Part shown: in pieces, positions 1 through 64,000 of the stretch
Layout: each line of letters begins with the position of its first letter
Position numbering within the stretch: position 1 is the first letter of the stretch
Assembly (NCBI RefSeq): GCF_003594885.1
Contig: NZ_QZEZ01000003.1
Span: forward strand, 1-64,000
DNA length: 64,000 nt
Source of the DNA: Vallicoccus soli
GTDB lineage: Bacteria; Actinomycetota; Actinomycetes; Motilibacterales; Motilibacteraceae
Reading direction: 5' to 3'
Translations under genes and position numbers: made by a program
The notes under the pieces: model-generated
What the model was told of the DNA's origin: nothing
The model's input: only the letters and a program-made list of their open reading frames with translations
Database searches by the model: none

Positions 1-758
1 TCGCCCCGCTGCGCCACCAGGTCCGCCGGCGCCGACGGCGCCGTCAGGTCCGTCGGCGTCGCCGCGACCCCGGGACCGGTCAGCGGGGACCAGTTGCCGG
101 AGGTGTCGCGGGCCCGCACCGCGTAGCGGTACGTCCGGTCGTTGACCACCGCGGTGTCGGTCCAGGACGTCGTGGCGCGGCCCAGCAGGCCGCTCACCGC
201 GGCACCGTCGCGCAGCACCTCGTAGGCGTCCACGTCGTACTCGGGGGCGGCCGGCCAGACCAGGGAGACCCTGCCGTCGCCGCGGGTGGCCGTCACGGCC
301 GGTGCCGCCGGCGGCACGGCGTCCCGCGGGACGCCCGTGACCGGGGCGCTCGCCTGCGTGCCCTCGTGCTCGACGAGCAGGCGGGTGGTCACCGAGGTGA
401 CGGTGACGACGTAGGGCGTGCCGTTGACGAGCCCGGTCAGCGTGACCCCGGGGCTGGTGGGGCTGGCCCGGAGCACGCCGTCGACGTAGACCCGGTAGCC
501 GCTGAGGAAGTTCTCCTTGGGCGCGGTCCACGCGACGGCCAGCGCCCGGTCGGCGGGGGTCACCACGACGTCGGTGGGCGGGGCGGGGTCGGTCACGCTG
601 ACCGGCTGCACGCGCAGCTCCCGCTGCGGGCCGGGCCAGGGCGGGGCCCCCGCCGCGACCGCGCCGAGCGCCAGCGCCACCGCCACCGCCCGGACGAGGG
701 CGCCCCGCACCAGCGCCCCGCCCCGACGACCCCGACCGACCCCGCCCGCGTGCTCCAC
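1..758 (-). CDS. Exported fibronectin type III domain protein (3' end outside window)
   Basis: The gene starts with GTG at 758, preceded by GGAGG six bases upstream, and runs off the left edge after about 252 codons, so the C-terminus is unknown. Residues 1-40 are Arg-rich and then Ala/Leu/Val-rich, which looks like a signal peptide or signal anchor. Two fibronectin type III modules follow (about residues 60-143 and 148-236), each with the expected Trp in strand B (VAWTAP, LVWPAA) and a GYRVYVDG or AYEVLRDG strand; a third begins near 241. FN3 modules in secreted actinobacterial proteins usually act as spacers or binding modules, often next to a glycoside hydrolase or lyase domain. No catalytic part is visible, so the function is unknown. 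It lies 87 bp downstream of dxs on the same strand. Confidence 0.85.
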   Translation of the reverse strand, partial: MEHAGGVGRGRRGGALVRGALVRAVAVALALGAVAAGAPPWPGPQRELRVQPVSVTDPAPPTDVVVTPADRALAVAWTAPKENFLSGYRVYVDGVLRASPTSPGVTLTGLVNGTPYVVTVTSVTTRLLVEHEGTQASAPVTGVPRDAVPPAAPAVTATRGDGRVSLVWPAAPEYDVDAYEVLRDGAAVSGLLGRATTSWTDTAVVNDRTYRYAVRARDTSGNWSPLTGPGVAATPTDLTAPSAPADLVAQRG

Positions 759-845
759 GACCCGCCTCCGCTGCCCCCGGTGGACCGCTGCCACCGCGCC
801 GTCCCATCGGCGGGCGGCCCCGGCGGGAGCAGGGCCGTACGGGTG

Positions 846-2747
846 TCAGTCGTGCAGCGGGGCGCCCGTCGGCTCCGCGTCGAGCCCGGCCACGGCCTCG
901 ACGACCTGCCGGCTGACCTCCTGCGCGGTGAGGCCGACCTCCTCGAGGACCTCCGCGCGCTTGGCGTGCTCGAGGAAGCGCTGCGGGATGCCGTAGTCGC
1001 GCAGCGGCGTGCCGACCCCGGCGTCGCGCAGCGCGCGCGCGAGGACGCTGCCCACGCCACCGGCGCGCCCGCCGTCCTCGACGCTGACGACCAGCCGGTG
1101 CCGCGCCGCGAGCGCCACGACCTCCTCGGCGACGGGGAGCACCCAGCGCGGGTCCACGACGGTCGCCCCGACCCCCTGGTCCGCGAGCCGGTCCGCCACC
1201 TCGAGGCACAGCCCCGCCATCGGCCCGACCGCGACGAGCAGCACGTCCTCGTCGCCGTCCCGGCGCAGCACGTCGACCCCGCCGCGGCGCTCGAGGGCGG
1301 GCAGCGCCCCCGGCACGGGACCCTTGGGGAAGCGCAGCACGGTGGGCGCGTCGTCGACGTCGAGCGCCTCGCGCAGCTCCTCCTGCAGGGTCACCGCGTC
1401 GCGCGGGGCCGCCACGCGGGCGCCCGGGACCACCGACAGCAGCGACAGGTCCCACATCCCGTTGTGGCTCGCGCCGTCGTCGCCGGTGACCCCGGCGCGG
1501 TCGAGCACGAAGGTGACGCCGGCCCGGTGCAGCGCCACGTCCATGAGCAGCTGGTCGAAGGCCCGGTTGAGGAACGTCGCGTAGACCGCGACCACGGGGT
1601 GCAGCCCCCGGTACGCCATCCCCGCCGCCGAGGTCACCGCGTGCTGCTCGGCGATGCCGACGTCGAAGACCCGCTCCGGGTGCGCCGCCTGCAGCAGGTG
1701 CAGGCCCACCGGGATGCACATGGCCGCGGTGATGCCGACGACGTCGGGGCGCTCCTCGGCCACGTCGCGCAGCTCCTCGGCGAACACCGAGGTCCACGAG
1801 GTGGTCTTCACCGCGAGGCTGCGCCCGGTCAGCGGGTCGATGGCGCCGATGCCGTGGAAGCGGTCGGCCTCGTCGGCCTCGGCCGGCTCGTAGCCCAGGC
1901 CCTTGCGGGTCAGCGCGTGCACGATGACCGGCCCGCGGAACGCCTTGGCCCGCGCGAGCGCGTGCTCGAGCGCCTCGACGTCGTGCCCGTCCACCGGGCC
2001 GACGTACTTGAGCCCGAGGTCCTCGAAGAGGCCCTGCGGCGCCACGACGTCCTTGAGGCCCTTCTTCATCCCGTGCAGCGCGTCGTAGACCGGCGCGCCC
2101 ACGACCGGCGTGCGGCCGAGCACCTGCTTGCCCCAGTCGAGGAAGCGCTCGTAGCCGCGGGTCGTGCGCAGCGTCGCGAGGTGGTTGGCCAGGCCGCCGA
2201 CCGTCGGCGCGTACGAGCGCTCGTTGTCGTTGACGACGACGACCACCGGCCGGTCGGCCGCGGCGATGCCGTTGAGCGCCTCCCACGCCATGCCGCCGGT
2301 GAGCCCGCCGTCGCCGATGACCGCCACGACGGTCCGGTCGTCGTGCCCGAGGAGCTCGTCGGCCTTGGCGATGCCGTCCGCCCAGGACAGCGACGTGGAC
2401 GCGTGGGAGTTCTCCACGACGTCGTGCTCGGACTCGGCCCGGCTCGGGTAGCCCGACAGCCCGCCGCGCTGGCGCAGCCGCGCGAAGCCGTCGGCCCGGC
2501 CGGTGAGGAGCTTGTGGACGTACGCCTGGTGCCCGGTGTCCCAGACGATGGTGTCGCGCGGGGAGTCGAAGACCCGGTGCAGCGCGATGGTCAGCTCGAC
2601 CGCGCCGAGGTTGGGCCCGAGGTGCCCGCCGGTGCGCGACACGTGCTCGACGAGGAACGCGCGCACCTCGCGGGCGAGCTGCTCCAGCTCCGCGGGCCCG
2701 AGCCCGCGCAGGTCCTGCGGGCCCGTGATGTGCTCGAGCTGCCCCAA
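846..2747 (-). CDS. dxs: 1-deoxy-D-xylulose-5-phosphate synthase
   Basis: The enzyme condenses pyruvate and glyceraldehyde 3-phosphate to DXP, the first step of the MEP isoprenoid pathway, and also supplies thiamine and pyridoxal synthesis; it is cytosolic and uses thiamine diphosphate. The protein has 633 residues, normal for the family. Visible motifs are GGH at 40-42 and GHQAY at 72-76 in the substrate and cofactor pocket, the ThDP/Mg site GDGGLTGG at 145-152, and the catalytic glutamate E367 in GIAEQH. The reading frame extends far upstream, but the family N-terminus ([11 protein letters not shown]) begins at the TTG at 2747, with an AGAGGGG ribosome site just upstream. The AGE-family gene ends 67 bp upstream on the same strand, so co-transcription is possible. 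Confidence 0.97.
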
Positions 2748-2814
2748 CGTCCGGTCCCCTCTCGCCCGCGCCCGCCGTGCGGTGCGGGCGCCCCTCCACT
2801 GTAGGTGGGCGCCG

Positions 2815-4065
2815 CTACGCCAGCAGCCCGGCGCGCAGGCCCGCGGCCAGCCCCGGCGCCAGCGGCAGCCGGGGCACGAGCGTGGCCTGCACGGCGTGGT
2901 ACAGGTCGGGCTTGCCCGGCCACACGGTCCCCGTGGGGGTGTTCGTCGCGTCGAGCTGGTGCACCCACGAGCCGTCGCGCAGGTCCAGGAGGTGCTCGGC
3001 CGTCCAGTCCCACCAGCGGCGGTAGTCCTCGGCGTAGCGGTCCTCGCCGGTGCGCCGGTGCAGCGCCGCCGCGGCGCCGATCGCCTCCGCGGCCACCCAG
3101 TGCATGCGGTCGCGCACCACCGGCTTGCCGTCCCAGTCGGTCGTGTAGACGAAGCCGCTGGCGCCGTCGGCGTGCCAGCCGTCCTCGACCGCCTGCGCGT
3201 AGAGCGCCCGCGCCGCCGGCAGCAGCTCGCCCCCGGGCAGGTCGCCCGAGGCCGGCGCGGGACCGGCGGCCGCGAGCCCGGCCTCCAGGTGCAGCAGCAG
3301 CCGCGCCCACTCCAGGGCGTGCCCGACCGTGGCGCCGTACGGCTGGAACGGGTGGTCCGGCTGGTCCGCGTGGTGCTCGGGCAGCGGGCGCCACTGCGGG
3401 TCGAAGTGCTCGGGGATGCGCCAGGAGGTCGCGCGGGCCCAGCCGACGACCGACGTCGCGATGCGCAGCGCACGGCCGCGCCAGCGCGGGTCCCCCGTCG
3501 CGTCGGCGGCCGCCATGAGCGCCTCGACCGCGTGCATGTTCGCGTTCACGCCGCGGTAGTCGTCCAGCGCCGTCCACGCGGTGTCCCAGCGGTCGGCGCA
3601 CAGGCCCGCGGCGTCGTCCCAGAAGCGCTCGTCGAGCACCGCGAGCGCCTCGTCGAGCAGCGCCCGCGCCCCCGGGCGCCCCGCGACCGCGGCGCTGGAG
3701 GCGGCGAGCACGACGAAGGCGTGGTCGTACGCCGCCTTGCCCCCCTCCGGGGTGCCGTCCGCGGCGACCGAGGGGTGCCAGCCGCCGTGCTCGGCGTCGC
3801 GCAGCACCCCGGTGAGCCCCGCGAGCGCGGCGTCGGCGCGCGGCCCGCAGCCCGGGACCCCCAGCAGGTGCCCCAGCGACTGGACGTGGACGGTGCGCGC
3901 GGTGATCCACGTGCGCACCGGCTCGTCCACCGCCGGCTCCCCCGTCGGGCCCAGCCAGGCCGCCCCGCCGAGCGGGTGCGCGGCGCGGGCGCCGAACGCC
4001 AGCAGGCGGCGGCACTCCTCGTCGAGCCAGCGCAGGTGCGGGGGCAGCTGGGTCCAGGGGGTCAT
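2815..4065 (-). CDS. AGE-family sugar epimerase/isomerase
   Basis: The 416-residue product belongs to the N-acylglucosamine 2-epimerase superfamily, an (alpha/alpha)6 barrel that interconverts aldoses and ketoses or C2 epimers of free sugars (mannose isomerase, YihS, cellobiose 2-epimerase). Visible hallmarks are [10 protein letters not shown] near the middle, [10 protein letters not shown], and C-terminal [11 protein letters not shown] and [10 protein letters not shown], which carry the conserved His/Glu/Trp residues of the barrel. I cannot tell the substrate from sequence. The ATG at 4065 has GGAG upstream; an in-frame ATG 12 codons earlier lacks support. Lying just downstream of a ChvE-type sugar importer suggests it processes an imported sugar, but a strong hairpin separates the two, so linked expression would need read-through. 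Confidence 0.85.
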
Positions 4066-4100
4066 CGGGTGCTCCAAGTCGTGCGGTGGCGGGACGCGCA

Positions 4101-4142
4101 CCGGCCGGCGCTCCCCGGGCGGACCCGGGGTGCGCCGGCCGG
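4101..4142 (-). terminator. Hairpin terminator of the chvE operon
   Basis: An 11-bp arm (4101-4111), a T-T mismatch and a 7-bp arm (4113-4119) pair with 4124-4142 around a 4-base CGGA loop. It lies about 100 bp after the chvE stop and 36 bp before the AGE-family start. There is no T-run, as is usual for actinobacterial terminators. Confidence 0.65.
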
Positions 4143-4152
4143 CGACGGTGCT

Positions 4153-4215
4153 GCTGGTCGTGCTGGTCGTGCTGGTCGTGCTGGTCGTGCTGGTCCTGCT
4201 GGTCCTGCTGCTCGT
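4153..4215. repeat. 9-bp tandem repeat array (7 units)
   Basis: Four exact GCTGGTCGT units are followed by two GCTGGTCCT and one GCTGCTCGT. The array lies between the chvE stop and its terminator hairpin, in the 3' untranslated part of that mRNA. Nothing in it looks coding; a related 17-base stretch lies on the other side of chvE at 5403-5419. Confidence 0.9.
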
Positions 4216-4240
4216 GCTGTCCTGCCCGCCGTGCGGGTGC

Positions 4241-5365
4241 TCAGCCCTTGGTGAGCGGGGCGAGGTTCGGGTCGTTCGCGTACGCCTCGACCACGTTGTC
4301 CTTGGTGACGATGAGCGGCGGGAGGAGGTACGCCGGGACGGTCTTGACGCCGTTGTCGTACGACTCGGTGTCGTTGACCTCGGGCTCCTCGCCCGTGCTC
4401 AGCGCGGTCACCATGCTGACGGTCTGCTCGACGAGGGCGCGGGTGTCCTTGTTGATCGTGGAGTACTGCTCGCCGGCCACGATGGACTTGACCGACTCGA
4501 CCTCGGAGTCCTGGCCGGTGACGACCGGGATCGGCTTGCCGGCGCCCTTGACCGAGGTGATGATCGCGCGGGCCAGGGTGTCGTTCGGGGACAGGACGCC
4601 GTCGAGCTCCTTGTCGCCGTAGGTGCTCGTGAGGAGCGAGTCCATGCGGCTCTGGGCGTTCTCCGGCTTCCAGCCCTGCGTCGCCGTCTGCTCGATCTCG
4701 GTCTGGCCCGAGCCCACGACGACGTCGCCGGCGTCGATCGCCGGCTGCAGCACGGACATGGCGCCGTCGAAGAACACCTGCGAGTTGGCGTCGTCGGGCG
4801 AGCCGGAGAACAGCTCGATGGTCCAGGGGCCCTCGGGCTTCTGGGCCTTCATGCCCTCGAGCAGCGCCTGGCCCTGCAGCTCCCCGACGTTGAAGTTGTC
4901 GTACGCGACGTAGTAGTCGACGCCCTCGGTGTTGAGGATGAGCCGGTCGTACGCGATGACCGTGGCGCCGGCGGCCTTGGCCTGCTCGACCTGCGTGGTG
5001 AGCTGACCACCGTCGGCCGCGCCGATGACGATGACCTTCGCGCCCTTGGTGACCATGCTGGAGATCTGGCCCTGCTGGTCCGCGACGGTGCCGGAGGCGG
5101 CGGCGTACTGCACGTCGCCCTCGAAGCCGGCCTCCTGCAGGCCCTGGCTGAACAGGTCGCCCGCGAGCACCCAGTTCTCCGAGGTCTTGGCGGGCAGGGC
5201 CACGCCGATGAGCGAGCCCTGCTCGAAGCCCTCGGCCGCGGCGCCGCTGTCCCCGGACGAGCCGGTGCCGCTGGCGGAGCTGTCGTCACGGCCGGAGCCG
5301 CAGCCGGCGAGGGCGATCATGGCCACGGCCGCGAGCGCGGCGGTGGGCTTGGCGATGCGACGCAT
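4241..5365 (-). CDS. chvE: Sugar ABC transporter substrate-binding lipoprotein, ChvE-like
   Basis: The 374-residue lipoprotein captures a monosaccharide outside the cell and delivers it to MmsB. The signal peptide ends in the lipobox LAGC (lipidated Cys22), followed by a Gly/Ser linker to about residue 50 and a type I periplasmic-binding fold. Typical ChvE/GguAB-family stretches include the SENWV start of lobe 1, AYDRLI, YVAYDNFNVGELQG, ELFSGSPDDANS and VLSPNDTLARAI. ChvE relatives bind glucose, galactose, arabinose or xylose; the exact ligand here is unknown. The ATG at 5365 has AAGGA upstream. It is the last gene of the mmsA-mmsB-chvE operon, 98 bp after mmsB, and tandem GCTGGTCGT-type repeats flank it on both sides. 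Confidence 0.92.
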   Translation of the reverse strand: MRRIAKPTAALAAVAMIALAGCGSGRDDSSASGTGSSGDSGAAAEGFEQGSLIGVALPAKTSENWVLAGDLFSQGLQEAGFEGDVQYAAASGTVADQQGQISSMVTKGAKVIVIGAADGGQLTTQVEQAKAAGATVIAYDRLILNTEGVDYYVAYDNFNVGELQGQALLEGMKAQKPEGPWTIELFSGSPDDANSQVFFDGAMSVLQPAIDAGDVVVGSGQTEIEQTATQGWKPENAQSRMDSLLTSTYGDKELDGVLSPNDTLARAIITSVKGAGKPIPVVTGQDSEVESVKSIVAGEQYSTINKDTRALVEQTVSMVTALSTGEEPEVNDTESYDNGVKTVPAYLLPPLIVTKDNVVEAYANDPNLAPLTKG

Positions 5366-5402
5366 CTGGTTCCTTCTTCCGTACAGGAGGCACCGCTGCC
5401 TC

Positions 5403-5419
5403 CGTGCTGGTCGTGCTGG
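5403..5419. repeat. Short copy of the GTGCTGGTC repeat upstream of chvE
   Basis: CGTGCTGGTCGTGCTGG lies in the 98-bp gap between mmsB and chvE and matches the units of the 4153-4215 array. The chvE gene is therefore bracketed by the same 9-bp motif. Confidence 0.7.
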
Positions 5420-5463
5420 GTCGTCCTGCCGGTGCGGCGCGGCGCGCCGCGTGCGAGGGGTGG

Positions 5464-6768
5464 TCAGGGGGTGGGCACGGTCGGGCGCGCCGACTCCGGG
5501 GTGCCCGAGGTGGGCGCGAGGCCCTCCGGCTCCGGCGTGGCCGGGCGCCGGAAGCTGCGGGTGAGGTAGCCGGTGATCGACGGCCGGCCCTGCTTCTTGT
5601 TGTAGACGTCGAGCGCCACCGCGGCGAGCAGGACCAGGCCCTTGATGATCTGGACCCGGTCGGCGCCGACGCCGAGCAGCTGCAGGCCGTTGTTGAGCAC
5701 CGCCATGACGAGGCCGCCGATGATCGACCCGATGACGGTGCCGACGCCGCCGGCCACCGCGGCACCGCCGATGAAGACCGCGGCGATGGCGTCGAGCTCC
5801 CAGTTGAGGCCGTCCTGCGGGCCGGAGGCCGCGGAGCGGGCCACGAAGATCATGCCGGCGAGCGAGGCCAGGACCGACATGTTCATCATGACGAAGAAGT
5901 TGACCCGCCGGGACTTCACGCCGGAGAGCTCGGCGGCGTGGGCGTTGCCGCCGACCGCGTAGATGTGCCGGCCGAAGATCGTCGAGCGGGTGACGAACGA
6001 GTAGACGAGCACGAGCACGAGCAGGATGACGCCGGAGACCGGGAAGCTCGTGCCGACCCGCCCGCTCGCGAAGAGCAGCGTGAAGTAGACGACGACCGCG
6101 ACGAGCAGCCCCACCTTGACCAGGCTCACCCAGGCCGGCGCCATCTCCGAGCGCATCCGGGACTGCACCGCGCGCAGGCGGTACTCCCGCACCGCGATGA
6201 GCAGGCAGAGCAGCAGCCCCAGCAGGAGCGTGGAGTTGTTGTAGCCCGTGTCCGGCCCCCACTCGGGCAGGAAGCCCGCGCCGATCTCGCGGAAGCCCTC
6301 GGGCACCGGGATCGTGTCGGCGTTGCCGATGTACTGGTTGCCGCCGCGGAACAGCAGCATGCCCGCCAGGGTCACGATGAAGGCGGGGACGCCGACGTAC
6401 GCCACCCAGAAACCCTGCCACGCGCCGATGACGGCGCCGACGGCGAGGCCGAGCAGGATCGCCAGCGGCCAGGCCAGGCCCCAGTCCTGCATCGCCGTGG
6501 CGACGACGATGCCGCAGAAGGCCGCCACCGAGCCCACGGACAGGTCGATGTGCCCGGCGATGATGACCATGACCATGCCGATGGCCAGGATGAGGATGTA
6601 GGAGTACTGGCTCACCAGCTGGATGAGGTTGCCGCTGGAGAGCGTCAGCCCGTCCGTGAGGAACTGGAAGAGCAGGACGATCGCCACCAGGCTGAAGATC
6701 ATCCCGAACTGGCGGCCGCCGGACTGGCCGCCGCCGAACATCCGCTTGAGGTCGGAGAGCGCCTTCAT
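5464..6768 (-). CDS. mmsB: Multiple-monosaccharide ABC transporter permease
   Basis: The 434-residue membrane protein forms the translocation channel of the ChvE-MmsAB importer. About ten hydrophobic segments are visible, including [20 protein letters not shown], the conserved helix pair and coupling region of the BPD_transp_2 (RbsC/XylH/GguB) family, and the EAA-like stretch [20 protein letters not shown]. The C-terminal tail of about 30 residues is Pro/Glu/Thr-rich and cytosolic. The start ATG overlaps the mmsA stop by four bases (ATGA, 6765-6768), so the two are translationally coupled. The GguB-type length and the central insert between helices distinguish it from the shorter RbsC. Confidence 0.95.
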
Positions 6769-8312
6769 CGGGCCGCCGCCGCCGAGCGCGAGGTCATGTT
6801 CTTCATGAGGGTCTCCGGGTCTGCCTCTGCCGTGGAGAACTCGTTGGTGATCGAGCCCTCGAAGATGGTGTAGATGCGGTCGGACAGCCCGAGCAGCTCA
6901 GGGAGCTCCGACGAGATGACGATGACGGCCTTCCCCTGCGCCGCGAGCTGCTGGACGATGCCGTAGATCTCGTACTTGGCGCCGACGTCGATGCCGCGCG
7001 TCGGCTCGTCGAGGATGAGCACGTCGGGGTCGGTGAACATCCACTTGGCCAGCACGACCTTCTGCTGGTTGCCGCCGGAGAGCTTGGCGACGCCCATGTC
7101 CACCGACGGCGTCTTGATCCGCAGGCTCGTGCGGTAGGACTCGGCGACGTCGTGCTCCTGGAACGCGTCGACGACCGGGCCGCGCGAGATCTTGCGCAGC
7201 TTGGCCGAGACCGTCGAGCGCTTGATGTCGTCGAGGAGGTTCAGCCCGAGCACCTTGCGGTCCTCGCTGACGTACGCCAGCCCGTGCTCGATGGCCTCGG
7301 AGACGCTGCGCAGCTGCACCTCGCGCCCGTCGATGAGCACCTGGCCGGACAGGTAGGTGCCGTAGGAGCGGCCGAAGACGCTCATCGCGAGCTCGGTGCG
7401 CCCGGCGCCCATGAGGCCGGCGAAGCCGACGATCTCGCCCCGGCGGACGACGAAGCTCTCGCCCTTGCAGACGAGCCGGTCCGCGTCGAGGGGGTGCTGC
7501 ACGGTCCAGTCGCGGACCTCGAGGAGCACGTCGCCGATGACGGGGGTGCGCGGCGGGAAACGGCTCTCCAGCTCCCGCCCGACCATGCCGCGGATGATGC
7601 GGTCCTCGTCGACGCCGCCCTCGGCGACGTCGAGCGTCTCGATGGCCCGGCCGTCGCGGATGATCGTGATGGCGTCGGCCACCTGCGCGATCTCGTTGAG
7701 CTTGTGGCTGATGATGATCGAGCTGATGCCCTTGTGCTTGAGCCCCACGATGAGCTCGAGCAGGTGCTGGGAGTCGGCCTCGTTGAGGGCGGCGGTCGGC
7801 TCGTCGAGGATGAGCAGCTTCACGGACTTGGCGAGCGCCTTCGCGATCTCCACGAGCTGCTGCTTGCCGACGCCGATGTTCTTGATGAGCGTGTCGGGGT
7901 CCTCGCGCAGGCCGACCCGCGCGAGCAGCTCGACCGCCTGCTCGCGGGCGCGCTGCCAGTCGATGACCCCGAAGCGCGTGGGCTCGTTGCCCAGGAAGAT
8001 GTTCTCCGTGATGGAGAGCTCGGGGATGAGCGCCAGCTCCTGGTGGATGATGACGATGCCGGCGTCCTCGCTGGAGCGGATGTCGCGGAAGCGCACCTCC
8101 TCGCCCTGGTAGAGGATCTGCCCCTCGTAGGTGCCGTGCGGGTAGACGCCCGAGAGCACCTTCATGAGCGTCGACTTGCCCGCGCCGTTCTCGCCGCAGA
8201 CCGCGTGGATCTCCTCGGCGTGCACGCGCAGGGACACGTCGGACAGCGCCTTCACGCCCGGGAAGGTCTTGGTGATCGAGCGCATCTCCAGGATCGTGGG
8301 ACCTGGGCGCAT
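6765..8312 (-). CDS. mmsA: Multiple-monosaccharide ABC transporter ATP-binding protein
   Basis: This 515-residue protein is the tandem ATPase that powers sugar import through MmsB. The N-terminal ABC domain has Walker [10 protein letters not shown] at 40-48 and Walker [12 protein letters not shown], but its signature is the family-typical degenerate GVGKQQ. The C-terminal domain has a degenerate Walker A ([10 protein letters not shown]), a full signature LSGGNQQKV and [13 protein letters not shown]. This two-domain layout is normal for RbsA/XylG/GguA proteins. The ATG at 8312 has AGGAG upstream; the open frame continues 51 codons further without coding character. It is the first gene of the operon, about 120 bp from a predicted promoter that overlaps a LacI-type operator. 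Confidence 0.96.
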
Positions 8313-8436
8313 GTGCCGCTCCTGTGCCGGTCGATGGGGGCCGGCCCCGTCGTGGTGCCGGGCCCGGGCGCGTGCAGGGCGGGCAGGGGCGTCCGGGAGG
8401 GCTCGGGCCCCCTCGGCCGCGGTGCCGCGCGCCGGG

Positions 8437-8465
8437 ACACTACGTTCGCATGTCATCGATGTCAA
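8437..8465 (-). promoter_or_regulatory. Promoter of mmsA-mmsB-chvE
   Basis: Read on the minus strand there is a consensus -35 TTGACA (8465-8460), a 17-base spacer and TAGTGT as -10 (8442-8437), directed toward mmsA. The expected start near 8430 gives a leader of about 118 bases. The -35 lies inside the left operator copy, so a bound LacI protein would block polymerase. Confidence 0.7.
8451..8464. promoter_or_regulatory. LacI-family operator candidate, copy 1
   Basis: TGTCATCGATGTCA is palindromic at 12 of 14 positions, centred on CG as LacI-family operators are. It overlaps the -35 box of the mmsA promoter and recurs exactly at 8550-8563. Confidence 0.65.
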
Positions 8466-8549
8466 CGCGGGCCGCCGCGCGGGTCCGTGACCGTTCCGTT
8501 GCCGTGGAGCCGCAGGTCACAGCCCTGTCACGGCGACGTGCGCGGAGCG

Positions 8550-8563
8550 TGTCATCGATGTCA
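8550..8563. promoter_or_regulatory. LacI-family operator candidate, copy 2
   Basis: This is an exact second copy of TGTCATCGATGTCA, 99 bp from the first and 149 bp before the regulator start. It could give autoregulation of the regulator or allow looping between two sites. Confidence 0.6.
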
Positions 8564-8711
8564 TGCTGGAGTGCCGACGCGGGCCGGGGGCCCGCCGCAC
8601 CGGCACGGCGCAGGACCGCGCCGACCCACCCGACCAGCGGCCGCCGCGGCCGTACCTCCGCCCGCGGCCGTCCGGCCCGCACCCCCGGGCCGCCCTGCCC
8701 CAGGAGGCCCC

Positions 8712-9809
8712 GTGGACGCCGTGGACGCGCTGGAGGGGCCGCACCCGGGGCCCGCTCCCCCGTCGCCGCCCGCACCCGCCGTCGCGGCGACGCTGCAGGA
8801 CGTCGCCCGCCTGGCCGGGGTCAGCGCCAAGACCGTCGCCCGGGCGCTCAACGGCGAGCCCAACGTCCGCGACGCCACCCGCGAGCGGGTCGCGCGGGCC
8901 GCGGCGGCGCTGCGCTTCCGGCCCAACCGCCTCGCGCGCGAGCTGCGCCAGGGGGCGCGCACCGGCGCGGTGGGCCTGGTCATCGGCGGGCTGGAGAACC
9001 CGTTCTACTCCCACCTCGCCGCGGGCGTGGAGCGGGCGCTGCGCGCGGAGGACCTCGAGCTGGTCATCGCCTCGACCGACGACGACCCCGAGCGCGAGCG
9101 CGCGGTCGTGCAGACGATGCTCGAGCGGCGCGTCCGAGCCCTGCTCGTGGTGCCCGTCGCCGAGGACCACCGCTACCTCGAGGGCGAGCGCAGCGCCGGC
9201 ACCCCGCTGGTGTTCGTCGACCGCCCGCCGACCGGCCTGGCCGCCGACGTCGTGCTCTGGGACAACCGCACGGGGGTCCGCCAGGCGGTGGACGCCCTCG
9301 TCGCGGCCGGGCACCGGCGCATCGCCGTCATCGCCGACCGGATCGCCAACTTCACCGCCCGCGAGCGCCTCGCCGCCTTCCGGGAGGCCGCCCGCGCGCA
9401 CGGGCTGGGGCTCGAGCCGCGGCTGCTCGTCGTCGACGTGCACGACGTGCCGGCGGCGCGGGCGACGGCGCTGCGCCTGCTCGCCGCGCCGGAGCCCCCC
9501 ACGGCCTTCTTCGGCCTCAACAACCGCATCACCGTGGGCGTCGTGGCCGCCCTGCTGACCACGGGCGGCGCGCAGGCCGTCGTGGGCTTCGACGACTTCG
9601 ACCTCGCCGAGGCGCTGGGCACGACGGTGGTCGCCAACGACCCGGCGGCCATGGGCGGACGGGCGGGGCGCCTCGCGCTGGCCCGCCTCGCCGCGGGCCC
9701 GGGGCTGCCCGAGCAGGTGCTGCTGCCCGCGACCCTCGTGCGCCGCGGCAGCGGGGAGCGGGGGCCCGCCGCGGCCGCCCCGTCCCGGGCGGCCGCGGCG
9801 CTCGCCTGA
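8712..9809 (+). CDS. LacI-family transcriptional regulator
   Basis: The 365-residue protein is a sugar-responsive DNA-binding regulator. A LacI helix-turn-helix and hinge occupy about residues 28-80 (LQDVARLAGVSAKTVARAL, then RPNRLARELR), followed by a periplasmic-binding-like effector domain with GLVIGGLENPFYS, DRPP and a C-terminal VVGFDDFDLAEAL strand. The GTG at 8712 has a perfect AGGAGG six bases upstream; the first 25 residues are a Pro/Ala-rich extension before the HTH. It is divergent from mmsA-mmsB-chvE, and the shared gap holds two identical operator candidates, so repression of that importer and of itself is the likely role. The effector is probably the imported sugar or its phosphate. 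Confidence 0.93.
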   Translation: MDAVDALEGPHPGPAPPSPPAPAVAATLQDVARLAGVSAKTVARALNGEPNVRDATRERVARAAAALRFRPNRLARELRQGARTGAVGLVIGGLENPFYSHLAAGVERALRAEDLELVIASTDDDPERERAVVQTMLERRVRALLVVPVAEDHRYLEGERSAGTPLVFVDRPPTGLAADVVLWDNRTGVRQAVDALVAAGHRRIAVIADRIANFTARERLAAFREAARAHGLGLEPRLLVVDVHDVPAARATALRLLAAPEPPTAFFGLNNRITVGVVAALLTTGGAQAVVGFDDFDLAEALGTTVVANDPAAMGGRAGRLALARLAAGPGLPEQVLLPATLVRRGSGERGPAAAAPSRAAAALA

Positions 9810-9818
9810 GCGGCCCCG

Positions 9819-11114
9819 TCAGTGCCCGGTGGCCGCCGCCCGCCGGCGGGCCAGCGCGTCCACGCTCGCCGCGAGGAGCAGGACGCCGCCGGTGATGAGG
9901 TAGTTGAGGTACGCCTCGACGCCGAGCAGCCCCAGGCCGTTCGCGATGGCCGCGATGACGAGACCGCCGAGCAGGGCGTCGCGCACCCGCCCGCGCCCGC
10001 CGAAGAGGCTCGTGCCGCCGATGACCGCCGCGCCCACCGCGTAGAGCAGGGTGTTGCCGGCGCCGGAGCCGGGCGTCACCGAGCTCAGGCGCGACGCGGC
10101 CGCGATGCCGCTGACCGCCGCCATCGTCGAGGAGATGACGAAGGCCGCCACCCGGATCCGGGCGACCGGGATGCCCGCGCGGCGCGCCGCCTCGGCGTTG
10201 CCGCCCACGGCGTACACGTGCCGGCCGAAGGCCGTGCGGCCCAGCACGAACGACAGTGCGACGAGCAGCACGACGACGAGCGGCACGGCGTACGGCACGC
10301 CGGCGAGCTCGACGGCGGGGTTGAGCGCGCGGTCCGCGCTGAGCACGGCGACCGTCGCCAGCACGAGCACCGACACGACGACGACCTTCGCGACGACGAC
10401 CGGCAGCGGCTGGCGGGCCAGGCCCCGGGCGTGCTTGCGCTGCCAGCCGAGCAGCGACAGCGCGCCCCAGACCAGCGAGCCCGCGACCGCGAGGCCCCAG
10501 CCCCATGCCACCGGCATCGTGCTGTTCGCGATGCCGCGGACCACCTCGTCGCGCACGGGGACCGTGCCGCCCTCGCCGATGATGCGCAGGGTCGCGCCCT
10601 GCAGGCCGAGGAACAGCGCCAGCGTCACGACGAAGCTGGGGATGCCCACCAGCGCCACGAGGGAGCCGGTGACCAGGCCGATGAGCGCGCCCGCGGCCAG
10701 CGCGGCCAGCGTCGCGACCCACCAGCTCGCGCCCTGCACCGCCAGCATCTGCGCCAGGACCGCCGCGCACACGCCGCTGACGACGCCGGCGGACAGGTCG
10801 ATCTCGCCGAGCAGGAGCACGAAGACGAGACCCATGGCGAGCAGGGTGATCGGGACGGCCTGCACGAGCAGGTTGTTGACGTTCAGGGCCGTCGGGAAGG
10901 TCTCGGGCCGCAGCGCGGTGAACAGCGCGCAGAGGGCGAGCAGGCCGAGCACCGCCGGGAGCGCGCCGAGGTCGCCGCCGCGGATGCGGTCGACGTACGC
11001 CCGCACGGCGCCGCCGACGCTCGTCTCCTGCCGGTCGGCGCGGAAGGCGCCCGCCGCGGGGTCGTCGGCCGGGCCCGGCCCGGGCGCGGGTGCCGTGTCC
11101 GGCAGCTGGGTCAT
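9819..11114 (-). CDS. xylH: Sugar ABC transporter permease, XylH-like
   Basis: The 431-residue inner-membrane permease belongs to the BPD_transp_2 family and pairs with XylG and XylF. After a Pro/Ala-rich N-terminal tail of about 40 residues come roughly ten helices, including LLAMGLVFVLLLGEIDLSAG and the YAVGGNAEAARRAGIPV coupling segment. The ATG at 11114 lies 26 bp after the xylG stop. Its stop is 9 bp from the convergent LacI-type gene. The order xylF-xylG-xylH between dxs and aconitase resembles, as I recall, SCO6009-6011 of Streptomyces coelicolor, a xylose importer; the substrate is an inference from that synteny. Confidence 0.9.
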   Translation of the reverse strand: MTQLPDTAPAPGPGPADDPAAGAFRADRQETSVGGAVRAYVDRIRGGDLGALPAVLGLLALCALFTALRPETFPTALNVNNLLVQAVPITLLAMGLVFVLLLGEIDLSAGVVSGVCAAVLAQMLAVQGASWWVATLAALAAGALIGLVTGSLVALVGIPSFVVTLALFLGLQGATLRIIGEGGTVPVRDEVVRGIANSTMPVAWGWGLAVAGSLVWGALSLLGWQRKHARGLARQPLPVVVAKVVVVSVLVLATVAVLSADRALNPAVELAGVPYAVPLVVVLLVALSFVLGRTAFGRHVYAVGGNAEAARRAGIPVARIRVAAFVISSTMAAVSGIAAASRLSSVTPGSGAGNTLLYAVGAAVIGGTSLFGGRGRVRDALLGGLVIAAIANGLGLLGVEAYLNYLITGGVLLLAASVDALARRRAAATGH

Positions 11115-11140
11115 GGTGCTCCTCGTACGGGGGTGGGGGC

Positions 11141-11947
11141 TCAGGCGGCGCTGCCGGCGGCGGGGCCGAGCCCCAGCTCCCCGGAGCGGCCGGTCGTGAT
11201 GAGCTCGACGACCTGGGCGCGGGTCACGTCGGCGGTGGCCACGTCGGCGGCCATCCGGCCCAGGTAGAGCGGCGCGACGCGGTCGGCCACCTCGAAGACG
11301 TCGTTCATGTTGTGCGAGATGAGCACGACCGCGTGGCCGGTGTCGGCGAGGCGGCGCACGAGGTCGAGCACCTGGCGGGTCTGGGCGACGCCGAGCGCCG
11401 CGGTCGGCTCGTCGAGGAGCACGACCTTGCTGTCCCAGAGCACCGCCTTGGCGATGGCCACCGTCTGGCGCTGGCCGCCGGAGAGGCTCGCGACGAGCTG
11501 GCGGACGCTGGCGAGGGTGCGCACGGAGAGCTTGGCCAGGGTGTCGCGGGCCGCCTGCTCCATCGACGGCTCGTCGAGCAGCACGCCGTGGCGGCGCTCG
11601 CGGCCGAGGAACATGTTCTGCACGACGTCGAGGTTGTCGCACAGCGCGAGGTCCTGGTAGACGACCTCGATGCCCAGGGCGGCGGCGTCGCGCGGCCCGG
11701 ACACGCTCACCGGGCGCCCCTCGAAGAGGTACTCGCCACCGTCGATCGGGTGGATCCCCGCGATGCACTTGACCAGCGTGCTCTTGCCGGCGCCGTTGTC
11801 GCCGACGAGCGCGGTGACCGTGCCCGGGTAGACCTTGAGGTCGACCCCGTGCAGCACCTGCACCGCGCCGAACCGCTTCTCCACCCCGCGCAGCTCGAGC
11901 AGCGGCTGCCCCGGCGCCGTCGCGGCGGGGGTCGTCCCGTGGTCCAT
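11141..11947 (-). CDS. xylG: Sugar ABC transporter ATP-binding protein, single-domain XylG type
   Basis: The 268-residue ATPase energises the XylFH importer. A single complete ABC domain is present: Walker A GDNGAGKST, Q-loop VYQDLAL, signature LSGGQRQ, Walker [14 protein letters not shown] and switch His in VVLISHN. Enteric XylG and the mmsA product in this same window carry two ABC modules; the one-module form is known from FrcA and from actinobacterial xylose importers, where it would act as a homodimer. The ATG at 11947 begins MDHGTT. It follows xylF after 107 bp that contain a perfect stem-loop, and it precedes xylH by 26 bp. Confidence 0.92.
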   Translation of the reverse strand: MDHGTTPAATAPGQPLLELRGVEKRFGAVQVLHGVDLKVYPGTVTALVGDNGAGKSTLVKCIAGIHPIDGGEYLFEGRPVSVSGPRDAAALGIEVVYQDLALCDNLDVVQNMFLGRERRHGVLLDEPSMEQAARDTLAKLSVRTLASVRQLVASLSGGQRQTVAIAKAVLWDSKVVLLDEPTAALGVAQTRQVLDLVRRLADTGHAVVLISHNMNDVFEVADRVAPLYLGRMAADVATADVTRAQVVELITTGRSGELGLGPAAGSAA

Positions 11948-12005
11948 GCCTCGTCCTGTCTGTCGGTCGTGCGGGCCCGCCGCCCGCCGGGCGGCCGGGC
12001 GCGCG

Positions 12006-12039
12006 GGCGGCGCGGTGCCGTCGAGGGCACCGCGCCGCC
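12006..12039 (-). terminator. Stem-loop between xylF and xylG
   Basis: A perfect 14-bp stem (12006-12019 with 12026-12039) has a 6-base loop and lies 15 bases after the xylF stop. Such a structure inside a transporter operon commonly gives more binding protein than membrane parts, by partial termination or 3'-end protection. Confidence 0.6.
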
Positions 12040-12054
12040 GCGCGCCGGGGTGGG

Positions 12055-13170
12055 CTACTGGATGCCGAGCTCGGTGCAGTCGGCGGCGAACTCGCCGGTG
12101 CACAGGTCGGCGGCGGTGACGAAGCCGTCGTCGACGACGTCCTTGACGTTGTCGCGGAAGACCGCCACCGGGTCGAGGAGCACCGACGGCACCTGGCGCC
12201 CGCCCTCGGGGTCCTCGACCTCCTCGGTGCCGCTGGCCTCCTCGCCGTTGATGAGCCCGATCGCCAGCTCGGCGAGGGCGTTGGCCTCCTCCGCGATGGG
12301 CTTGTAGACCGTCATGCACTGGTTGCCGGCGAGGATGTTCTGCAGGCCCTCGACGGTGGCGTCCTGGCCGGTCACCGGCACCTCCCCGGCGGCCTGGTTG
12401 CGCGCGAGGATCGAGATCGCCGCGTTGCCCAGGCCGTCGTTGGCGGCGAGGACGCCGTCGATCTGGCCGCCCGCCTCGGTGTACATCTGCTCGAAGATCG
12501 TCGCCGCCTGCTGGTTGTCCCAGCCCGGCACCGCCTGCTCGGCGACCACGGTGTAGTCCTGCACCGCGTCCAGGACCTCGTGGGCGCCCTGGGAGAAGAG
12601 CGTGGCGTTGTTGTCGTCGGGCGAGCCGTTGAGGTAGGCGATGTTCTTCGGCCCCTCGCCGAGGCACTGCTGGAGCCCCTGGCCCTGGAGCCGGCCGACC
12701 TCGACGTTGTCGAACGAGACGTAGTACTCCGCGGAGCCGCCGAGGGTCAGGCGGTCGTAGTCGATGGTGAGCACGCCCTGCTGCTGCGCGGTGCTCTGGA
12801 TCTGCGCGCCCGAGGCCGAGTCGAGGTTGACGATCGCGAGCACGGTCACGCCGCCGGTGATCATCTGGTCGGCGATGGTCTGCATCCGCTGGGCGTCGCC
12901 CTCGGCGTTCTGGATGTCGTACTCGATGCCGGCCTCCTCGAAGGCCTGCGCGAGGAGGGGGCGGTCCGCGGTCTCCCAGCGGGCGGAGGACTCGGTGTCG
13001 GGGAGGATCACGCCGACCTTGCCCTCGGCCTGCGCCCCGCCCGTGCTGCTGCCCGTGCTGCCGCCGCCGGACGCCGTGCCGCCGCTGCCGGAGTCGTCGT
13101 CGCCGCAGGCCGCCAGGCTCAGCGCGAGGGCCGCGGACGCCGCCGCGGCGAGGATGCGTCGATGCACCAT
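12055..13170 (-). CDS. xylF: Sugar ABC transporter substrate-binding lipoprotein, XylF-like
   Basis: The 371-residue extracellular binding lipoprotein of the XylFGH importer has a lipobox LAAC (Cys22) and a Gly/Ser/Thr linker to about residue 50, then a ribose/xylose-type two-lobe fold. Characteristic stretches are the GVILPDTESSARWE entry, TIDYDRLTLGGSAEYYVSFD, YLNGSPDDNNATLFSQGAH and GVLAANDGLGNAAI, closely parallel to XylF. The ATG at 13170 has GGAGA upstream. It is the first gene of the operon. No sugar-responsive regulator lies next to it; in Streptomyces a ROK repressor (rok7B7) adjoins this operon, as I recall. Confidence 0.93.
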   Translation of the reverse strand: MVHRRILAAAASAALALSLAACGDDDSGSGGTASGGGSTGSSTGGAQAEGKVGVILPDTESSARWETADRPLLAQAFEEAGIEYDIQNAEGDAQRMQTIADQMITGGVTVLAIVNLDSASGAQIQSTAQQQGVLTIDYDRLTLGGSAEYYVSFDNVEVGRLQGQGLQQCLGEGPKNIAYLNGSPDDNNATLFSQGAHEVLDAVQDYTVVAEQAVPGWDNQQAATIFEQMYTEAGGQIDGVLAANDGLGNAAISILARNQAAGEVPVTGQDATVEGLQNILAGNQCMTVYKPIAEEANALAELAIGLINGEEASGTEEVEDPEGGRQVPSVLLDPVAVFRDNVKDVVDDGFVTAADLCTGEFAADCTELGIQ

Positions 13171-13384
13171 GGGTCGTCTCCACAGGTCTGGTCCGCGGGG
13201 GCGGACGGGGACCCGGTCCGGTTCTGCCGGGTCCGCGCCCATCGTGGGGCCCCGCCGGCCCGCGCGAGCCGTGTTGCGCGACATCGACCACGGCGTTTGC
13301 CGAACTGTTACCGGAGACTTCCGGGACAAGGGGGCGTAGCGGGCGCACCGGGCACCGCGCCTGGGAGCGCGCCCGGGCCCGCGG

Positions 13385-13427
13385 CAGGGCCGGCTCGGGG
13401 CCGCTCAGGGCCGGCTCAGGGCCGGCT
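13385..13427. repeat. CAGGGCCGGCT repeat
   Basis: The 11-base unit occurs at 13385-13395, 13406-13416 and 13417-13427, the last two in tandem, touching the 3' end of the small minus-strand gene. The rest of the 13171-13426 gap is the xylF upstream region, in which I see no clear operator. Confidence 0.7.
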
Positions 13428-13798
13428 CAGAGCCGCGCGACGAAGCGGCGGCCGCGCAGCGCCTGCTCGACGAGCCCGACGGCCCGCTCCACACCGACGA
13501 GGCGCGCCCCCTCCCGCTCCCAGGCCTGCACCGCGGCGGCCACGGCCTCCGGCGGCACGGCGTCGCGCAGCTCGGTCCGGCAGGTGGCCAGCCCCTCGCG
13601 CGTCGCGCGCACCGCCCCGGCGACGTGGTGCGCGGCGAAGCGCGCCAGCACGACGGGGTGCTTGCGCAGCACGTCGTAGCGCCGGTGGTCCGGCGGGCAG
13701 AGGTCCAGCAGCCAGGCGACGGCCGTCGCCTCCCAGTCGGGGGCGCCGGGCGGGCGGACCTCGCCCGGCCAGCCGGGCGGGACGGCGGGGGTGCTCAC
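13427..13798 (-). CDS. Conserved hypothetical protein (123 aa) downstream of aconitase
   Basis: I do not recognise a named family. The product starts with GTG at 13798 and has 123 residues, no membrane segment and no signal peptide. The composition is normal for a cytosolic protein, with two hydrophobic helical stretches (WEATAVAWLLDLCP, HPVVLARFAAHHVAGAVRATR), a single Trp-Pro-Gly start region and an Arg-rich end. The pattern of conserved-looking helices and the codon usage support a real gene. It follows aconitase on the same strand, but a strong terminator hairpin lies between them, so it probably has its own promoter or is expressed by read-through. Confidence 0.7.
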   Translation of the reverse strand: MSTPAVPPGWPGEVRPPGAPDWEATAVAWLLDLCPPDHRRYDVLRKHPVVLARFAAHHVAGAVRATREGLATCRTELRDAVPPEAVAAAVQAWEREGARLVGVERAVGLVEQALRGRRFVARL

Positions 13799-13848
13799 GC
13801 GGACCAGTGTGCGTCGCGGGTCCGACAGCCCCGGCGCCCGCCCGGACG

Positions 13849-13900
13849 CGCGGAGGGCGCCACCCCACGCGCACGGTGCACGTGGGGGGCGCCCTCCGCG
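13849..13900 (-). terminator. Terminator downstream of aconitase
   Basis: Arms 13849-13869 and 13881-13900 pair over 20 bp with one bulged A, around an 11-base loop. It lies 28 bp after the aconitase stop. Confidence 0.75.
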
Positions 13901-13927
13901 CGGTCGCGCGGCGCCGGCCGTCCTGGG

Positions 13928-16798
13928 TCAGGCCAGCCCGGCGAGGTTGCGCAGCACGTACTGCATGATCCCGCCGTGGCGGTAGTAGTCCGCCTCGCCC
14001 GGGGTGTCGATGCGCACGGTGGCGCGGAACTCCGTGCCGTCCGCGCGGACCGTCACCGTCTCGGGCGTCGCGCCGTCGTTGAGCCCGGTCACGCCGGTGA
14101 TGGTGAAGGTCTCCTCGCCGGTGAGGCCGAGGCTCTCGGCGCTCTCCCCCGGCTGGAACTGCAGCGGCAGCACGCCCATCCCGATGAGGTTCGAGCGGTG
14201 GATGCGCTCGTACGACTCCGCGATGACGGCCCGCACGCCGAGCAGCGCCGTGCCCTTGGCCGCCCAGTCGCGCGAGGAGCCCGAGCCGTACTCCTTGCCG
14301 GCGAGGATGACGAGCGGGACGCCCGCGGCCTGGTACGCCTGCGACGCGTCGTAGATCGTCGTGACCTCGCCGCCGGCGAGGAAGTCGCGCGTGAACCCGC
14401 CCTCGGTGCCCGGCGCGATCTGGTTGCGCAGGCGGATGTTCGCGAACGTGCCGCGGATCATCACCTCGTGGTTGCCGCGGCGCGAGCCGTACGAGTTGAA
14501 GTCGCGCCGCTCGACGCCCTTGGAGCCGAGGTACTTCCCGGCCGGGCTGTCGACCTTGATCGCGCCCGCGGGCGAGATGTGGTCGGTCGTCACCGAGTCG
14601 CCGAGCTTGGCGAGCACCCGCGCGCCCTCGATGTCGGTCACCGGCTGCGGCTGGGCCTGCATGCCCTCGAAGTACGGCGGGCGCCGCACGTAGGTCGACT
14701 CCGGGTCCCAGGCGAAGGTGTCGCCCGTCGGGGTCGGCAGGCCGCGCCAGCGCTCGTCACCGGCGAACACGTCGGCGTAGTCGCGGCTGAACATCTCCGC
14801 GGCCACCGCCGAGTCGATGACCTCCTGGACCTCCTGGCTCGAGGGCCACAGGTCGCGCAGGTAGACCGGCTGCCCGTCGGGGTCGAGGGCCAGCGGCTCC
14901 TCGACGACGTCGAGGTCCATCGTCCCGGCGATCGCGTACGCCACCACGAGCGGCGGCGAGGCGAGGTAGTTCATCTTCACGTCGGGGTTGATGCGCCCCT
15001 CGAAGTTGCGGTTGCCGGACAGCACCGCGGTGACGGCGAGGTCGGCCTCGTTGACCGCCGCGCTGACCTCCTCGATGAGGGGCCCCGAGTTGCCGATGCA
15101 GGTGGTGCAGCCGTACCCGACGAGGTTGAAGCCGAGCTTGTCGAGGTACGGCGTGAGGCCGGCCCGCTCGTAGTAGTCGCTGACGACCTTCGACCCGGGG
15201 GCGAGCGTCGTCTTGACCCACGGCTTGGCGGTCAGGCCCCGCTCGACGGCCTTCTTGGCCACGAGCGCCGCGCCGATCATCACCGACGGGTTCGAGGTGT
15301 TGGTGCACGAGGTGATGGCCGCGATGACGACCGCGCCGTGGTCGAGCACGAACTCCGTGCCGTCGGCCAGGCGCACCGGCACCGCCGCGCTCGGGCGCCC
15401 GTCGGCCGGGGCGGCGGCCGGGTGCTCCTCGGGGCGGCCGTCGACGTCCTCGCCCTCCTCGCCGGGCGCCGGGGTGGCCGGGTCGCTCGCCGGGAACGAC
15501 TCCGACGACGCCTCGTCGACGGCGGAGGCGACGCCGTGCGGCGCCGTCTGCTGCGGGACGCCGGGCTCGCGGTCGTCGCCGCCGGTGACGTCGTGCTCCA
15601 CGTAGTCGCGCAGGGAGGTGCGGAACGCGGTCTTGGCGTCGGACAGCGCGATCCGGTCCTGCGGGCGCTTCGGGCCGGAGATCGACGGCACGACCGTGGC
15701 GAGGTCGAGCTCGAGGTACTCGCTGAAGACCGGCTCGACGTAGCCCTGCGCGGACGGGTCGTGCCACATGCCCTGCTCGCGGGCGTACGCCTCCACGAGC
15801 GCGACCTGCTGGGCCGAGCGGCCGGTGAGCTGCAGGTAGCGCAGGGTCTCCTGGTCGATGGGGAACATCGCCGCGGTCGAGCCGAACTCCGGGCTCATGT
15901 TGCCGATCGTGGCCCGGTTGGCCAGCGGGACCGCCGAGACGCCCTCGCCGTAGAACTCGACGAACTTCCCGACCACGCCGTGGCGGCGCAGCATCTCGGT
16001 GATGGTGAGGACCAGGTCGGTGGCGGTCGCGCCCTCCGGGAGCTCGCCGCTCAGCCTGAAGCCGACGACGCGCGGGATGAGCATCGAGACCGGCTGGCCG
16101 AGCATCGCGGCCTCGGCCTCGATGCCCCCGACGCCCCAGCCGAGCACGCCGAGCCCGTTGACCATCGTGGTGTGCGAGTCGGTGCCGACGCAGGTGTCGG
16201 GGTAGGCCACGCCGTCGCGGACCATGACCGTGCGCGCCAGGTGCTCGATGTTGACCTGGTGCACGATGCCGGTGCCCGGCGGGACGACCTTGAACTCGCT
16301 GAAGGCGCCCTGGCCCCAGCGCAGGAACTGGTAGCGCTCGAGGTTGCGCTGGTACTCGATGTCGACGTTCTGCTCGAACGCGTCGGGGCGGCCGAAGACG
16401 TCGGCGATGACCGAGTGGTCGATGACGAGCTCGGCGGGCGCCAGCGGGTTGATCTTCGACACGTCGCCGCCGAGCGAGGCCATGGCCTCGCGCATGGTGG
16501 CCAGGTCCACCACGCAGGGCACCCCGGTGAAGTCCTGCATGACGACGCGGGCCGGGGTGAACTGGATCTCGACCGACGGGTGCGCCGAGGCGTCCCAGCC
16601 GGCGAGGGCGCGGATGTGCTCCGCGGTGATGTTCGCCCCGTCCTCGGTGCGCAGGAGGTTCTCCAGCAGCACCTTCAGCGAGTACGGCAGCCGCGCGACC
16701 TGCTCCTGCAGGCCGTCCAGCGCACCGAGCCGGTAGATGTCGTAGGCCTCGTCGCCGACCTCGAGCCGGCCCTTGCTGCCGAAGCTGTCCACGCTCAT
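13928..16798 (-). CDS. acnA: Aconitate hydratase (AcnA/IRP1 type)
   Basis: The 956-residue enzyme isomerises citrate to isocitrate via cis-aconitate in the TCA cycle, using a [4Fe-4S] cluster. The cluster cysteines lie in [11 protein letters not shown] and [11 protein letters not shown]; the substrate residues in [20 protein letters not shown] and [14 protein letters not shown] are intact, and the swivel domain starts near residue 700. Residues about 400-475 form an acidic, Pro/Ala-rich insert containing ESFPASDP, absent from E. coli AcnA but, as I recall, present in other actinobacterial aconitases. The ATG at 16798 gives [10 protein letters not shown], a family-typical start. Upstream lies an 18-bp near-palindrome that may bind a MarR-type regulator. 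Confidence 0.97.
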
Positions 16799-16890
16799 GC
16801 GCGTCCCCTCTCGTCCCGCCCATCCTGCCCGCCCCGACGGTCCGGGCCACCGCTGGGGGTGGCCCCACCCGCGGGCGGGGCTCCGGAAAG

Positions 16891-16908
16891 TATCTCGACG
16901 TCAAGATA
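16891..16908. promoter_or_regulatory. Near-perfect palindrome in the aconitase promoter region
   Basis: TATCTCGACGTCAAGATA is palindromic at 16 of 18 positions and sits 93 bp upstream of acnA in an otherwise GC-rich gap. The form resembles operators of MarR-family regulators of TCA genes such as TamR; that link is from memory and unverified. On the minus strand GATACT could serve as a -10 box for acnA, overlapped by the palindrome. Confidence 0.55.
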
Positions 16909-16933
16909 ACACGGGGTGGCCCCGCCGCACCCC

Positions 16934-16962
16934 TTGACAGCACCGCGCCGCACCTCCATGGT
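16934..16962 (+). promoter_or_regulatory. Promoter of the gntR-ABC-SDR operon
   Basis: A consensus -35 TTGACA (16934-16939) is followed after 17 bases by CATGGT (16957-16962), a fair -10. It points to the GntR gene 33 bp away, and its -10 touches the perfect inverted repeat 16960-16983. Confidence 0.6.
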
Positions 16963-16983
16963 TCCTTACATGAGTAAGGAACC
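16960..16983. promoter_or_regulatory. YtrA-type GntR operator
   Basis: GGTTCCTTAC and GTAAGGAACC form a perfect 10-bp inverted repeat separated by ATGA. It lies between the predicted -10 and the AGGAGG ribosome site of the GntR gene, exactly where an autorepressor of this small-regulator family would bind. Confidence 0.7.
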
Positions 16984-16994
16984 TAGGAGGTCCG

Positions 16995-17390
16995 GTGCCG
17001 GGCGGGCCTGACGGCGCGCCCCTGTTCCGGCAGGTCGCCGAGCTCGTCGAGGCGGCCGTGCTCGACGGCTCGCTGCCCGAGGGCGCCCGGGCCCCGTCCA
17101 CCAACGAGCTCGCCGCGTTCCACCGCATCAACCCGGCCACCGCCGCGAAGGGCCTGCAGCAGCTCGTCGACGACGGTGTGCTCCACCAGCGCCGCGGCCT
17201 CGGGGCCTTCGTCTCCGACGGCGCCCGCGAGCGCCTCCTCGAGCGGCGCCGCCGCTCCTTCGCCCGCCAGTACGTCGGCCCCCTCGTCGAGGAGGCGCGG
17301 GCGCTCGGTCTCGACCCGCAGGAGGTCCGTTCCATGCTGGAGTCCGCACTGGCGCAGGGCGCCGCCGACGGCGCGGGGGCTCGCTCGTGA
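16995..17390 (+). CDS. GntR-family regulator, YtrA subfamily
   Basis: The 131-residue regulator has the short YtrA layout: a winged helix at about residues 8-76 (FRQVAELVEAAVLDGSLPEG, NELAAFHRINPATAAKGLQQ, GVLHQRRGLGAFVSDGA) and a C-terminal helical dimerisation tail of about 50 residues with no ligand domain. Proteins of this kind usually repress the ABC-transporter operon in which they lie. GTG at 16995 has AGGAGG four bases upstream. A perfect inverted repeat directly upstream is the likely operator. The stop overlaps the ABC ATPase start by GTGA (17387-17390), so the regulator and transporter are translated together. Confidence 0.93.
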   Translation: MPGGPDGAPLFRQVAELVEAAVLDGSLPEGARAPSTNELAAFHRINPATAAKGLQQLVDDGVLHQRRGLGAFVSDGARERLLERRRRSFARQYVGPLVEEARALGLDPQEVRSMLESALAQGAADGAGARS

Positions 17391-18325
17391 GCCCCGGGCC
17401 CGCACCCGCCGCCGTCCTCGAGGGCGTCTTCAAGGGGTGGCGCGGCGTGCGCGCGCTCGACGACGTCACCGTCGCCCTCCCCGAGGGGGCCGTCACCGGC
17501 CTGCTCGGGCGCAACGGCGCCGGCAAGTCCACCCTGCTGCGCCTGCTCGCCGGGCACGCGCTGCCCGACGCCGGCACGGTCCGGGTCGGGGGGCGCGACC
17601 CGTACGAGCAGGACGCGGTCCTGGCCGGCGTGTGCCTCGTGAGCGAGGCGCAGCGCTACCCCGACTGGTACGAGGTGCGCCACGTCCTCGCCGCGGCCGC
17701 GCTGCTGCAGCCGCGCTGGGACGGGGCGTACGCCCGCCGCCTCGCCGAGGAGCTCGCCCTCCCACCGCGCCGGCGGGTGGGCAGGCTCTCCCGCGGCACG
17801 CTCTCCGCCCTCGGCGTCGTCGTGGGCCTCGCCGCGCGCGCCCCGCTGACGCTCTTCGACGAGCCGTACCTCGGCCTCGACGCCGTCGCCCGCCGCCTCT
17901 TCTACGACCGCCTCCTCGAGGACGTCGCGACGCACCCGCGCACGGTCGTCCTGTCGACGCACCTCATCGACGAGGTCGGCGACCTGCTCGAGCACGTCGT
18001 GCTCCTCGACCGCGGCCGGGTGCTGCTCGACGAGCCCGCCGAGGACCTGCGCCGGCGCGCCGTACGGCTCCTCGGCCCGGCCGCCGCGGTCGGCCGCGCC
18101 GCGGCGGGCCGCACGCTGCTCGCCGACGAGTCCCTCGGGGGCACCCGGCGGGCCGTCGCCCTCGGCGCCCTCGACGAGGACGAGGCGCTCGCCGCGCGCG
18201 CCGCGGGCGTCGCGCTCGAGCCCGTCCCGCTGCAGGAGCTGATCGTGCGCGCGACCGCGGCCGGCGGCGCCCCACCCGCGCCGCCCCTCACCCCCCGCCC
18301 CGCCCCGCAGGAGGTCCTGCCGTGA
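17387..18325 (+). CDS. ABC transporter ATP-binding protein (YtrB-like)
   Basis: The 312-residue ATPase carries an N-terminal ABC domain with Walker A GRNGAGKST (about residues 44-52), a Q-loop region at CLVSEAQRYPDW, a weakened signature LSRGTLSALG in place of LSGGQ, Walker B LTLFDEPYLGLD and switch His in VVLSTHLIDE. The last 90 residues form an accessory C-terminal region seen in drug or lantibiotic-type exporters. It is coupled by GTGA overlaps to the regulator before it and the membrane protein after it. The substrate is unknown; YtrA-type operons often respond to cell-envelope stress, which would be the first guess. Confidence 0.9.
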   Translation: MSPGPAPAAVLEGVFKGWRGVRALDDVTVALPEGAVTGLLGRNGAGKSTLLRLLAGHALPDAGTVRVGGRDPYEQDAVLAGVCLVSEAQRYPDWYEVRHVLAAAALLQPRWDGAYARRLAEELALPPRRRVGRLSRGTLSALGVVVGLAARAPLTLFDEPYLGLDAVARRLFYDRLLEDVATHPRTVVLSTHLIDEVGDLLEHVVLLDRGRVLLDEPAEDLRRRAVRLLGPAAAVGRAAAGRTLLADESLGGTRRAVALGALDEDEALAARAAGVALEPVPLQELIVRATAAGGAPPAPPLTPRPAPQEVLP

Positions 18326-19014
18326 ACCGCGTCCTGACCGTCGCCCGGCTGCACGTGGTCGGCTGGCCCGGCTTCCTCGGCTGGCCCTGGGGCATCCTGG
18401 CCAGCTCCTTCCTCGTCAACCTCGCGATCTGGAACGTCGTCGAGGAGGCGGGCTCCGGGTCGGGCACGGGCGGCGTCGTCTCGCTGCCGATCGTGGCCGC
18501 GGTCGCCGCCTCGCAGTGGGTCACCCGGCTCCTGCCGCTGGCCATGGCGCTCGGCGCCTCGCGACGGGCGTTCTTCCTGGCCACCCTGCTGGCCTGCACG
18601 GCGCTCGCGGCCGTGCACGGCACCGGCCTGCTCCTCGGCGACGCCCTCGAGCGCGCCACCGGCGGCTGGGGCGCCTCGCTGGAGTTCTTCGGCGCCTTCG
18701 TGCCCGAGGGCGCCGGCGCCGCGACGCGCTGGGCGGCGCTGACCGCACCCGTCCTGGCGGCCCTGGTCGCCGGTGTCGCGACCGGCGCCGTGCTGCAGCG
18801 CTGGGGCACGAACGGCCTCTTCGTCACCACGAGCGCGCTCGTCCTCGTCCTGGGCGGCGCTGCGGTCCTCGTCAGCGCCCGCGGCTGGTGGGGCGACCTC
18901 GGCGACGCGCTGACCGCGATGCCGGCGGCCACCCTGCTGGGCGCCCTGCCGCTGGCGCTGGCCGCCGCGCTGGCCGGCGCCGCCTGGGCCGCGCTGCGCC
19001 GGACGACGCCGTGA
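18322..19014 (+). CDS. ABC transporter membrane protein
   Basis: The 230-residue protein has about six hydrophobic segments (including LGWPWGILASSFLVNLAIW, VVSLPIVAAVAASQWVTRLL and ATLLGALPLALAAALAGAAW) and no soluble domain. I do not recognise a named permease family, but the position directly after an ABC ATPase with a GTGA overlap (18322-18325) marks it as the transmembrane partner. GTG at 18322 has GGAGG upstream. The paired loops after segment 2 contain ASRRAFFLATLLAC, a possible coupling helix. Its stop overlaps the SDR gene start (19011-19014). Confidence 0.8.
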   Translation: MNRVLTVARLHVVGWPGFLGWPWGILASSFLVNLAIWNVVEEAGSGSGTGGVVSLPIVAAVAASQWVTRLLPLAMALGASRRAFFLATLLACTALAAVHGTGLLLGDALERATGGWGASLEFFGAFVPEGAGAATRWAALTAPVLAALVAGVATGAVLQRWGTNGLFVTTSALVLVLGGAAVLVSARGWWGDLGDALTAMPAATLLGALPLALAAALAGAAWAALRRTTP

Positions 19015-19763
19015 GCGGCGGGCGCCCGCTCACCGTCGTGACCGGAGGGGCCCGGGGCATCGGCGCCGCGGTGGTGCAGCGGCTGGCCCGCGAGGGGCAC
19101 GACCTCGTCGTCGGGTACGCGCGCGACGCCGCCGCCGCGGAGGCGAGCGCGGCCCGGGCCCGCGCCCACGGGGTGCGCGCCGTCCCCGTCGCGGCCGACG
19201 TGGCGGACCCGGCCGACGTCGACCGCCTGCTGGCCACGGCCGCGGGGCTCGGCCGCCTGACCGGGCTGGTGACGTGCGCCGGGCTGACCGCGCACCTCGG
19301 CGACCTCGCGGACACGCCGGTCGAGGTGGTCCGGCGGGTCGTCGACGTGAACCTGCTCGGCACCCTGCTCTGCGTCCGCGCGGCCGTGCCCCTGCTGTCG
19401 GTGCGCCGCGGCGGCGCGGGCGGGGCGGTGGTCACCGTCTCCTCGGTCGCGGCCTCGACCGGCTCGCCGCACGAGTACGTCCACTACGCCGCCGCCAAGG
19501 CCGGCGTCGAGGCCGCCACCGTGGGGCTGGCGAGGGAGCTGGCCGGCGACGGGGTGCGGGTGGCCTGCGTCGCCCCCGGCGTCGTGCGCACCCGCATCCA
19601 CGAGGACGCCGGGGAGGCCGGTCGCGCCGAGCGGGTCGGCGCCGGCGTGCCGATGGGGCGGCCCGGGGAGCCGGACGAGGTGGCCCCCGCCGTCGCGTGG
19701 CTGCTCGGCCCGGAGGCGTCGTACGTCTCCGGCGCCGTCCTGCGGGTGGCCGGCGGCGCCTGA
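19011..19763 (+). CDS. SDR-family oxidoreductase (FabG-like)
   Basis: The 250-residue classical short-chain dehydrogenase/reductase has the nucleotide motif TGGARGIG at about residues 11-18, DVADPADV, the NAG-equivalent TCAGLTA, catalytic Ser in VSSVAAS, and the YAAAK active-site motif, followed by CVAPGVVRT. This arrangement fits an NADP(H)-dependent keto reductase; the substrate cannot be told. GTG at 19011 overlaps the preceding membrane-protein stop by GTGA, so the enzyme belongs to the GntR-ABC operon, an unusual passenger there. It converges with the TRAM methyltransferase gene, 9 bp apart, across a hairpin that contains both stop codons. Confidence 0.92.
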   Translation: MSGGRPLTVVTGGARGIGAAVVQRLAREGHDLVVGYARDAAAAEASAARARAHGVRAVPVAADVADPADVDRLLATAAGLGRLTGLVTCAGLTAHLGDLADTPVEVVRRVVDVNLLGTLLCVRAAVPLLSVRRGGAGGAVVTVSSVAASTGSPHEYVHYAAAKAGVEAATVGLARELAGDGVRVACVAPGVVRTRIHEDAGEAGRAERVGAGVPMGRPGEPDEVAPAVAWLLGPEASYVSGAVLRVAGGA

Positions 19764-19776
19764 GGGCGCCCCTCAG
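19760..19776. terminator. Bidirectional hairpin containing both stop codons
   Basis: CTGAGGG (19760-19766) pairs perfectly with CCCTCAG (19770-19776). One arm holds the SDR stop TGA and the other the stop of the convergent methyltransferase gene. Confidence 0.5.
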
Positions 19777-20993
19777 CCGGCCGGGCGCAGCACCGCCACG
19801 CACTCCACGTGCTGCGTCATGGGGAACAGGTCGAACGCCCGCAGGCCCTCCAGGGCGTAGCCCCGCTCGGCGAACCAGGCCAGGTCGCGCGCGAGCGCGG
19901 CGGGGTCGCAGGCGACGTACGCGACCGCCCGCGCGCCCGACGCGGCCACGGCGGCCACGACCTCGCGCCCCGCGCCGGTGCGCGGCGGGTCGAGCACCAC
20001 GAGGTCCGCCCGGCGCAGCCCCTCGCGGCGCAGCACCCGGGCGACGTCCCCGCGCTCGACCCGCGCGTGCGCGAGGTCCGCGAGGTTCTCCCGCGCGTGC
20101 GCGGCGGCGGCGCGGTCGCCCTCCACCGCGACGACCCGCCCGGTCAGCCCGACCCGCTCCCCCAGCGCCCCGGCGAAGAGCCCGACCCCGGCGAAGAGGT
20201 CGAGCACCCGCTCGCCCTCGCGCGGCGCGAGGCCCTCGAGCACCGCGTCGACGAGGACCTGCGCGGCGCCGGGGTGCACCTGCCAGAAGCCGTCCACCGC
20301 GACGCGCCAGTCACGCCCGGCGGCCCGCTCCACCACCACCTCGTCGGGGCCGGCCCCCGGCGGCGACGGCACGAGGGCCGGGCCCGAGGCCGCCGCCACC
20401 GCCTCCACCGCGCGGGTCCCCGGCCAGGGCCGGTCGGTGACGCCGAGCGCCACGACCGCCGGGGCCGCGATGCGGCACCAGCTGATCGGCTCGACCTCGT
20501 GGGAGCGGTGCCGGCGCAGGCCGGCCCGCCCGGACGCGTCGACCGCGTACGTCACCCGGGTGCGCCAGCCGAGCCCGCCGTCGTCGCCCGGCACCGCCTC
20601 GACGACGACGTCGCGCTCGAGCCCGGCGAGCCGGCGCAGCTGCTCCTGGACGACCGCGGCCTTCAGGCGCCGCTGCTCGGCGAGGTCCACGTGCTGCCAG
20701 TCGCAGCCGCCGCAGCGTCCCGGCCGGGCGTGGGGGCACGGCGGCTCGACCCGGTGCGGCGAGGCCTGCAGGACCTCGACGGCGTCGGCGCGCAGGAACC
20801 GGTCGCCCTCGCGGCCCTCGGTGACGCGGGCCCGCACCCGCTCCCCCGGCGCCGTGTGCCGCACGAAGAGCACGCGCCCCTCGTGCCGCGCGACGCAGTG
20901 CCCGCCGTGCGCGACCGGGCCGACCTCGACCTCGACCTCGGTGCCGGCGAGGTCCGCCCCGCGCTGCGCGCCCTCGCGCGCCCGCCGGCTCAG
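19773..20993 (-). CDS. TRAM-domain class I SAM RNA methyltransferase (TrmA/RumA family)
   Basis: The 406-residue enzyme methylates C5 of uracil in rRNA or tRNA. A TRAM domain covers about residues 15-75, then four likely [4Fe-4S] cysteines (PCPHARPGRCGGCDW and SWCRIAA), SAM-binding VLDLFAGVGLFAGAL, LDPPRTGAG and the nucleophile Cys in YVACDPAALARDL. I find no ATG, GTG or TTG that fits: the nearest downstream in-frame GTG removes most of the TRAM domain, and the nearest upstream one adds about 40 Arg-rich residues inside the permease gene. A CTG at 20993, overlapping the permease stop as CTGA, gives the best start, with GGCGGAG upstream. As I recall, the orthologue in Mycobacterium is Rv2689c. 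Confidence 0.9.
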   Translation of the reverse strand: MSRRAREGAQRGADLAGTEVEVEVGPVAHGGHCVARHEGRVLFVRHTAPGERVRARVTEGREGDRFLRADAVEVLQASPHRVEPPCPHARPGRCGGCDWQHVDLAEQRRLKAAVVQEQLRRLAGLERDVVVEAVPGDDGGLGWRTRVTYAVDASGRAGLRRHRSHEVEPISWCRIAAPAVVALGVTDRPWPGTRAVEAVAAASGPALVPSPPGAGPDEVVVERAAGRDWRVAVDGFWQVHPGAAQVLVDAVLEGLAPREGERVLDLFAGVGLFAGALGERVGLTGRVVAVEGDRAAAAHARENLADLAHARVERGDVARVLRREGLRRADLVVLDPPRTGAGREVVAAVAASGARAVAYVACDPAALARDLAWFAERGYALEGLRAFDLFPMTQHVECVAVLRPAG

Positions 20994-23023
20994 AGCTCCG
21001 CCCGGACGCGGTCGTCGGCGGGGGCCGCCGCGCCGCGGCGCACGTCGCCGGGGGCCGAGGCGTCGAGGCGCGCCTCTGCGTCGGCGGACGAGCGCAGCTG
21101 CCACGGCACGCTCGTGACCATGATCCCCGGGGTGAAGAGCAGCCGGCCCTTGAGCCGCAGCGCGCTCTGGTTGTGCAGCACCTGCTCCCACCAGTGCCCG
21201 ACCACGTACTCCGGGATGTAGACCGTCACGACGTCGCGGGGGCTGGCCCGGCGCACCGACTTGACGTAGTCCACGACGGGGCGGGTGATCTCGCGGTACG
21301 GCGAGTCGAGCACCTTGAGCGGCACCGGGATGCCGCGGCGGTCCCACTCGGCCTGCAGCGCGCGCACCTCGTCCTCGTCCACGGAGGCGGTGACCGCCTC
21401 GAGCGTCGAGGGGCGCGAGGCGCGGGCGTACGCCAGCGCGCGCAGCGTCGGCTTGTGGATCTTGCTGACGAGGACGATGGCGTGGTTGCGGCTCGGCAGC
21501 ATCGGCGGCTCGGCGTCGTCGTCGACCGCGAGCTCGCGGGCGACCCGGTCGTAGTGCTGCTGGATGCCGCGCATGAGCAGGAAGAGCACCGGCATCGCGA
21601 GGAAGACGAGCCAGGCCCCGTGGGTGAACTTCGTGATCGTCACGATGACGAGGACGAGGCCGGTGAGCGAGGCGCCGGTGGCGTTGATGGCCCGCGAGCG
21701 CACCATCCGCGCGCGCTCCTCGGGCGCCGGGCCCTCGGCGAGCAGCCGGTTCCAGTGCCGGACCATGCCGATCTGCCCGAGGGTGAACGAGGTGAAGACG
21801 CCGATGATGTAGAGCTGGATGAGCCGGGTGACCGAGGCCTCGAAGGCGACGATGAGCACGCCCGCCGCGCTCGCCAGGACGATGATCCCGTTGCTGAAGA
21901 CGAGCCGGTCGCCGCGGGTGTGCAGCTGGCGGGGCAGGTAGCGGTCCTGGGCGAGGATCGAGCCGAGCAGCGGGAAGCCGTTGTACGCCGTGTTGGCCGC
22001 GAGGATGAGGATCGCGGCCGTCGCGGCCTGGATGAAGAAGAAGAACGGCGAGGTGTCGCCGCCGAACACGGCCGCCGCGACCTGCGCGATGACCGTCCGC
22101 TGCACGTGCCCGCTGCAGTCCTCGAGCCCGATGAGGTCGCAGGAGTTCTCGACGTACCGGACGTCGCTGATGAGGGCCAGCGCGGTGATGCCGAGGAACA
22201 TCGACATCGCCAGCGTGCCCATGAGCAGCAGCGTGGTCGCCGCGTTCCTGCTCTTGGGCTTCTTGAACGCCGGCACGCCGTTCGCGATGGCCTCCACGCC
22301 GGTCAGGGCGGTGCAGCCGCTGGAGAACGCGCGCAGGACGAAGAACACCAGGGCCAGGCCGGCGATCCCCGTCTGCTCGGGCTCGACGTCGTACGGGGCG
22401 CTCTCGGCCACCGGCGCGTCGCCGAGCAGCGTGCGCAGCAGCCCCCACACGACCATGCCGAGGACGCCGACCACGAAGAGGTAGGTGGGCACGGCGAACG
22501 CCGTGCCGGACTCGCGCACGCCGCGCAGGTTCATCGCGGTGAGGAAGACGACGAAGCCGACGGCGATGGCCACGCGGTGGTCCACGAGCGCCGGGACCGC
22601 CGAGATGATGTTGTCCACGCCCGCCGAGACGGACACCGCGACGGTGAGGACGTAGTCGACGAGCAGGGCGCTGGCGACGGTGAGGCCGGCCTTGTCGCCG
22701 AGGTTCTCCCGGGCGACCTGGTAGTCGCCGCCGCCCGTCGGGTACGCGTGCACCAGCTGGCGGTACGAGGCGACGACGACGCAGAGCAGCACGAACACCG
22801 CGGCGGCGAGGTACGGCGTGAGGTAGAGGTACGCGAGCCCGCCCAGCGTGAGCATGAGCAGGATCTCCTGGGTCGCGTACGACACCGAGGACAGGGGGTC
22901 GGACGCGAACACCGGCAGGGCGAGGCGCTTGGGCAGCAGCGTCTCGCCGAGGCGGTTGCTGGGGAGGGCCCGCCCCACGAGGATGCGCTTGGGCAGGTCG
23001 GTCACCTTGGACACTCGGTCCAT
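20990..23023 (-). CDS. APC-superfamily permease, KimA-like potassium/amino-acid transporter
   Basis: The 677-residue protein has about 12 membrane helices in the first 450 residues (for example ASDPLSSVSYATQEILLML and YPTGGGDYQVARENLG in the LeuT-like core) and a soluble C-terminal domain of about 200 residues (VLVSKIHKPTLRALAYARAS, VVTVYIPEYVVGHWWEQVLH). This layout matches the KimA group of high-affinity potassium importers that bind c-di-AMP through the C-terminal domain. It is divergent from ceoB-ceoC, as Rv2690c is in Mycobacterium. The C-terminal TGA overlaps the methyltransferase start. The substrate call rests on family and neighbours; amino-acid transport is the alternative. Confidence 0.88.
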   Translation of the reverse strand: MDRVSKVTDLPKRILVGRALPSNRLGETLLPKRLALPVFASDPLSSVSYATQEILLMLTLGGLAYLYLTPYLAAAVFVLLCVVVASYRQLVHAYPTGGGDYQVARENLGDKAGLTVASALLVDYVLTVAVSVSAGVDNIISAVPALVDHRVAIAVGFVVFLTAMNLRGVRESGTAFAVPTYLFVVGVLGMVVWGLLRTLLGDAPVAESAPYDVEPEQTGIAGLALVFFVLRAFSSGCTALTGVEAIANGVPAFKKPKSRNAATTLLLMGTLAMSMFLGITALALISDVRYVENSCDLIGLEDCSGHVQRTVIAQVAAAVFGGDTSPFFFFIQAATAAILILAANTAYNGFPLLGSILAQDRYLPRQLHTRGDRLVFSNGIIVLASAAGVLIVAFEASVTRLIQLYIIGVFTSFTLGQIGMVRHWNRLLAEGPAPEERARMVRSRAINATGASLTGLVLVIVTITKFTHGAWLVFLAMPVLFLLMRGIQQHYDRVARELAVDDDAEPPMLPSRNHAIVLVSKIHKPTLRALAYARASRPSTLEAVTASVDEDEVRALQAEWDRRGIPVPLKVLDSPYREITRPVVDYVKSVRRASPRDVVTVYIPEYVVGHWWEQVLHNQSALRLKGRLLFTPGIMVTSVPWQLRSSADAEARLDASAPGDVRRGAAAPADDRVRAEL

Positions 23024-23115
23024 GCTAGGCCCGCCCCGGCGCGCTGCGTGTAGCGTCGGCCGTCGACCGCCCGTCCGGGCGCGCGGTGTCGAGCAGGAAG
23101 GCGTGGGACCGCTCC

Positions 23116-23775
23116 GTGCACTTCGTGATCATGGGGTGCGGGCGGGTCGGCTCGACCCTCGCGCACAGCCTCGAGGACAAGGGGCACACGGTCGCCGTCG
23201 TCGACCAGGCGGCCGACGCGTTCCGCCGGCTCGGCTCGCACTTCCAGGGGCGCACCGTGACCGGGGTCGGCTTCGACCGCGACACCCTGCTCGAGGCCGG
23301 CATCGAGGACGCGTACGCCTTCGCCGCGGTGAGCAGCGGCGACAACTCGAACATCCTCGCCGCCCGGGTGGCCCGCGAGACCTTCGGCGTGGAGAACGTC
23401 GTCGCGCGCATCTACGACCCGGGGCGCGCCGAGGTCTACCAGCGCCTGGGCATCCCCACCGTCGCCACGGTGCGCTGGACCGCCGACCAGATGCTCCGGC
23501 GCCTGCTCCCCGCCGGGGCGGAGGCCGAGTGGCGCGACCCCACGGGGACGGTCCGCCTCGCCGAGGTGCACGTCGACCCCTCGTGGGTCGGCCAGCGGGT
23601 GTCCAGGCTCGAGCGCGACTCCGGGGCGCGCGTCGCCTTCCTCACGCGGTACGGCGCCGGCGTGCTCCCCGAGCCCGGCACCGTCGTGCAGGACGGCGAC
23701 CTCGTCCACCTCGTGATGCGCGACGAGGACGCCGAGCGCATCGAGGACCTCTTCGCCCGCGGACCGGAGGCCTGA
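23116..23775 (+). CDS. ceoB: TrkA-family potassium uptake regulatory protein CeoB
   Basis: The 219-residue protein is an RCK/KTN unit: a Rossmann NAD-binding domain (VIMGCGRVGSTLA at the N-terminus, SSGDNSNILAARVAR) and a TrkA-C ligand domain (SRLERDSGARVAFLTRYG, VQDGDLVHLVMRDED). Such proteins gate potassium channels or transporters in response to NAD(H), ATP or c-di-AMP. I prefer GTG at 23116 (VHFVIMGCGRVG) because the family begins there; a GTG at 23086 would add 10 residues. It is followed after one base by the ceoC start. The KimA-like permease lies divergently 92 bp away, and the pair may act on it or on a Trk channel elsewhere. Confidence 0.93.
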   Translation: MHFVIMGCGRVGSTLAHSLEDKGHTVAVVDQAADAFRRLGSHFQGRTVTGVGFDRDTLLEAGIEDAYAFAAVSSGDNSNILAARVARETFGVENVVARIYDPGRAEVYQRLGIPTVATVRWTADQMLRRLLPAGAEAEWRDPTGTVRLAEVHVDPSWVGQRVSRLERDSGARVAFLTRYGAGVLPEPGTVVQDGDLVHLVMRDEDAERIEDLFARGPEA

Positions 23776-23776
23776 C

Positions 23777-24442
23777 GTGCGCGTCGCCATCGCAGGGGCC
23801 GGCAGCGTCGGCCGCTCCATCGCCCGCGAGCTGCTGCAGAACGGCCACGAGGTGCTCCTCGTGGACCGCAGCCCCTCGGCGATCAAGGTCCAGAGCGTGC
23901 CCGACGCCGAGTGGCTCGTCGCCGACGCGTGCGAGATCGCCTCGCTCGAGGAGGCCGGGCTCCAGCGCTGCCAGGTGGTGGTCGCCGCCACCGGCGACGA
24001 CAAGGTCAACCTCGTCGTCTCGCTGCTGGCCAAGACCGAGTACGGCGTCCCCCGCACCGTCGCCCGGGTCAACAACCCGAAGAACGAGTGGATGTTCGAC
24101 GAGGCCTGGGGCGTCGACGTCGCGGTCTCGACCCCGCGCATCATGACCGCCCTCGTCGAGGAGGCCGTGAGCGTCGGCGACCTCGTGCGCATCTTCACGT
24201 TCCAGCAGTCCGGCACCGACATGCTCGAGATCACGCTGCCGGTGGACTCCCCCATGGCGGGCACCCGGGTCGGCGACGTCGCCTGGCCCGCCGACACCGC
24301 GCTCGTGGCGATCATCCGCGAGGGGCACCCCGTCGTGCCGAGCCAGGACGACCCGCTCGAGGCCGGCGACGAGCTGCTCTTCGTGGCGAGCCCCGACATG
24401 AGCCGCGAGCTCGAGGACCTGCTCGCCCCGCACCTGCGCTGA
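23777..24442 (+). CDS. ceoC: TrkA-family potassium uptake protein CeoC
   Basis: The 221-residue protein has the same two-domain RCK layout as its neighbour: Rossmann motif AGAGSVGRSIAREL at the N-terminus, ATGDDKVNLVVSLLAK, ARVNNPKNEWMFDEAWGVD, and a TrkA-C domain (MLEITLPVDSPMAGTRVGDV, LEAGDELLFVASPDM). GTG at 23777 has GGAGG upstream and lies directly after the ceoB stop, so the two are one operon and probably form a hetero-octamer or tetramer. It corresponds to Rv2692 by order. The stop is 13 bp from the convergent DUF3159 gene across an inverted repeat. Confidence 0.93.
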   Translation: MRVAIAGAGSVGRSIARELLQNGHEVLLVDRSPSAIKVQSVPDAEWLVADACEIASLEEAGLQRCQVVVAATGDDKVNLVVSLLAKTEYGVPRTVARVNNPKNEWMFDEAWGVDVAVSTPRIMTALVEEAVSVGDLVRIFTFQQSGTDMLEITLPVDSPMAGTRVGDVAWPADTALVAIIREGHPVVPSQDDPLEAGDELLFVASPDMSRELEDLLAPHLR

Positions 24443-24462
24443 GGTTCGGGGCGGGTCAGCGC
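24436..24462. terminator. Inverted repeat containing both convergent stop codons (ceoC / DUF3159)
   Basis: GCGCTGA (24436-24442) and TCAGCGC (24456-24462) pair perfectly around a 13-base loop. Each arm ends in the stop codon of one of the two converging genes. Confidence 0.45.
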
Positions 24463-25280
24463 TCCTGCTGCGGCGCCCCGTCGGCACCGGAGCCCGGCGG
24501 GTCCACGATGCGCACCGGGACGGCGAACGGCCGCTTGACCGCCGGCGGGACCCGGCGCAGCACGAGCCACGACAGGGCGATGGCGAGGCCGAAGAGCGGG
24601 AAGCCCATGGCCACCCGCGCGATGCCGAGCGCCTCGACGGCGCCGGCCTCGTACAGCGGCCACTGCACGGCGAGCCGCGACAGGAAGAGGGCGACCCAGA
24701 TCCAGCTCGCCCGCTGGTACGCCCGCAGCCGGCGCGGGTCGTCGCGCCAGGCGAAGCCCTCGCCGAGCAGCGGGCCGAGGAAGACCCCGAGCAGCGGCCA
24801 CCGCACGAAGATCGAGACGACGTAGCCCGCGGCGTACGCGACGTTGATCCAGAGCCCGGGCAGGTAGAAGTCCTCCGCGCGGCCGGTGCGCGAGGCGACG
24901 AAGGCGCAGACGCCGACGCCGAGCAGGCCGCCGAGCGCCTGCTGGGGGGACTCCCGGCGCACGAGGCGCACGAGGGCGATGAGCGCGGCGAGCCCCACCG
25001 CGGCGTAGACGGACGGGCGCAGCTCGGAGGTCAGGGCGTACGCGACGACGAAGACGACGCCGGGCACCACCGACTCGACGATGCCGACCGGGCCGCCGAC
25101 GGCCGCCACGACGTCGAGGCGGTCCTGCTCGGCCAAGGCGCGCAGGCCCGCCCGGCGCCCCTGCTGCCCCTGCTGGTGCTGCGGGCCCTGCTGGTGCTGC
25201 GGGCCCTGCTGGTGCTGCGGGCCCTGCTGGTGCTGCGAGCCCTGCTCCGACCCGTGGGCGCTGCCGCCGGTCGCGCTCAT
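24456..25280 (-). CDS. DUF3159 integral membrane protein
   Basis: The 274-residue protein belongs to the actinobacterial DUF3159 family, of unknown function. The first 45 residues are a Gln/His/Gly-rich tail with four near-exact QHQQGP repeats, then RLDVVAAVGGPVGIVESVVPG, the family signature, and about six membrane helices (VVFVVAYALTSELRP, ALGGLLGVGVCAFVASRTGR, LWINVAYAAGYVVSIFVRWP). The start ATG at 25280 overlaps the OB-fold gene stop (ATGA). Order DUF3710, OB-fold, DUF3159, ceoBC is conserved as in Rv2693c-Rv2696c. The repeat tail is unusual compared with the short N-termini I remember for the family. Confidence 0.9.
   Translation of the reverse strand: MSATGGSAHGSEQGSQHQQGPQHQQGPQHQQGPQHQQGQQGRRAGLRALAEQDRLDVVAAVGGPVGIVESVVPGVVFVVAYALTSELRPSVYAAVGLAALIALVRLVRRESPQQALGGLLGVGVCAFVASRTGRAEDFYLPGLWINVAYAAGYVVSIFVRWPLLGVFLGPLLGEGFAWRDDPRRLRAYQRASWIWVALFLSRLAVQWPLYEAGAVEALGIARVAMGFPLFGLAIALSWLVLRRVPPAVKRPFAVPVRIVDPPGSGADGAPQQER
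25170..25241 (-). repeat. 18-bp coding repeat, four copies
   Basis: CTGCTGGTGCTGCGGGCC is repeated three times exactly and a fourth time with one substitution. On the minus strand it encodes the QHQQGP repeats at the N-terminus of the DUF3159 protein. Confidence 0.95.
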
Positions 25281-25669
25281 CCGTCCTGCGCGGGACCCGT
25301 GCAGCGCAGCTCGTAGCGCGGGTTGTACATGGTCGGCCGGCCCTCCTCGCACGAGACGAGCCCGTGCGCGACGACCGGGCGGCCCGGGACGATGCCGGGG
25401 ATCTGACGGCGCCCCAGCCACACCACGTCCATGGTGCCGGAGCCGTCGTAGAGCTCGGCCACGAGCGCCGGGACGCCGGCACGGGGCCGCAGGGTCACGG
25501 TCCGCAGGGTGCCGGCGACGGTCACGCGCTGGCGCGCGGCCAGCTCGGCGACCGGGGTCGCACCGACGACGGTGCAGGTGGTGCGCAGCTCCTCGGCCTC
25601 GAGCTCCTGCGGCGAGGAGGCGAAGCGGGCGAGGGCGCGGCGCAGGCGGCTCGGGGCGGCGACGCTCAT
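25277..25669 (-). CDS. OB-fold nucleic-acid-binding domain protein
   Basis: The 130-residue protein has one OB-fold from about residue 40 to 120 (AARQRVTVAGTLRTVTLRP, AELYDGSGTMDVVWLGRRQI, PGRPVVAHGL), resembling the RecG wedge or tRNA anticodon-binding OB domains. It matches the small OB-fold proteins (Rv2694c) that always sit between DUF3710 and DUF3159 in actinobacteria. The direct function is unknown; a single-stranded nucleic acid role is a family-based guess. It is coupled to DUF3159 by an ATGA overlap and divergent from the Rieske gene 87 bp away. The start at 25669 gives MSVAAPSRLRRALARF. Confidence 0.88.
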   Translation of the reverse strand: MSVAAPSRLRRALARFASSPQELEAEELRTTCTVVGATPVAELAARQRVTVAGTLRTVTLRPRAGVPALVAELYDGSGTMDVVWLGRRQIPGIVPGRPVVAHGLVSCEEGRPTMYNPRYELRCTGPAQDG

Positions 25670-25756
25670 GCCCCCAGGCTATCCCCGTCCGGGGCGTGCG
25701 TCGCCGGGACCGGGGGAAGGCTCGGGTCACATCGGGCGACGACGAGGGGCAGGGGC

Positions 25757-26110
25757 ATGCAGGAGCAGGCGGTCGAGGCGTCGGCGCTGGAGCCGGGCCG
25801 GGTGCGGCGGGTCGGGCCGTGGGCGGTGGGGCTCTCGCAGGGCGAGCCGTTCGCGACCTCGCGGCGCTGCCGGCACCAGCTCGCGGACCTCAGCGAGGGC
25901 ACCGTCGACGCCGACGGGTGCCTCGTGTGCCCGTGGCACCAGAGCCGGTACGACGTGCGGACCGGCGCGATGGTCTCCGGGCCGAAGGGGTTCCTCGGGT
26001 GGCACGGGCCGACGCCGGGCTACACCCAGCTCGTCCTCGCCTACGGCCGCAAGCTGCGGCTGCGCCTCGGCAAGGTCGCGCGGGACGGGTCCCGCCTCGT
26101 CATCCGCTGA
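25757..26110 (+). CDS. Rieske (2Fe-2S) domain protein
   Basis: The 117-residue protein is a stand-alone Rieske domain. The cluster ligands are visible as CRH (RRCRHQLADL) and CPWH (CLVCPWHQSRYD), spaced as in ferredoxin-type Rieske proteins, followed by the GPKGFLGWHGP loop. No signal peptide or membrane segment is present, so it is a cytosolic electron carrier or assembly-type component; the partner oxygenase or reductase is not nearby. ATG at 25757 has an AGGGGCAGGGG purine-rich stretch upstream. It is inserted into the otherwise conserved DUF3710/OB-fold block and is transcribed against it, and it converges with DUF3710, 9 bp apart. Confidence 0.92.
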   Translation: MQEQAVEASALEPGRVRRVGPWAVGLSQGEPFATSRRCRHQLADLSEGTVDADGCLVCPWHQSRYDVRTGAMVSGPKGFLGWHGPTPGYTQLVLAYGRKLRLRLGKVARDGSRLVIR

Positions 26111-26126
26111 GCCGGCGGGTCAGCGG
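26104..26126. terminator. Inverted repeat containing both convergent stop codons (Rieske / DUF3710)
   Basis: CCGCTGA (26104-26110) pairs perfectly with TCAGCGG (26120-26126) around a 9-base loop, again with one stop codon in each arm. Confidence 0.45.
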
Positions 26127-26971
26127 ACCTCGGTGATCTCCGGGCCGCGCTCGAAGGGCTTGAGGTCGTCGCGCGCGGGGGCGCCGGCGTCGTCGGCGCC
26201 GCCCTCCTCGGCCGGGGCCTGCTCCTGCTGGTCCTCGTCGACCTGCGCCTGGGGCGGGAGGCGCAGCGGGATCGGCTCGCGCGGCGCCATGGCCGTGCCG
26301 CCGCGGACGACGACGATCCCGCGGAAGAGCGCCTCGAGCGGCTCGGCCGCGGCCGGGTCGACGGCCGCGACGCCGGAGAAGACGCCGCGCAGGAACCAGC
26401 GCGGACCGTCGACGCCGACGAAGCGCACCGCCTGGCGCCCGACCTGCCCGTCGGGCAGGCGCACCGGCACCTCGGCGAGCAGCTCCGTGCCGAGGGCGCT
26501 CTGGCGCTCCCCCGCCCGGCCGCCCTGGCCGAGGATCCCCTGCGCGATCTCGCGGCGGACGTCCGACCAGACGCCCTCGGTGCGGGGGGCCGCGAAGGCC
26601 TGCACCTGCACGGCGCCCTGGCCGAGCACCGCCGCGACGCTCACGACCTGCTGGGAGGACTGGTCCATCTCGACGCGCAGCTCCATGCCCTGCACGCCCG
26701 GCAGCCAGATGCCACCGAGGTCCACGCGCCCGCCCTCGGCGGGGTCGTCCACCTCGGTCACGTCGAACGGACCGCCGCTGCGGTCCACGGCGCCCGCGGC
26801 GCGCGGGGGCGCACCAGCGCCCCCGGGGGCCCCGGGGGCCCCGGGGCCCGCAGAACCCCCATCCCCGTCCCCGGGCCCGTCCTCGGCCCCGTCGGCGGCG
26901 CTCGCCACGACCTCGTCGGTCCCCGGCGCGGCGTCCTCGCCCTTCTTGCGGCGGCGTCCGAACACGGTCAT
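26120..26971 (-). CDS. DUF3710 domain protein
   Basis: The 283-residue protein belongs to the actinobacterial DUF3710 family, of unknown function. It starts [11 protein letters not shown], typical of the family, followed by a low-complexity acidic and Gly/Pro-Ala region (to about residue 60), then the conserved domain ([70 protein letters not shown]) and an acidic tail. ATG at 26971 overlaps the dut stop (ATGA). It corresponds to Rv2696c by order. The conserved coupling to dut suggests a link to nucleotide or stress metabolism, but that is inference. Confidence 0.9.
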
Positions 26972-27516
26972 CCCCCTCCTGGCGCCGTGACCGGCGCCGA
27001 CGTGCGGTGGTGCTCCCCGGCGGGCGCCGGCACCGGCGCGCCGTACCCGGTGGAGCCGTGCCCGCCCTCGCCGCGGGCGGACCCCGGCAGGGCGTCGACG
27101 AGCTCGAACGCGGCCCGCTCGACGCGCTGGACGACGAGCTGCGCGACCCGGTCGCCGCGGCGCAGGCGCACCGGCTCGGCCGGGTCGAGGTTGACGAGGC
27201 AGACCTTCACCTCGCCGCGGTAGCCCGCGTCCACGGTGCCCGGCGCGTTGACGATGCTCACCCCGTGCCGGGCCGCGAGGCCCGAGCGGGGGTGCACGAA
27301 GCCCGCGTAGCCCTCCGGCAGCGCGAGCGCGACCCCGGTGCCGACGAGGCGCCGCTCGCCCGGCGCCAGCTCGACGTCCTCGCGGGTGCACAGGTCGGCG
27401 CCCGCGTCGCCCGGGTGCGCGTACGCCGGCACCGGCAGGCCGGGGTCGAGGCGCTGCAGCAGCACCCGCACGCCCGTCGGGGCCGGGCCGGGCGCGCCGT
27501 CGCGGTGGCTGGTCAT
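26968..27516 (-). CDS. dut: Deoxyuridine 5'-triphosphate nucleotidohydrolase (dUTPase)
   Basis: The trimeric dUTPase hydrolyses dUTP to dUMP, keeping uracil out of DNA and feeding thymidylate synthesis. The 182 residues carry all five motifs: DAGADL (I), [11 protein letters not shown] (II), [11 protein letters not shown] (III, with the catalytic Asp), [13 protein letters not shown] (IV) and the C-terminal Gly-rich loop [12 protein letters not shown] (V). A 25-residue extension follows motif V. The ATG at 27516 begins MTSHRDG. Its stop overlaps DUF3710 by ATGA, and the DUF885 gene ends 11 bp upstream, so the three may be one transcript. Confidence 0.97.
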
Positions 27517-27527
27517 CGCGCCCGACC

Positions 27528-29210
27528 CTACCCGCCGGTCCCGGCGGGCTCCGCGCGCCCGAAGAGGCTGCGCTCCATGAGCGAGACCGGCAGGCGGCCC
27601 GAGCCCGCGGCGCGGTCGTGGAACGCGCGCAGCGTGCCCCGGCCCTCGGCGAGCCAGCGCTCGCGCAGCCGCGCGATCTCCAGGGCCCCGGTGAGGTACG
27701 ACGCCGCCTGCGTCGGCCAGGCGCAGTAGCGCAGGACCTCGGCGCGGGCGGTCTCGCGCGAGAGCGAGGTGCGGGTGGCCATGTGCTCGACCGCCTCCTC
27801 GACCGACATCTCCCCCAGGTGCAGGGAGGTGTCGACGACGATGCGCGCGGCGCGGAACAGGCGCATGTCGCGCTGGGCGAGCTCCTGCTGCGGGGTGGTG
27901 AAGAAGCCCTGCTCGCGCATGAGGTCCTCGGAGTAGAGGCCCCACCCCTCCACCACGTAGGTCGAGCCGAAGAGCGTGCGCAGGACCCGGGCGCCGCCCG
28001 GCGCCCGGCCGGAGGCGATCCAGGCGAAGTGCCAGTGGTGCCCGGGGTAGGCCTCGTGCACCGTGATGGACCACAGGGTCGAGCGGCTGTTCGTCGCCAG
28101 CCGCTGCTGCACCTGCTCCGGCGTCGCGCCCTCCGGCGGGTAGGGCACGAAGAAGTGCCCGGTGCCGCGCCCGGCGAAGGGCGGCGGCTGGATGTAGTGC
28201 GCGACGGCGAGCATGCCGCGGGTGAAGGGCGCGGAGGGGACGACGCGGCACTCCTCGCCGTCCGGCAGCGTCACGAGGTCGCGCTCGGCGCAGAAGGCGC
28301 GGGCGCGCGCCGTCGCCTCGCGGTACTCGGCCAGCAGCTCCTCCGGCGACGCGGCGTGGTCCGCGTTGAGCTCCTCGAGCAGGGCGCGCCAGTCCGCGCC
28401 GTCCCCGCCGCCGCGCAGCGCCGCGGTGCGCGAGCGCAGGTCGTCGAGCAGGGCGTCGTACGCCTCCCGGCCCCGCTCGCGCATCGCGCGGGCGCCGTAG
28501 GGCAGGCCCTCCGCGTCGCGCAGCAGGGCGTCGTAGCGCTCCTCCCCGAGGGCCCAGCTCCCGCGCGCCCGCCCGGCCAGCTCCTCCAGGTGCGCCCCGA
28601 AGCGCTCGTACGCCGCCGCGGCCCGCTCACCGGCCTCCTCGACCCCCGCGCGGCGCGCCTCGTCGGGGTCGAGCTGGCCCGCGACCGAGCGCGCGTACGC
28701 CGCGCCCGCGGCGACCTGGCCCAGCGACCGGCGCAGCAGGACGGGGTCGGCGAGGTCGGGGTCGAGGTTGGCCTCGCCCTGCGCCAGCAGCGCGGGGGTC
28801 GCGTCGAGGCGCGCGGCGACGGCCCGGGCGAGCGGGCCCGGCTCGCGCAGGCGGTGCAGCAGCAGGCCGTGCACGCCGGACAGCGCGGTCCCGGCGTAGG
28901 TGTCGGCGCTGCGCCGCCAGGGCGCCCAGTCGCGCAGCGCCCGCCGCCCCCGCAGCACCATGAGGACCAGGTCGCGGTCGATGCGCTCGTCGTCGTCGAG
29001 GTCGCCGTCCGCCAGCGCGCCGAAGCGCTCGAGCCAGGCGTCCTCGCGCGCCTCGCGCGCCGCGACCGCCGCGGCCGACAGGTCGGGGAGGCGCTCGTCG
29101 TGCTCGGTGAGGCCCAGCGCGCTGCCCAGCGTCGGGCTGGCCTCGAGCTGGTCGGCGGCGAGCTCGAGGGCCAGGGCGTCGAACGGGCGCGCGGGGGGCG
29201 GCAGCGGCAT
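27528..29210 (-). CDS. DUF885 domain protein (putative metallopeptidase)
   Basis: The 560-residue soluble protein belongs to the DUF885 family. The conserved motif HEAYPGHHW near residue 380 is predicted to bind a divalent metal, and [14 protein letters not shown] and the Tyr-rich [10 protein letters not shown] segment also match the family, which is related to M3/M2-like gluzincin folds; enzymatic activity is largely inferred. There is no signal peptide, so it should be cytosolic. The ATG at 29210 gives [13 protein letters not shown]. It lies 11 bp upstream of dut on the same strand, a position empty in the mycobacterial order I remember, so it may be an insertion. Confidence 0.88.
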
Positions 29211-29308
29211 GGGGCGACCCTAGGCGAGCGCTCCGACGGGACCGGCGGGACGGCCCCGCGGCGCCGCCGGGCCGCTCCCCCGCGGGCGGCGCGTGGCAGG
29301 CTGGGCGG

Positions 29309-29860
29309 GTGGCGAGCACGCGCGGGACGGACCGGCCGGCGGCGGCGCAGGGGCCGGTGCGCTACCGCGAGCGCATCGGCGCCCCCTGGTGGATGTGGGC
29401 GACCCTCGTGGCCCTGGCGCTGAGCGCCTGGCTCGTCATGCTCGTGGTCCTGGGCCCGCTCGGCGCGCTCTGGACGGCGCTCGCGGTGCTGCTGCTCGGC
29501 GGCACGGGGCTGGTGCGCTCCGCCGCCGTCGTCGAGGTGCGCCTGGGGGGCGACGGGGAGCTGCGCGCGGGCCGCGCGCGGCTCCCGCTGTCGGTCGCGG
29601 GCGCCGTGGTGCCGCTCGACGCCGAGCGCGCCGCGCACGCACGCGGTCCGGGGATCGACGCGCGCGCCTACCACCTGCTGCGCGGCTGGGTCCCCACCGC
29701 CGTCCTCGTCGAGGTCCGCGACCCGAGGGACCCGACGCCCTACTGGTACGTCTCGACCCGCCGCCCCGAGCGCCTGGCGCGGGCGCTCGAGGAGGCCCGC
29801 CCCGGCGCCGCGGGCGCTCCCTCGCGGGGCGCGCCCGGGGACGGAGCGGGCCCGGGCTGA
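29309..29860 (+). CDS. DUF3093 membrane protein
   Basis: The 183-residue protein has two membrane helices near residues 28-68 (WWMWATLVALALSAWLVMLVV and LGALWTALAVLLLGGTGLV) and a soluble C-terminal domain with the DUF3093 hallmark VEVRDPRDPTPYWYVSTRRP. The family is actinobacterial and of unknown function. It starts with GTG at 29309. By order it matches Rv2698, next to dut and DUF4193. The C-terminus (last 25 residues) is Gly/Ala/Pro-rich and variable. It converges with DUF4193 across a hairpin. Confidence 0.88.
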   Translation: MASTRGTDRPAAAQGPVRYRERIGAPWWMWATLVALALSAWLVMLVVLGPLGALWTALAVLLLGGTGLVRSAAVVEVRLGGDGELRAGRARLPLSVAGAVVPLDAERAAHARGPGIDARAYHLLRGWVPTAVLVEVRDPRDPTPYWYVSTRRPERLARALEEARPGAAGAPSRGAPGDGAGPG

Positions 29861-29901
29861 GCTCCCCCGCCCCGGCGGCTCACCGGGCGGGGGTCGTGCG
29901 C

Positions 29902-29930
29902 GGCCGGGCACCCCGCTGCGGGGTCCGGCC
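29902..29930. terminator. Terminator between DUF3093 and DUF4193
   Basis: GGCCGG/CCGGCC and ACCCCG/CGGGGT stack around a 3-base loop with a 2-base bulge on the left arm. It lies between the two convergent stop codons. Confidence 0.55.
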
Positions 29931-29944
29931 GGCGGTCGTGCGCG

Positions 29945-30241
29945 TCAGGCGCACTCGGTGCAGACGAGCTGCCCGCCGTCCTCGCTGGCGAGCTGGCTGC
30001 GGTGGTGCACGAGGAAGCACACCGAGCAGGTGAACTCGTCCGCCTGGCGCGGGAGCACCCGCACCGAGAGCTCCTCGTTGGACAGGTCGGCGCCCGGCAG
30101 CTCGAGGTTCTCCGCGAGCTCGGCCTCGTCGACGTCGACGGTGCTGGCGCCCTTGTCGACCCGCCGGGCCTTCAGCTCCTCGATGCTGTCCTCGTTGATG
30201 TCGTCGTCGGTCTTGCGCGGGGTGTCGTAGTCGGTGGCCAT
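29945..30241 (-). CDS. DUF4193 zinc-ribbon-like protein
   Basis: The 98-residue protein matches the actinobacterial DUF4193 family. The acidic N-terminal half starts MATDYDTPRKTDDDINEDS, and the C-terminal half carries two CxxC pairs (CSVCFLVHHRS and LVCTECA), which should form a zinc ribbon. The function is unknown; a nucleic-acid or RNA-polymerase-associated role would fit the fold but is a guess. ATG at 30241 has GGGGGAG upstream. It is the equivalent of Rv2699c beside suhB. The 270-bp gap upstream is unusually long and contains a hairpin and a possible ECF-type promoter for the opposite gene. Confidence 0.93.
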   Translation of the reverse strand: MATDYDTPRKTDDDINEDSIEELKARRVDKGASTVDVDEAELAENLELPGADLSNEELSVRVLPRQADEFTCSVCFLVHHRSQLASEDGGQLVCTECA

Positions 30242-30331
30242 GCTCGGGGCTCCCCCTCGGGTGCTGCTGTCGTGTCCGTCGCGCGGCTAACGCGGGCGGG
30301 GCCCGGTTCATGCCCGCCGTCGGGCCGCAGA

Positions 30332-30362
30332 TGGTACCGACCCGCGGGCCGGTCCCGTACCA
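30332..30362. promoter_or_regulatory. Inverted repeat between DUF4193 and the 30512 gene
   Basis: TGGTACCGACC (30332-30342) and GGTCCCGTACCA (30351-30362) pair except for one extra base, with a loop of 8. It could be an operator shared by the two divergent genes. Confidence 0.4.
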
Positions 30363-30422
30363 CCGCGCCCCTCACGCGTCGTGGCAGGGCGAGGACGAGC
30401 AGTCACCACCGGCCGCGGTCGC

Positions 30423-30446
30423 AACCAAACGCGGCGCCCGGACGTC
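30423..30446 (+). promoter_or_regulatory. Possible ECF-type promoter
   Basis: AACC (30423-30426), a 16-base spacer and CGTC (30443-30446) match the general ECF sigma-factor pattern and point toward the gene at 30512. This rests on pattern only. Confidence 0.3.
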
Positions 30447-30511
30447 GTACAGGCGAGGACGGGACCGGCGGGACGCCCTGCGGGGGCGCCCGCGACGCGC
30501 GAGGAGGCGCC

Positions 30512-30739
30512 ATGGGTGAGTTCGCGACGGAGCTGCGCCGGCGGGTGCTGGTGGCCGAGCAGGCCCTGCTGGCCGCCCGGTCCGACGGCGACGACTACCT
30601 GCAGGCCGTGCACACGGGCGAGCTGGAGTCGCTGCGGCGGCTCGCGGCCGCCCACGGGGTGGCGCTCGCGCGCACCCTGCCCGAGCAGGCGCCGCCGGCA
30701 CCCGTCGCGCTGCCCGAGCGCGAGCCGGTCGCGGGCTAG
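30512..30739 (+). CDS. Small hypothetical protein (75 aa)
   Basis: I do not recognise a named family. The ATG at 30512 has GAGGAGG nine bases upstream, a strong ribosome site. The 75 residues form an amphipathic helical stretch (ATELRRRVLVAEQALLAARS, DGDDYLQAVHTGELESLRRL) and a Pro/Ala-rich acidic tail. There is no signal peptide, membrane segment or Cys. It converges with suhB 28 bp away and may be under an ECF-type promoter. The neighbourhood in related genomes often has a small variable gene here. Confidence 0.7.
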   Translation: MGEFATELRRRVLVAEQALLAARSDGDDYLQAVHTGELESLRRLAAAHGVALARTLPEQAPPAPVALPEREPVAG

Positions 30740-30767
30740 GCGCCCGGCCGGCCCCCCGCCCCGCCGC

Positions 30768-31577
30768 TCAGGCGGGCCAGGAGGCCGGCCAGGCCGCGTC
30801 GAGCAGGGCGTGCAGGTCGTCGAAGAGCGGGTCCGCCGCCGCGAGCACGAGCTCCTCGGACTCGGGGGCGCCGCGCAGCCCGCCGACCCGCACGCCCGCC
30901 TCGCGCGCCACGAGGGCCGCCGCCGCGACGTCCCAGTGGTGGGTGCCGCGCTCGAAGTACGCGTCGTGCCGTCCCCCGGCCACGCCGCACAGGTCGAGCG
31001 CCGCCGACCCCGCGCGGCGCAGGTCGCGCACCCGCGGCAGCACCTGCGCGGCCACCTGCGCCTGCAGCGCGCGGTGGCGCGCCTCGTAGCTGAAGCCGGT
31101 GGCGACGAGCGCCTGCCCGAGGTCCGCGCCGCGCCCGCGCCGCAGGGGCCGGCCGTCGAGGTGGGCCCCGCCCCCGCGGGTCGCGGTCCAGGTCTCGCCG
31201 AGCGCCGGGGCGGCCACGACGCTGGCCACCACCTCGCCGTCGACCTCCGCGGCGATGCTCACGGCCCACTCCGGCAGGCCGTACAGGTAGTTGACGGTCC
31301 CGTCGATCGGGTCGACCACCCAGCGCACCCCGGTGCTGCCGGTGGCCGCGGCGCCCTCCTCCCCCAGCACGCCGTCGTCCGGGCGCTCGGCCCGCAGCGT
31401 GCGGACGACGAGCTCCTCCGACCCCCGGTCCATCGCCGTGACGACGTCGGTGGGGCTCGTCTTCGTGGCGGCCACGTCGAGGTCGGCCGGGCGCTCCTGC
31501 ACCAGGAAGCGCCCGGCGGCGCGGGCGGCGCGCAGGGCGAGGTCGAGCAGGTCGGCGGGCGCGGGCGCGGTGCTCAC
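30768..31577 (-). CDS. suhB: Inositol monophosphatase family protein
   Basis: The 269-residue protein is a Mg-dependent inositol-1-phosphatase, supplying myo-inositol for phosphatidylinositol and mycothiol, or a related sugar phosphatase. Metal ligands are visible in GEEG (near 72), DPIDGTVNYLYG (the WVVDPIDGT motif, about 90-99) and the C-terminal WDVAAAALVAREAG motif. GTG at 31577 gives MSTAPAPADL. It lies 13 bp downstream of the ferrochelatase gene, so the two are probably co-transcribed. In the conserved order it corresponds to Rv2701c. Confidence 0.94.
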   Translation of the reverse strand: MSTAPAPADLLDLALRAARAAGRFLVQERPADLDVAATKTSPTDVVTAMDRGSEELVVRTLRAERPDDGVLGEEGAAATGSTGVRWVVDPIDGTVNYLYGLPEWAVSIAAEVDGEVVASVVAAPALGETWTATRGGGAHLDGRPLRRGRGADLGQALVATGFSYEARHRALQAQVAAQVLPRVRDLRRAGSAALDLCGVAGGRHDAYFERGTHHWDVAAAALVAREAGVRVGGLRGAPESEELVLAAADPLFDDLHALLDAAWPASWPA

Positions 31578-31590
31578 CCGCCCATCCTCG

Positions 31591-32664
31591 TCAGTCGCGA
31601 CCGCACAGGGCGGGGCGGGGTCCGCGCAGGTTGCGGCAGCAGCCGACCGGGCACACGTCGTGGCTCGGCGGCAGGGCCCCCACCGCGGGGCGCGCGGGGC
31701 GCGCGCCGGCCTCGGCCTCGTCCCGCTCGACCACGAGCTCGCGCAGCGCCGCGACGAACCGGGGGTCGGTGCCCACCGTCGCCGCGCGCTGGTACGGCAG
31801 CCCGAGCCGCTCCGCGGTCTCCCGGGCCTCGGTGTCGAGGTCGTAGACGACCTCCATGTGGTCGCTGACGAAGCCGATGGGGGCCACGACGACGCCGGGC
31901 ACGCCCTCGCCGTGCAGGGCCTCGAGGTGGTCGTTGACGTCCGGCTCGAGCCACGGCTGGGTGGGCGGCCCGGAGCGGCTGCAGTAGACGAGGTCCCAGC
32001 GGTGCGCGCGCCCGGTGCGCCGCGCCACCTCCGCGGCGACGACCTCGGCGACGGCGCGGTGCTGGCGCTCGTACGCCCCGCCCTCCGGCCCGGCGGCCGC
32101 GGCCATCCCGGTGGGGATCGAGTGCGTGGTGAAGGCGATCGCGGCGCCCTCGCGCGCCCCCTCGGGCAGCGCGGCGAGGGAGTCCACCACGGCGTCCACG
32201 GTCGGCGCGACGAAGCCGGGGTGGTTGAAGTAGTGGCGCACCTTGTCCAGGGCGGGCGCGCCGGGGACCTCGGCGGTGGCCGCCGCGAGGTCCTCGCGGT
32301 ACTGCCGGCAGCCCGAGTACGAGGCGTAGGCGGACGTCACGACGCACAGGGCGCGGCGCACGCCGTCGTCGCGCATCTGCGCGAGCGCGTCGCGCAGGTA
32401 GGGGTCCCAGTTGCGGTTGCCCCAGTAGACCGGCACGTCGACCCCGTGCTCGCCGAAGTCGCGGCGCAGGGCCTCGAGCAGGTCGCGGTTCTGGCCGTTG
32501 ATCGGGCTCACGCCGCCGAAGAGCATGTAGTGCTCCCCCACGGCCGCCAGGCGCTCGCGCGGGATGCCGCGGCCGCGGGTGACGTTCTCGAGGAAGGGGA
32601 TCACGTCGTCGGGGCCCTCGGGCCCGCCGAACGACACCAGGAGCACCGCGTCGTACGTCTTCAC
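31591..32664 (-). CDS. cpfC: Coproporphyrin III ferrochelatase
   Basis: The 357-residue enzyme inserts Fe(II) into coproporphyrin III, the actinobacterial and firmicute route to heme (formerly called HemH). It starts [20 protein letters not shown] and has the family motifs [24 protein letters not shown] (catalytic His) and [19 protein letters not shown] (Glu ligand). The C-terminus has the cysteine-rich CPVGCC motif, and YSGCRQY supplies a fourth Cys, as in actinobacterial [2Fe-2S] ferrochelatases. ATG at 32664. It precedes suhB by 13 bp and is divergent from the MFS gene by 183 bp. No other heme gene is in the window. Confidence 0.96.
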
Positions 32665-32847
32665 GGCACGATCCTCGCAGCGCCCCCGGGCGCGCGCAGG
32701 GCGGGACCGGGGTGGCGGTCCTCACGCCGCCGCCGCTCGCAAACCTGTCGGCGGCGGGGCCCGGCGTGCGCGAGGCTGGTGGAGGGGCTGCCGGGCGGCA
32801 GCACCGCCGCGGCGCGCGCAGCCCGCGGCGCGACGACGGGGAGGGCG

Positions 32848-34287
32848 ATGTTCCGGCCGTACCGGGAGGTGCTGGCGCTCCCGGGCGCCCTGGCGTTCTC
32901 CGCCGCGGGCGTCCTGGCGCGCCTGCCGATCTCCATGCTCGGCATCGGCACCGTGCTGCTCGTCGAGGGCGCGCGGGGGTCGTACGCGCTCGCCGGCGCG
33001 GTCTCCGCGGTGCTCGTCGTCGTCGCGGCGGTCATGGCCCCGCAGGTCGCGCGGCTCGTGGACCGCTCCGGGCAGGCGCGGGTCCTCGTCCCCGCCGTCC
33101 TCGTGCACACCGGCGGCGTGCTCGCGCTCGTCGCGTGCGCGCTCACCGACCTGCCCGCCTGGACGCTCTTCGCCGCCGCCGTCGTCGCCGGCTCGGTGCA
33201 GGGCTCGGTGGGCGCGCTGGTCCGCGCGCGGTGGAACGCGCTGCTCGGCTCCAGCCCCCGCCTGCACGCGGCCTTCAGCCTGGAGTCCGTCCTCGACGAG
33301 GTCGTCTTCGTCGTCGGGCCGCTGCTCGTCACGACCCTGGCGACCGCGGTCGCGCCCGCCGCCGGCCTGCTGGCGGCCGCGGTGGCCGCGCTCGTCGGCG
33401 GGCTCGCCCTGGCGGCCCAGCGGCGGACGGAGCCGCCGACGACCGGCCGCCCGGCCGGCGCCGGGACGTCGGTGGCGGGGTCGCCCGGGATGCTCGCGCT
33501 CGCGGCCGTCTTCGTCTTCGTCGGCGGGCTCTTCGGCTCCGCGGAGATCGTCACCGTCGCGTTCACCGAGGAGCGGGGCAGCCCCGGAGCGGCGGGCCCC
33601 GTCCTGGCGGCCTTCGCCGGCGGGAGCATGGTCGCGGGGCTGCTGTACGGCGCCGTGCACTGGCGCTCCGGCAGCGGCGTCCGCTTCCGCCTCGCGGTCG
33701 TGGCCCTGGCGGTCGGCGTGCTGGCCCTGCCCCTCGTCGACGGGGTGCTCGCGCTCGCGCTCGTGCTGGCCGTCGCCGGCGTGACGATCTCGCCGACGAT
33801 CATCGCGGGCAACGCGCTCGTGCAGTCGCTCGTGGCGCCGCAGCGCCTGACCGAGGGGCTCACCTGGCTCTCGACCGGCATCGGCCTCGGCATCGCCGGC
33901 GGCTCGGCCCTGGCCGGCCCGGTCATCGACGAGCACGGTGCGCGGGCCGCGTTCCTCGTCACGTCCGGCAGCGGCGTCCTCGCCGCGGTGCTCGCGGTGG
34001 CGGCGGCCCGCTACCTCGTGGAGCGGCCCGCCCCGGCCACCGCGGCGACGGTCGTGCTGCCGGACGCGGCCACCGTCACCCTCCCCGACGCCCAGCGGGG
34101 CGCCGCCCCGCTCGGCGACGCCTCGGCGCCCGCCGTCCCCGAGGGCGGCTGGGCCGCCGGCGCGGCCGGCGCCACCGGCGCGGCCCCCGGCCCCGGCGGG
34201 GCACCGGCCGGGCGCGGCGGGCGCGGTGGGCGCGCTGGGCGCGGCGGGCACGACCAGGGCCGCGGAGCCCGCGGGGCCGCGTCCTAG
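32848..34287 (+). CDS. Major facilitator superfamily transporter
   Basis: The 479-residue protein has about 12 hydrophobic segments in residues 1-395 (LALPGALAFSAAGVLARLP, LAGAVSAVLVVVAAVMAPQVARLVDRSG with the A-motif-like loop, WLSTGIGLGIAGGSALAGP) and a Gly/Ala-rich soluble tail of about 80 residues that ends in RGG/GRGG repeats. It resembles actinobacterial MFS exporters of unknown substrate. The ATG at 32848 has GGGGAGGG immediately upstream. The upstream frame is open but not coding. The repeat tail is likely disordered and cytosolic. No regulator lies beside it. Confidence 0.88.
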   Translation: MFRPYREVLALPGALAFSAAGVLARLPISMLGIGTVLLVEGARGSYALAGAVSAVLVVVAAVMAPQVARLVDRSGQARVLVPAVLVHTGGVLALVACALTDLPAWTLFAAAVVAGSVQGSVGALVRARWNALLGSSPRLHAAFSLESVLDEVVFVVGPLLVTTLATAVAPAAGLLAAAVAALVGGLALAAQRRTEPPTTGRPAGAGTSVAGSPGMLALAAVFVFVGGLFGSAEIVTVAFTEERGSPGAAGPVLAAFAGGSMVAGLLYGAVHWRSGSGVRFRLAVVALAVGVLALPLVDGVLALALVLAVAGVTISPTIIAGNALVQSLVAPQRLTEGLTWLSTGIGLGIAGGSALAGPVIDEHGARAAFLVTSGSGVLAAVLAVAAARYLVERPAPATAATVVLPDAATVTLPDAQRGAAPLGDASAPAVPEGGWAAGAAGATGAAPGPGGAPAGRGGRGGRAGRGGHDQGRGARGAAS

Positions 34288-34700
34288 CGGCGCACCGGGC
34301 GGAGGGGCTCACCGGCCGGCCGGGTCGCGCACCGCGGGCGCGCCCACCCGGGTGCCCGTTCCGCACCCACGACGGGTCCCCCGGAACGGCGTGCCGGGCC
34401 TGCGGAGCCGCGACACGCCCAGCACCCGTTGCGCGGAGGGGACGCGCGGCCCCTGCACCCCGGCTGCGCGCAGCGGAGCCGCACCGTGCGCGCCGGCGAG
34501 CAGCGCGGCGCCACCGCCGCGGCGCCCGGTGTGCGGCAGCAGGTGCGCGTCCCGCGCACCCGACCGGTCGTCGCCCGCGGCGTGCCGCGCTGGCGGGGCG
34601 ACGGCACGCGGGCACCGGTGGCGCGCCCGGGGCAGGGGGGCTGCGCGTACGGCCCCCGGGGCGCGACCACCCGCGGCGTCCGGGCGCTGCCCGCCCGCCG
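34288..34700. other. 413-bp gap, no gene seen
   Basis: Between the MFS transporter and the 34701 membrane gene I find no frame with a supported start or family signature. The open frames on both strands are Arg/Ala/Gly-rich and typical of out-of-frame GC-rich DNA. No tRNA-like cloverleaf or hairpin of note was seen. Confidence 0.6.
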
Positions 34701-35738
34701 TCAGCCGCCGGCAGCGCCCCCGCCCGCGCCGGCACCGGAGCCGGTGCCCGACGCGGTGCCGCCGCCGGTGAGCGGGGCGGGACCGCCGTAGCCCTGCGCG
34801 GCGCCGCCGTCCGCGGAGCCGTCGTCGGGCGCCACGGCGTCGCCGCCCTGGGACCCCGTCCCGCTGTCCCCGCCGGCCGGGCCGTCGGACGGGGCCCCGC
34901 CCGGCGCGTCGCTCGGGGCCTGGCTCGGGACGTCCGTCGGCGCGTCGGTCGGCGCGTCGGTCGGCGCGTCGCTCGGCGCGTCGGCGGGCTCGTCCGCGGG
35001 CTCCTCGCTGCCGGTCGGGGACGGCGACGGGTCGGGCTCGCTGCCCTGCGTGCCCGTGCCCCCGTCACCACTCGAGGAGGGGCTCGGGCTGGGTGCGGGA
35101 GCGGGCTCGTCCCGCTCCTCCTCGCCGCTGCCACCGCCGCCGAAGATCCGCTCGCCCGAGCTCTGCGACCCGGTGACGATCGCGTCGATCGGCCGGTCGG
35201 CCACGGCCTCCACGGTGCCCAGGACGCCGACGACCCCGGCGAAGATCCCTGCGGCCACGCCCGCGAGCGCGAGGCCGCCGGCCACGGGTCGGCGCGACCG
35301 CCGCGGGGCCGCGGGCTCCGCGGCCGGGGCCGAGGTGGCGTACGGCCCTCCGCCGGCGCCCCGCGCCGCAGCCGCCGCCGGACCGGGAGAGCCCTCGCCG
35401 TCGCTCACCGGCGGCAGGCCCGTGACCGCGGTGGGCGCGTCGTGCCCGTCGGCGTCGGCCTCGACCCGCTCGACGACCGACCCGTCGGACAGGGTGCGCC
35501 GGACGATGCGCCCGCCGGCGACGCGGCGCACCTCGTACCCGGTGCGGTCGATCGAGTAGTTGTAGACGGCGCCGGCGGTCACCGAGAGCGCGCTGACGAT
35601 GCCCGCCCCGATGACCGTGCCCGTCACCCCGAGGGTCGAGCTGGCCACCGAGGTGGACGTCGCGGCCAGCGCGCTCGCCAGCACCTGCTTGCCGGACAGC
35701 TGCAGCTTCGGACGCTCGTCGGTCACCTCGTCACCCAT
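34701..35738 (-). CDS. Membrane protein with Asp-Ala-Pro-Thr repeat tail
   Basis: I do not recognise the family. The 345 residues have an N-terminal soluble stub, an apolar stretch at about 16-60 (SGKQVLASALAATSTSVASS, VIGAGIVSALSVTAGAVYNY), a cytosolic Arg/Asp-rich middle (YEVRRVAGGRIVRRTLSD), a second membrane helix (VAGGLALAGVAAGIFAGVVG, about 155-180) and a long tail rich in Pro, Ser, Asp and Gly with DAPT/DAPS repeats. ATG at 35738 or at 35747, neither with a good ribosome site. The tail length and repeats suggest an extracytoplasmic spacer. It lies divergently 209 bp from sepH. Confidence 0.75.
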   Translation of the reverse strand: MGDEVTDERPKLQLSGKQVLASALAATSTSVASSTLGVTGTVIGAGIVSALSVTAGAVYNYSIDRTGYEVRRVAGGRIVRRTLSDGSVVERVEADADGHDAPTAVTGLPPVSDGEGSPGPAAAAARGAGGGPYATSAPAAEPAAPRRSRRPVAGGLALAGVAAGIFAGVVGVLGTVEAVADRPIDAIVTGSQSSGERIFGGGGSGEEERDEPAPAPSPSPSSSGDGGTGTQGSEPDPSPSPTGSEEPADEPADAPSDAPTDAPTDAPTDVPSQAPSDAPGGAPSDGPAGGDSGTGSQGGDAVAPDDGSADGGAAQGYGGPAPLTGGGTASGTGSGAGAGGGAAGG

Positions 35739-35895
35739 GCGGACCATTGTCGGCGGCCCACGGGGCACCCGGCGGCGCCCGGGGCCCGGTGTCGGCGTGG
35801 GTCTGGTCACGCCGGCACCGCCGCGGGTCCACCCGGGGGCGGGGGCGCCACCGGCGGAGGGCGCGCCCCCCGGTGTGGGAGGGTTGGCGCTCTGT

Positions 35896-35916
35896 GCGCC
35901 CGCCACCAGCGGGCGC
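35896..35916. promoter_or_regulatory. Hairpin in the sepH leader
   Basis: GCGCCCGC and GCGGGCGC form an 8-bp stem around CACCA, 14 bases before the sepH ribosome site AGGAGG (35931-35936). A leader structure or terminator for the opposite gene is possible. Confidence 0.4.
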
Positions 35917-35947
35917 CGTGGCACGCAGCGCAGGAGGGGCACCGCCG

Positions 35948-37486
35948 ATGGACGACCTGCAGCTCGTCGGCCTCACCGAGGACGGGGAGCACCTCGTGGT
36001 GGCCGCCTCCCACGGCGAGCAGTTCCGGCTGCCGCTCGACGACCGGCTGCTCGCCGCGATCCGGGGCGACCTCGTGCGCCTCGGCCAGCTGCAGATCGAG
36101 CTCGAGAGCCAGCTGCGGCCGGCGGAGATCCAGGCCCGGATCCGTGCCGGCGCCTCCGCGGAGGAGGTCGCCATGGCGGCCGGCATCCCGGTGGCGAAGG
36201 TGCGGCGCTACGAGGGCCCGGTCCTCGCCGAGCGCGAGCACGTCGCGGGGCTCGCGCGCCGCGCGCCGGCACGACGGCGCGGCGACGGCTTCGTCCCGGC
36301 CCTCGGCGCGCTCGTCGAGGAGCGGGCCGCGGCCCGCGGGGTGCCCGCCGACGCGCTGCGCTGGGACGCGGCGCAGCGCGAGGACCGTACGTGGACCGTC
36401 TCGGTCGTCCTGCCCGCCGGCGCCGCGCCCGTGCGCGCCTCCTGGGTCTTCGACCCCCGTCGCGGCCTGCTCAGCCCGCTCGACGACGAGGCGGCGGCCC
36501 TCTCGGGCGAGGAGGCCCCGCCGCGGCCGGCCCCGGAGCCGCGGTCGGCGACCGTACGGCGCCTGTCGAGCGTCCCGCGCCGCTCCCGCGAGGCGGCCGA
36601 CGCCCTGCCGATGCCGTTCGAGGGGCGTACGGACGACGACCCCGCCGGTGCCGTCCCACCGGCGCCCGACGCACCGCCGACCGTCGCCCCCGGCTCCCCC
36701 GACGCTGCCGACGCTGCCGGCGCCCCCGACGACGCGGACGACGGCCTCGAGGCGGACCTCGAGCTGCACCGGGCCACGCCCCCGGGACCCCCGGCCCGAC
36801 CCGCCCCTGCCGCACGCGACGCGGCTCAGGACGCCGCTCCGGCCGGCACGCCGGGCGAGGACGTCGAGGACGTCCCCCTCGGCGCGGTCGGCGCGCCCCT
36901 GCCCCGCGAGCGGGCGGAGCGCGGCGACGACGCGGACGACGGCCGCGGCGGGCGGTCGCGGCGCCGGCAGCGGGGACGCGGACGACCCGCTCCCGGGCCT
37001 GCCCGCCACGCCGCCGGCCCCGCGGGCACGGCCGCCGCGCCCGCCGACCCGCTCCCGGTGGCCGGGCAGGCCCCGCAGGACGAGGACCGGCGCGGACCGC
37101 GCACGCCGGCCGCCGACGGAGCGCAAGCCGGCGCCGCCTCCGCCCCCGGGCCGGACCGCCTGGCGAGCCCCCTGTCGGGCGGGGACGAGCGGTCGGCGGG
37201 CTCTGCCGCAGGCGGCCGCGCCGACGCGCCCGCCGGTTCCGCGGTCCCTGCAGCGGTCCCTGCCGCGCCCCCGGCGCCCGCACCGGCACCGCCCGCACCG
37301 GCGGCGGGCGCCGCGCCCGACGAGGACCCGGAGCCCCCGGCGCCGGCCGCCGCGGACGACGCCGCCGAGGAGGCCCCGCAGGGGCCCGCGGCGCGGCGCG
37401 CTCCCGCGCGCCACGGCGCCAAGGGCCGCCGCGCCGCCGTCCCCGCGTGGGACGACATCGTCTTCGGCACCCGCCGCAAGGACTGA
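35948..37486 (+). CDS. sepH: Septation protein SepH (DUF3071)
   Basis: SepH is an actinobacterial FtsZ regulator that binds FtsZ and promotes ring assembly during sporulation or division. The 512 residues begin MDDLQLVGLTEDGEHLVVAA, the family start, with the helix-turn-helix-like segment ARIRAGASAEEVAMAAGIPV (about 60-80) and RRYEGPVLAERE, required for function in Streptomyces. The second half (from about residue 175) is disordered, Pro/Ala/Asp-rich, and ends in the conserved C-terminal stretch WDDIVFGTRRKD, which the family uses to bind FtsZ. ATG at 35948 with AGGAGG 12 bases upstream. Length and low-complexity content vary widely in the family. Confidence 0.95.
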   Translation: MDDLQLVGLTEDGEHLVVAASHGEQFRLPLDDRLLAAIRGDLVRLGQLQIELESQLRPAEIQARIRAGASAEEVAMAAGIPVAKVRRYEGPVLAEREHVAGLARRAPARRRGDGFVPALGALVEERAAARGVPADALRWDAAQREDRTWTVSVVLPAGAAPVRASWVFDPRRGLLSPLDDEAAALSGEEAPPRPAPEPRSATVRRLSSVPRRSREAADALPMPFEGRTDDDPAGAVPPAPDAPPTVAPGSPDAADAAGAPDDADDGLEADLELHRATPPGPPARPAPAARDAAQDAAPAGTPGEDVEDVPLGAVGAPLPRERAERGDDADDGRGGRSRRRQRGRGRPAPGPARHAAGPAGTAAAPADPLPVAGQAPQDEDRRGPRTPAADGAQAGAASAPGPDRLASPLSGGDERSAGSAAGGRADAPAGSAVPAAVPAAPPAPAPAPPAPAAGAAPDEDPEPPAPAAADDAAEEAPQGPAARRAPARHGAKGRRAAVPAWDDIVFGTRRKD

Positions 37487-37524
37487 CGCCGCCCGAGAGG
37501 ACGCCGCGCCCGCTGCCCCCGCCC

Positions 37525-37548
37525 GGGGGCACCGGGCCCGGTGCCCCC
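37525..37548 (+). terminator. Terminator after sepH
   Basis: A perfect 24-base palindrome (12 bases each side, GGGGGCACCGGG then its complement) lies 39 bp after the sepH stop. As a perfect palindrome it has no separate loop, so the stem would open at its tip. Confidence 0.6.
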
Positions 37549-37572
37549 GCCGTGCCGTCGCCGCCCGGCCCC

Positions 37573-37612
37573 GCACCCCCGCACCCCCGCACCCCCGCAC
37601 CCCCGCACCCCC
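37573..37612. repeat. 8-bp tandem repeat, five exact copies
   Basis: GCACCCCC is repeated five times without error in the 37487-37725 gap, just after the sepH terminator. No coding role is seen. Confidence 0.95.
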
Positions 37613-37725
37613 TGACGAGCGTCGCTCCAGGACGGGGCGAGGACCGCGTATCACCGCCGGGGGTGCCGTGCTCCTCCCCTCGACCGGCGCACGGGGCGCC
37701 GGCGGCGACGAGCGGGGGCCAGGCG

Positions 37726-37890
37726 ATGGCGCGCACGGCACGGGAGGTCCGCGGGGACGGGCAGGGCGGCGCTCGCCGCGCCGGCCTCGACCCGCGCGAC
37801 GCCCGCCACCTGCGGCGTGAGGAGCTCCTCGTCGCCGCCCGACGGCGCACGCACCGGCGCACCGCGCGCCGCGTGCTCGCGGTCCTGTGA
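37726..37890 (+). CDS. Possible small basic protein (54 aa)
   Basis: An ATG at 37726 opens a 54-residue frame with 15 or more Arg residues (REVRGDGQGGARRAGLDPRD, RRRTHRRTARRVLAVL). The ribosome site is weak and the composition is close to random out-of-frame GC-rich DNA, so this is only a candidate. It could be a nucleic-acid-binding microprotein; nothing confirms translation. Confidence 0.3.
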   Translation: MARTAREVRGDGQGGARRAGLDPRDARHLRREELLVAARRRTHRRTARRVLAVL

Positions 37891-38326
37891 CGGCCCCGCT
37901 GCCGGGCGCGGGGGGTGGCTGCGCCGTGCACGGGGGCGTGGGCGCGCGCAGCGGCACCCGCGCCGCGGGCAGCGGGGACCCGACCCGGTCGCGCGGCCGC
38001 CGGCGGGGGCACCCCGCCGGCGCCGCCGACCGAGCGCGCGGGGACGGCCGGGGGGTCGGCCGCCCGCGCGGCCGGCGCCGGCGGGCGGGGGGCCCGTACG
38101 GCGACCGGCGGTGCGGTGCCGCGGGGGGCGGCACCGCGCAGGGCACGGCGACCGGTCGGGGGGCCGGTCGCGGGCCCGGCGGCGGCGCGGCTCGGGGGGG
38201 CCGCGCCGCCGCCGGGCCGCCCGCGGGGACGGGGCGCCGCCGGCGCCCCGCGGACCCTGCCGCCCGGGAGCGCCGAGGCGCTAGGCTCCGCGACGCCCTG
38301 CAGGACCGGAGGACGGAGCGCGTACG
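37891..38326. other. 436-bp gap upstream of the sigma factor gene
   Basis: No supported gene. The sequence is extremely GC-rich; GCGGTGCCGC (38113-38122) and GCGGCACCGC (38128-38137) form a 10-bp hairpin with a GGGGG loop. The sigma-factor promoter must lie here, but I see no clear boxes. Confidence 0.6.
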
Positions 38327-38956
38327 GTGCCTGACCTGCCCGCGGCACCCGGCGCCGCGCCCCGCGCCGGCACGGACGTGCGCGGCGACCTGCGCGGCGA
38401 CCTGCGGGGCCTCGTCGAGCGCGCGGCCCGCGGCGAGCAGGAGTCCTGGGACGCGCTCGTCGAGCGGTTCGCGCCGCTGGTGTGGAGCGTCGCGCGGGGC
38501 TACCGGCTGGGGCAGGCCGACGCGTCGGACGTCAGCCAGACCGTGTGGCTGCGCCTGGTGGAGCACCTGCGCGACCTGCGCGAGCCCCAGGCGCTGCCCG
38601 GCTGGCTGGCCACGACCACACGCCACGAGTGCCTGCGCGTGCTGCGCCGCGCCGGGCGCGAGGTGCCCGACGACGACCCGGCGGGCGGTGTCGCGGAGCG
38701 CCCGAGCGGGGAGCCCGGGCCCGAGGCCCTGGCCGTGCGGGGCGAGCGCGACGTGCTCGTGTGGCAGGCGCTGCAGACCCTGTCCGACCGCTGCCACCTG
38801 CTCCTGCGGACGCTGGCGTGCAGCCCCGAGGCGAGCTACGCCGAGGTGTCGGCCGCCCTGGAGATGCCCATCGGCAGCATCGGCCCGACCCGCTCGCGCT
38901 GCCTCGCCCACCTGCGCAAGGCGCTCGCCGGCGTCGGGGTCACCGGCCCGGACTAG
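38327..38956 (+). CDS. ECF-like RNA polymerase sigma factor
   Basis: The 209-residue protein has sigma-70 region 2 (ALVERFAPLVWSVARGYRLG, DASDVSQTVWLRLVEHLRDL, about residues 45-95) and region 4 (TLSDRCHLLLRTLACSPEAS, EMPIGSIGPTRSRCLAHLRK, about 145-205), with no region 3 or large C-terminal domain. The region-4 SIGPTRSRCLAHLRK motif matches actinobacterial alternative sigma factors of the ECF type. GTG at 38327 is preceded by GGAGGACGGAG. Its partner gene follows 150 bp downstream behind a 25-bp direct repeat. In other actinobacteria a CHAT-domain gene often follows the pair, as I recall; here it is missing. Confidence 0.9.
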   Translation: MPDLPAAPGAAPRAGTDVRGDLRGDLRGLVERAARGEQESWDALVERFAPLVWSVARGYRLGQADASDVSQTVWLRLVEHLRDLREPQALPGWLATTTRHECLRVLRRAGREVPDDDPAGGVAERPSGEPGPEALAVRGERDVLVWQALQTLSDRCHLLLRTLACSPEASYAEVSAALEMPIGSIGPTRSRCLAHLRKALAGVGVTGPD

Positions 38957-38991
38957 GCCCGGGCCGGGCGCCGGCCGCGCCGCTCGCGCGG

Positions 38992-39085
38992 CAGCCCGAC
39001 CCGCAGCGCACCCCGCGGCCCCGACCGTCCCAGCCCGGACCGTCCCGGCCCGACCCGTCCCAGCCCGACCCGCAGCGCACCCCGC
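38992..39085. repeat. 25-bp direct repeat in the sigma / partner gap
   Basis: An identical 25-mer beginning CAGCCCGACCCGCAG occurs at 38992-39016 and 39061-39085. Between the copies the shorter motifs GACCGTCCC and CCCAGCCCG repeat irregularly. The array precedes the ribosome site of the partner gene. Confidence 0.9.
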
Positions 39086-39106
39086 AGACCCGGAAGGAGG
39101 TGCACC

Positions 39107-39583
39107 GTGAGCCCCGCACCGCGACAAGGGCCGACGGACGCCGACCTGCTCGCCCTCGTCCGGGCGGCCGCCGACGCCGTCGACCCGGTCCCCGAGGGCG
39201 TGCTCGCCGCCGCGCGCGCCAGCCTGACCTGGCTCGACGTCGACGCCGAGCTCGCCCGGCTCGTCGAGGACTCCGCGCTCACCGGCGCGGTCGGCGTCCG
39301 CAGCGGTGGCGGCCCGCGGCTGCTCACCTTCGAGGGGGGCCAGGGCGACGTCGTGCTGGTGGAGGTGGAGGAGCGCCCGGGCGACCGCCGCCGGCTCACC
39401 GGCCAGCTCGTGCCGGGGCGACCGGTCGACGTCGAGGTCCGCCGCACGAGCGGGTCGAGCACCGTGCGGGCCGACGAGCTCGGCCGCTTCGCCCTCGACG
39501 ACGTGGAGGCCGGCCCGCTGAGCCTCGCCTGCCGGCTGGAGGAGGGCCGGGGCGCGCTCGTCACGCCCTGGACGAGCGTCTAG
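39107..39583 (+). CDS. Sigma-factor-associated conserved protein (158 aa)
   Basis: The product is a member of an unnamed actinobacterial family that, as I recall, follows this type of sigma factor. Residues 1-60 form a helical part (DADLLALVRAAADAVDPVPE, LTWLDVDAELARLVEDSA); residues 65-158 look like a beta-rich domain (PRLLTFEGGQGDVVLVEVEE, RRLTGQLVPGRPVDVEVRRT, VRADELGRFALDDVEAGPLS), resembling a carboxypeptidase-regulatory-like or Ig fold. No membrane segment is seen, so it is not a classical membrane anti-sigma factor. GTG at 39107 has a perfect AAGGAGGT. A role in binding or sensing for the sigma factor is inference. Confidence 0.8.
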   Translation: MSPAPRQGPTDADLLALVRAAADAVDPVPEGVLAAARASLTWLDVDAELARLVEDSALTGAVGVRSGGGPRLLTFEGGQGDVVLVEVEERPGDRRRLTGQLVPGRPVDVEVRRTSGSSTVRADELGRFALDDVEAGPLSLACRLEEGRGALVTPWTSV

Positions 39584-40260
39584 CGCGCCTCGAACGGCAG
39601 CACCTCGGCCGGCCCCTCCGTGCCCGCGACGGCGGAGGTCGTCCGCCGGACGTGGTGGCGGCGGCAGAGGACCTCGTACGCGACCTCGCCCCCGGCCTGC
39701 GGCGCCGCCGGCTCGCCCGACGGGCCGCTGTCGCGGACGTCGCCGACGACGACCGTGGCGCCCTCGGTCACCATGGCCCCGTCGACGGTGCGCGCGTTGT
39801 GCGTCGCGCGCGCACCGCACCAGCACAGGGCCTCGACCTGCAGCAGCTCGAACCGGTCGGCGAGCTCGATGAGCCGCGCGGAGCCGGGGAAGAGCCGGCC
39901 GCGGAAGTCCGTGGTGAGGCCGAACGCCATGACGTCCACACCCAGGTCGTCCACGAGCGCCGCGAGCTGCTCGACCTGCTCCGGCGTGTAGAACATCGCC
40001 TCGTCGCACACGAGGTAGTCGACGCGCTCCCCGGCCGTCATGCGCCCGCGCACCAGCGCGCCCAGGTCGAGCCCGGGCGTCACCTCCACCGCCGGGACGA
40101 CGAGCCCGAGCCGGCTGGACACCCTGCTCTCCCCCGCGCGGTCGTGCGCCGTCAGCACGATGCCGCGCAGCCCGCGCGCCCGGCGGTTGTGGTCGAGCTG
40201 CAGGGCGAGCGTGGACTTGCCGCAGTCCATCGTGCCGGAGAAGAAGACGAGCTCGGCCAC
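39580..40260 (-). CDS. tdk: Thymidine kinase (type II)
   Basis: The 226-residue enzyme phosphorylates thymidine in the pyrimidine salvage pathway. The P-loop GTMDCGKST lies at residues 9-17, DEAMFYTPEQVEQL supplies the Asp/Glu of the Walker-B-like motif, and the C-terminal half holds likely zinc ligands (CWCGA and CRRHH). GTG at 40260 has AGG upstream. The stop TAG shares the tetranucleotide CTAG (39580-39583) with the stop of the convergent sigma-partner gene. A 9-bp tandem repeat lies in the 65-bp gap to the phosphodiesterase gene upstream. Confidence 0.95.
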   Translation of the reverse strand: MAELVFFSGTMDCGKSTLALQLDHNRRARGLRGIVLTAHDRAGESRVSSRLGLVVPAVEVTPGLDLGALVRGRMTAGERVDYLVCDEAMFYTPEQVEQLAALVDDLGVDVMAFGLTTDFRGRLFPGSARLIELADRFELLQVEALCWCGARATHNARTVDGAMVTEGATVVVGDVRDSGPSGEPAAPQAGGEVAYEVLCRRHHVRRTTSAVAGTEGPAEVLPFEAR

Positions 40261-40278
40261 GGCGGCGGGGACCTCCAG

Positions 40279-40305
40279 GTGCAGGGCGTGCAGGGCGTGC
40301 AGGGC
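40279..40305. repeat. 9-bp tandem repeat, three exact copies
   Basis: GTGCAGGGC is repeated three times between the phosphodiesterase stop (40326) and the tdk start (40260). On the minus strand it lies in the intercistronic mRNA, about 20 bases before the tdk start. Confidence 0.9.
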
Positions 40306-40325
40306 GGGCGGGTGCTGGGCCGGGC

Positions 40326-41471
40326 TCAGGTGCGCAGGGACAGCAGCGGCACGAGGGCCTCCTCCGGCGTGAGCGAGCCGTGCAGCCCGACGAGGTCGAG
40401 GAGCCAGGCGGGCGTGGTGGCCGAGTCGACGAGGCTCGCGCCGCCGAGCGCGGTCGCGACGACGTCCCCGATGCGGGGCAGGACGTGCGGGGCGACCTGC
40501 GGGCCGTACCAGCCGGCCGCGACCGCCTCGTCGCGGGACAGCACGAGGAACCGCCCGGCGAGCACCTCGCGCCAGGCGGCGAGGACGTCGGCCCGCGCGC
40601 CGGGCCGGGCGTGGGCGTAGCGGGCGCGCGGCTCGCCGGCGACGACCTCGACGCCCTCGCGCAGCGCCGGGAGGGCGGCCAGGTCGAGGCGCTCCGCGCG
40701 CGGAGGGTCGACCATCCCGTGGTCGCCGGTGACCTGCAGCAGGCAGCCCGGGGGCAGCCGCTCGGCGAGGTCGGCGAGGAGCCGGTCGACGAGGCGCAGC
40801 TCGAGCCGCCACGCCAGGGAGCCGCAGCCGCGCCGGTGCCCCGCCGCGTCGAGGTCGCCGAGGTAGCAGTACACGAGCGAGCGCGGGTCCGCGACGAGCG
40901 CCTCCAGGGCGGCGGCGACGCGCTCGCCGGGGGTCTCGGCGGCGGCGTACCGGCCCCCGCGCAGGGCGGCGGCGGTGAGCCCGGCGCCGTCGAAGGCGCG
41001 GGGGCCGACGCGGGTGACGGGCACGCCCGCGGCGGCGGCGCGCTCGAACGCGGTCGGCAGCGGCTGCCAGGCCCGCGGGTCGACCCGCTCGTCCCAGCGC
41101 AGCGCCTCGAGCGCCCAGTCCTGCCCGGGCACGCGCACGGCGAGACCGACGAGGCCGTGCCGGCCGGCGGGGGCGCCCGTGCCGAGCGAGCCGAGGCTCG
41201 TCGCGGTCGTCGTGGGGAACCCGGCGCAGAGCACGGGCGCGGCGTCGAGCAGCCCGGCCAGGAACGGCGCGTCGGCGGCGTGCCGGCGCAGCAGCCGCTC
41301 GCCGAGCCCGTCGACGAGGACGAGGCAGGCGCGGGGCGCGGGGGCCGTGGGCAGCGCCCCTCCCGGCTCCCGGCCGAGCACGGCGCCGACGAGGGCGGGG
41401 ACGACGTCGGCGAGGGTCGCCGGCGCGGCCGCGGGGTCGACCAGGCCGGCGTCGAGCCCCGGGGCCCTCAC
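40326..41471 (-). CDS. Alkaline phosphatase-family phosphodiesterase/nucleotide pyrophosphatase
   Basis: The 381-residue enzyme is a member of the AP superfamily (type I phosphodiesterase/nucleotide pyrophosphatase). The metal and nucleophile residues are visible in LVLVDGLGERLL (about 50), GFPTTTATSLGSLGTG (nucleophile Thr, about 88), LGDLDAAGHRRG and VTGDHGMVDPP. There is no signal peptide, so it is cytosolic; the substrate (nucleotide sugar, polyphosphate ester or phosphonate) is not known. GTG at 41471 overlaps the DUF5998 stop (GTGA, 41468-41471). It lies 65 bp upstream of tdk, so the three genes may be one operon. Confidence 0.9.
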   Translation of the reverse strand: MRAPGLDAGLVDPAAAPATLADVVPALVGAVLGREPGGALPTAPAPRACLVLVDGLGERLLRRHAADAPFLAGLLDAAPVLCAGFPTTTATSLGSLGTGAPAGRHGLVGLAVRVPGQDWALEALRWDERVDPRAWQPLPTAFERAAAAGVPVTRVGPRAFDGAGLTAAALRGGRYAAAETPGERVAAALEALVADPRSLVYCYLGDLDAAGHRRGCGSLAWRLELRLVDRLLADLAERLPPGCLLQVTGDHGMVDPPRAERLDLAALPALREGVEVVAGEPRARYAHARPGARADVLAAWREVLAGRFLVLSRDEAVAAGWYGPQVAPHVLPRIGDVVATALGGASLVDSATTPAWLLDLVGLHGSLTPEEALVPLLSLRT

Positions 41472-42076
41472 CGCCCGCGGGAGCGGGTGGTGGCGGCGGA
41501 GAGGTCGGCGGCGAAGGCGAGCGCGGCGGTGACGGCCTCGGGCCCCTCCGCCGCGGCGCTGATGCGCAGCGACAGGTCGTCGGCGGTGGCGGACCCGGTG
41601 TAGCCGTGGTCGGCGTCGCACTCCGGGTCGCTGCAGCCCGCCGGCTCGAGGTCGACCCGGCTCACCGCGCCCCACGCCACGGTGAGGGTGACCTCCTGCG
41701 GGGGGGTGCCGGGGACGTACCGCTCCGGGTCGGGCACGACGCGGGTCACCACGAGCGAGCGGATCCGCCCCACGTCGACGCTCTCGGCGGAGGTCATCGC
41801 CACCGGCGCGGCGCCCTGCCCCGGCGCGCCCTGCTCGGCGTGGTCGTCGGTGTGGCCGATGACGAGGCGGCTCGGCGTCAGCGCGAGCACCGTGACGTGC
41901 CGGCGCACCTCGTCGCCGTCGAACGTCGTCTCCTGGTGGACCAGGTGCGCGAGGACCTCCTCGCCGGCGATCGCGTCGGCGGTCGCGTCCACGACCAGCG
42001 CGGGGTAGTAGCCGGCGCGCTCGATGTCCGCCCGCAGCCGCGCGGGCAGGCCGCGCGCCGTCGTCTGCTCGACCAT
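41468..42076 (-). CDS. DUF5998 family protein
   Basis: The 202-residue soluble protein matches DUF5998, an actinobacterial family of unknown function. Conserved stretches are the N-terminal GLPARLRADIERAGYYPALV, HQETTFDGDEVRRHVTVLAL, TPSRLVIGHTDDH and CSDPECDADHGYTGSATADD, with a Cys pair (CSDPEC). The fold is predicted to be mixed alpha/beta with a possible metal at the C-D-C motif. ATG at 42076. It is coupled by GTGA to the phosphodiesterase and lies 46 bp downstream of the Pat-like fusion. Regulatory function is unknown. Confidence 0.85.
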   Translation of the reverse strand: MVEQTTARGLPARLRADIERAGYYPALVVDATADAIAGEEVLAHLVHQETTFDGDEVRRHVTVLALTPSRLVIGHTDDHAEQGAPGQGAAPVAMTSAESVDVGRIRSLVVTRVVPDPERYVPGTPPQEVTLTVAWGAVSRVDLEPAGCSDPECDADHGYTGSATADDLSLRISAAAEGPEAVTAALAFAADLSAATTRSRGR

Positions 42077-42122
42077 GGCGCCATCCTCGCACCCGCGCGG
42101 GGCCCGGCTGCGCGGGCCGGCG

Positions 42123-44795
42123 TCAGGACGGCAGGCGCCGCGGCCCCGTGTCCGGCCGCGCGGCCGGCTCGGCGAGGCGCACCCGCGCGTGGAGCACGGC
42201 CAGGCCCCGCTCGGCCACGAGCACCGGCAGCTCGAGCTCGGCCACCTGCGGCACCTCGTCGGCCAGGCGGGCGACCCGCAGCAGCAGGTCCTCCAGCGCG
42301 TCGGTGTCGACGGGCTCGGCGCCGCGGTGCCCGAAGAGCAGCGGCGCGGCGCGCACCGAGCGCACGAGCTGGCTCACGTCGGTGTCGGTGAGCGGCGGGA
42401 TCCGGTACGCGCGGTCGCCGAGCAGCTCGGTCGCCAGGCCCGCGAGCCCGAAGGAGACGACCGGGCCGAAGAGCGGGTCCTCGGTGGACGTGACGACGCA
42501 GGCGATGCCGGGGCGCGCCATGGGCTGGACGAGGACGCGCCCGGCCCCCGGGCCCAGGCCCGCGACGATGGCGGCGTGCGCGCGCCGCACGGCGGCCTCG
42601 TCGACGAGGTCGAGCCGGACGTCCTGCAGGTCCGGGCGCGCGCGCAGGTGGGTGGCGGCGGCCTTGAGCACGACCGGGTACCCGATGCGCGCCGCGGCCG
42701 CGACGGCCCCGTCGGCGTCCTCGGCGAGCTCCTGCGCCAGCACCTCGATGCCGTAGCAGGCCAGCAGCGCCGCGGCGTCGTCGGCGCCCAGCTCCAGCCC
42801 GCCCGGCGCCTCGACGAGCACGCTGCGCGCGATGGCGCGGGCGGCCCGCCGGTCGACGTCGAGCTCGGGGACGCTGCCGCGGGGGCGGCGGCGCCAGTCC
42901 GCGTACGAGGTCGCGGCCGCGAGCGCCCGTACGGCGTCCTCGGGGGTCGGGTAGGACGGCACGGAGCCCGGCGGCGCCGGCTCCGGGCCGCCGGCGCCCG
43001 GGGCGCGCAGCTGCTCGGGAACGCCCCGTACGCCGAGGAAGGTCGCCACGACGGTCTTGTCGGAGGCGGCGGCCGCGCCGGCGAGGACCGCGGCCACCTC
43101 CTCGTGGCTCGTCACGAGCGGCGGGATGAAGACCGTGACGACCGAGTCGACGCCCGGGTCGGCGAAGACCGCGTCGAGCGACACGCGGAAGTCCTCGGCC
43201 GTCGCGGCCGGCGGCAGGGCGATCGGCTGGCCGATGACGTGCAGCCCGGCCTCCGCGCAGGCGTCCGCGGCGAGGAGCCCGAGGGCGTCCGAGTTGCCGA
43301 GGATCACGACGCGGTCCCCGGCCGGCAGCGGCTGGGTGACGAGCAGCTGCCCGACGTCGAGCAGCTGCGCCATCGTGTCGACCCGGATCACCCCGGCCTG
43401 GGCGAACATCGCGTCGACGGCCGCCGCGGGGACCGTGCTGCGGCGCACGGCGTGGCCCAGCGGCACGCCCTGCGTGGTGCGCCCGGCCTTGATGGTCGCC
43501 ACCGGCTTGCGCGCCGCGAGGCGGCGGGCGAGGCGGGAGAACTTGCGCGGGTTGCCGATCGACTCGAGGTAGAGCAGCACGACGTCGGTGCGCTGGTCCT
43601 GGTCCCAGAACTGCAGCAGGTCGTTGCCCGAGACGTCGGCCCGGTTGCCCGCCGAGACGAAGGAGGACAGGCCGAGCCCGCGGGCGGCGACGGCGTCGAG
43701 GATCGCCAGGCCGAGGGCGCCGGACTGGCTGAAGAAGCCGATCCGCCCGACGGGCGGGACGGTGGTCGCGAGCGAGGCGTTGAGGGGGTGCTCGGGGTCG
43801 GTGCTCACGACGCCGAAGGAGTTCGGGCCGACGACGCGCATGCCGCTGGCCCGCGCGGCGGCCACCAGGGCGCGCTGGCGCTCGCGGCCGACGGGACCGG
43901 TCTCGGCGTACCCGGCGGAGAGCACCACGAGCGAGCGCACGCCCTTGGCGGCGCACTGCGCGACGACCTCCTGCGCCGCCGCGGCGGGCACCGCGAGGAC
44001 GGCGAGGTCGACCTCGCCCGGCACGTCGAGGATCGAGGGGTACGCCGGCACGCCGGCGACCTCGCGGGCCCCGGGGTTCACGGCCCACACCTCGGGCGGC
44101 CCGGCGGCGCGCAGGTTGCGCAGCACGGTCTGACCCACGGAGTCGTACTCGCGGCTGGCGCCGACGACGGCCACCGAGCGCGGGGTGAGCAGGCGCTCGA
44201 TGGAGCGCGCCTCCGCGCGCTGCTCGCGGTCCTGCAGGACCTCCAGCGCGGTGCCGGTCAGCGCCGGCTCGAACGACAGGTGGACGATCCCGTCGTCGAA
44301 CGCGGAGCGGACCTCGTACCCGGCGTCCTGGAAGACCCGGATCATCCGGCGGTTCGTCGGCAGGACCTCGGCGACGAACCGGCGCACGCCGCGCTCGCGG
44401 GCGGCGGCGGCGATGTGCTCGAGCATGACCGAGCCGAGCCCGCGGCCCTGGTGCGCGTCGGAGATGTTGAAGGCGACCTCGGCCTCGTCGGGCCCGGTGC
44501 GGTCGTAGCGCACGACCGCGACGATGTCGTCGCCGATGGTCGCGACGAGCCCGACGCGGTCGTGGTGGTCCACGTGGGTGAACCGCTCGACGTCGCGGTC
44601 GCTGAGCTCGGGGTAGGGCGCGAAGAACCGCAGGTAGATCGACTCGGCCGACTGGCGGCGGTGGAACGCGCGCAGCCGGTCCGCGTCCTGGGGCGTGATG
44701 GGCCGCACGTGCGCCGTGCCGCCGTCGCGCAGGACGACGTCGGCCTCCCAGTGCGCGGGGTACGGCGCCGTCGCCGTCGGTCCCTCCCCTGTCAC
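42123..44795 (-). CDS. GNAT acetyltransferase / NDP-forming acyl-CoA synthetase fusion (Pat-like)
   Basis: The 890-residue protein joins an N-terminal GNAT domain (about residues 20-165; QGRGLGSVMLEHIAAAAR acetyl-CoA loop) to an NDP-forming acyl-CoA synthetase-like region: a CoA-binding Rossmann part (SVAVVGASRE, FFSQSGALG), a flavodoxin-like part and an ATP-grasp part near 680-880 (LACYGIEVL, GYPVVLKAA). This is the actinobacterial order, GNAT first, of Pat-type protein lysine acetyltransferases, which modify acetyl-CoA synthetase and other enzymes. The phosphate-accepting His region of active synthetases is replaced by PLGHAVRRS, so catalysis by that half is doubtful. GTG at 44795. Confidence 0.9.
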   Translation of the reverse strand: MTGEGPTATAPYPAHWEADVVLRDGGTAHVRPITPQDADRLRAFHRRQSAESIYLRFFAPYPELSDRDVERFTHVDHHDRVGLVATIGDDIVAVVRYDRTGPDEAEVAFNISDAHQGRGLGSVMLEHIAAAARERGVRRFVAEVLPTNRRMIRVFQDAGYEVRSAFDDGIVHLSFEPALTGTALEVLQDREQRAEARSIERLLTPRSVAVVGASREYDSVGQTVLRNLRAAGPPEVWAVNPGAREVAGVPAYPSILDVPGEVDLAVLAVPAAAAQEVVAQCAAKGVRSLVVLSAGYAETGPVGRERQRALVAAARASGMRVVGPNSFGVVSTDPEHPLNASLATTVPPVGRIGFFSQSGALGLAILDAVAARGLGLSSFVSAGNRADVSGNDLLQFWDQDQRTDVVLLYLESIGNPRKFSRLARRLAARKPVATIKAGRTTQGVPLGHAVRRSTVPAAAVDAMFAQAGVIRVDTMAQLLDVGQLLVTQPLPAGDRVVILGNSDALGLLAADACAEAGLHVIGQPIALPPAATAEDFRVSLDAVFADPGVDSVVTVFIPPLVTSHEEVAAVLAGAAAASDKTVVATFLGVRGVPEQLRAPGAGGPEPAPPGSVPSYPTPEDAVRALAAATSYADWRRRPRGSVPELDVDRRAARAIARSVLVEAPGGLELGADDAAALLACYGIEVLAQELAEDADGAVAAAARIGYPVVLKAAATHLRARPDLQDVRLDLVDEAAVRRAHAAIVAGLGPGAGRVLVQPMARPGIACVVTSTEDPLFGPVVSFGLAGLATELLGDRAYRIPPLTDTDVSQLVRSVRAAPLLFGHRGAEPVDTDALEDLLLRVARLADEVPQVAELELPVLVAERGLAVLHARVRLAEPAARPDTGPRRLPS

Positions 44796-44870
44796 ACGGG
44801 CGAGGCTAGCCGGGACCTGTCGGGGCCGGGCTGCATGATGGGGCGGCAGCGGACGAGGAGGGCTCCCCAG

Positions 44871-47411
44871 GTGGCACGGACGACGACGGCGCGCGGCGGC
44901 GGTGACGGGCAGGGCTTCACCGAGCGGATCGTCGACATCGACGTCTCGGAGGAGATGCAGGGCTCGTTCCTGGAGTACGCGTACTCCGTCATCTACTCGC
45001 GGGCGCTGCCCGACGCGCGCGACGGGCTCAAGCCGGTGCACCGGCGGATCCTCTACCAGATGGGCGAGATGGGGCTGCGCCCCGACCGCGACCACGTCAA
45101 GTGCGCCCGCGTCGTCGGCGACGTCATGGGCAAGCTGCACCCCCACGGCGACACGGCGATCTACGACGCCCTCGTGCGGATGGCCCAGCCCTGGTCGATG
45201 CGCCTGCCGCTCGTCGACCCGCACGGCAACTTCGGCTCCCTCGGCGGCGAGGACCCGGCGGCGGCCTACCGCTACACCGAGTGCCGCCTGGCCGAGCCCG
45301 CGATGCTCATGATCGGCGGCCTCGACGAGGACGTCGTCGACATGCGCCCCAACTACGACGAGAAGGAGGAGGAGCCCGAGGTCCTGCCCGCGGCGTTCCC
45401 CAACCTGCTCGTCAACGGCGCCGCCGGCATCGCGGTCGGCATGGCGACGAACATGCCGCCGCACAACCTCGTGGAGGTCGTGCAGGCCACCCGCCACCTC
45501 ATCGCGCACCCGCGGGCCACGCTCGACGACCTCATGCGCTTCGTCCCCGGCCCCGACCTGCCCACCGGCGGGCGCATCGTGGGCCTGGAGGGGGTGCGCG
45601 ACGCGTACGAGACCGGGCGCGGCACCTTCCGCACCCGGGCGACGGTCCGCGTGGAGAACGTGACGGCCCGCAAGAAGGCGATCGTCGTCAGCGAGCTGCC
45701 GTACGGGGTCGGCCCCGAGCGGGTCAAGGAGAAGGTCGCCGACCTGGTCCGGGCCAAGAAGCTGCAGGGCATCGCGGACCTCGAGGACCACACCGACATG
45801 AAGAACGGGCTCCGGCTCGTCATCGGGGTCAAGAACGGCTTCAACCCCGACGCGGTCCTCGAGCAGCTCTACCGGCTGACGCCGATGGAGGAGACCTTCG
45901 GCATCAACAACGTGGCGCTGGTCGACGGCCAGCCGCGGACGCTGGGGCTCGTCGACCTGCTGCGGGTGTACGTCGACCACCGGCTGTCGGTGGTGCGCCG
46001 GCGCTCGGAGCACCGGCGGGGCAAGGCGCAGGACCGGCTGCACCTCGTCGAGGGCCTGCTCGTGGCCATCCTCGACATCGACGAGGTCATCGCGGTCATC
46101 CGCTCCAGCGACGACACGGCCGCAGCGCGCGAGCGCCTCATGCAGGTCTTCGACCTGACCCAGGTGCAGACCGACTACATCCTCGAGATGCCGCTGCGCC
46201 GGCTGACGAAGTACTCCCGCATCGAGCTGGAGCAGGAGCGCGACGAGCTGCGGGCCCGCATCGCCGAGCTCACCGCGGTCCTCGAGGACGAGCGCAGGCT
46301 GCGGCGGCTGGTCAGCGACGAGCTCGCCCAGGTGGCCAGGGACCACGGCACCCCGCGGCGCACCGTGCTGCTGGAGTCCGCGGGCCAGCCGGTGACCGGC
46401 GCGGTCCCGCTCGAGGTGGCCGACGACCCCTGCCACGTGCTGCTCTCCTCGAGCGGCCTGCTCGCGCGGACCACCGGGGCCGGGCCGCTGCCGGTCGAGG
46501 GCGGGCGCAGCAAGCACGACCTCGTCGTGTCCGCCGTCCCGGCGACGGCCCGCGGGCACGTCGGGGCGGTGACCGACCTCGGGCGGGTCGTGCGCCTGCC
46601 GGTGCTCGACCTGCCGGCCCTGCCGCCGACCGCGGCGCCGCCGTCGCTGGCGGGCGGGGCGCCGGTGACCGAGTTCGTCGCGCTCGGCAAGGGGGAGCGG
46701 GTGCTCGCGCTCACCTCGCTCGACCCGGCCTCGCCCGGCCTCGCGCTGGGCACTGCGCAGGGCGTCGTCAAGCGCGTCCTGCCCGAGCACCCGGCGGGCA
46801 AGGACGAGTGGGAGGTCCTCGCGCTCAAGCCCAAGGACCGGGTCGTGGGCGCGGTGGAGCTGCGCACCGGCGACGAGGACCTCGTCTTCGTGACGTCCGA
46901 CGCCCAGCTGCTGCGCTTCCCGGCCGCGGGCGTGCGGCCGCAGGGCCGGGGCGCGGGCGGTGTGGCCGGCGTGCGCGTCGCCGCGAAGCAGTCCGTCGTG
47001 GCGTTCGTGGCCGTGGCGCCGGGGGAGGACGCCGTCGTCGTCACCGTCGCCGGGGGCTCCGGGGCGCTGCCCGGCACCGACGCGGGCACCGTCAAGGTGG
47101 CGCCGTTCACGGAGTACCCGCCCAAGGGCCGCGGCACCGGCGGGGTGCGCTGCCACCGCTTCCTGCGCGGCGAGGACCAGCTCGTCCTGGCGTGGGCGGG
47201 CACCGGTCCGGCGCGGGCCGCGGGGACCGGCGGCGCGCCGGTCGAGCTGCCGCCCGCGCAGGGGCGGCGCGACGGCTCCGGGGTCCCGCTGGCGCGCGCG
47301 GTGGTCGCGGTCTCCGGGCCGGCCGGCGCGCTCGTCGGCCCGACCGCGGCGCCCGACGCCGACGCCCCCGACGAGGGGGGTGCCGGGCCCGCCGCCGACG
47401 GGCAGGGCTGA
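44871..47411 (+). CDS. parC: DNA topoisomerase IV subunit A
   Basis: The 846-residue subunit carries out DNA breakage and rejoining with ParE, decatenating chromosomes. Visible features are the winged-helix core ([20 protein letters not shown]), the quinolone region [20 protein letters not shown] with Thr95, the catalytic Tyr135 in YRYTECRL, the Ile of the DNA-bending loop ([13 protein letters not shown]) and a C-terminal beta-pinwheel of about 340 residues. I see no GyrA box (QRRGGKG), which favours ParC over GyrA. GTG at 44871 has AGGAGG upstream; in-frame ATGs at 44835 and 44838 give a longer, less likely N-terminus. It lies far from parE, 7.5 kb away and oppositely oriented. Confidence 0.95.
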
Positions 47412-47439
47412 TCGGCGCGGGGACCCGGCGGGCCGGCGC

Positions 47440-48807
47440 TCAGGCGCCCGCGGCCCGGCGGTCCGCCCCCTCACGCCCACCGCCGTGCACGAGCGTGTTC
47501 ACGACCCACAGCGCCAGGCCGACGAGGAGCAGGACGCCGGCGGTGGCGTACTGGGAGGCCTCGCGGCCCGACAGCGGGCTCGCGAGGTAGAGGCAGGCGA
47601 GCACGCCGAGCACGGGCAGCGCCGTGGGGGCCCGGTAGTGGTCGTGGTCCGCCCGGTCGTGCCGCAGGACGAGGACGCTGGCGTTGACCACGGCGAAGAC
47701 GCAGAGCAGCAGCAGGGCCGTCGTGCCGCCGAGGCCCTCGAGGTCGCCGGTGAGCACCAGCGCCACCGCGAGCACGGTGGTGAAGGCGATGGCGGTGACG
47801 GGCGTGCGCCGGGTGCGGTGCACCCGCCCCAGCGCGGCCGGGACGATCCGCTCGCGGGCCATGCCGTACACCAGGCGGCTCGCCATGAGCATGTTGATGA
47901 GGGCGGAGTTCGTGACGGCGAAGAGCGCGATCGCCGAGAACACCGCGAGCGGGAACGCCGGCGCCGCGGCCCGCACCACCTCGAGCAGCGGGCCGGTCGA
48001 GCCGCCGAGGGTCTCGAGGTCGACCACCGCCGTCGCCACGAACGCGATGAGCATGTAGATCACGCCGGTGACCGCGATCCCGAGGAACAGCGCCCGCGGG
48101 AAGGTGCGCCGCGGCTCCTCGACCTCCTCGGCCATGTTGACGCTGTCCTCGAAGCCGACGAGGGCGAAGAAGGCCAGCGCCGCGCCGCTCACCACGAGCC
48201 CGAAGGCGCCGCCCTCCTCGAACTCCAGGGCGCGGCCGGGGTCGCCCGTCCCCTGCGCCAGCGCCCACGCGCCGAGCCCGAGCACGAGCAGCAGCCCGCC
48301 GAGCTCGACGGTCGTCAGGACGACGTTGCACTTCACCGACTCGCTGACCCCGCGCAGGTTGACCAGCGCCAGCAGCACCAGGAAGCCCACCGCCACCGCC
48401 CACGTGGGCAGCTCGACGAACTCCGCCAGGTAGTCGCCGCCGAACGCGCGCGCGGCCGCGCCGGCGGACGTCAGGCCGGAGCACATGACGGCGAAGGCCA
48501 CGAGGAAGGTGAGCAGCGGCAGGCCGAACGCCCTGTTCGCGTAGAGCGCGGCGCCGGCGGCGCGGGGGTACTTGCTGACGAGCTCGACGTACGAGGTCGC
48601 GGTGAGCAGCGCGACGAGGAACGCCAGGCCGAACGCGGTCCAGGCCGCTCCCCCGACCTCGGCGGCGACCTCGCCGGTGAGGGCGTAGATGCCGGTGCCG
48701 AGGATGTCGCCGATCACGAAGAAGAGCAGCAGCTTCGGCCCGATGACCCGCCGGAGCCCCGGCTGCGAGCCCTCGCGCTCGTCCACCCCCGCCGTCGTGC
48801 CCGCCAT
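47440..48807 (-). CDS. APC-family amino-acid permease
   Basis: The 455-residue integral membrane protein has about 12 helices. The GIYALTGEVAAEVGGAAW N-terminal segment, YVELVSKYPRAAGAALYANR and FVALVGFEDSVNMAEEVEEP are typical of the cationic amino-acid/APC subfamily, where the last segment carries the conserved Glu. Substrate is unknown. ATG at 48807 has GGGAGG five bases upstream; an ATG 9 codons earlier is not preferred. It is divergent from fruR, 207 bp away, so its own promoter lies in that low-GC gap. It converges with parC 28 bp away. Confidence 0.92.
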   Translation of the reverse strand: MAGTTAGVDEREGSQPGLRRVIGPKLLLFFVIGDILGTGIYALTGEVAAEVGGAAWTAFGLAFLVALLTATSYVELVSKYPRAAGAALYANRAFGLPLLTFLVAFAVMCSGLTSAGAAARAFGGDYLAEFVELPTWAVAVGFLVLLALVNLRGVSESVKCNVVLTTVELGGLLLVLGLGAWALAQGTGDPGRALEFEEGGAFGLVVSGAALAFFALVGFEDSVNMAEEVEEPRRTFPRALFLGIAVTGVIYMLIAFVATAVVDLETLGGSTGPLLEVVRAAAPAFPLAVFSAIALFAVTNSALINMLMASRLVYGMARERIVPAALGRVHRTRRTPVTAIAFTTVLAVALVLTGDLEGLGGTTALLLLCVFAVVNASVLVLRHDRADHDHYRAPTALPVLGVLACLYLASPLSGREASQYATAGVLLLVGLALWVVNTLVHGGGREGADRRAAGA

Positions 48808-48912
48808 GGCGACCTCCCGGTCCGCGCCGCGCACGGGCTCCCCGTGCTGGCCGCGTCCCTTCCCGCGCTGTGATCACGGCACACCTGGGCGTCGTCCGGG
48901 TGCCCGATCGCC

Positions 48913-48993
48913 TGTGTTCCTGTTGTTCCTTGCCCGAAACCCTGGACACGACAGGGGAAGCGGGGGTAAACAAAGAGAAGCAAGCAGAACCGG
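48913..48993. promoter_or_regulatory. AT-enriched regulatory stretch upstream of fruR
   Basis: This 80-bp stretch is much lower in GC than the window and holds TGTTCCTGTTGTTCCTTGCC and AAACAAAGAGAAGCAAGC, which contain opposed GTTCCTTGC- and GCAAGCAGAAC-like elements. It is the expected place for a DeoR-type FruR operator and the fru promoter, but I cannot define the boxes. Confidence 0.45.
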
Positions 48994-49014
48994 ACCCGAC
49001 GGCGGGAGGCACGG

Positions 49015-49776
49015 TTGTACGCGACGGAGCGCCAGCAGGCGATCCTGGCCCGCGCCCGCGAGCACGGGCGCGCGGAGGTGGCCCAGCTCGCGGCCGACCT
49101 GGCCGTGACCCCCGAGACCATCCGGCGCGACCTCACCGCCCTCGAGCGCCAGGGGCTGCTGCGCCGGGTGCACGGCGGCGCCATCCCGGTCGAGCGCCTC
49201 GGCGCGGAGGCGGCCCTCGCGACCCGCGAGGCCCGCCTCGTGACCGAGAAGGAGCGCATCGCCAAGCGGGCCCTGGAGGAGGTGCCCGAGGAGGGCAGCG
49301 TCGTGCTCGACGCGGGCAGCACGACCGTACGGCTCGCCGAGGCCCTGCCCGCCGAGCGCCGCCTCACCGTCGTCACCAACTCGCTGCCCATCGCGGCGCT
49401 CCTCGCGGCGCGACCCGGCATCGCCCTGCACGTCGTCGGCGGGCAGGCCCGCTCGCAGACCCAGGCCCTCGTCGGCGACTGGGCCGCGTCGGCCCTCGCC
49501 GACGTCTGCGTCGACGTCGCGTTCATGGGGACCAACGGCATGTCGCCGCAGCGCGGGCTGACGACGGCGGACCGGCAGGAGGCCGGCACGAAGCGGGCCA
49601 TGATGGCCGCCGCCCGCCGCTGCGTCGTCCTCGCCGACCACACCAAGGCCGGCACCGACCACTTCGCGTCCTTCGCCCGCCTGGACCAGGTCGACCTCGT
49701 CGTCAGCGACACCGGCCTCGACCCCGACCTCGCCGACGAGCTCGCCGCCGCCGGCCCGGAGGTGGTGCTCGCGTGA
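49015..49776 (+). CDS. fruR: DeoR-family transcriptional regulator (FruR)
   Basis: The 253-residue repressor has a DeoR helix-turn-helix (RQQAILARAREHGRAEVAQL, VTPETIRRDLTALERQGLLR, about residues 5-57) and a C-terminal sugar-phosphate domain of the ribose-5-phosphate-isomerase fold (VVLDAGSTTVRLAEAL, VAFMGTNGMSP, VVLADHTKAG). The ligand is probably fructose 1-phosphate. TTG at 49015 has GGGAGG four bases upstream. Its stop overlaps fruK (GTGA, 49773-49776), so it is the first gene of the fructose operon and probably represses it. Confidence 0.92.
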   Translation: MYATERQQAILARAREHGRAEVAQLAADLAVTPETIRRDLTALERQGLLRRVHGGAIPVERLGAEAALATREARLVTEKERIAKRALEEVPEEGSVVLDAGSTTVRLAEALPAERRLTVVTNSLPIAALLAARPGIALHVVGGQARSQTQALVGDWAASALADVCVDVAFMGTNGMSPQRGLTTADRQEAGTKRAMMAAARRCVVLADHTKAGTDHFASFARLDQVDLVVSDTGLDPDLADELAAAGPEVVLA

Positions 49777-50726
49777 TCGTCACCCTGACCCCCAACCCCA
49801 GCCTGGACCGCACGGTCGAGGTGCCCGCCCTCGTGCGCGGCGCCGTGCTGCGCGCCCGCGGCGGGCGGGTCGACCCGGGCGGCAAGGGCGTCAACGTCAG
49901 CCGGGCGCTCGCCGCGCACGGGCGGGCCACCCGGGCCGTCGTCCCCGTGGGCGGGGCCGAGGGCGCCCAGCTCGCCGCCCTGCTCGCGCCGCTGGGCATC
50001 GAGGTCCACGCGGTGCCCGTCACCGGTGCGGTCCGGGCCAACGTCGCGGTCGTCGAGCCCGACGGCACGACGACCAAGCTCAACGAGCTGGGGCCGTGCC
50101 TGTCCGGGGACGAGGTCGAGGCGCTGCTCGCGGCCGCCGTCGCCTCCGCCGACGGCGCGTCCTGGCTCGCCGCCTGCGGCAGCCTCCCGCCCGGGGCCCC
50201 CGTCGACCTCTACGCCCGCCTCGCCGAGGCGGCGCACTCGGCCGCCACGCGGCTCGTCGTCGACAGCAGCGGCCCCGCGCTGCTGGCCGCGCTCGAGGCC
50301 GGGCCCGACCTCGTCAAGCCCAACCGCGAGGAGCTCGCCGAGGCGGTGGGCCGCCCGCTCGGCACGCTCGGCGACGTCGTCGAGGCCGCCGCGGAGCTCG
50401 TGGCCCGCGGCGCCGGCGCGGTCCTGGCGAGCCTCGGCGCCGACGGGGCCGTGCTGGTCGGGCCGGACGGCGCGACGTACGGGGAGTCCCGCGTCGACCG
50501 CCCGGTCAGCACCGTCGGCGCCGGCGACGCGATGCTCGCCGGCTTCCTCGCCGCCGAGGCGGGCGCACCCGCCGCGACGGCCCTGGCCAGCGCCCTCGCC
50601 TGGGGCGCCGCCGCGACCTGCCTGCCCGGCAGCCGCATGCCCGCACCCCACGACCTGCGCCCGGACGCCGTACGGCTGCACGAGCGCATCGACCCCGCCC
50701 GCCCCCTGGAGGAGCAGCCCCGATGA
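49773..50726 (+). CDS. fruK: 1-phosphofructokinase
   Basis: The 317-residue PfkB-family kinase phosphorylates fructose 1-phosphate to fructose 1,6-bisphosphate. Visible motifs are TLTPNPSLDRTVEV at the start, GGKGVNVSRALAAHG, and the C-terminal catalytic GAGDAMLAGF with the base Asp. GTG at 49773 overlaps the fruR stop by GTGA. The gene ends with a TGA that overlaps the EIIA start (ATGA, 50723-50726). Order fruR-fruK-EIIA-EIIBC is the standard fructose locus, with EIIA as a separate gene instead of the single FruA fusion of Streptomyces. Confidence 0.95.
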   Translation: MIVTLTPNPSLDRTVEVPALVRGAVLRARGGRVDPGGKGVNVSRALAAHGRATRAVVPVGGAEGAQLAALLAPLGIEVHAVPVTGAVRANVAVVEPDGTTTKLNELGPCLSGDEVEALLAAAVASADGASWLAACGSLPPGAPVDLYARLAEAAHSAATRLVVDSSGPALLAALEAGPDLVKPNREELAEAVGRPLGTLGDVVEAAAELVARGAGAVLASLGADGAVLVGPDGATYGESRVDRPVSTVGAGDAMLAGFLAAEAGAPAATALASALAWGAAATCLPGSRMPAPHDLRPDAVRLHERIDPARPLEEQPR

Positions 50727-51187
50727 GCGACCCGACCGCGCAGACCGACCTGATCACCGCCGACCTGGTCGACCTCGACCTCACGGCCACCGACCGCGAC
50801 GGGGTGGCGCGCCAGCTCGGCGAGCGGCTCGTCGCCGCCGGGCGCGTCACCGACCTCGAGGGCTTCCTCGCGGACGTCCGCGCCCGGGAGGCCCAGATGC
50901 CGACCGGCCTGCCGAACGGCATCGGGATCCCGCACTGCCGCTCCGCGCACGTCACCCGGGCCACGCTCGGCTTCGGGCGGACCCCCGGCGTCGACTACGG
51001 CGCCGAGGACGGCCCGGCCCGGCTCATCTTCCTCATCGCCGCGCCCGAGGGCGGCGGCTCCGAGCACATGACGATCCTCGCCAAGCTCGCCCGCAAGCTC
51101 GTCAACGCCTCGTTCCGCGAGTCCCTGCTCACCGCTCCCGACGCCGAGAGCGTCGTCGCCATCGTCTCCGAGGGGGTCGGCCGATGA
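50723..51187 (+). CDS. PTS fructose EIIA component
   Basis: The 154-residue protein is a fructose-family EIIA (mannitol/fructose fold). The phosphoryl acceptor is His71 in GIPHCRSAHV, matching the PTS EIIA type-2 active site, with surrounding GLPNGIGI and LIFLIAAPEGGG. It takes phosphate from HPr and passes it to EIIB. ATG at 50723 overlaps fruK and its stop overlaps EIIBC (ATGA, 51184-51187), so all three are translationally coupled. In many actinobacteria EIIA, EIIB and EIIC are fused; here EIIA is free. Confidence 0.93.
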   Translation: MSDPTAQTDLITADLVDLDLTATDRDGVARQLGERLVAAGRVTDLEGFLADVRAREAQMPTGLPNGIGIPHCRSAHVTRATLGFGRTPGVDYGAEDGPARLIFLIAAPEGGGSEHMTILAKLARKLVNASFRESLLTAPDAESVVAIVSEGVGR

Positions 51188-52698
51188 AGATCGTCGCCGT
51201 CACGTCCTGCCCGACGGGCATCGCCCACACGTACATGGCCGCGGAGTCGCTGGAGCAGTCCGCGGCCGCCGCCGGGCACGAGATCCACGTCGAGACCCAG
51301 GGCTCGGCCGGGGCCGACCCGCTGCCGCAGGAGACCATCGACGCCGCCGACGTCGTCGTCTTCGCCGCCGACGTCGAGGTGCGCGAGCGCCAGCGCTTCG
51401 CCGGCAAGCCCACCCTCGAGATCCCGGTCAAGCGCGCCATCTCCCACGGCCCGCAGGTCATCGAGGAGGCCGTGGCGCGCGCCGCCGAGGCCCCCGCGCC
51501 CGTGCCGGCGGGCGCGCCCGCCGGCGCCCCCGGGCCCAGCATGGCCACGAAGGTGACCGCCGAGGGCGGCACGCTGACCCGCGTGCGCCAGTGGGTCATG
51601 ACCGGCGTCAGCTACATGATCCCGTTCGTGGCCGCGGGCGGCCTGCTCATCGCCATCGGCTTCATGGTCTCGGGCAACGCCCGCGAGGTGACGTCCTTCC
51701 CGCTCCCGGACGTCGTCGACGGCATCGACTGGACCTCGCGCTTCCAGATCGGCGCGCTGCTCTTCCAGCTCGGCGTCGCGGCCTTCGCGTTCCTGCTGCC
51801 CGCCCTCGGCGGCTTCATCGCCTTCGCCATCGCCGACCGGCCCGGCATCGTCCCCGGCTTCGTCGGCGGGGCGCTCGCCGGCACCGTCGGCGCCGGCTTC
51901 CTCGGCGCGCTCGCCGCGGGCTTCATCGGCGGCTTCACCGCCCGCTGGGTCTCGCGCTGGAAGGTGCCCAAGGCCCTGCGCGGCATCATGCCCGTCGTCG
52001 TCATCCCGCTCGTCGCCACGCTCGTCACCGGCCTGCTCATCGTCGTCGTGCTCGGCCCGCCGCTCAGCGCGGTCGTCGAGGGCCTCGGCGACTGGCTCAA
52101 CGGCCTCTCCGGCGCCAACCTCTTCCTGCTCGGCGCCCTGCTCGGCGCGATGATGGCCTTCGACCTCGGCGGGCCGATCAACAAGGTGGCGTACACCTTC
52201 GCGACCACCCAGCTCGGCGCGGCCGCCGCGGGCGGCTCGGACACCAACCTCAAGGTCATGGCCGCGGTCATGGCGGCCGGCATGGTGCCGCCGCTGGCCA
52301 TGGCGCTCGCCTCGACCGTCCTGCGCCCGGCGCTGTTCAGCCACCCCGAGCGCGAGAACGGCAAGACGGCCTGGGTGCTCGGCGCCTCGTTCATCAGCGA
52401 GGGCGCGATCCCCTTCGCCGCGGTGGACCCGCTGCGGGTCATCGCGTCCTCGATCGTGGGCGCCTCGCTCACCGGCGGGCTCGTCATGGTCTTCGGCTCG
52501 ACGCTGCGCGCCCCCCACGGCGGCATCTGGGTCACCCCGCTCATCGGCGGCCCGCTGCTCTACCTCGTCGCCATCGCCGCCGGGACCCTCGTGAGCGCGG
52601 TGCTCGTCATCGCCCTCAAGAGCGCCCGCCGCGGCAACGCCGAGATCGTCGCCGAGGAGGACGCCGCGGCCAGCGGCGTCGCCACCGCCCGCGCCTGA
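51184..52698 (+). CDS. fruA: PTS fructose EIIBC component
   Basis: The 504-residue protein takes up fructose and phosphorylates it at C1. The EIIB domain (about 1-100) has the phospho-Cys9 in VTSCPTGIAHTYMAAE. After a Pro/Ala linker the EIIC part (about 135-485) has about nine membrane helices, including MIPFVAAGGLLIAIGFMVSG, GALLGAMMAFDLGGPINK and ISEGAIPFAAVDP, the fructose EIIC substrate loop. ATG at 51184 overlaps EIIA. A perfect 18-bp palindrome follows its stop before ptsH. EIIA is encoded separately next to it. Confidence 0.95.
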   Translation: MKIVAVTSCPTGIAHTYMAAESLEQSAAAAGHEIHVETQGSAGADPLPQETIDAADVVVFAADVEVRERQRFAGKPTLEIPVKRAISHGPQVIEEAVARAAEAPAPVPAGAPAGAPGPSMATKVTAEGGTLTRVRQWVMTGVSYMIPFVAAGGLLIAIGFMVSGNAREVTSFPLPDVVDGIDWTSRFQIGALLFQLGVAAFAFLLPALGGFIAFAIADRPGIVPGFVGGALAGTVGAGFLGALAAGFIGGFTARWVSRWKVPKALRGIMPVVVIPLVATLVTGLLIVVVLGPPLSAVVEGLGDWLNGLSGANLFLLGALLGAMMAFDLGGPINKVAYTFATTQLGAAAAGGSDTNLKVMAAVMAAGMVPPLAMALASTVLRPALFSHPERENGKTAWVLGASFISEGAIPFAAVDPLRVIASSIVGASLTGGLVMVFGSTLRAPHGGIWVTPLIGGPLLYLVAIAAGTLVSAVLVIALKSARRGNAEIVAEEDAAASGVATARA

Positions 52699-52733
52699 GC
52701 GCGCTCCAATACCCTGCCGGAGCCCCGTACGAC

Positions 52734-52751
52734 GACGGCGCCGGCGCCGTC
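52734..52751 (+). terminator. Palindrome between EIIBC and ptsH
   Basis: GACGGCGCC and GGCGCCGTC form a perfect 18-base palindrome 36 bp after the EIIBC stop and 23 bp before the ptsH start. It may allow partial termination or an independent ptsH-ptsI transcript. Confidence 0.45.
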
Positions 52752-52774
52752 CCCCACCTCCAGGAGCAGCACCC

Positions 52775-53053
52775 ATGGCAGAACGCCGCGTGACCATCGG
52801 CTCGAGCGTCGGCCTGCACGCCCGGCCGGCGGCCCTCTTCACCCAGGCCGCCGCGCGCCAGCCGGTCCCCGTGACCATCGGCAAGGCCGACACCGAGTCC
52901 GTCGACGCGCGCAGCATGCTCCTCGTCATGACGCTCAACGCGCAGCACGGCGACGAGGTAATCCTGCGGGCCGAGGGCGACGGCGCCGAGGCGGCCCTGG
53001 AGGAGCTGGCCGAGCTCCTCGCCCGCGACCTCGACGCGCCCGAGGGGGCCTGA
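52775..53053 (+). CDS. ptsH: PTS phosphocarrier protein HPr
   Basis: The 92-residue general PTS carrier has the phosphorylation site His15 in GLHARPAALF and the regulatory-site counterpart Ser47 in DARSMLLVMTLNAQ. ATG at 52775 has an AGGAGC upstream. It links EI to EIIA of the same cluster and possibly other EIIs. It is followed after one base by the ptsI start (GTG at 53055), so the two form one unit. In Streptomyces ptsH and ptsI are, as I recall, unlinked; here both sit in the fructose locus. Confidence 0.96.
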   Translation: MAERRVTIGSSVGLHARPAALFTQAAARQPVPVTIGKADTESVDARSMLLVMTLNAQHGDEVILRAEGDGAEAALEELAELLARDLDAPEGA

Positions 53054-53054
53054 G

Positions 53055-54740
53055 GTGGCCGGCGGCCGGGCCCGCCTCACGGGGCTGGGGGTCAGCGCCG
53101 GCACCGCCGCGGGGCCCGTCGCCCGCCTCGGCGAGGCCCCCCGGCCGCCGGCCGACGAGGTCAACGGCCCCGACCCCGCGACCGAGGTCGTCCGGGCGGA
53201 GAAGGCGTTCACCGCGGTCGCGGAGGACCTCGAGGCGCGCGCGGCGAGCGTCGGCGGCGAGAGCGCGCAGATCCTCACCGCCACCGCGATGCTCGCCCGC
53301 GACCCCGGCCTGTGGGCCTCGGTCAAGGGGCTCATCACCTCCGGCACGCCCACCGCCCACGCCGTCGACCAGGGCGTCGAGGGCTTCTGCACCATGCTCG
53401 AGCAGGTCGGCGGCTACATGGGCGAGCGCGTCGCGGACCTGCGCGACGTGCGCGACCGCACGCTCGCCGTGCTGCTCGAGCGGCCCATGCCCGGCGTGCC
53501 GCACCCGGGGCAGCCGTACGTCCTCGTCGCCGACGACCTCGCACCGGCCGACACAGCGACGCTCGACCCGGGCGAGGTGCTCGGCATCGTCACCGCGGGC
53601 GGCGGCCCGACGAGCCACACGGCGATCCTCGCCAAGAGCCTCGGCATCCCGGCCGTGGTGCGCTGCGGCGACGCCCGCACGCTCGCTGAGGGCGCCACCG
53701 TCGTCGTCGACGGCTCGCGCGGCGAGGTCCTGCTCGACCCGACGGCGGACGAGCTGGACGACGTCGTCCGGCGCCGCGAGGCCCGCGCGGCCGTGGCGGC
53801 GGCGAGCACCGGTCCCGGCCGCACCGCCGACGGGCACCCGGTCGCGCTGCTCGTCAACGTCGGCACCGTCGAGCAGGCGCGCGCCGCCGGCGCCGTGGAG
53901 AGCGAGGGCGTGGGGCTCTTCCGCACCGAGTTCCTCTTCCTCGACCGGCGCACCGCGCCGACGGTCGAGGAGCAGGTCGCGTCGTACACCGCGGTCTTCG
54001 AGGCGTTCGCCGGGCGGCGCGTCGTCCTGCGCACGCTCGACGCGGGCGCGGACAAGCCGATGCCGTTCGTGACGCTCTCGGAGGAGCCGAACCCGGCGCT
54101 GGGCGTGCGGGGGCTGCGCACCGCGCAGCGCTCCCCCGAGGTGCTCGCCGACCAGCTCACCGCCGTCGCGCGGGCGGCGGAGCAGACCGGGGCCGACGTG
54201 CGGGTCATGGCGCCGATGGTCGCCACGCCCGCCGAGGCCGTCGGCTTCGCCGCGCTCGCCCGCGAGCACGGCATCGGCACCGTCGGGGTCATGGTCGAGG
54301 TGCCCGCCGCGGCGCTGCGGGCCCGCGCGGTGCTCGCCGGCGTGGACTTCGTGAGCCTCGGGACCAACGACCTCACGCAGTACGCGATGGCCGCGGACCG
54401 CGAGGCCGGCGACCTCGCCGAGCTGCTCGACCCGTGGCAGCCCGCGCTGCTCGACCTCGTCGCGTCCACCGGCGCGGCTGGCGAGGAGCTCGGCAAGCCG
54501 GTCGGCGTCTGCGGCGAGGCCGCCTCGGACCCGCTGCTCGCGCTCGTGCTCGTCGGGCTCGGCGTGTCGAGCCTGTCCATGGCCCCGGGCGCGCTGCCCG
54601 CGGTGCGCCACGCGCTCGGCGCGCACACCCGCGAGCAGTGCCGCGAGCTCGCCCGCCTCGCCCGCGCCGCCGACGACGCGGCCGGGGCGAAGGAGGCCGT
54701 ACGGGCCGCCGCCGCGCCGGAGGTCGTCGCGGCGCTCTGA
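53055..54740 (+). CDS. ptsI: PTS phosphoenolpyruvate-protein phosphotransferase (Enzyme I)
   Basis: The 561-residue Enzyme I moves phosphate from PEP to HPr. The N-terminal domain has the active His188 in GGGPTSHTAILAKSLG, and the C-terminal PEP-binding barrel has GLFRTEFLFLDR, GVMVEVPAA, SLGTNDLTQYAMA and the active-site GVCGEAASDP. GTG at 53055 follows ptsH by one base. Length is normal. It ends 28 bp before an unusual long hairpin shared with convergent parE. With EIIA and EIIBC it completes a whole phosphoryl chain within 4 kb. Confidence 0.97.
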   Translation: MAGGRARLTGLGVSAGTAAGPVARLGEAPRPPADEVNGPDPATEVVRAEKAFTAVAEDLEARAASVGGESAQILTATAMLARDPGLWASVKGLITSGTPTAHAVDQGVEGFCTMLEQVGGYMGERVADLRDVRDRTLAVLLERPMPGVPHPGQPYVLVADDLAPADTATLDPGEVLGIVTAGGGPTSHTAILAKSLGIPAVVRCGDARTLAEGATVVVDGSRGEVLLDPTADELDDVVRRREARAAVAAASTGPGRTADGHPVALLVNVGTVEQARAAGAVESEGVGLFRTEFLFLDRRTAPTVEEQVASYTAVFEAFAGRRVVLRTLDAGADKPMPFVTLSEEPNPALGVRGLRTAQRSPEVLADQLTAVARAAEQTGADVRVMAPMVATPAEAVGFAALAREHGIGTVGVMVEVPAAALRARAVLAGVDFVSLGTNDLTQYAMAADREAGDLAELLDPWQPALLDLVASTGAAGEELGKPVGVCGEAASDPLLALVLVGLGVSSLSMAPGALPAVRHALGAHTREQCRELARLARAADDAAGAKEAVRAAAAPEVVAAL

Positions 54741-54767
54741 GGCCGGCCCGCCCGCGGTCCCCGGGGA

Positions 54768-54820
54768 CCGCAGAAGGTGCCCTTCTGGCGGCTAGATCGC
54801 CAGAAGGGCACCTTCTGCGG
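54768..54820. terminator. Long perfect hairpin between ptsI and parE
   Basis: Arms 54768-54790 and 54798-54820 are perfect 23-base complements around the 7-base loop GCTAGAT. Each arm is itself an inverted repeat, with CAGAAGG and CCTTCTG separated by three bases, so four such 7-mers occur in 53 bp. It should act as a bidirectional terminator for the converging genes. Confidence 0.8.
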
Positions 54821-54868
54821 TTCCGGAGGTGCCGGAGGCCGGACGTGCCGCTGGCGCGGCACCCGGCC

Positions 54869-56986
54869 TCAGACGTCCACGCGCTCCCGGTCCACCTTCG
54901 CCGCGCCGTCCACGATGAACTCGCGGCGCGGGGCCACCTCGTTGCCCATGAGCAGCTCGAACACCCGCTCGGCCGCCTCGGCGTCGCGCAGGGTGACCCG
55001 GCGGAGCGTACGCGTGCGGGGGTCCATCGTCGTCTCGGCGAGCTGGCTCGCGTCCATCTCGCCGAGGCCCTTGTAGCGCTGCGGGGGCTTGGTCTTGCGG
55101 CCGCGCTTCTGCAGGTCGGCCATGGTGCGGCGCATCTCCTCGTCGCTGTACGTGTAGACGTACTCGGCGGGGCGCTTGCCGGCGCCGGCGACCTCGATGC
55201 GGTGCAGCGGCGGGACGGCGGCGAAGACGCGCCCGGCCTCCACGAGGGGGCGCATGGTCCGGTAGAAGAGCGTGAGCAGCAGGCACCGGATGTGCGCGCC
55301 GTCCACGTCGGCGTCGGACATGAGGATCACCCGGCCGTAGCGCGCGCTGTCGAGGTCGAACGTGCGCCCCGACCCGGCGCCCACGACCTGGATGATCGAG
55401 GCGCACTCGGCGTTCTTCAGCATGTCCGAGGCCGACGCCTTCTGGACGTTGAGGATCTTGCCGCGGATCGGCAGCAGCGCCTGGAACTCCGAGTCGCGCG
55501 CGGGCTTGGCGGTGCCCAGGGCGGAGTCGCCCTCGACGATGAACAGCTCGGTGCGGTCGACGTCGTCGCTGCGGCAGTCGGCGAGCTTCGCCGGCAGCGA
55601 GGAGGTCTCCAGGGCGTTCTTGCGCCGCTGGAGCTCCTTGTGCGCCCGGGCGGCGATCCGGGTGCGGGCCGCCGACGCCACCTTGTCCAGGATCATGCGG
55701 GCGGCCTGCTTGTCGCCGCGCCTCGGGCTCTTGAGCAGCGCGCCGAGCTCCTGCTCGACGACGCGGGCCACGATGCGCGAGGCGGCCGAGGTGCCGAGGA
55801 CCTCCTTGGTCTGGCCCTCGAACTGCGGCTCGGACAGGCGCACCGTCACCACGGCGGTGAGGCCCTCGAGGACGTCCTCCTTGAGCACGTCGGGCTCCGC
55901 GGCGCGCAGCACCTTCGCGGCCTTGAGGGCGTCGTTGAGCGTGCGCGTCAGCCCCCGCTCGAAGCCCGACATGTGCGTGCCGCCCTTGGGGGTGGCGATG
56001 ATGTTCACGAAGGAGCGGACCGTCGTGTCGTAGCCGGTCCCCCAGCGCAGCGCGACGTCCACGCCGAGGTCGCGCTCGACCTCGGTGGGCGTCATGTGGC
56101 CCTGCTCGTCGAGCATCGGCACCGTCTCGCGGAAGTGCCCCCGGCCCTGCAGGCGCAGGGTGTCGCTGACCGGCGCGTCCGCGGCGAGGAAGTCGCAGAA
56201 CTCGCCGATGCCCCCGTCGAACCGGAACACCTCGTCGCGCCGCTCGGCGCCGCGCTCGTCGGCGACGTGGATGGCGAGGCCGGGGACGAGGAAGGCGGTC
56301 TGGCGGGCGCGGTCGTACAGCCCGTCGACGTCGAGGGCGGCCTCGCGCAGGAAGATCTGCCGGTCGGGCCAGAACCGCACCCGGGTGCCGGTGACCCCGC
56401 GCTTGGCCCTGCGCACGACCTGCAGCCCGGAGCCCGGGGTGAAGGCCGCGGCCGGCCCGTCGCCGTCGAACGTGCCCGGCTGCCCGCGGCGGAAGCTCAG
56501 CGCGTGCACCTTCGAGGCCCGGTCGACCTCGACGTCGAGCCGGGCCGAGAGCGCGTTGACGACCGAGGCGCCGACGCCGTGCAGGCCGCCGGAGGCCGCG
56601 TACGACCCCCCGCCGAACTTGCCGCCCGCGTGCAGCTTGGTCATGACGACCTCGACGCCGGACAGCCCGGTGCGCGGCTCGACGTCGACGGGGATGCCGC
56701 GCCCGTCGTCGCGCACCTCGATCGAGCCGTCGGCGTGCAGGTGGACGTCGATGCGGCTGCAGTGCCCGGCCAGCGCCTCGTCGACCGCGTTGTCGATGAT
56801 CTCCCAGAGGCAGTGCATGAGGCCGCGGGAGTCGGTCGAGCCGATGTACATCCCCGGGCGCTTGCGCACCGCCTCGAGGCCCTCGAGGACGAGCAGGTTG
56901 CGGGCGGTGTACGCGTCGGGCTCGAACTCGCCGTCGCTGCGCGCGCTGGTCGCGGCGGCCGCGCGGGTCACGGGCTGGGCGGTCAC
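54869..56986 (-). CDS. parE: DNA topoisomerase IV subunit B
   Basis: The 705-residue ATPase subunit of topoisomerase IV has GHKL ATP motifs (VDEALAG, DDGRGIPVD, GGLHGVGASVVNALS), the transducer Lys region (VTVRLSEPQFEGQTKE) and a TOPRIM domain (VEGDSALGTAKPARDSEF, DADVDGAHIRCLLLTLFYR). The C-terminus ends FIVDGAAKVDRERVDV without the long insertion of GyrB in some phyla. GTG at 56986 has GGAG upstream; the preceding frame is not coding. It faces the DUF7455 gene divergently 367 bp away. Confidence 0.95.
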   Translation of the reverse strand: MTAQPVTRAAAATSARSDGEFEPDAYTARNLLVLEGLEAVRKRPGMYIGSTDSRGLMHCLWEIIDNAVDEALAGHCSRIDVHLHADGSIEVRDDGRGIPVDVEPRTGLSGVEVVMTKLHAGGKFGGGSYAASGGLHGVGASVVNALSARLDVEVDRASKVHALSFRRGQPGTFDGDGPAAAFTPGSGLQVVRRAKRGVTGTRVRFWPDRQIFLREAALDVDGLYDRARQTAFLVPGLAIHVADERGAERRDEVFRFDGGIGEFCDFLAADAPVSDTLRLQGRGHFRETVPMLDEQGHMTPTEVERDLGVDVALRWGTGYDTTVRSFVNIIATPKGGTHMSGFERGLTRTLNDALKAAKVLRAAEPDVLKEDVLEGLTAVVTVRLSEPQFEGQTKEVLGTSAASRIVARVVEQELGALLKSPRRGDKQAARMILDKVASAARTRIAARAHKELQRRKNALETSSLPAKLADCRSDDVDRTELFIVEGDSALGTAKPARDSEFQALLPIRGKILNVQKASASDMLKNAECASIIQVVGAGSGRTFDLDSARYGRVILMSDADVDGAHIRCLLLTLFYRTMRPLVEAGRVFAAVPPLHRIEVAGAGKRPAEYVYTYSDEEMRRTMADLQKRGRKTKPPQRYKGLGEMDASQLAETTMDPRTRTLRRVTLRDAEAAERVFELLMGNEVAPRREFIVDGAAKVDRERVDV

Positions 56987-57353
56987 GCTGGGTGGGCTCC
57001 TGTCGTCGTCCGGCCCGGCGGCTGCGGGCCCGCTCCAACGTACCCTCGCCCGGCCCGCTCCCCCCGGACCCGCGCCGGGAGGCTCGGCGGCCTTCGGCGG
57101 GCCCGCCGGCCGGCCCCGGCGCTGGGCCGGACGGGTGGGGCGCGCGGGTGTCGTCGGCGACACGCCGGGCACCGGTCCGCAACGCGGCCGGGACCGCGGC
57201 GACACTGGCTCGTGACCTGGGGGTGTGACGCTCACCGCCTACGCGCTCAGCGAACCCGTCCGGCGCGCCGGGCGGGAACGAAGACCGGCTGGTTGGATGT
57301 TGCACGAGACGCACGACTCAAGGAGCAGGACCGATGATCCGAAGAGAGGCGAC
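56987..57353. other. Divergent promoter region, parE / DUF7455 gene
   Basis: The 367-bp region has no other supported gene besides a 7-codon leader (57334-57357). It contains GTGTCGTCGGCGACAC (57148-57163, a 6-bp inverted repeat) and a possible SigR-type promoter at 57274-57301. I do not see a defined parE promoter. Confidence 0.6.
57274..57301 (+). promoter_or_regulatory. Possible SigR-type promoter
   Basis: GGGAAC (57274-57279) and GTT (57299-57301) are separated by 19 bases, close to the SigR thiol-stress pattern (GGGAA with GTT 18-19 bases away). It points to the leader and the Cys-rich DUF7455 gene. Evidence is pattern only. Confidence 0.3.
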
Positions 57354-57357
57354 GTGA
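57334..57357 (+). CDS. Putative 7-codon leader peptide (MIRREAT)
   Basis: ATG at 57334 lies eight bases after AAGGAG (57320-57325), a strong ribosome site. The frame encodes Met-Ile-Arg-Arg-Glu-Ala-Thr and stops in TGA at 57355-57357, overlapping the GTG start of the DUF7455 gene (GTGA) in another frame. The two consecutive Arg codons are CGA and AGA, both rare in this GC-rich genome. That would make DUF7455 translation depend on passage of ribosomes through the leader, and on rare arginyl-tRNA or arginine supply. Chance origin is possible. Confidence 0.45.
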   Translation: MIRREAT

Positions 57358-57584
57358 CGACGACGCTCGCACCCTCCGGTGCGCTGACCGCCCAGGACCG
57401 CTGCGACCGCTGCGGGGCGCAGGCCTACGTCCGCGTAGTGCTGGCCTCCGGCGGCGAGCTGCTCTTCTGCGCGCACCACGGGCGCAAGTACGACGAGGGC
57501 CTGCGCAAGGTGGCGGTGGACATCCAGGACGAGTCCGACCGCCTCGACACCACGCCGGGGACGGCTGCTCCCGAGGAGCGCTGA
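57354..57584 (+). CDS. DUF7455 zinc-binding-like small protein
   Basis: The 76-residue protein matches the actinobacterial DUF7455 family. It has CDRCGAQAYVRVVLASGG and LLFCAHHGRKYDEG, a C-x2-C...C-x2-H set that should bind zinc, then an acidic C-terminus. The function is unknown. GTG at 57354 has GAGAGG four bases upstream and is overlapped by a possible leader. In related genomes it lies beside the parE and primary sigma factor genes. A role in transcription or redox is speculative, but a SigR-like promoter would fit a Cys protein. Confidence 0.88.
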   Translation: MTTTLAPSGALTAQDRCDRCGAQAYVRVVLASGGELLFCAHHGRKYDEGLRKVAVDIQDESDRLDTTPGTAAPEER

Positions 57585-57630
57585 CCCGGTCCCGAGACCT
57601 CGGCCCCGGGTGTGCGGGGCCACCAACCGC

Positions 57631-57670
57631 ACGAGGCCCCGGTCCCCCTCACGGGGGGCCGGGGCCTCGT
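57631..57670. terminator. Terminator between DUF7455 and the 57696 gene
   Basis: Arms 57631-57648 and 57653-57670 form an 18-bp stem with one T-G pair around a TCAC loop. It lies between the convergent genes and is the strongest simple hairpin in the window after 54768-54820. Confidence 0.8.
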
Positions 57671-57695
57671 CGTGCTCCCGGGGCGCGAGGGGACG

Positions 57696-58154
57696 CTAGT
57701 GCGGCGCGCGGGTGCCGAGGTCCAGGGCGTCGGTCCCCACGCTCGGCGGGACCGCGGCGATCCGCCGCAGGTCGAGGTCGTCGCGCGCCTCCACCCGCAG
57801 GTGGGTGCGCGCCAGCGCGAGCTGGCGCCGCTCGTGGTCGGCGGCGCGCACCTCCGGGCGCACCAGCCGGGCGAGGTACGCGGTCCGGCGCACCCCCTGC
57901 AGCGGCCCCACGGCGACCCGGTACGCCGCCTCGGCCGCCTCGAGCGCCGCGGTGAGCCGCGTGTCGAGCAGGCGCCGGGCGTCGGCGAGCTCGGCCGCGG
58001 GGGCGCCGGCGGCCTCCCGCTCGCGCAGGGCGCCCTCGGCCTCGCGGGCCGAGGCCCGCCGCTCGTCGAGCTCGCCGGCGAGGACCCGGTCCGCGGCGAG
58101 GGCCGGGTCGTCGGAGCGGCGGCGCCAGGGGCGCAGGCCGGGCAGCACGGGCAC
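57696..58154 (-). CDS. Hypothetical helical protein (152 aa)
   Basis: I do not recognise the family. GTG at 58154 has GGGAGG five bases upstream. The protein begins MPVLPGLRPWRRRSD, then a long Ala/Glu/Arg/Leu-rich helix (about 20-110; DERRASAREAEGALREREAA, AELADARRLLDTRLTAALEA) that may be a coiled coil, and ends with a short beta-like piece (LRVEARDDLDLRRIA). No membrane segment. It is conserved in position beside CNNM genes in some actinobacteria, as I recall, but function is unknown. Confidence 0.72.
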   Translation of the reverse strand: MPVLPGLRPWRRRSDDPALAADRVLAGELDERRASAREAEGALREREAAGAPAAELADARRLLDTRLTAALEAAEAAYRVAVGPLQGVRRTAYLARLVRPEVRAADHERRQLALARTHLRVEARDDLDLRRIAAVPPSVGTDALDLGTRAPH

Positions 58155-58262
58155 GGGGGCCTCCCTCCCGGGCGGCCGCCGTCGGCCGCCCGCGCGGGGC
58201 AGCCTAGTGCGGGGCCGCCCGGCGCGTCGGGACGCGGCGCCGGCGCGGGGCCGGCGGGCGCG

Positions 58263-59318
58263 TCACGACGCGGCGCCGGTGCGCTGCCCCGCGTCGACCA
58301 CCTCGCCGACGAGGCGCTCGAGGACGTCCTCGAGCATGACCACGCCGCCGACGCGGCCGCTGCCCGGCTCGGTGGCGCGCGCCATGTGCGCCCCCGCGGC
58401 CTGCATCGCGACGAGCGCCTCGCGCAGCGGCGCGTCGAGGCCGACGGTCACCAGCGCCCGGACCAGCCCCGGGTCCAGCGGCGCGTCGAGCCGGTCCTCG
58501 GGGGTGCCCAGCAGGTCCTTCAGGTGCACGTAGCCGACGAGCGCGCCCCCGGGCCCGCGCACCGGGAACCGGGAGAAGCCGCTGCGGGCGCACAGGGCCT
58601 CCAGCGCCGCCACGGACTCCCCCTCGTCGACCGCGACGACCTCCCCGAGCCCGATGGCGGCGGTGCGCACCGTCTCGCCGCCGAAGCCCAGGACCCCGGT
58701 GAGGAGCTGGTGCTCGTCGGGGTCGAGCAGGCCCTCGCGCCGCGACTCCTCGACGAAGGCGGCCACCTGGTCGGCGGTGAAGGTCGAGGCGACCTCGTCC
58801 TGGGGCTCGACGCGCACCAGCCGCAGCACCGCGTTCGCCACGAGGTTCAGCGCCACGATGACGGGGCGCAGCACGGCCACGACGTACCAGAGCGGGGGGC
58901 CGAGCAGCAGGGCGGCGCGCTCCGGGCCGGCGATGGCGAGGTTCTTCGGCACCATCTCGCCGAGCACCATGTGCAGGGTCACCACGACGGACAGCGCCAC
59001 GACGAACGCCAGGGGGTGCACGAGGCCCTCCGGCAGGCCCAGCCGCTCGAACACCGGCTCGACGAGGTGCGCCACCGCCGGCTCGCCGAGGGCGCCGAGG
59101 CCGAGCGAGCACATGGTGATGCCGAGCTGGGCGCCGGCCATCATGAGCGAGACGTGCTCCATGGCCCTGAGCGTGGTGCGGGCGGCCCGCGACCCGGCCT
59201 GCGCGCGGGGCTCGACCTGGGTGCGCCGCGCGGAGATGAGGGCGAACTCGGCGCCGACGAAGAAGGCGTTGCCGGCCAGCAGCAGCACCGCGAGCAGCAC
59301 CGCGGTCAGGTCGCTCAC
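58263..59318 (-). CDS. CNNM-type hemolysin family protein (DUF21 + CBS)
   Basis: The 351-residue protein has a DUF21 membrane domain of about four helices (AVLLAVLLLAGNAFFVGAEF, QLGITMCSLGLGALGEPAVA, LHMVLGEMVPKNLAIAGPER, about 1-180) and a pair of CBS domains (VDEGESVAALEALCARSGFS, HLKDLLGTPEDRL). It lacks the C-terminal CorC/HlyC transporter-associated domain present in its neighbour. These proteins are linked to magnesium and other cation efflux. GTG at 59318 overlaps the next gene stop (GTGA, 59315-59318). Substrate is not determined. Confidence 0.9.
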   Translation of the reverse strand: MSDLTAVLLAVLLLAGNAFFVGAEFALISARRTQVEPRAQAGSRAARTTLRAMEHVSLMMAGAQLGITMCSLGLGALGEPAVAHLVEPVFERLGLPEGLVHPLAFVVALSVVVTLHMVLGEMVPKNLAIAGPERAALLLGPPLWYVVAVLRPVIVALNLVANAVLRLVRVEPQDEVASTFTADQVAAFVEESRREGLLDPDEHQLLTGVLGFGGETVRTAAIGLGEVVAVDEGESVAALEALCARSGFSRFPVRGPGGALVGYVHLKDLLGTPEDRLDAPLDPGLVRALVTVGLDAPLREALVAMQAAGAHMARATEPGSGRVGGVVMLEDVLERLVGEVVDAGQRTGAAS

Positions 59319-60694
59319 CGCGCACCCCCACCGGGCCGGACGGCGGTGGCGCCGGGGGCGCGGTGCAGGCGCACCCGGTCGACGCGGTGCCCGTCGAGGC
59401 GCAGGACCCGCAGGCGCACCTCGACGCGCGGTACGACCCCCTCCTCGCCCGGGTGGGCCACGTCGCGCGCCACGAGGCCCACCTCGTCGCCGACCGCGGG
59501 CAGGCGCCCGAGCCGCTCGGTGAGCAGCCCGCCGAGCGTGTCGCTCTCCTGCGCCTCGGGCAGCGCGAGGCCGGTGGTGCCCTCGACCTCGTCGGGGCGC
59601 AGCAGCCCGGACAGCGACCAGGCCCCGGCGCCGGCGGCGCGCACCCGCTCGTCGACCTCGTCCTGCTCGTCCTCGATCTCGCCGACGATCTCCTCGACGA
59701 GGTCCTCCAGCGTGACGATGCCGTCGGTGCCGCCGTACTCGTCGACCACCACCGCCAGCTGCAGGCCCGCCCCGCGCAGCACCGCCAGCAGCGGGTCGAG
59801 CTCCATCGTGCTGGGCACGGCGGGCACGTCCCGCACGACCCGCGACACCGGCGTCGCCGCCCGCTCGGCACGGGGCACGGCCAGGGCGTGCTTGAAGTGC
59901 ACCGCGCCGACGACGTCGTCGACGCCCTCCCCCGTCACCGGGAAGCGGGCGTGCCCGGTGCGCGCGGCGAGCGCCAGGACCGCGTCGACGGGGTCGTCGG
60001 CGCGGACGAACGTGACCCTCGGGCGCGGCGTCATCGCGTCCGCCGCGCGGCGCTCGCCGAACTCGACCGAGCGCGCGAGCAGCTCGGCCTGCGACCGGTC
60101 GAGCGTCCCCTCCTGCCCGGAGCGGGCCGCCAGCGAGGCGAGCTCCTGCGCCGAGCGGGCGCTCGCGAGCTCCTCGCGCGGCTCGACCCCGAGCGCGCGC
60201 ACGACCGCGTTCGCCAGGCCGTTCAGCAGGCGGATGAGGGGGCCGGCCACCGCCGTGGCGCCGCGCTGGGCCCCGGCCACGGCGCGCCCGACCCGCAGCG
60301 GCTGCGCGATCGCCCAGTTCTTGGGCACGAGCTCGCCGAGCACCATCTGCACCGCCGTCGCCACGGCGAAGGCGACGGCCAGCGCCACGGCGCTGGTGGC
60401 GCCCTCGCCGAGCCCGGCCAGGCCGAGCGGCCCGCGCAGCAGCGTGGCCAGCGACGGCTCGGCGATGAACCCGACGACGAGGCTGGTGACGGTGATGCCG
60501 AGCTGCGCCCCGGAGAGCTGCGTGGACAGGGTGCGCAGCGCGGACAGGAGCCCGTCGGCGCGGCGGTCGCCCTCGGCGGCCCGCCGCTCGACCGCGGCGC
60601 GGTCGACGGTCACGAAGGAGAACTCGGCGGCCACGAAGAGCGCGTTGGCGCCGATGAGGCCCACCGCGGCGAGCAGCAGCAGCCACTCGGTCAC
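59315..60694 (-). CDS. CNNM-type hemolysin family protein (DUF21 + CBS + CorC)
   Basis: The 459-residue protein has the complete layout: DUF21 membrane domain (LLAAVGLIGANALFVAAEFS, QLGITVTSLVVGFIAEPSLA, QMVLGELVPKNWAIAQPLRV, about 1-190), a CBS pair (RRAADAMTPRPRVTFVRADD, LQLAVVVDEYGGTDGIVTLE) and the C-terminal CorC/HlyC domain (about 345-445). The VVDEYGGTDGIVTLEDLVEE motif is diagnostic. It is a probable magnesium or cobalt exporter or regulator. GTG at 60694 begins MTEWLLLLAAV. It is transcribed with the shorter paralogue by a GTGA overlap. Confidence 0.92.
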   Translation of the reverse strand: MTEWLLLLAAVGLIGANALFVAAEFSFVTVDRAAVERRAAEGDRRADGLLSALRTLSTQLSGAQLGITVTSLVVGFIAEPSLATLLRGPLGLAGLGEGATSAVALAVAFAVATAVQMVLGELVPKNWAIAQPLRVGRAVAGAQRGATAVAGPLIRLLNGLANAVVRALGVEPREELASARSAQELASLAARSGQEGTLDRSQAELLARSVEFGERRAADAMTPRPRVTFVRADDPVDAVLALAARTGHARFPVTGEGVDDVVGAVHFKHALAVPRAERAATPVSRVVRDVPAVPSTMELDPLLAVLRGAGLQLAVVVDEYGGTDGIVTLEDLVEEIVGEIEDEQDEVDERVRAAGAGAWSLSGLLRPDEVEGTTGLALPEAQESDTLGGLLTERLGRLPAVGDEVGLVARDVAHPGEEGVVPRVEVRLRVLRLDGHRVDRVRLHRAPGATAVRPGGGAR

Positions 60695-60795
60695 CCGCCG
60701 GCCCTCCCGGGCGCGGCGGGGGCGGGCGGGCGCGGGGGACGTCGTCGAGGTGGCATCCCCGCCCAGGGTAGGCGGACCGGCGGGCGCCCCGCGCG

Positions 60796-60830
60796 CGAGG
60801 GCCCGCCGGCGCAGTGCCGACGGGCCCTCG
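60796..60830 (-). terminator. Terminator of the primary sigma factor gene
   Basis: CGAGGGCCCG (60796-60805) pairs with CGGGCCCTCG (60821-60830), and an inner CGGC/GCCG pair extends it around GCAGT. It lies 19 bp after the sigma gene stop. Confidence 0.7.
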
Positions 60831-60848
60831 GGCGGGTGGTGCGGGAGG

Positions 60849-62321
<1,473 letters not shown>

Positions 62322-62658
62322 GAACAACCTCTCGACGAACGGGCGACGGGGCGAGGGCTCCGGCGGCCCGCGGGGATGACCCGCGGGGACGTCCGGGGCG
62401 CACGGCCCGGCTGGCAGCGGTCCCCTGCAGCCAGCATGCCCCGGGGACCGGGGCAGGGGCGAGCGCAGGCAACATCCGATTCTGACACGCCGCAGCGGCG
62501 GTGGGCGCCCGCCGAGCGCGTGGCGGCACCCGGACGGGGGCGCGGGGCGGGGTCTCGACCGGCCCCCGACCGTCCCTGTACCGGTCCTTTGCCCGCGGTA
62601 CCGGTCCTCGGCCCGCGCCGCCGGCCCCGGCGCGCTCGCGGGCCGGGCGCGCCGCCCG
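62322..62658. other. Promoter and leader region of the primary sigma factor gene
   Basis: The 337 bp hold no supported gene. They contain the 20-bp tandem repeat at 62578-62617 and a hairpin TGCCCCGG/CCGGGGCA with a 3-base loop (62437-62455). The minus strand near 62490-62470 reads GTCAGAATCGGATGTTG, a lower-GC stretch that may contain the -10 and -35 boxes, but I cannot fix them. Confidence 0.55.
62578..62617. repeat. 20-bp tandem repeat, two copies
   Basis: GTACCGGTCCTTTGCCCGCG at 62578-62597 is followed directly by a copy at 62598-62617 that differs at two positions (TT to CG). Each begins with the palindromic ACCGGT core. It lies about 42 bp beyond the usp stop and 260 bp upstream of sigA. 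Confidence 0.85.
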
Positions 62659-63063
62659 CTAGTCCTCCTCGGCCTTCACCGCCAGGACGGGGCACGGGGC
62701 GTCGAGCAGGATGCGCTGGGCGTTGCTGCCGAGGATGAGCTTGCCGACCGGGCTGCGCCGGCGCAGGCCGATGACGATGAAGTCCGCCGACTCCTCCTCG
62801 GCCACGGCGATGAGGTCCTCGGCCGGCTCGAGGCCGCGGACGAGCTGGCGCACCTCGTGCTCGACGCCGGCGGCGGCGAGCTCCTCGCCGACGCGGGCCA
62901 GCTCCGCCTCCGAGCGCGCGTTCTCCTCCGCGTCGAGGTCGCGCCCGCCGCGGTGCGAGTTGAGGACGACGAGCTTCGTCCGGCGCAGCCGCGCCTCCTC
63001 GGCCGCGCGGCGCAGGGCGGCGCGCCCCTCGGCCTTGGGCACGTAGCCCACCACGATCGTCAT
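62659..63063 (-). CDS. Universal stress protein (UspA family)
   Basis: The 134-residue single-domain UspA protein has [17 protein letters not shown] at the N-terminus and the ATP-binding motif G-x2-G-x9-GS in [20 protein letters not shown] (about 100-119), then [11 protein letters not shown]. It probably binds ATP and is involved in stress or dormancy survival. ATG at 63063 has GAGGAGGAG upstream. It is divergent from the CYTH gene 183 bp away, and a PHO-box-like direct repeat lies between, 113 bp from its start. The frame extends upstream but is not coding. Confidence 0.94.
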
Positions 63064-63175
63064 CCCCGGCTCCTCCTCCGCCTCGCTGCGTCGGGCCCCC
63101 GCGGGCGGCGGGGGCGGCACGGACGCTACTGCACCCCCGGCGTGCCCGCCGCTCCCGCGCGTGCAGCCGACCCGA

Positions 63176-63193
63176 GGTGAACAGCAGGTGAAC
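63176..63193. promoter_or_regulatory. PHO-box-like direct repeat
   Basis: On the minus strand GTTCACCTGCTGTTCACC contains two perfect GTTCACC units with an 11-bp period, which matches the PhoP direct-repeat unit known in Streptomyces. It lies 54 bp upstream of the CYTH gene and 113 bp upstream of the usp gene, and could act on either. Confidence 0.6.
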
Positions 63194-63246
63194 GCCCGGG
63201 TACGGGCGCGTGGCGTCGGACGGCTCCGGTGGGGCACCATGGGCCC

Positions 63247-64000
63247 ATGCCGCGCCGCACCACCAGCCCCAGCAGCACCGGGACGGGCCCCGCGGGCTCC
63301 CCGACCGGTCGCACCGCCGCCGTGCCCACCAGCTCCTACGAGGTGGAGCGCACGTACGCCCTCGCCCCCGACGCCCCGCTGCCCGACCTGGCCGGCGCCG
63401 GCGAGGTGGCCGCGGTCGGTGCGGTGAGCACCCACCGGCTCGACGCGACGTACTGGGACACCGCCGACCTGCGCCTCGCCGCCCGCGGGGTGCGCCTGCG
63501 CCGGCGCACGGGCGGCACGGACGCCGGCTGGCACGTGAAGCTGCCCGACGGCAGCGGCACCACGGAGGTGCATCTCCCGCCGGGCCGGTCGGGGTCGGTC
63601 CCCCGGCCGCTGGCCTCCCTCGTGGCGGCCCTGGTCCGCGACGCCGAGCTCGTGCCCGTGGCGCGGCTGCGCACGCGGCGCACCGAGCACGCGCTGGTGG
63701 ACGCCGGGGGGACGGTGCTCGCCCTCGTGGCGGACGACGACGTGCAGGGCGAGGCGTACCCCCGGGGGGACGACGGCGGGGACGGCGCCGGCAGCGCTGC
63801 GGTCCTCGAGCACTGGCGGGAGGTCGAGGTCGAGCTCGCCCCCGACGCGGACGGGCGCGGCACCGCCGTGCTCGACGCCGTGCAGGAGCGGCTGCTCGCC
63901 GCGGGCGCGGAGGCGGCGGAGCACCCGTCCAAGGTCGGGCGCGTCCTGGGGACCACCGGCGCGTCCCCGTGGCCCGGCCGGGCGCCCCGCCCGCGGCCCA
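63247..64000 (+). CDS. CYTH-domain protein, likely CYTH-CHAD (3' end outside window)
   Basis: The gene starts with ATG at 63247 and stays open to the right edge (251 codons). A 25-residue Ser/Thr/Gly-rich start precedes the CYTH domain, which begins SSYEVERTYALAPDAPLP; the canonical ExExK start is EVERT here, so the Lys is not conserved. LRLAARGVRLRRRTGGTDAG, WHVKLPDGSG, HWREVEVELAPD and EHPSKVGRVLG fit the tunnel-fold strands. CYTH proteins bind and hydrolyse triphosphates or polyphosphate, and actinobacterial ones usually continue into a CHAD polyphosphate-binding domain, which would lie outside the window. A PHO-box-like repeat upstream fits that role. Confidence 0.88.
   Translation, partial: MPRRTTSPSSTGTGPAGSPTGRTAAVPTSSYEVERTYALAPDAPLPDLAGAGEVAAVGAVSTHRLDATYWDTADLRLAARGVRLRRRTGGTDAGWHVKLPDGSGTTEVHLPPGRSGSVPRPLASLVAALVRDAELVPVARLRTRRTEHALVDAGGTVLALVADDDVQGEAYPRGDDGGDGAGSAAVLEHWREVEVELAPDADGRGTAVLDAVQERLLAAGAEAAEHPSKVGRVLGTTGASPWPGRAPRPRP

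Follow-up and report, generated by a model that had tools for sequence, protein, structure and literature searches.

A PHO box upstream of an unlinked CYTH-CHAD gene of Vallicoccus soli suggests phosphate control of a polyphosphate-binding protein

The region between a CYTH-CHAD gene and a divergent universal stress gene of Vallicoccus soli contains a direct repeat (63172-63193 of the window, the whole 64-kb stretch of DNA analysed here) that is very probably a real PHO box, as judged by every available sequence test. On balance, we favor control of the CYTH-CHAD gene by PhoP through this box. In the proposed mechanism, phosphate starvation would lead PhoR to phosphorylate PhoP, a PhoP dimer would bind the two units of the box head to tail, and the CYTH-CHAD gene, which begins 53 bp from the box, would then be transcribed at a different level, most likely a higher one. 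A polyphosphate-binding protein (phosin) would thus be made when the polyphosphate store must be drawn on, and phosphate supply would probably govern how the cell manages its phosphate store.

Table 1. Box, flanking genes and promoter-like hexamers, in window coordinates.
Feature	Position	Strand	Basis
Direct repeat unit 1, GTTCACCTGCT	63183..63193	-	Perfect match to the 7-nt PhoP core GTTCACC (PMC6988585, PMC4415409)
Direct repeat unit 2, GTTCACCTCGG	63172..63182	-	Exact 11-bp register with unit 1
TACGGG, weak -10-like hexamer, 7 bp past the box toward CYTH-CHAD	63201..63206	+	Read from sequence; speculative
CYTH-CHAD gene, 541 aa, likely target	63247..64000, on to contig position 64872	+	CHAD PF05235 5.6e-64, CYTH PF01928 7.3e-9
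Universal stress protein gene, 134 aa, divergent, alternative target	62659..63063	-	Usp PF00582 4.5e-22
TAGCGT, -10-like hexamer conserved upstream of the universal stress gene, 43 bp past the box	63123..63128	-	Alignment of five upstream regions; promoter role inferred

The + strand reads GGTGAAC-AGCA-GGTGAAC at 63176-63193, which puts the GTTCACC units (GTTCACCTGCT and GTTCACCTCGG) on the minus strand, exactly 11 bp apart; the spacing is the one given in the original prediction. What it missed is that the consensus strand of the box points to the universal stress gene and not to the CYTH gene. With 11-nt units that each carry a perfect PhoP core, the repeat extends over 63172-63193. The 4.04-Mb genome contains no second exact copy of the pair. 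GGTGAAC itself is frequent in the window (11 occurrences vs 3.3 in dinucleotide shuffles), and by our own arithmetic, which uses this observed, higher rate and not the shuffle rate, about 0.06 exact pairs are expected by chance per genome and about 0.001 per 64 kb, the expectation outside genes being below the genome-wide figure. Scored with a weight matrix built from the boxes of the family, this site among them, the box reaches the maximum of 26.5 bits, and the next best pair in the window reaches 12.1. A potential hairpin after the box (63193-63208) was not beyond shuffles (z -0.7).

The genome carries phoU, phoR and phoP side by side; absence of phoR-phoP, which was to count against the original prediction, is thus not the case. 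Furthermore, boxes built from this GTTCACC unit are found at classical phosphate targets of the genome. The pstS promoter contains GTTCAGGCCCC GTTCACCTGCG, then 11 bp of other sequence, then CTTCACCTGGC; a phoX-type gene, named from its sequence without a family model, is preceded by CGTCACCCCCT GTTCACCGGCC GGACACCGGTC TAGGGT; and a further box lies between phoU and phoRP. The repeat therefore has two of the properties of a Streptomyces-type PHO box, namely at least two direct units with the GTTCACC core at an 11-bp period, and a cognate phoR-phoP pair in a genome that uses the same unit at classical targets.

When one mismatch was allowed, the pair gave 20 matches across five family genomes vs 0 for a reversed control pattern. 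Four were exact, namely three pstS promoters and the 63176-63193 site, and the one-mismatch pairs mostly precede pstS, pitH2-type, PPK2, phoX, phospholipase, acid phosphatase and 5'-nucleotidase genes (names read from the sequences except where tested). Class-wide, 197 genomes yielded 102 exact pairs vs 5 for the reversed control, i.e. about 5% of the count. Their commonest target is pstS, which 38 of them face by BLAST; another 5 face phoU and 5 face pit or phoX genes, and six further genes have a pstS-type Pfam domain.

Translation of the gene downstream of the box starts at the ATG at 63247, 53 bp from the box, and the gene overruns the end of the window; the original prediction had missed this extent too. 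Both Pfam domains are present in its product, which bears out the original reading of a CYTH protein of the CHAD-fused type. That it encodes a polyphosphate enzyme, as then supposed, is doubtful. The ExExK signature of CYTH triphosphatases reads EVERT here (residues 32-36 of the protein), and its Lys is kept in 91/99 of the proteins in which the motif was found. In contrast, the CHAD domain has the conserved His and basic residues of a phosin, with H286, H438 and many Arg/Lys invariant, and CHAD is a polyphosphate-binding module (PMC6537752). Because of the EVERT sequence and of the binding role of CHAD, polyphosphate binding appears to be a safer guess than catalysis for this protein. The Lys of the signature is likewise missing from the Cellulomonas and Nocardiopsis CYTH-CHAD copies. 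A sigma-70 scan of the region returned no promoter on either strand; the lack of a clear promoter for CYTH-CHAD counts against control of this gene by the box, as does the direction of the consensus strand.

The history of this gene differs from that of its counterparts in the family. In four family relatives, CYTH-CHAD directly follows ppk, precedes nudix and lies near pst, an order equal to the ppk-pptA-nudix arrangement of Streptomyces (PMC8003754, PMC7866108). In Vallicoccus soli, ppk runs straight into nudix with no CYTH-CHAD between them (contig C1, locus L186, 3405-6551), and the only CYTH-CHAD gene of the genome lies on another contig (C3), flanked by the universal stress gene and a dinB-like gene. 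In a tree it fell among unlinked CYTH-CHAD genes, outside the ppk-linked clade, and an AU test rejected its grouping with the ppk-linked copies of the four relatives (p 3.3e-15). Together, these two results rule out a translocation of the ppk-linked gene to a new promoter; the sequence data indicate instead that the family gene was replaced by a differently descended copy. No PHO box was found before ppk in the five family genomes, where the best scores with the same matrix ranged from -0.4 to 8.2 bits.

Pairs resembling the PHO box are more frequent than in controls upstream of CYTH-CHAD genes apart from ppk in other actinobacteria. Among 72 such genes (non-redundant, not classed as near ppk, Vallicoccus soli excluded), seven pairs of at least 13 bits were found at 11-bp spacing vs 0-2 at each of the wrong spacings (8-10 and 12-14), and none was found at this threshold upstream of the 24 CYTH-CHAD genes classed as near ppk. 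The best box, in R. jostii, is GTTCATTGCCTGTTCACCTAGGCT and abuts a -10-like TAGGCT. However, convincing boxes are confined to a minority of the unlinked genes, the orientation is mixed, and of the 102 class-wide exact pairs the one studied here is the only one beside a CYTH-CHAD gene. Some of the seven may also serve neighbors, as in Modestobacter, or arise by chance. The proposed comparison of orthologues thus gave a divided answer, since the pairs do recur upstream of unlinked genes, but in a minority, and the copies in the family relatives are ppk-linked and not orthologous. In Modestobacter (two loci, about 2957-2985), three PHO-like units with an 11-bp period overlap the region of the CYTH-CHAD start site and face a divergent endonuclease/phosphatase-type gene; for both reasons these boxes were set aside as proof for CYTH-CHAD.

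PhoP control of a CHAD gene has a precedent. The ppk-pptA(CHAD)-nudix operon of S. lividans is activated by PhoP, with expression 20-fold lower in a phoP mutant (PMC8003754), so the suggestion that such control was not described is wrong for this class of genes. The two systems would share a CHAD (phosin) gene under PhoR/PhoP, a link to polyphosphate and a response to phosphate limitation, which is predicted in our case. They differ in that the S. lividans gene is second in a ppk-led operon, whereas the Vallicoccus soli gene is unlinked, belongs to another clade and has its own reversed box, while ppk runs into nudix and lacks a box. What is new is a stand-alone, differently descended CYTH-CHAD gene with a strong reversed box of its own, unlike the ppk-linked gene of the family. 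Starvation control as originally proposed is consistent with the PHO box, phoR-phoP, the CYTH-CHAD gene and the recurring pairs, but the enzymatic role attached to it is not well founded. If correct, our reading would add an unlinked, differently descended CYTH-CHAD gene to the CHAD phosins under PhoP, until now represented by the ppk operon of Streptomyces, and suggests that phosphate control of polyphosphate-binding proteins is kept or regained even after gene replacement. According to a published survey, a CHAD gene seldom comes after ppk outside Streptomyces (PMC8003754); the loci examined here add several actinobacterial families with ppk followed by CYTH-CHAD.

The competing readings bear on whether the box acts at all, and on which gene. 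A chance repeat, or a site that is bound with no regulatory effect, is improbable. In its favor, about 0.06 exact pairs per genome are expected at the observed GGTGAAC rate, some class-wide exact boxes have no obvious phosphate gene beside them, and confirmed PHO boxes with no phosphate response have been reported in S. coelicolor (PMC4415409). However, the box is intergenic, perfect and next to a gene for a polyphosphate-binding protein, and the reversed control reached only a small fraction of the class-wide count. It is more improbable still that the real user is another regulator reading 11-bp GTTCA-type repeats, such as an AfsR-like protein: in Streptomyces, AfsR does compete with PhoP for several PHO boxes (PMC6988585), but the unit here matches the PhoP consensus and is identical to that found at pstS and phoX in the same genome. 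A more serious contender, although we still consider it unlikely, is that the box drives the universal stress gene, either by itself or along with CYTH-CHAD. GTTCACC lies on the coding strand of that gene, as it does at pstS and phoX, and the box is some 110 bp upstream of its ATG, a distance in the range seen for many forward targets, so that the sharing first suggested is allowed by orientation. Yet the box is absent upstream of the orthologues in all four relatives (72-76% identity), which speaks against sharing, and the -10-like TAGCGT of this gene, kept in all five aligned genomes, is 43 bp away from the box, whereas at pstS and phoX a -10-like hexamer lies within about 5 bp. No TANNNT stands close to the box on the strand of the universal stress gene, and the Usp family is not among the Pfam matches listed (25 families per table) for genes flanking the class-wide exact boxes. 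A gene for a principal-type sigma-70 factor is located close to the universal stress gene (window 60849-62327), and the relatives have a PAS/phosphatase-like gene interposed between these two genes.

With CYTH-CHAD as the preferred target, the direction of the response would depend on how a reversed box works. Like Streptomyces PHO boxes (PMC6988585, PMC4415409), the repeat consists of two 11-nt units with a perfect 7-nt core each, which is the minimal PhoP operator, but it is reversed relative to its likely target and no -10-like hexamer adjoins it on the box strand. At the S. coelicolor pitH2 promoter (PMC7866108) and at other actinobacterial pit genes, a PHO box likewise stands at most about 130 bp upstream of a gene for phosphate handling. 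In the Streptomyces-like family the pitH2 boxes are forward (four loci), whereas those of pitH2-type genes in the other families examined are reversed (six genomes from four families), like the box at CYTH-CHAD. Four pap-pit operons, in four genomes, also have reversed boxes, as does a gene for a PPK2-type polyphosphate kinase in one relative (G004; locus L173, about 1501-1518). These three sets of genes would fit an alternative in which PhoP binds the box but represses CYTH-CHAD, with reversed boxes marking genes turned down in starvation, which could make sense for low-affinity uptake and for the making of polyphosphate. We lean toward activation, since pptA, the CHAD gene of S. lividans, is activated by PhoP (PMC8003754), and we regard repression as unlikely but a real alternative. 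The pitH2 gene is also PhoP-activated in Streptomyces (PMC7866108), but its box is forward there and therefore no guide to the effect of a reversed one. Regions between phoU and phoRP also contain a box that is reversed relative to phoRP, which further argues against repression as the meaning of this orientation. Rather doubtful is a general orientation code in actinobacteria outside Streptomyces, in which forward boxes would activate scavenging (pstS, phoX, phosphatases), reversed boxes would act oppositely on low-affinity uptake and storage (pit, pap-pit, PPK2, CYTH-CHAD), and the replacement CYTH-CHAD gene would have been wired into the latter side. No box was found at the Vallicoccus soli pit gene or at the better-matching of its two PPK2 genes. 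The distribution of orientations points to a testable rule for boxes at pit and storage genes.
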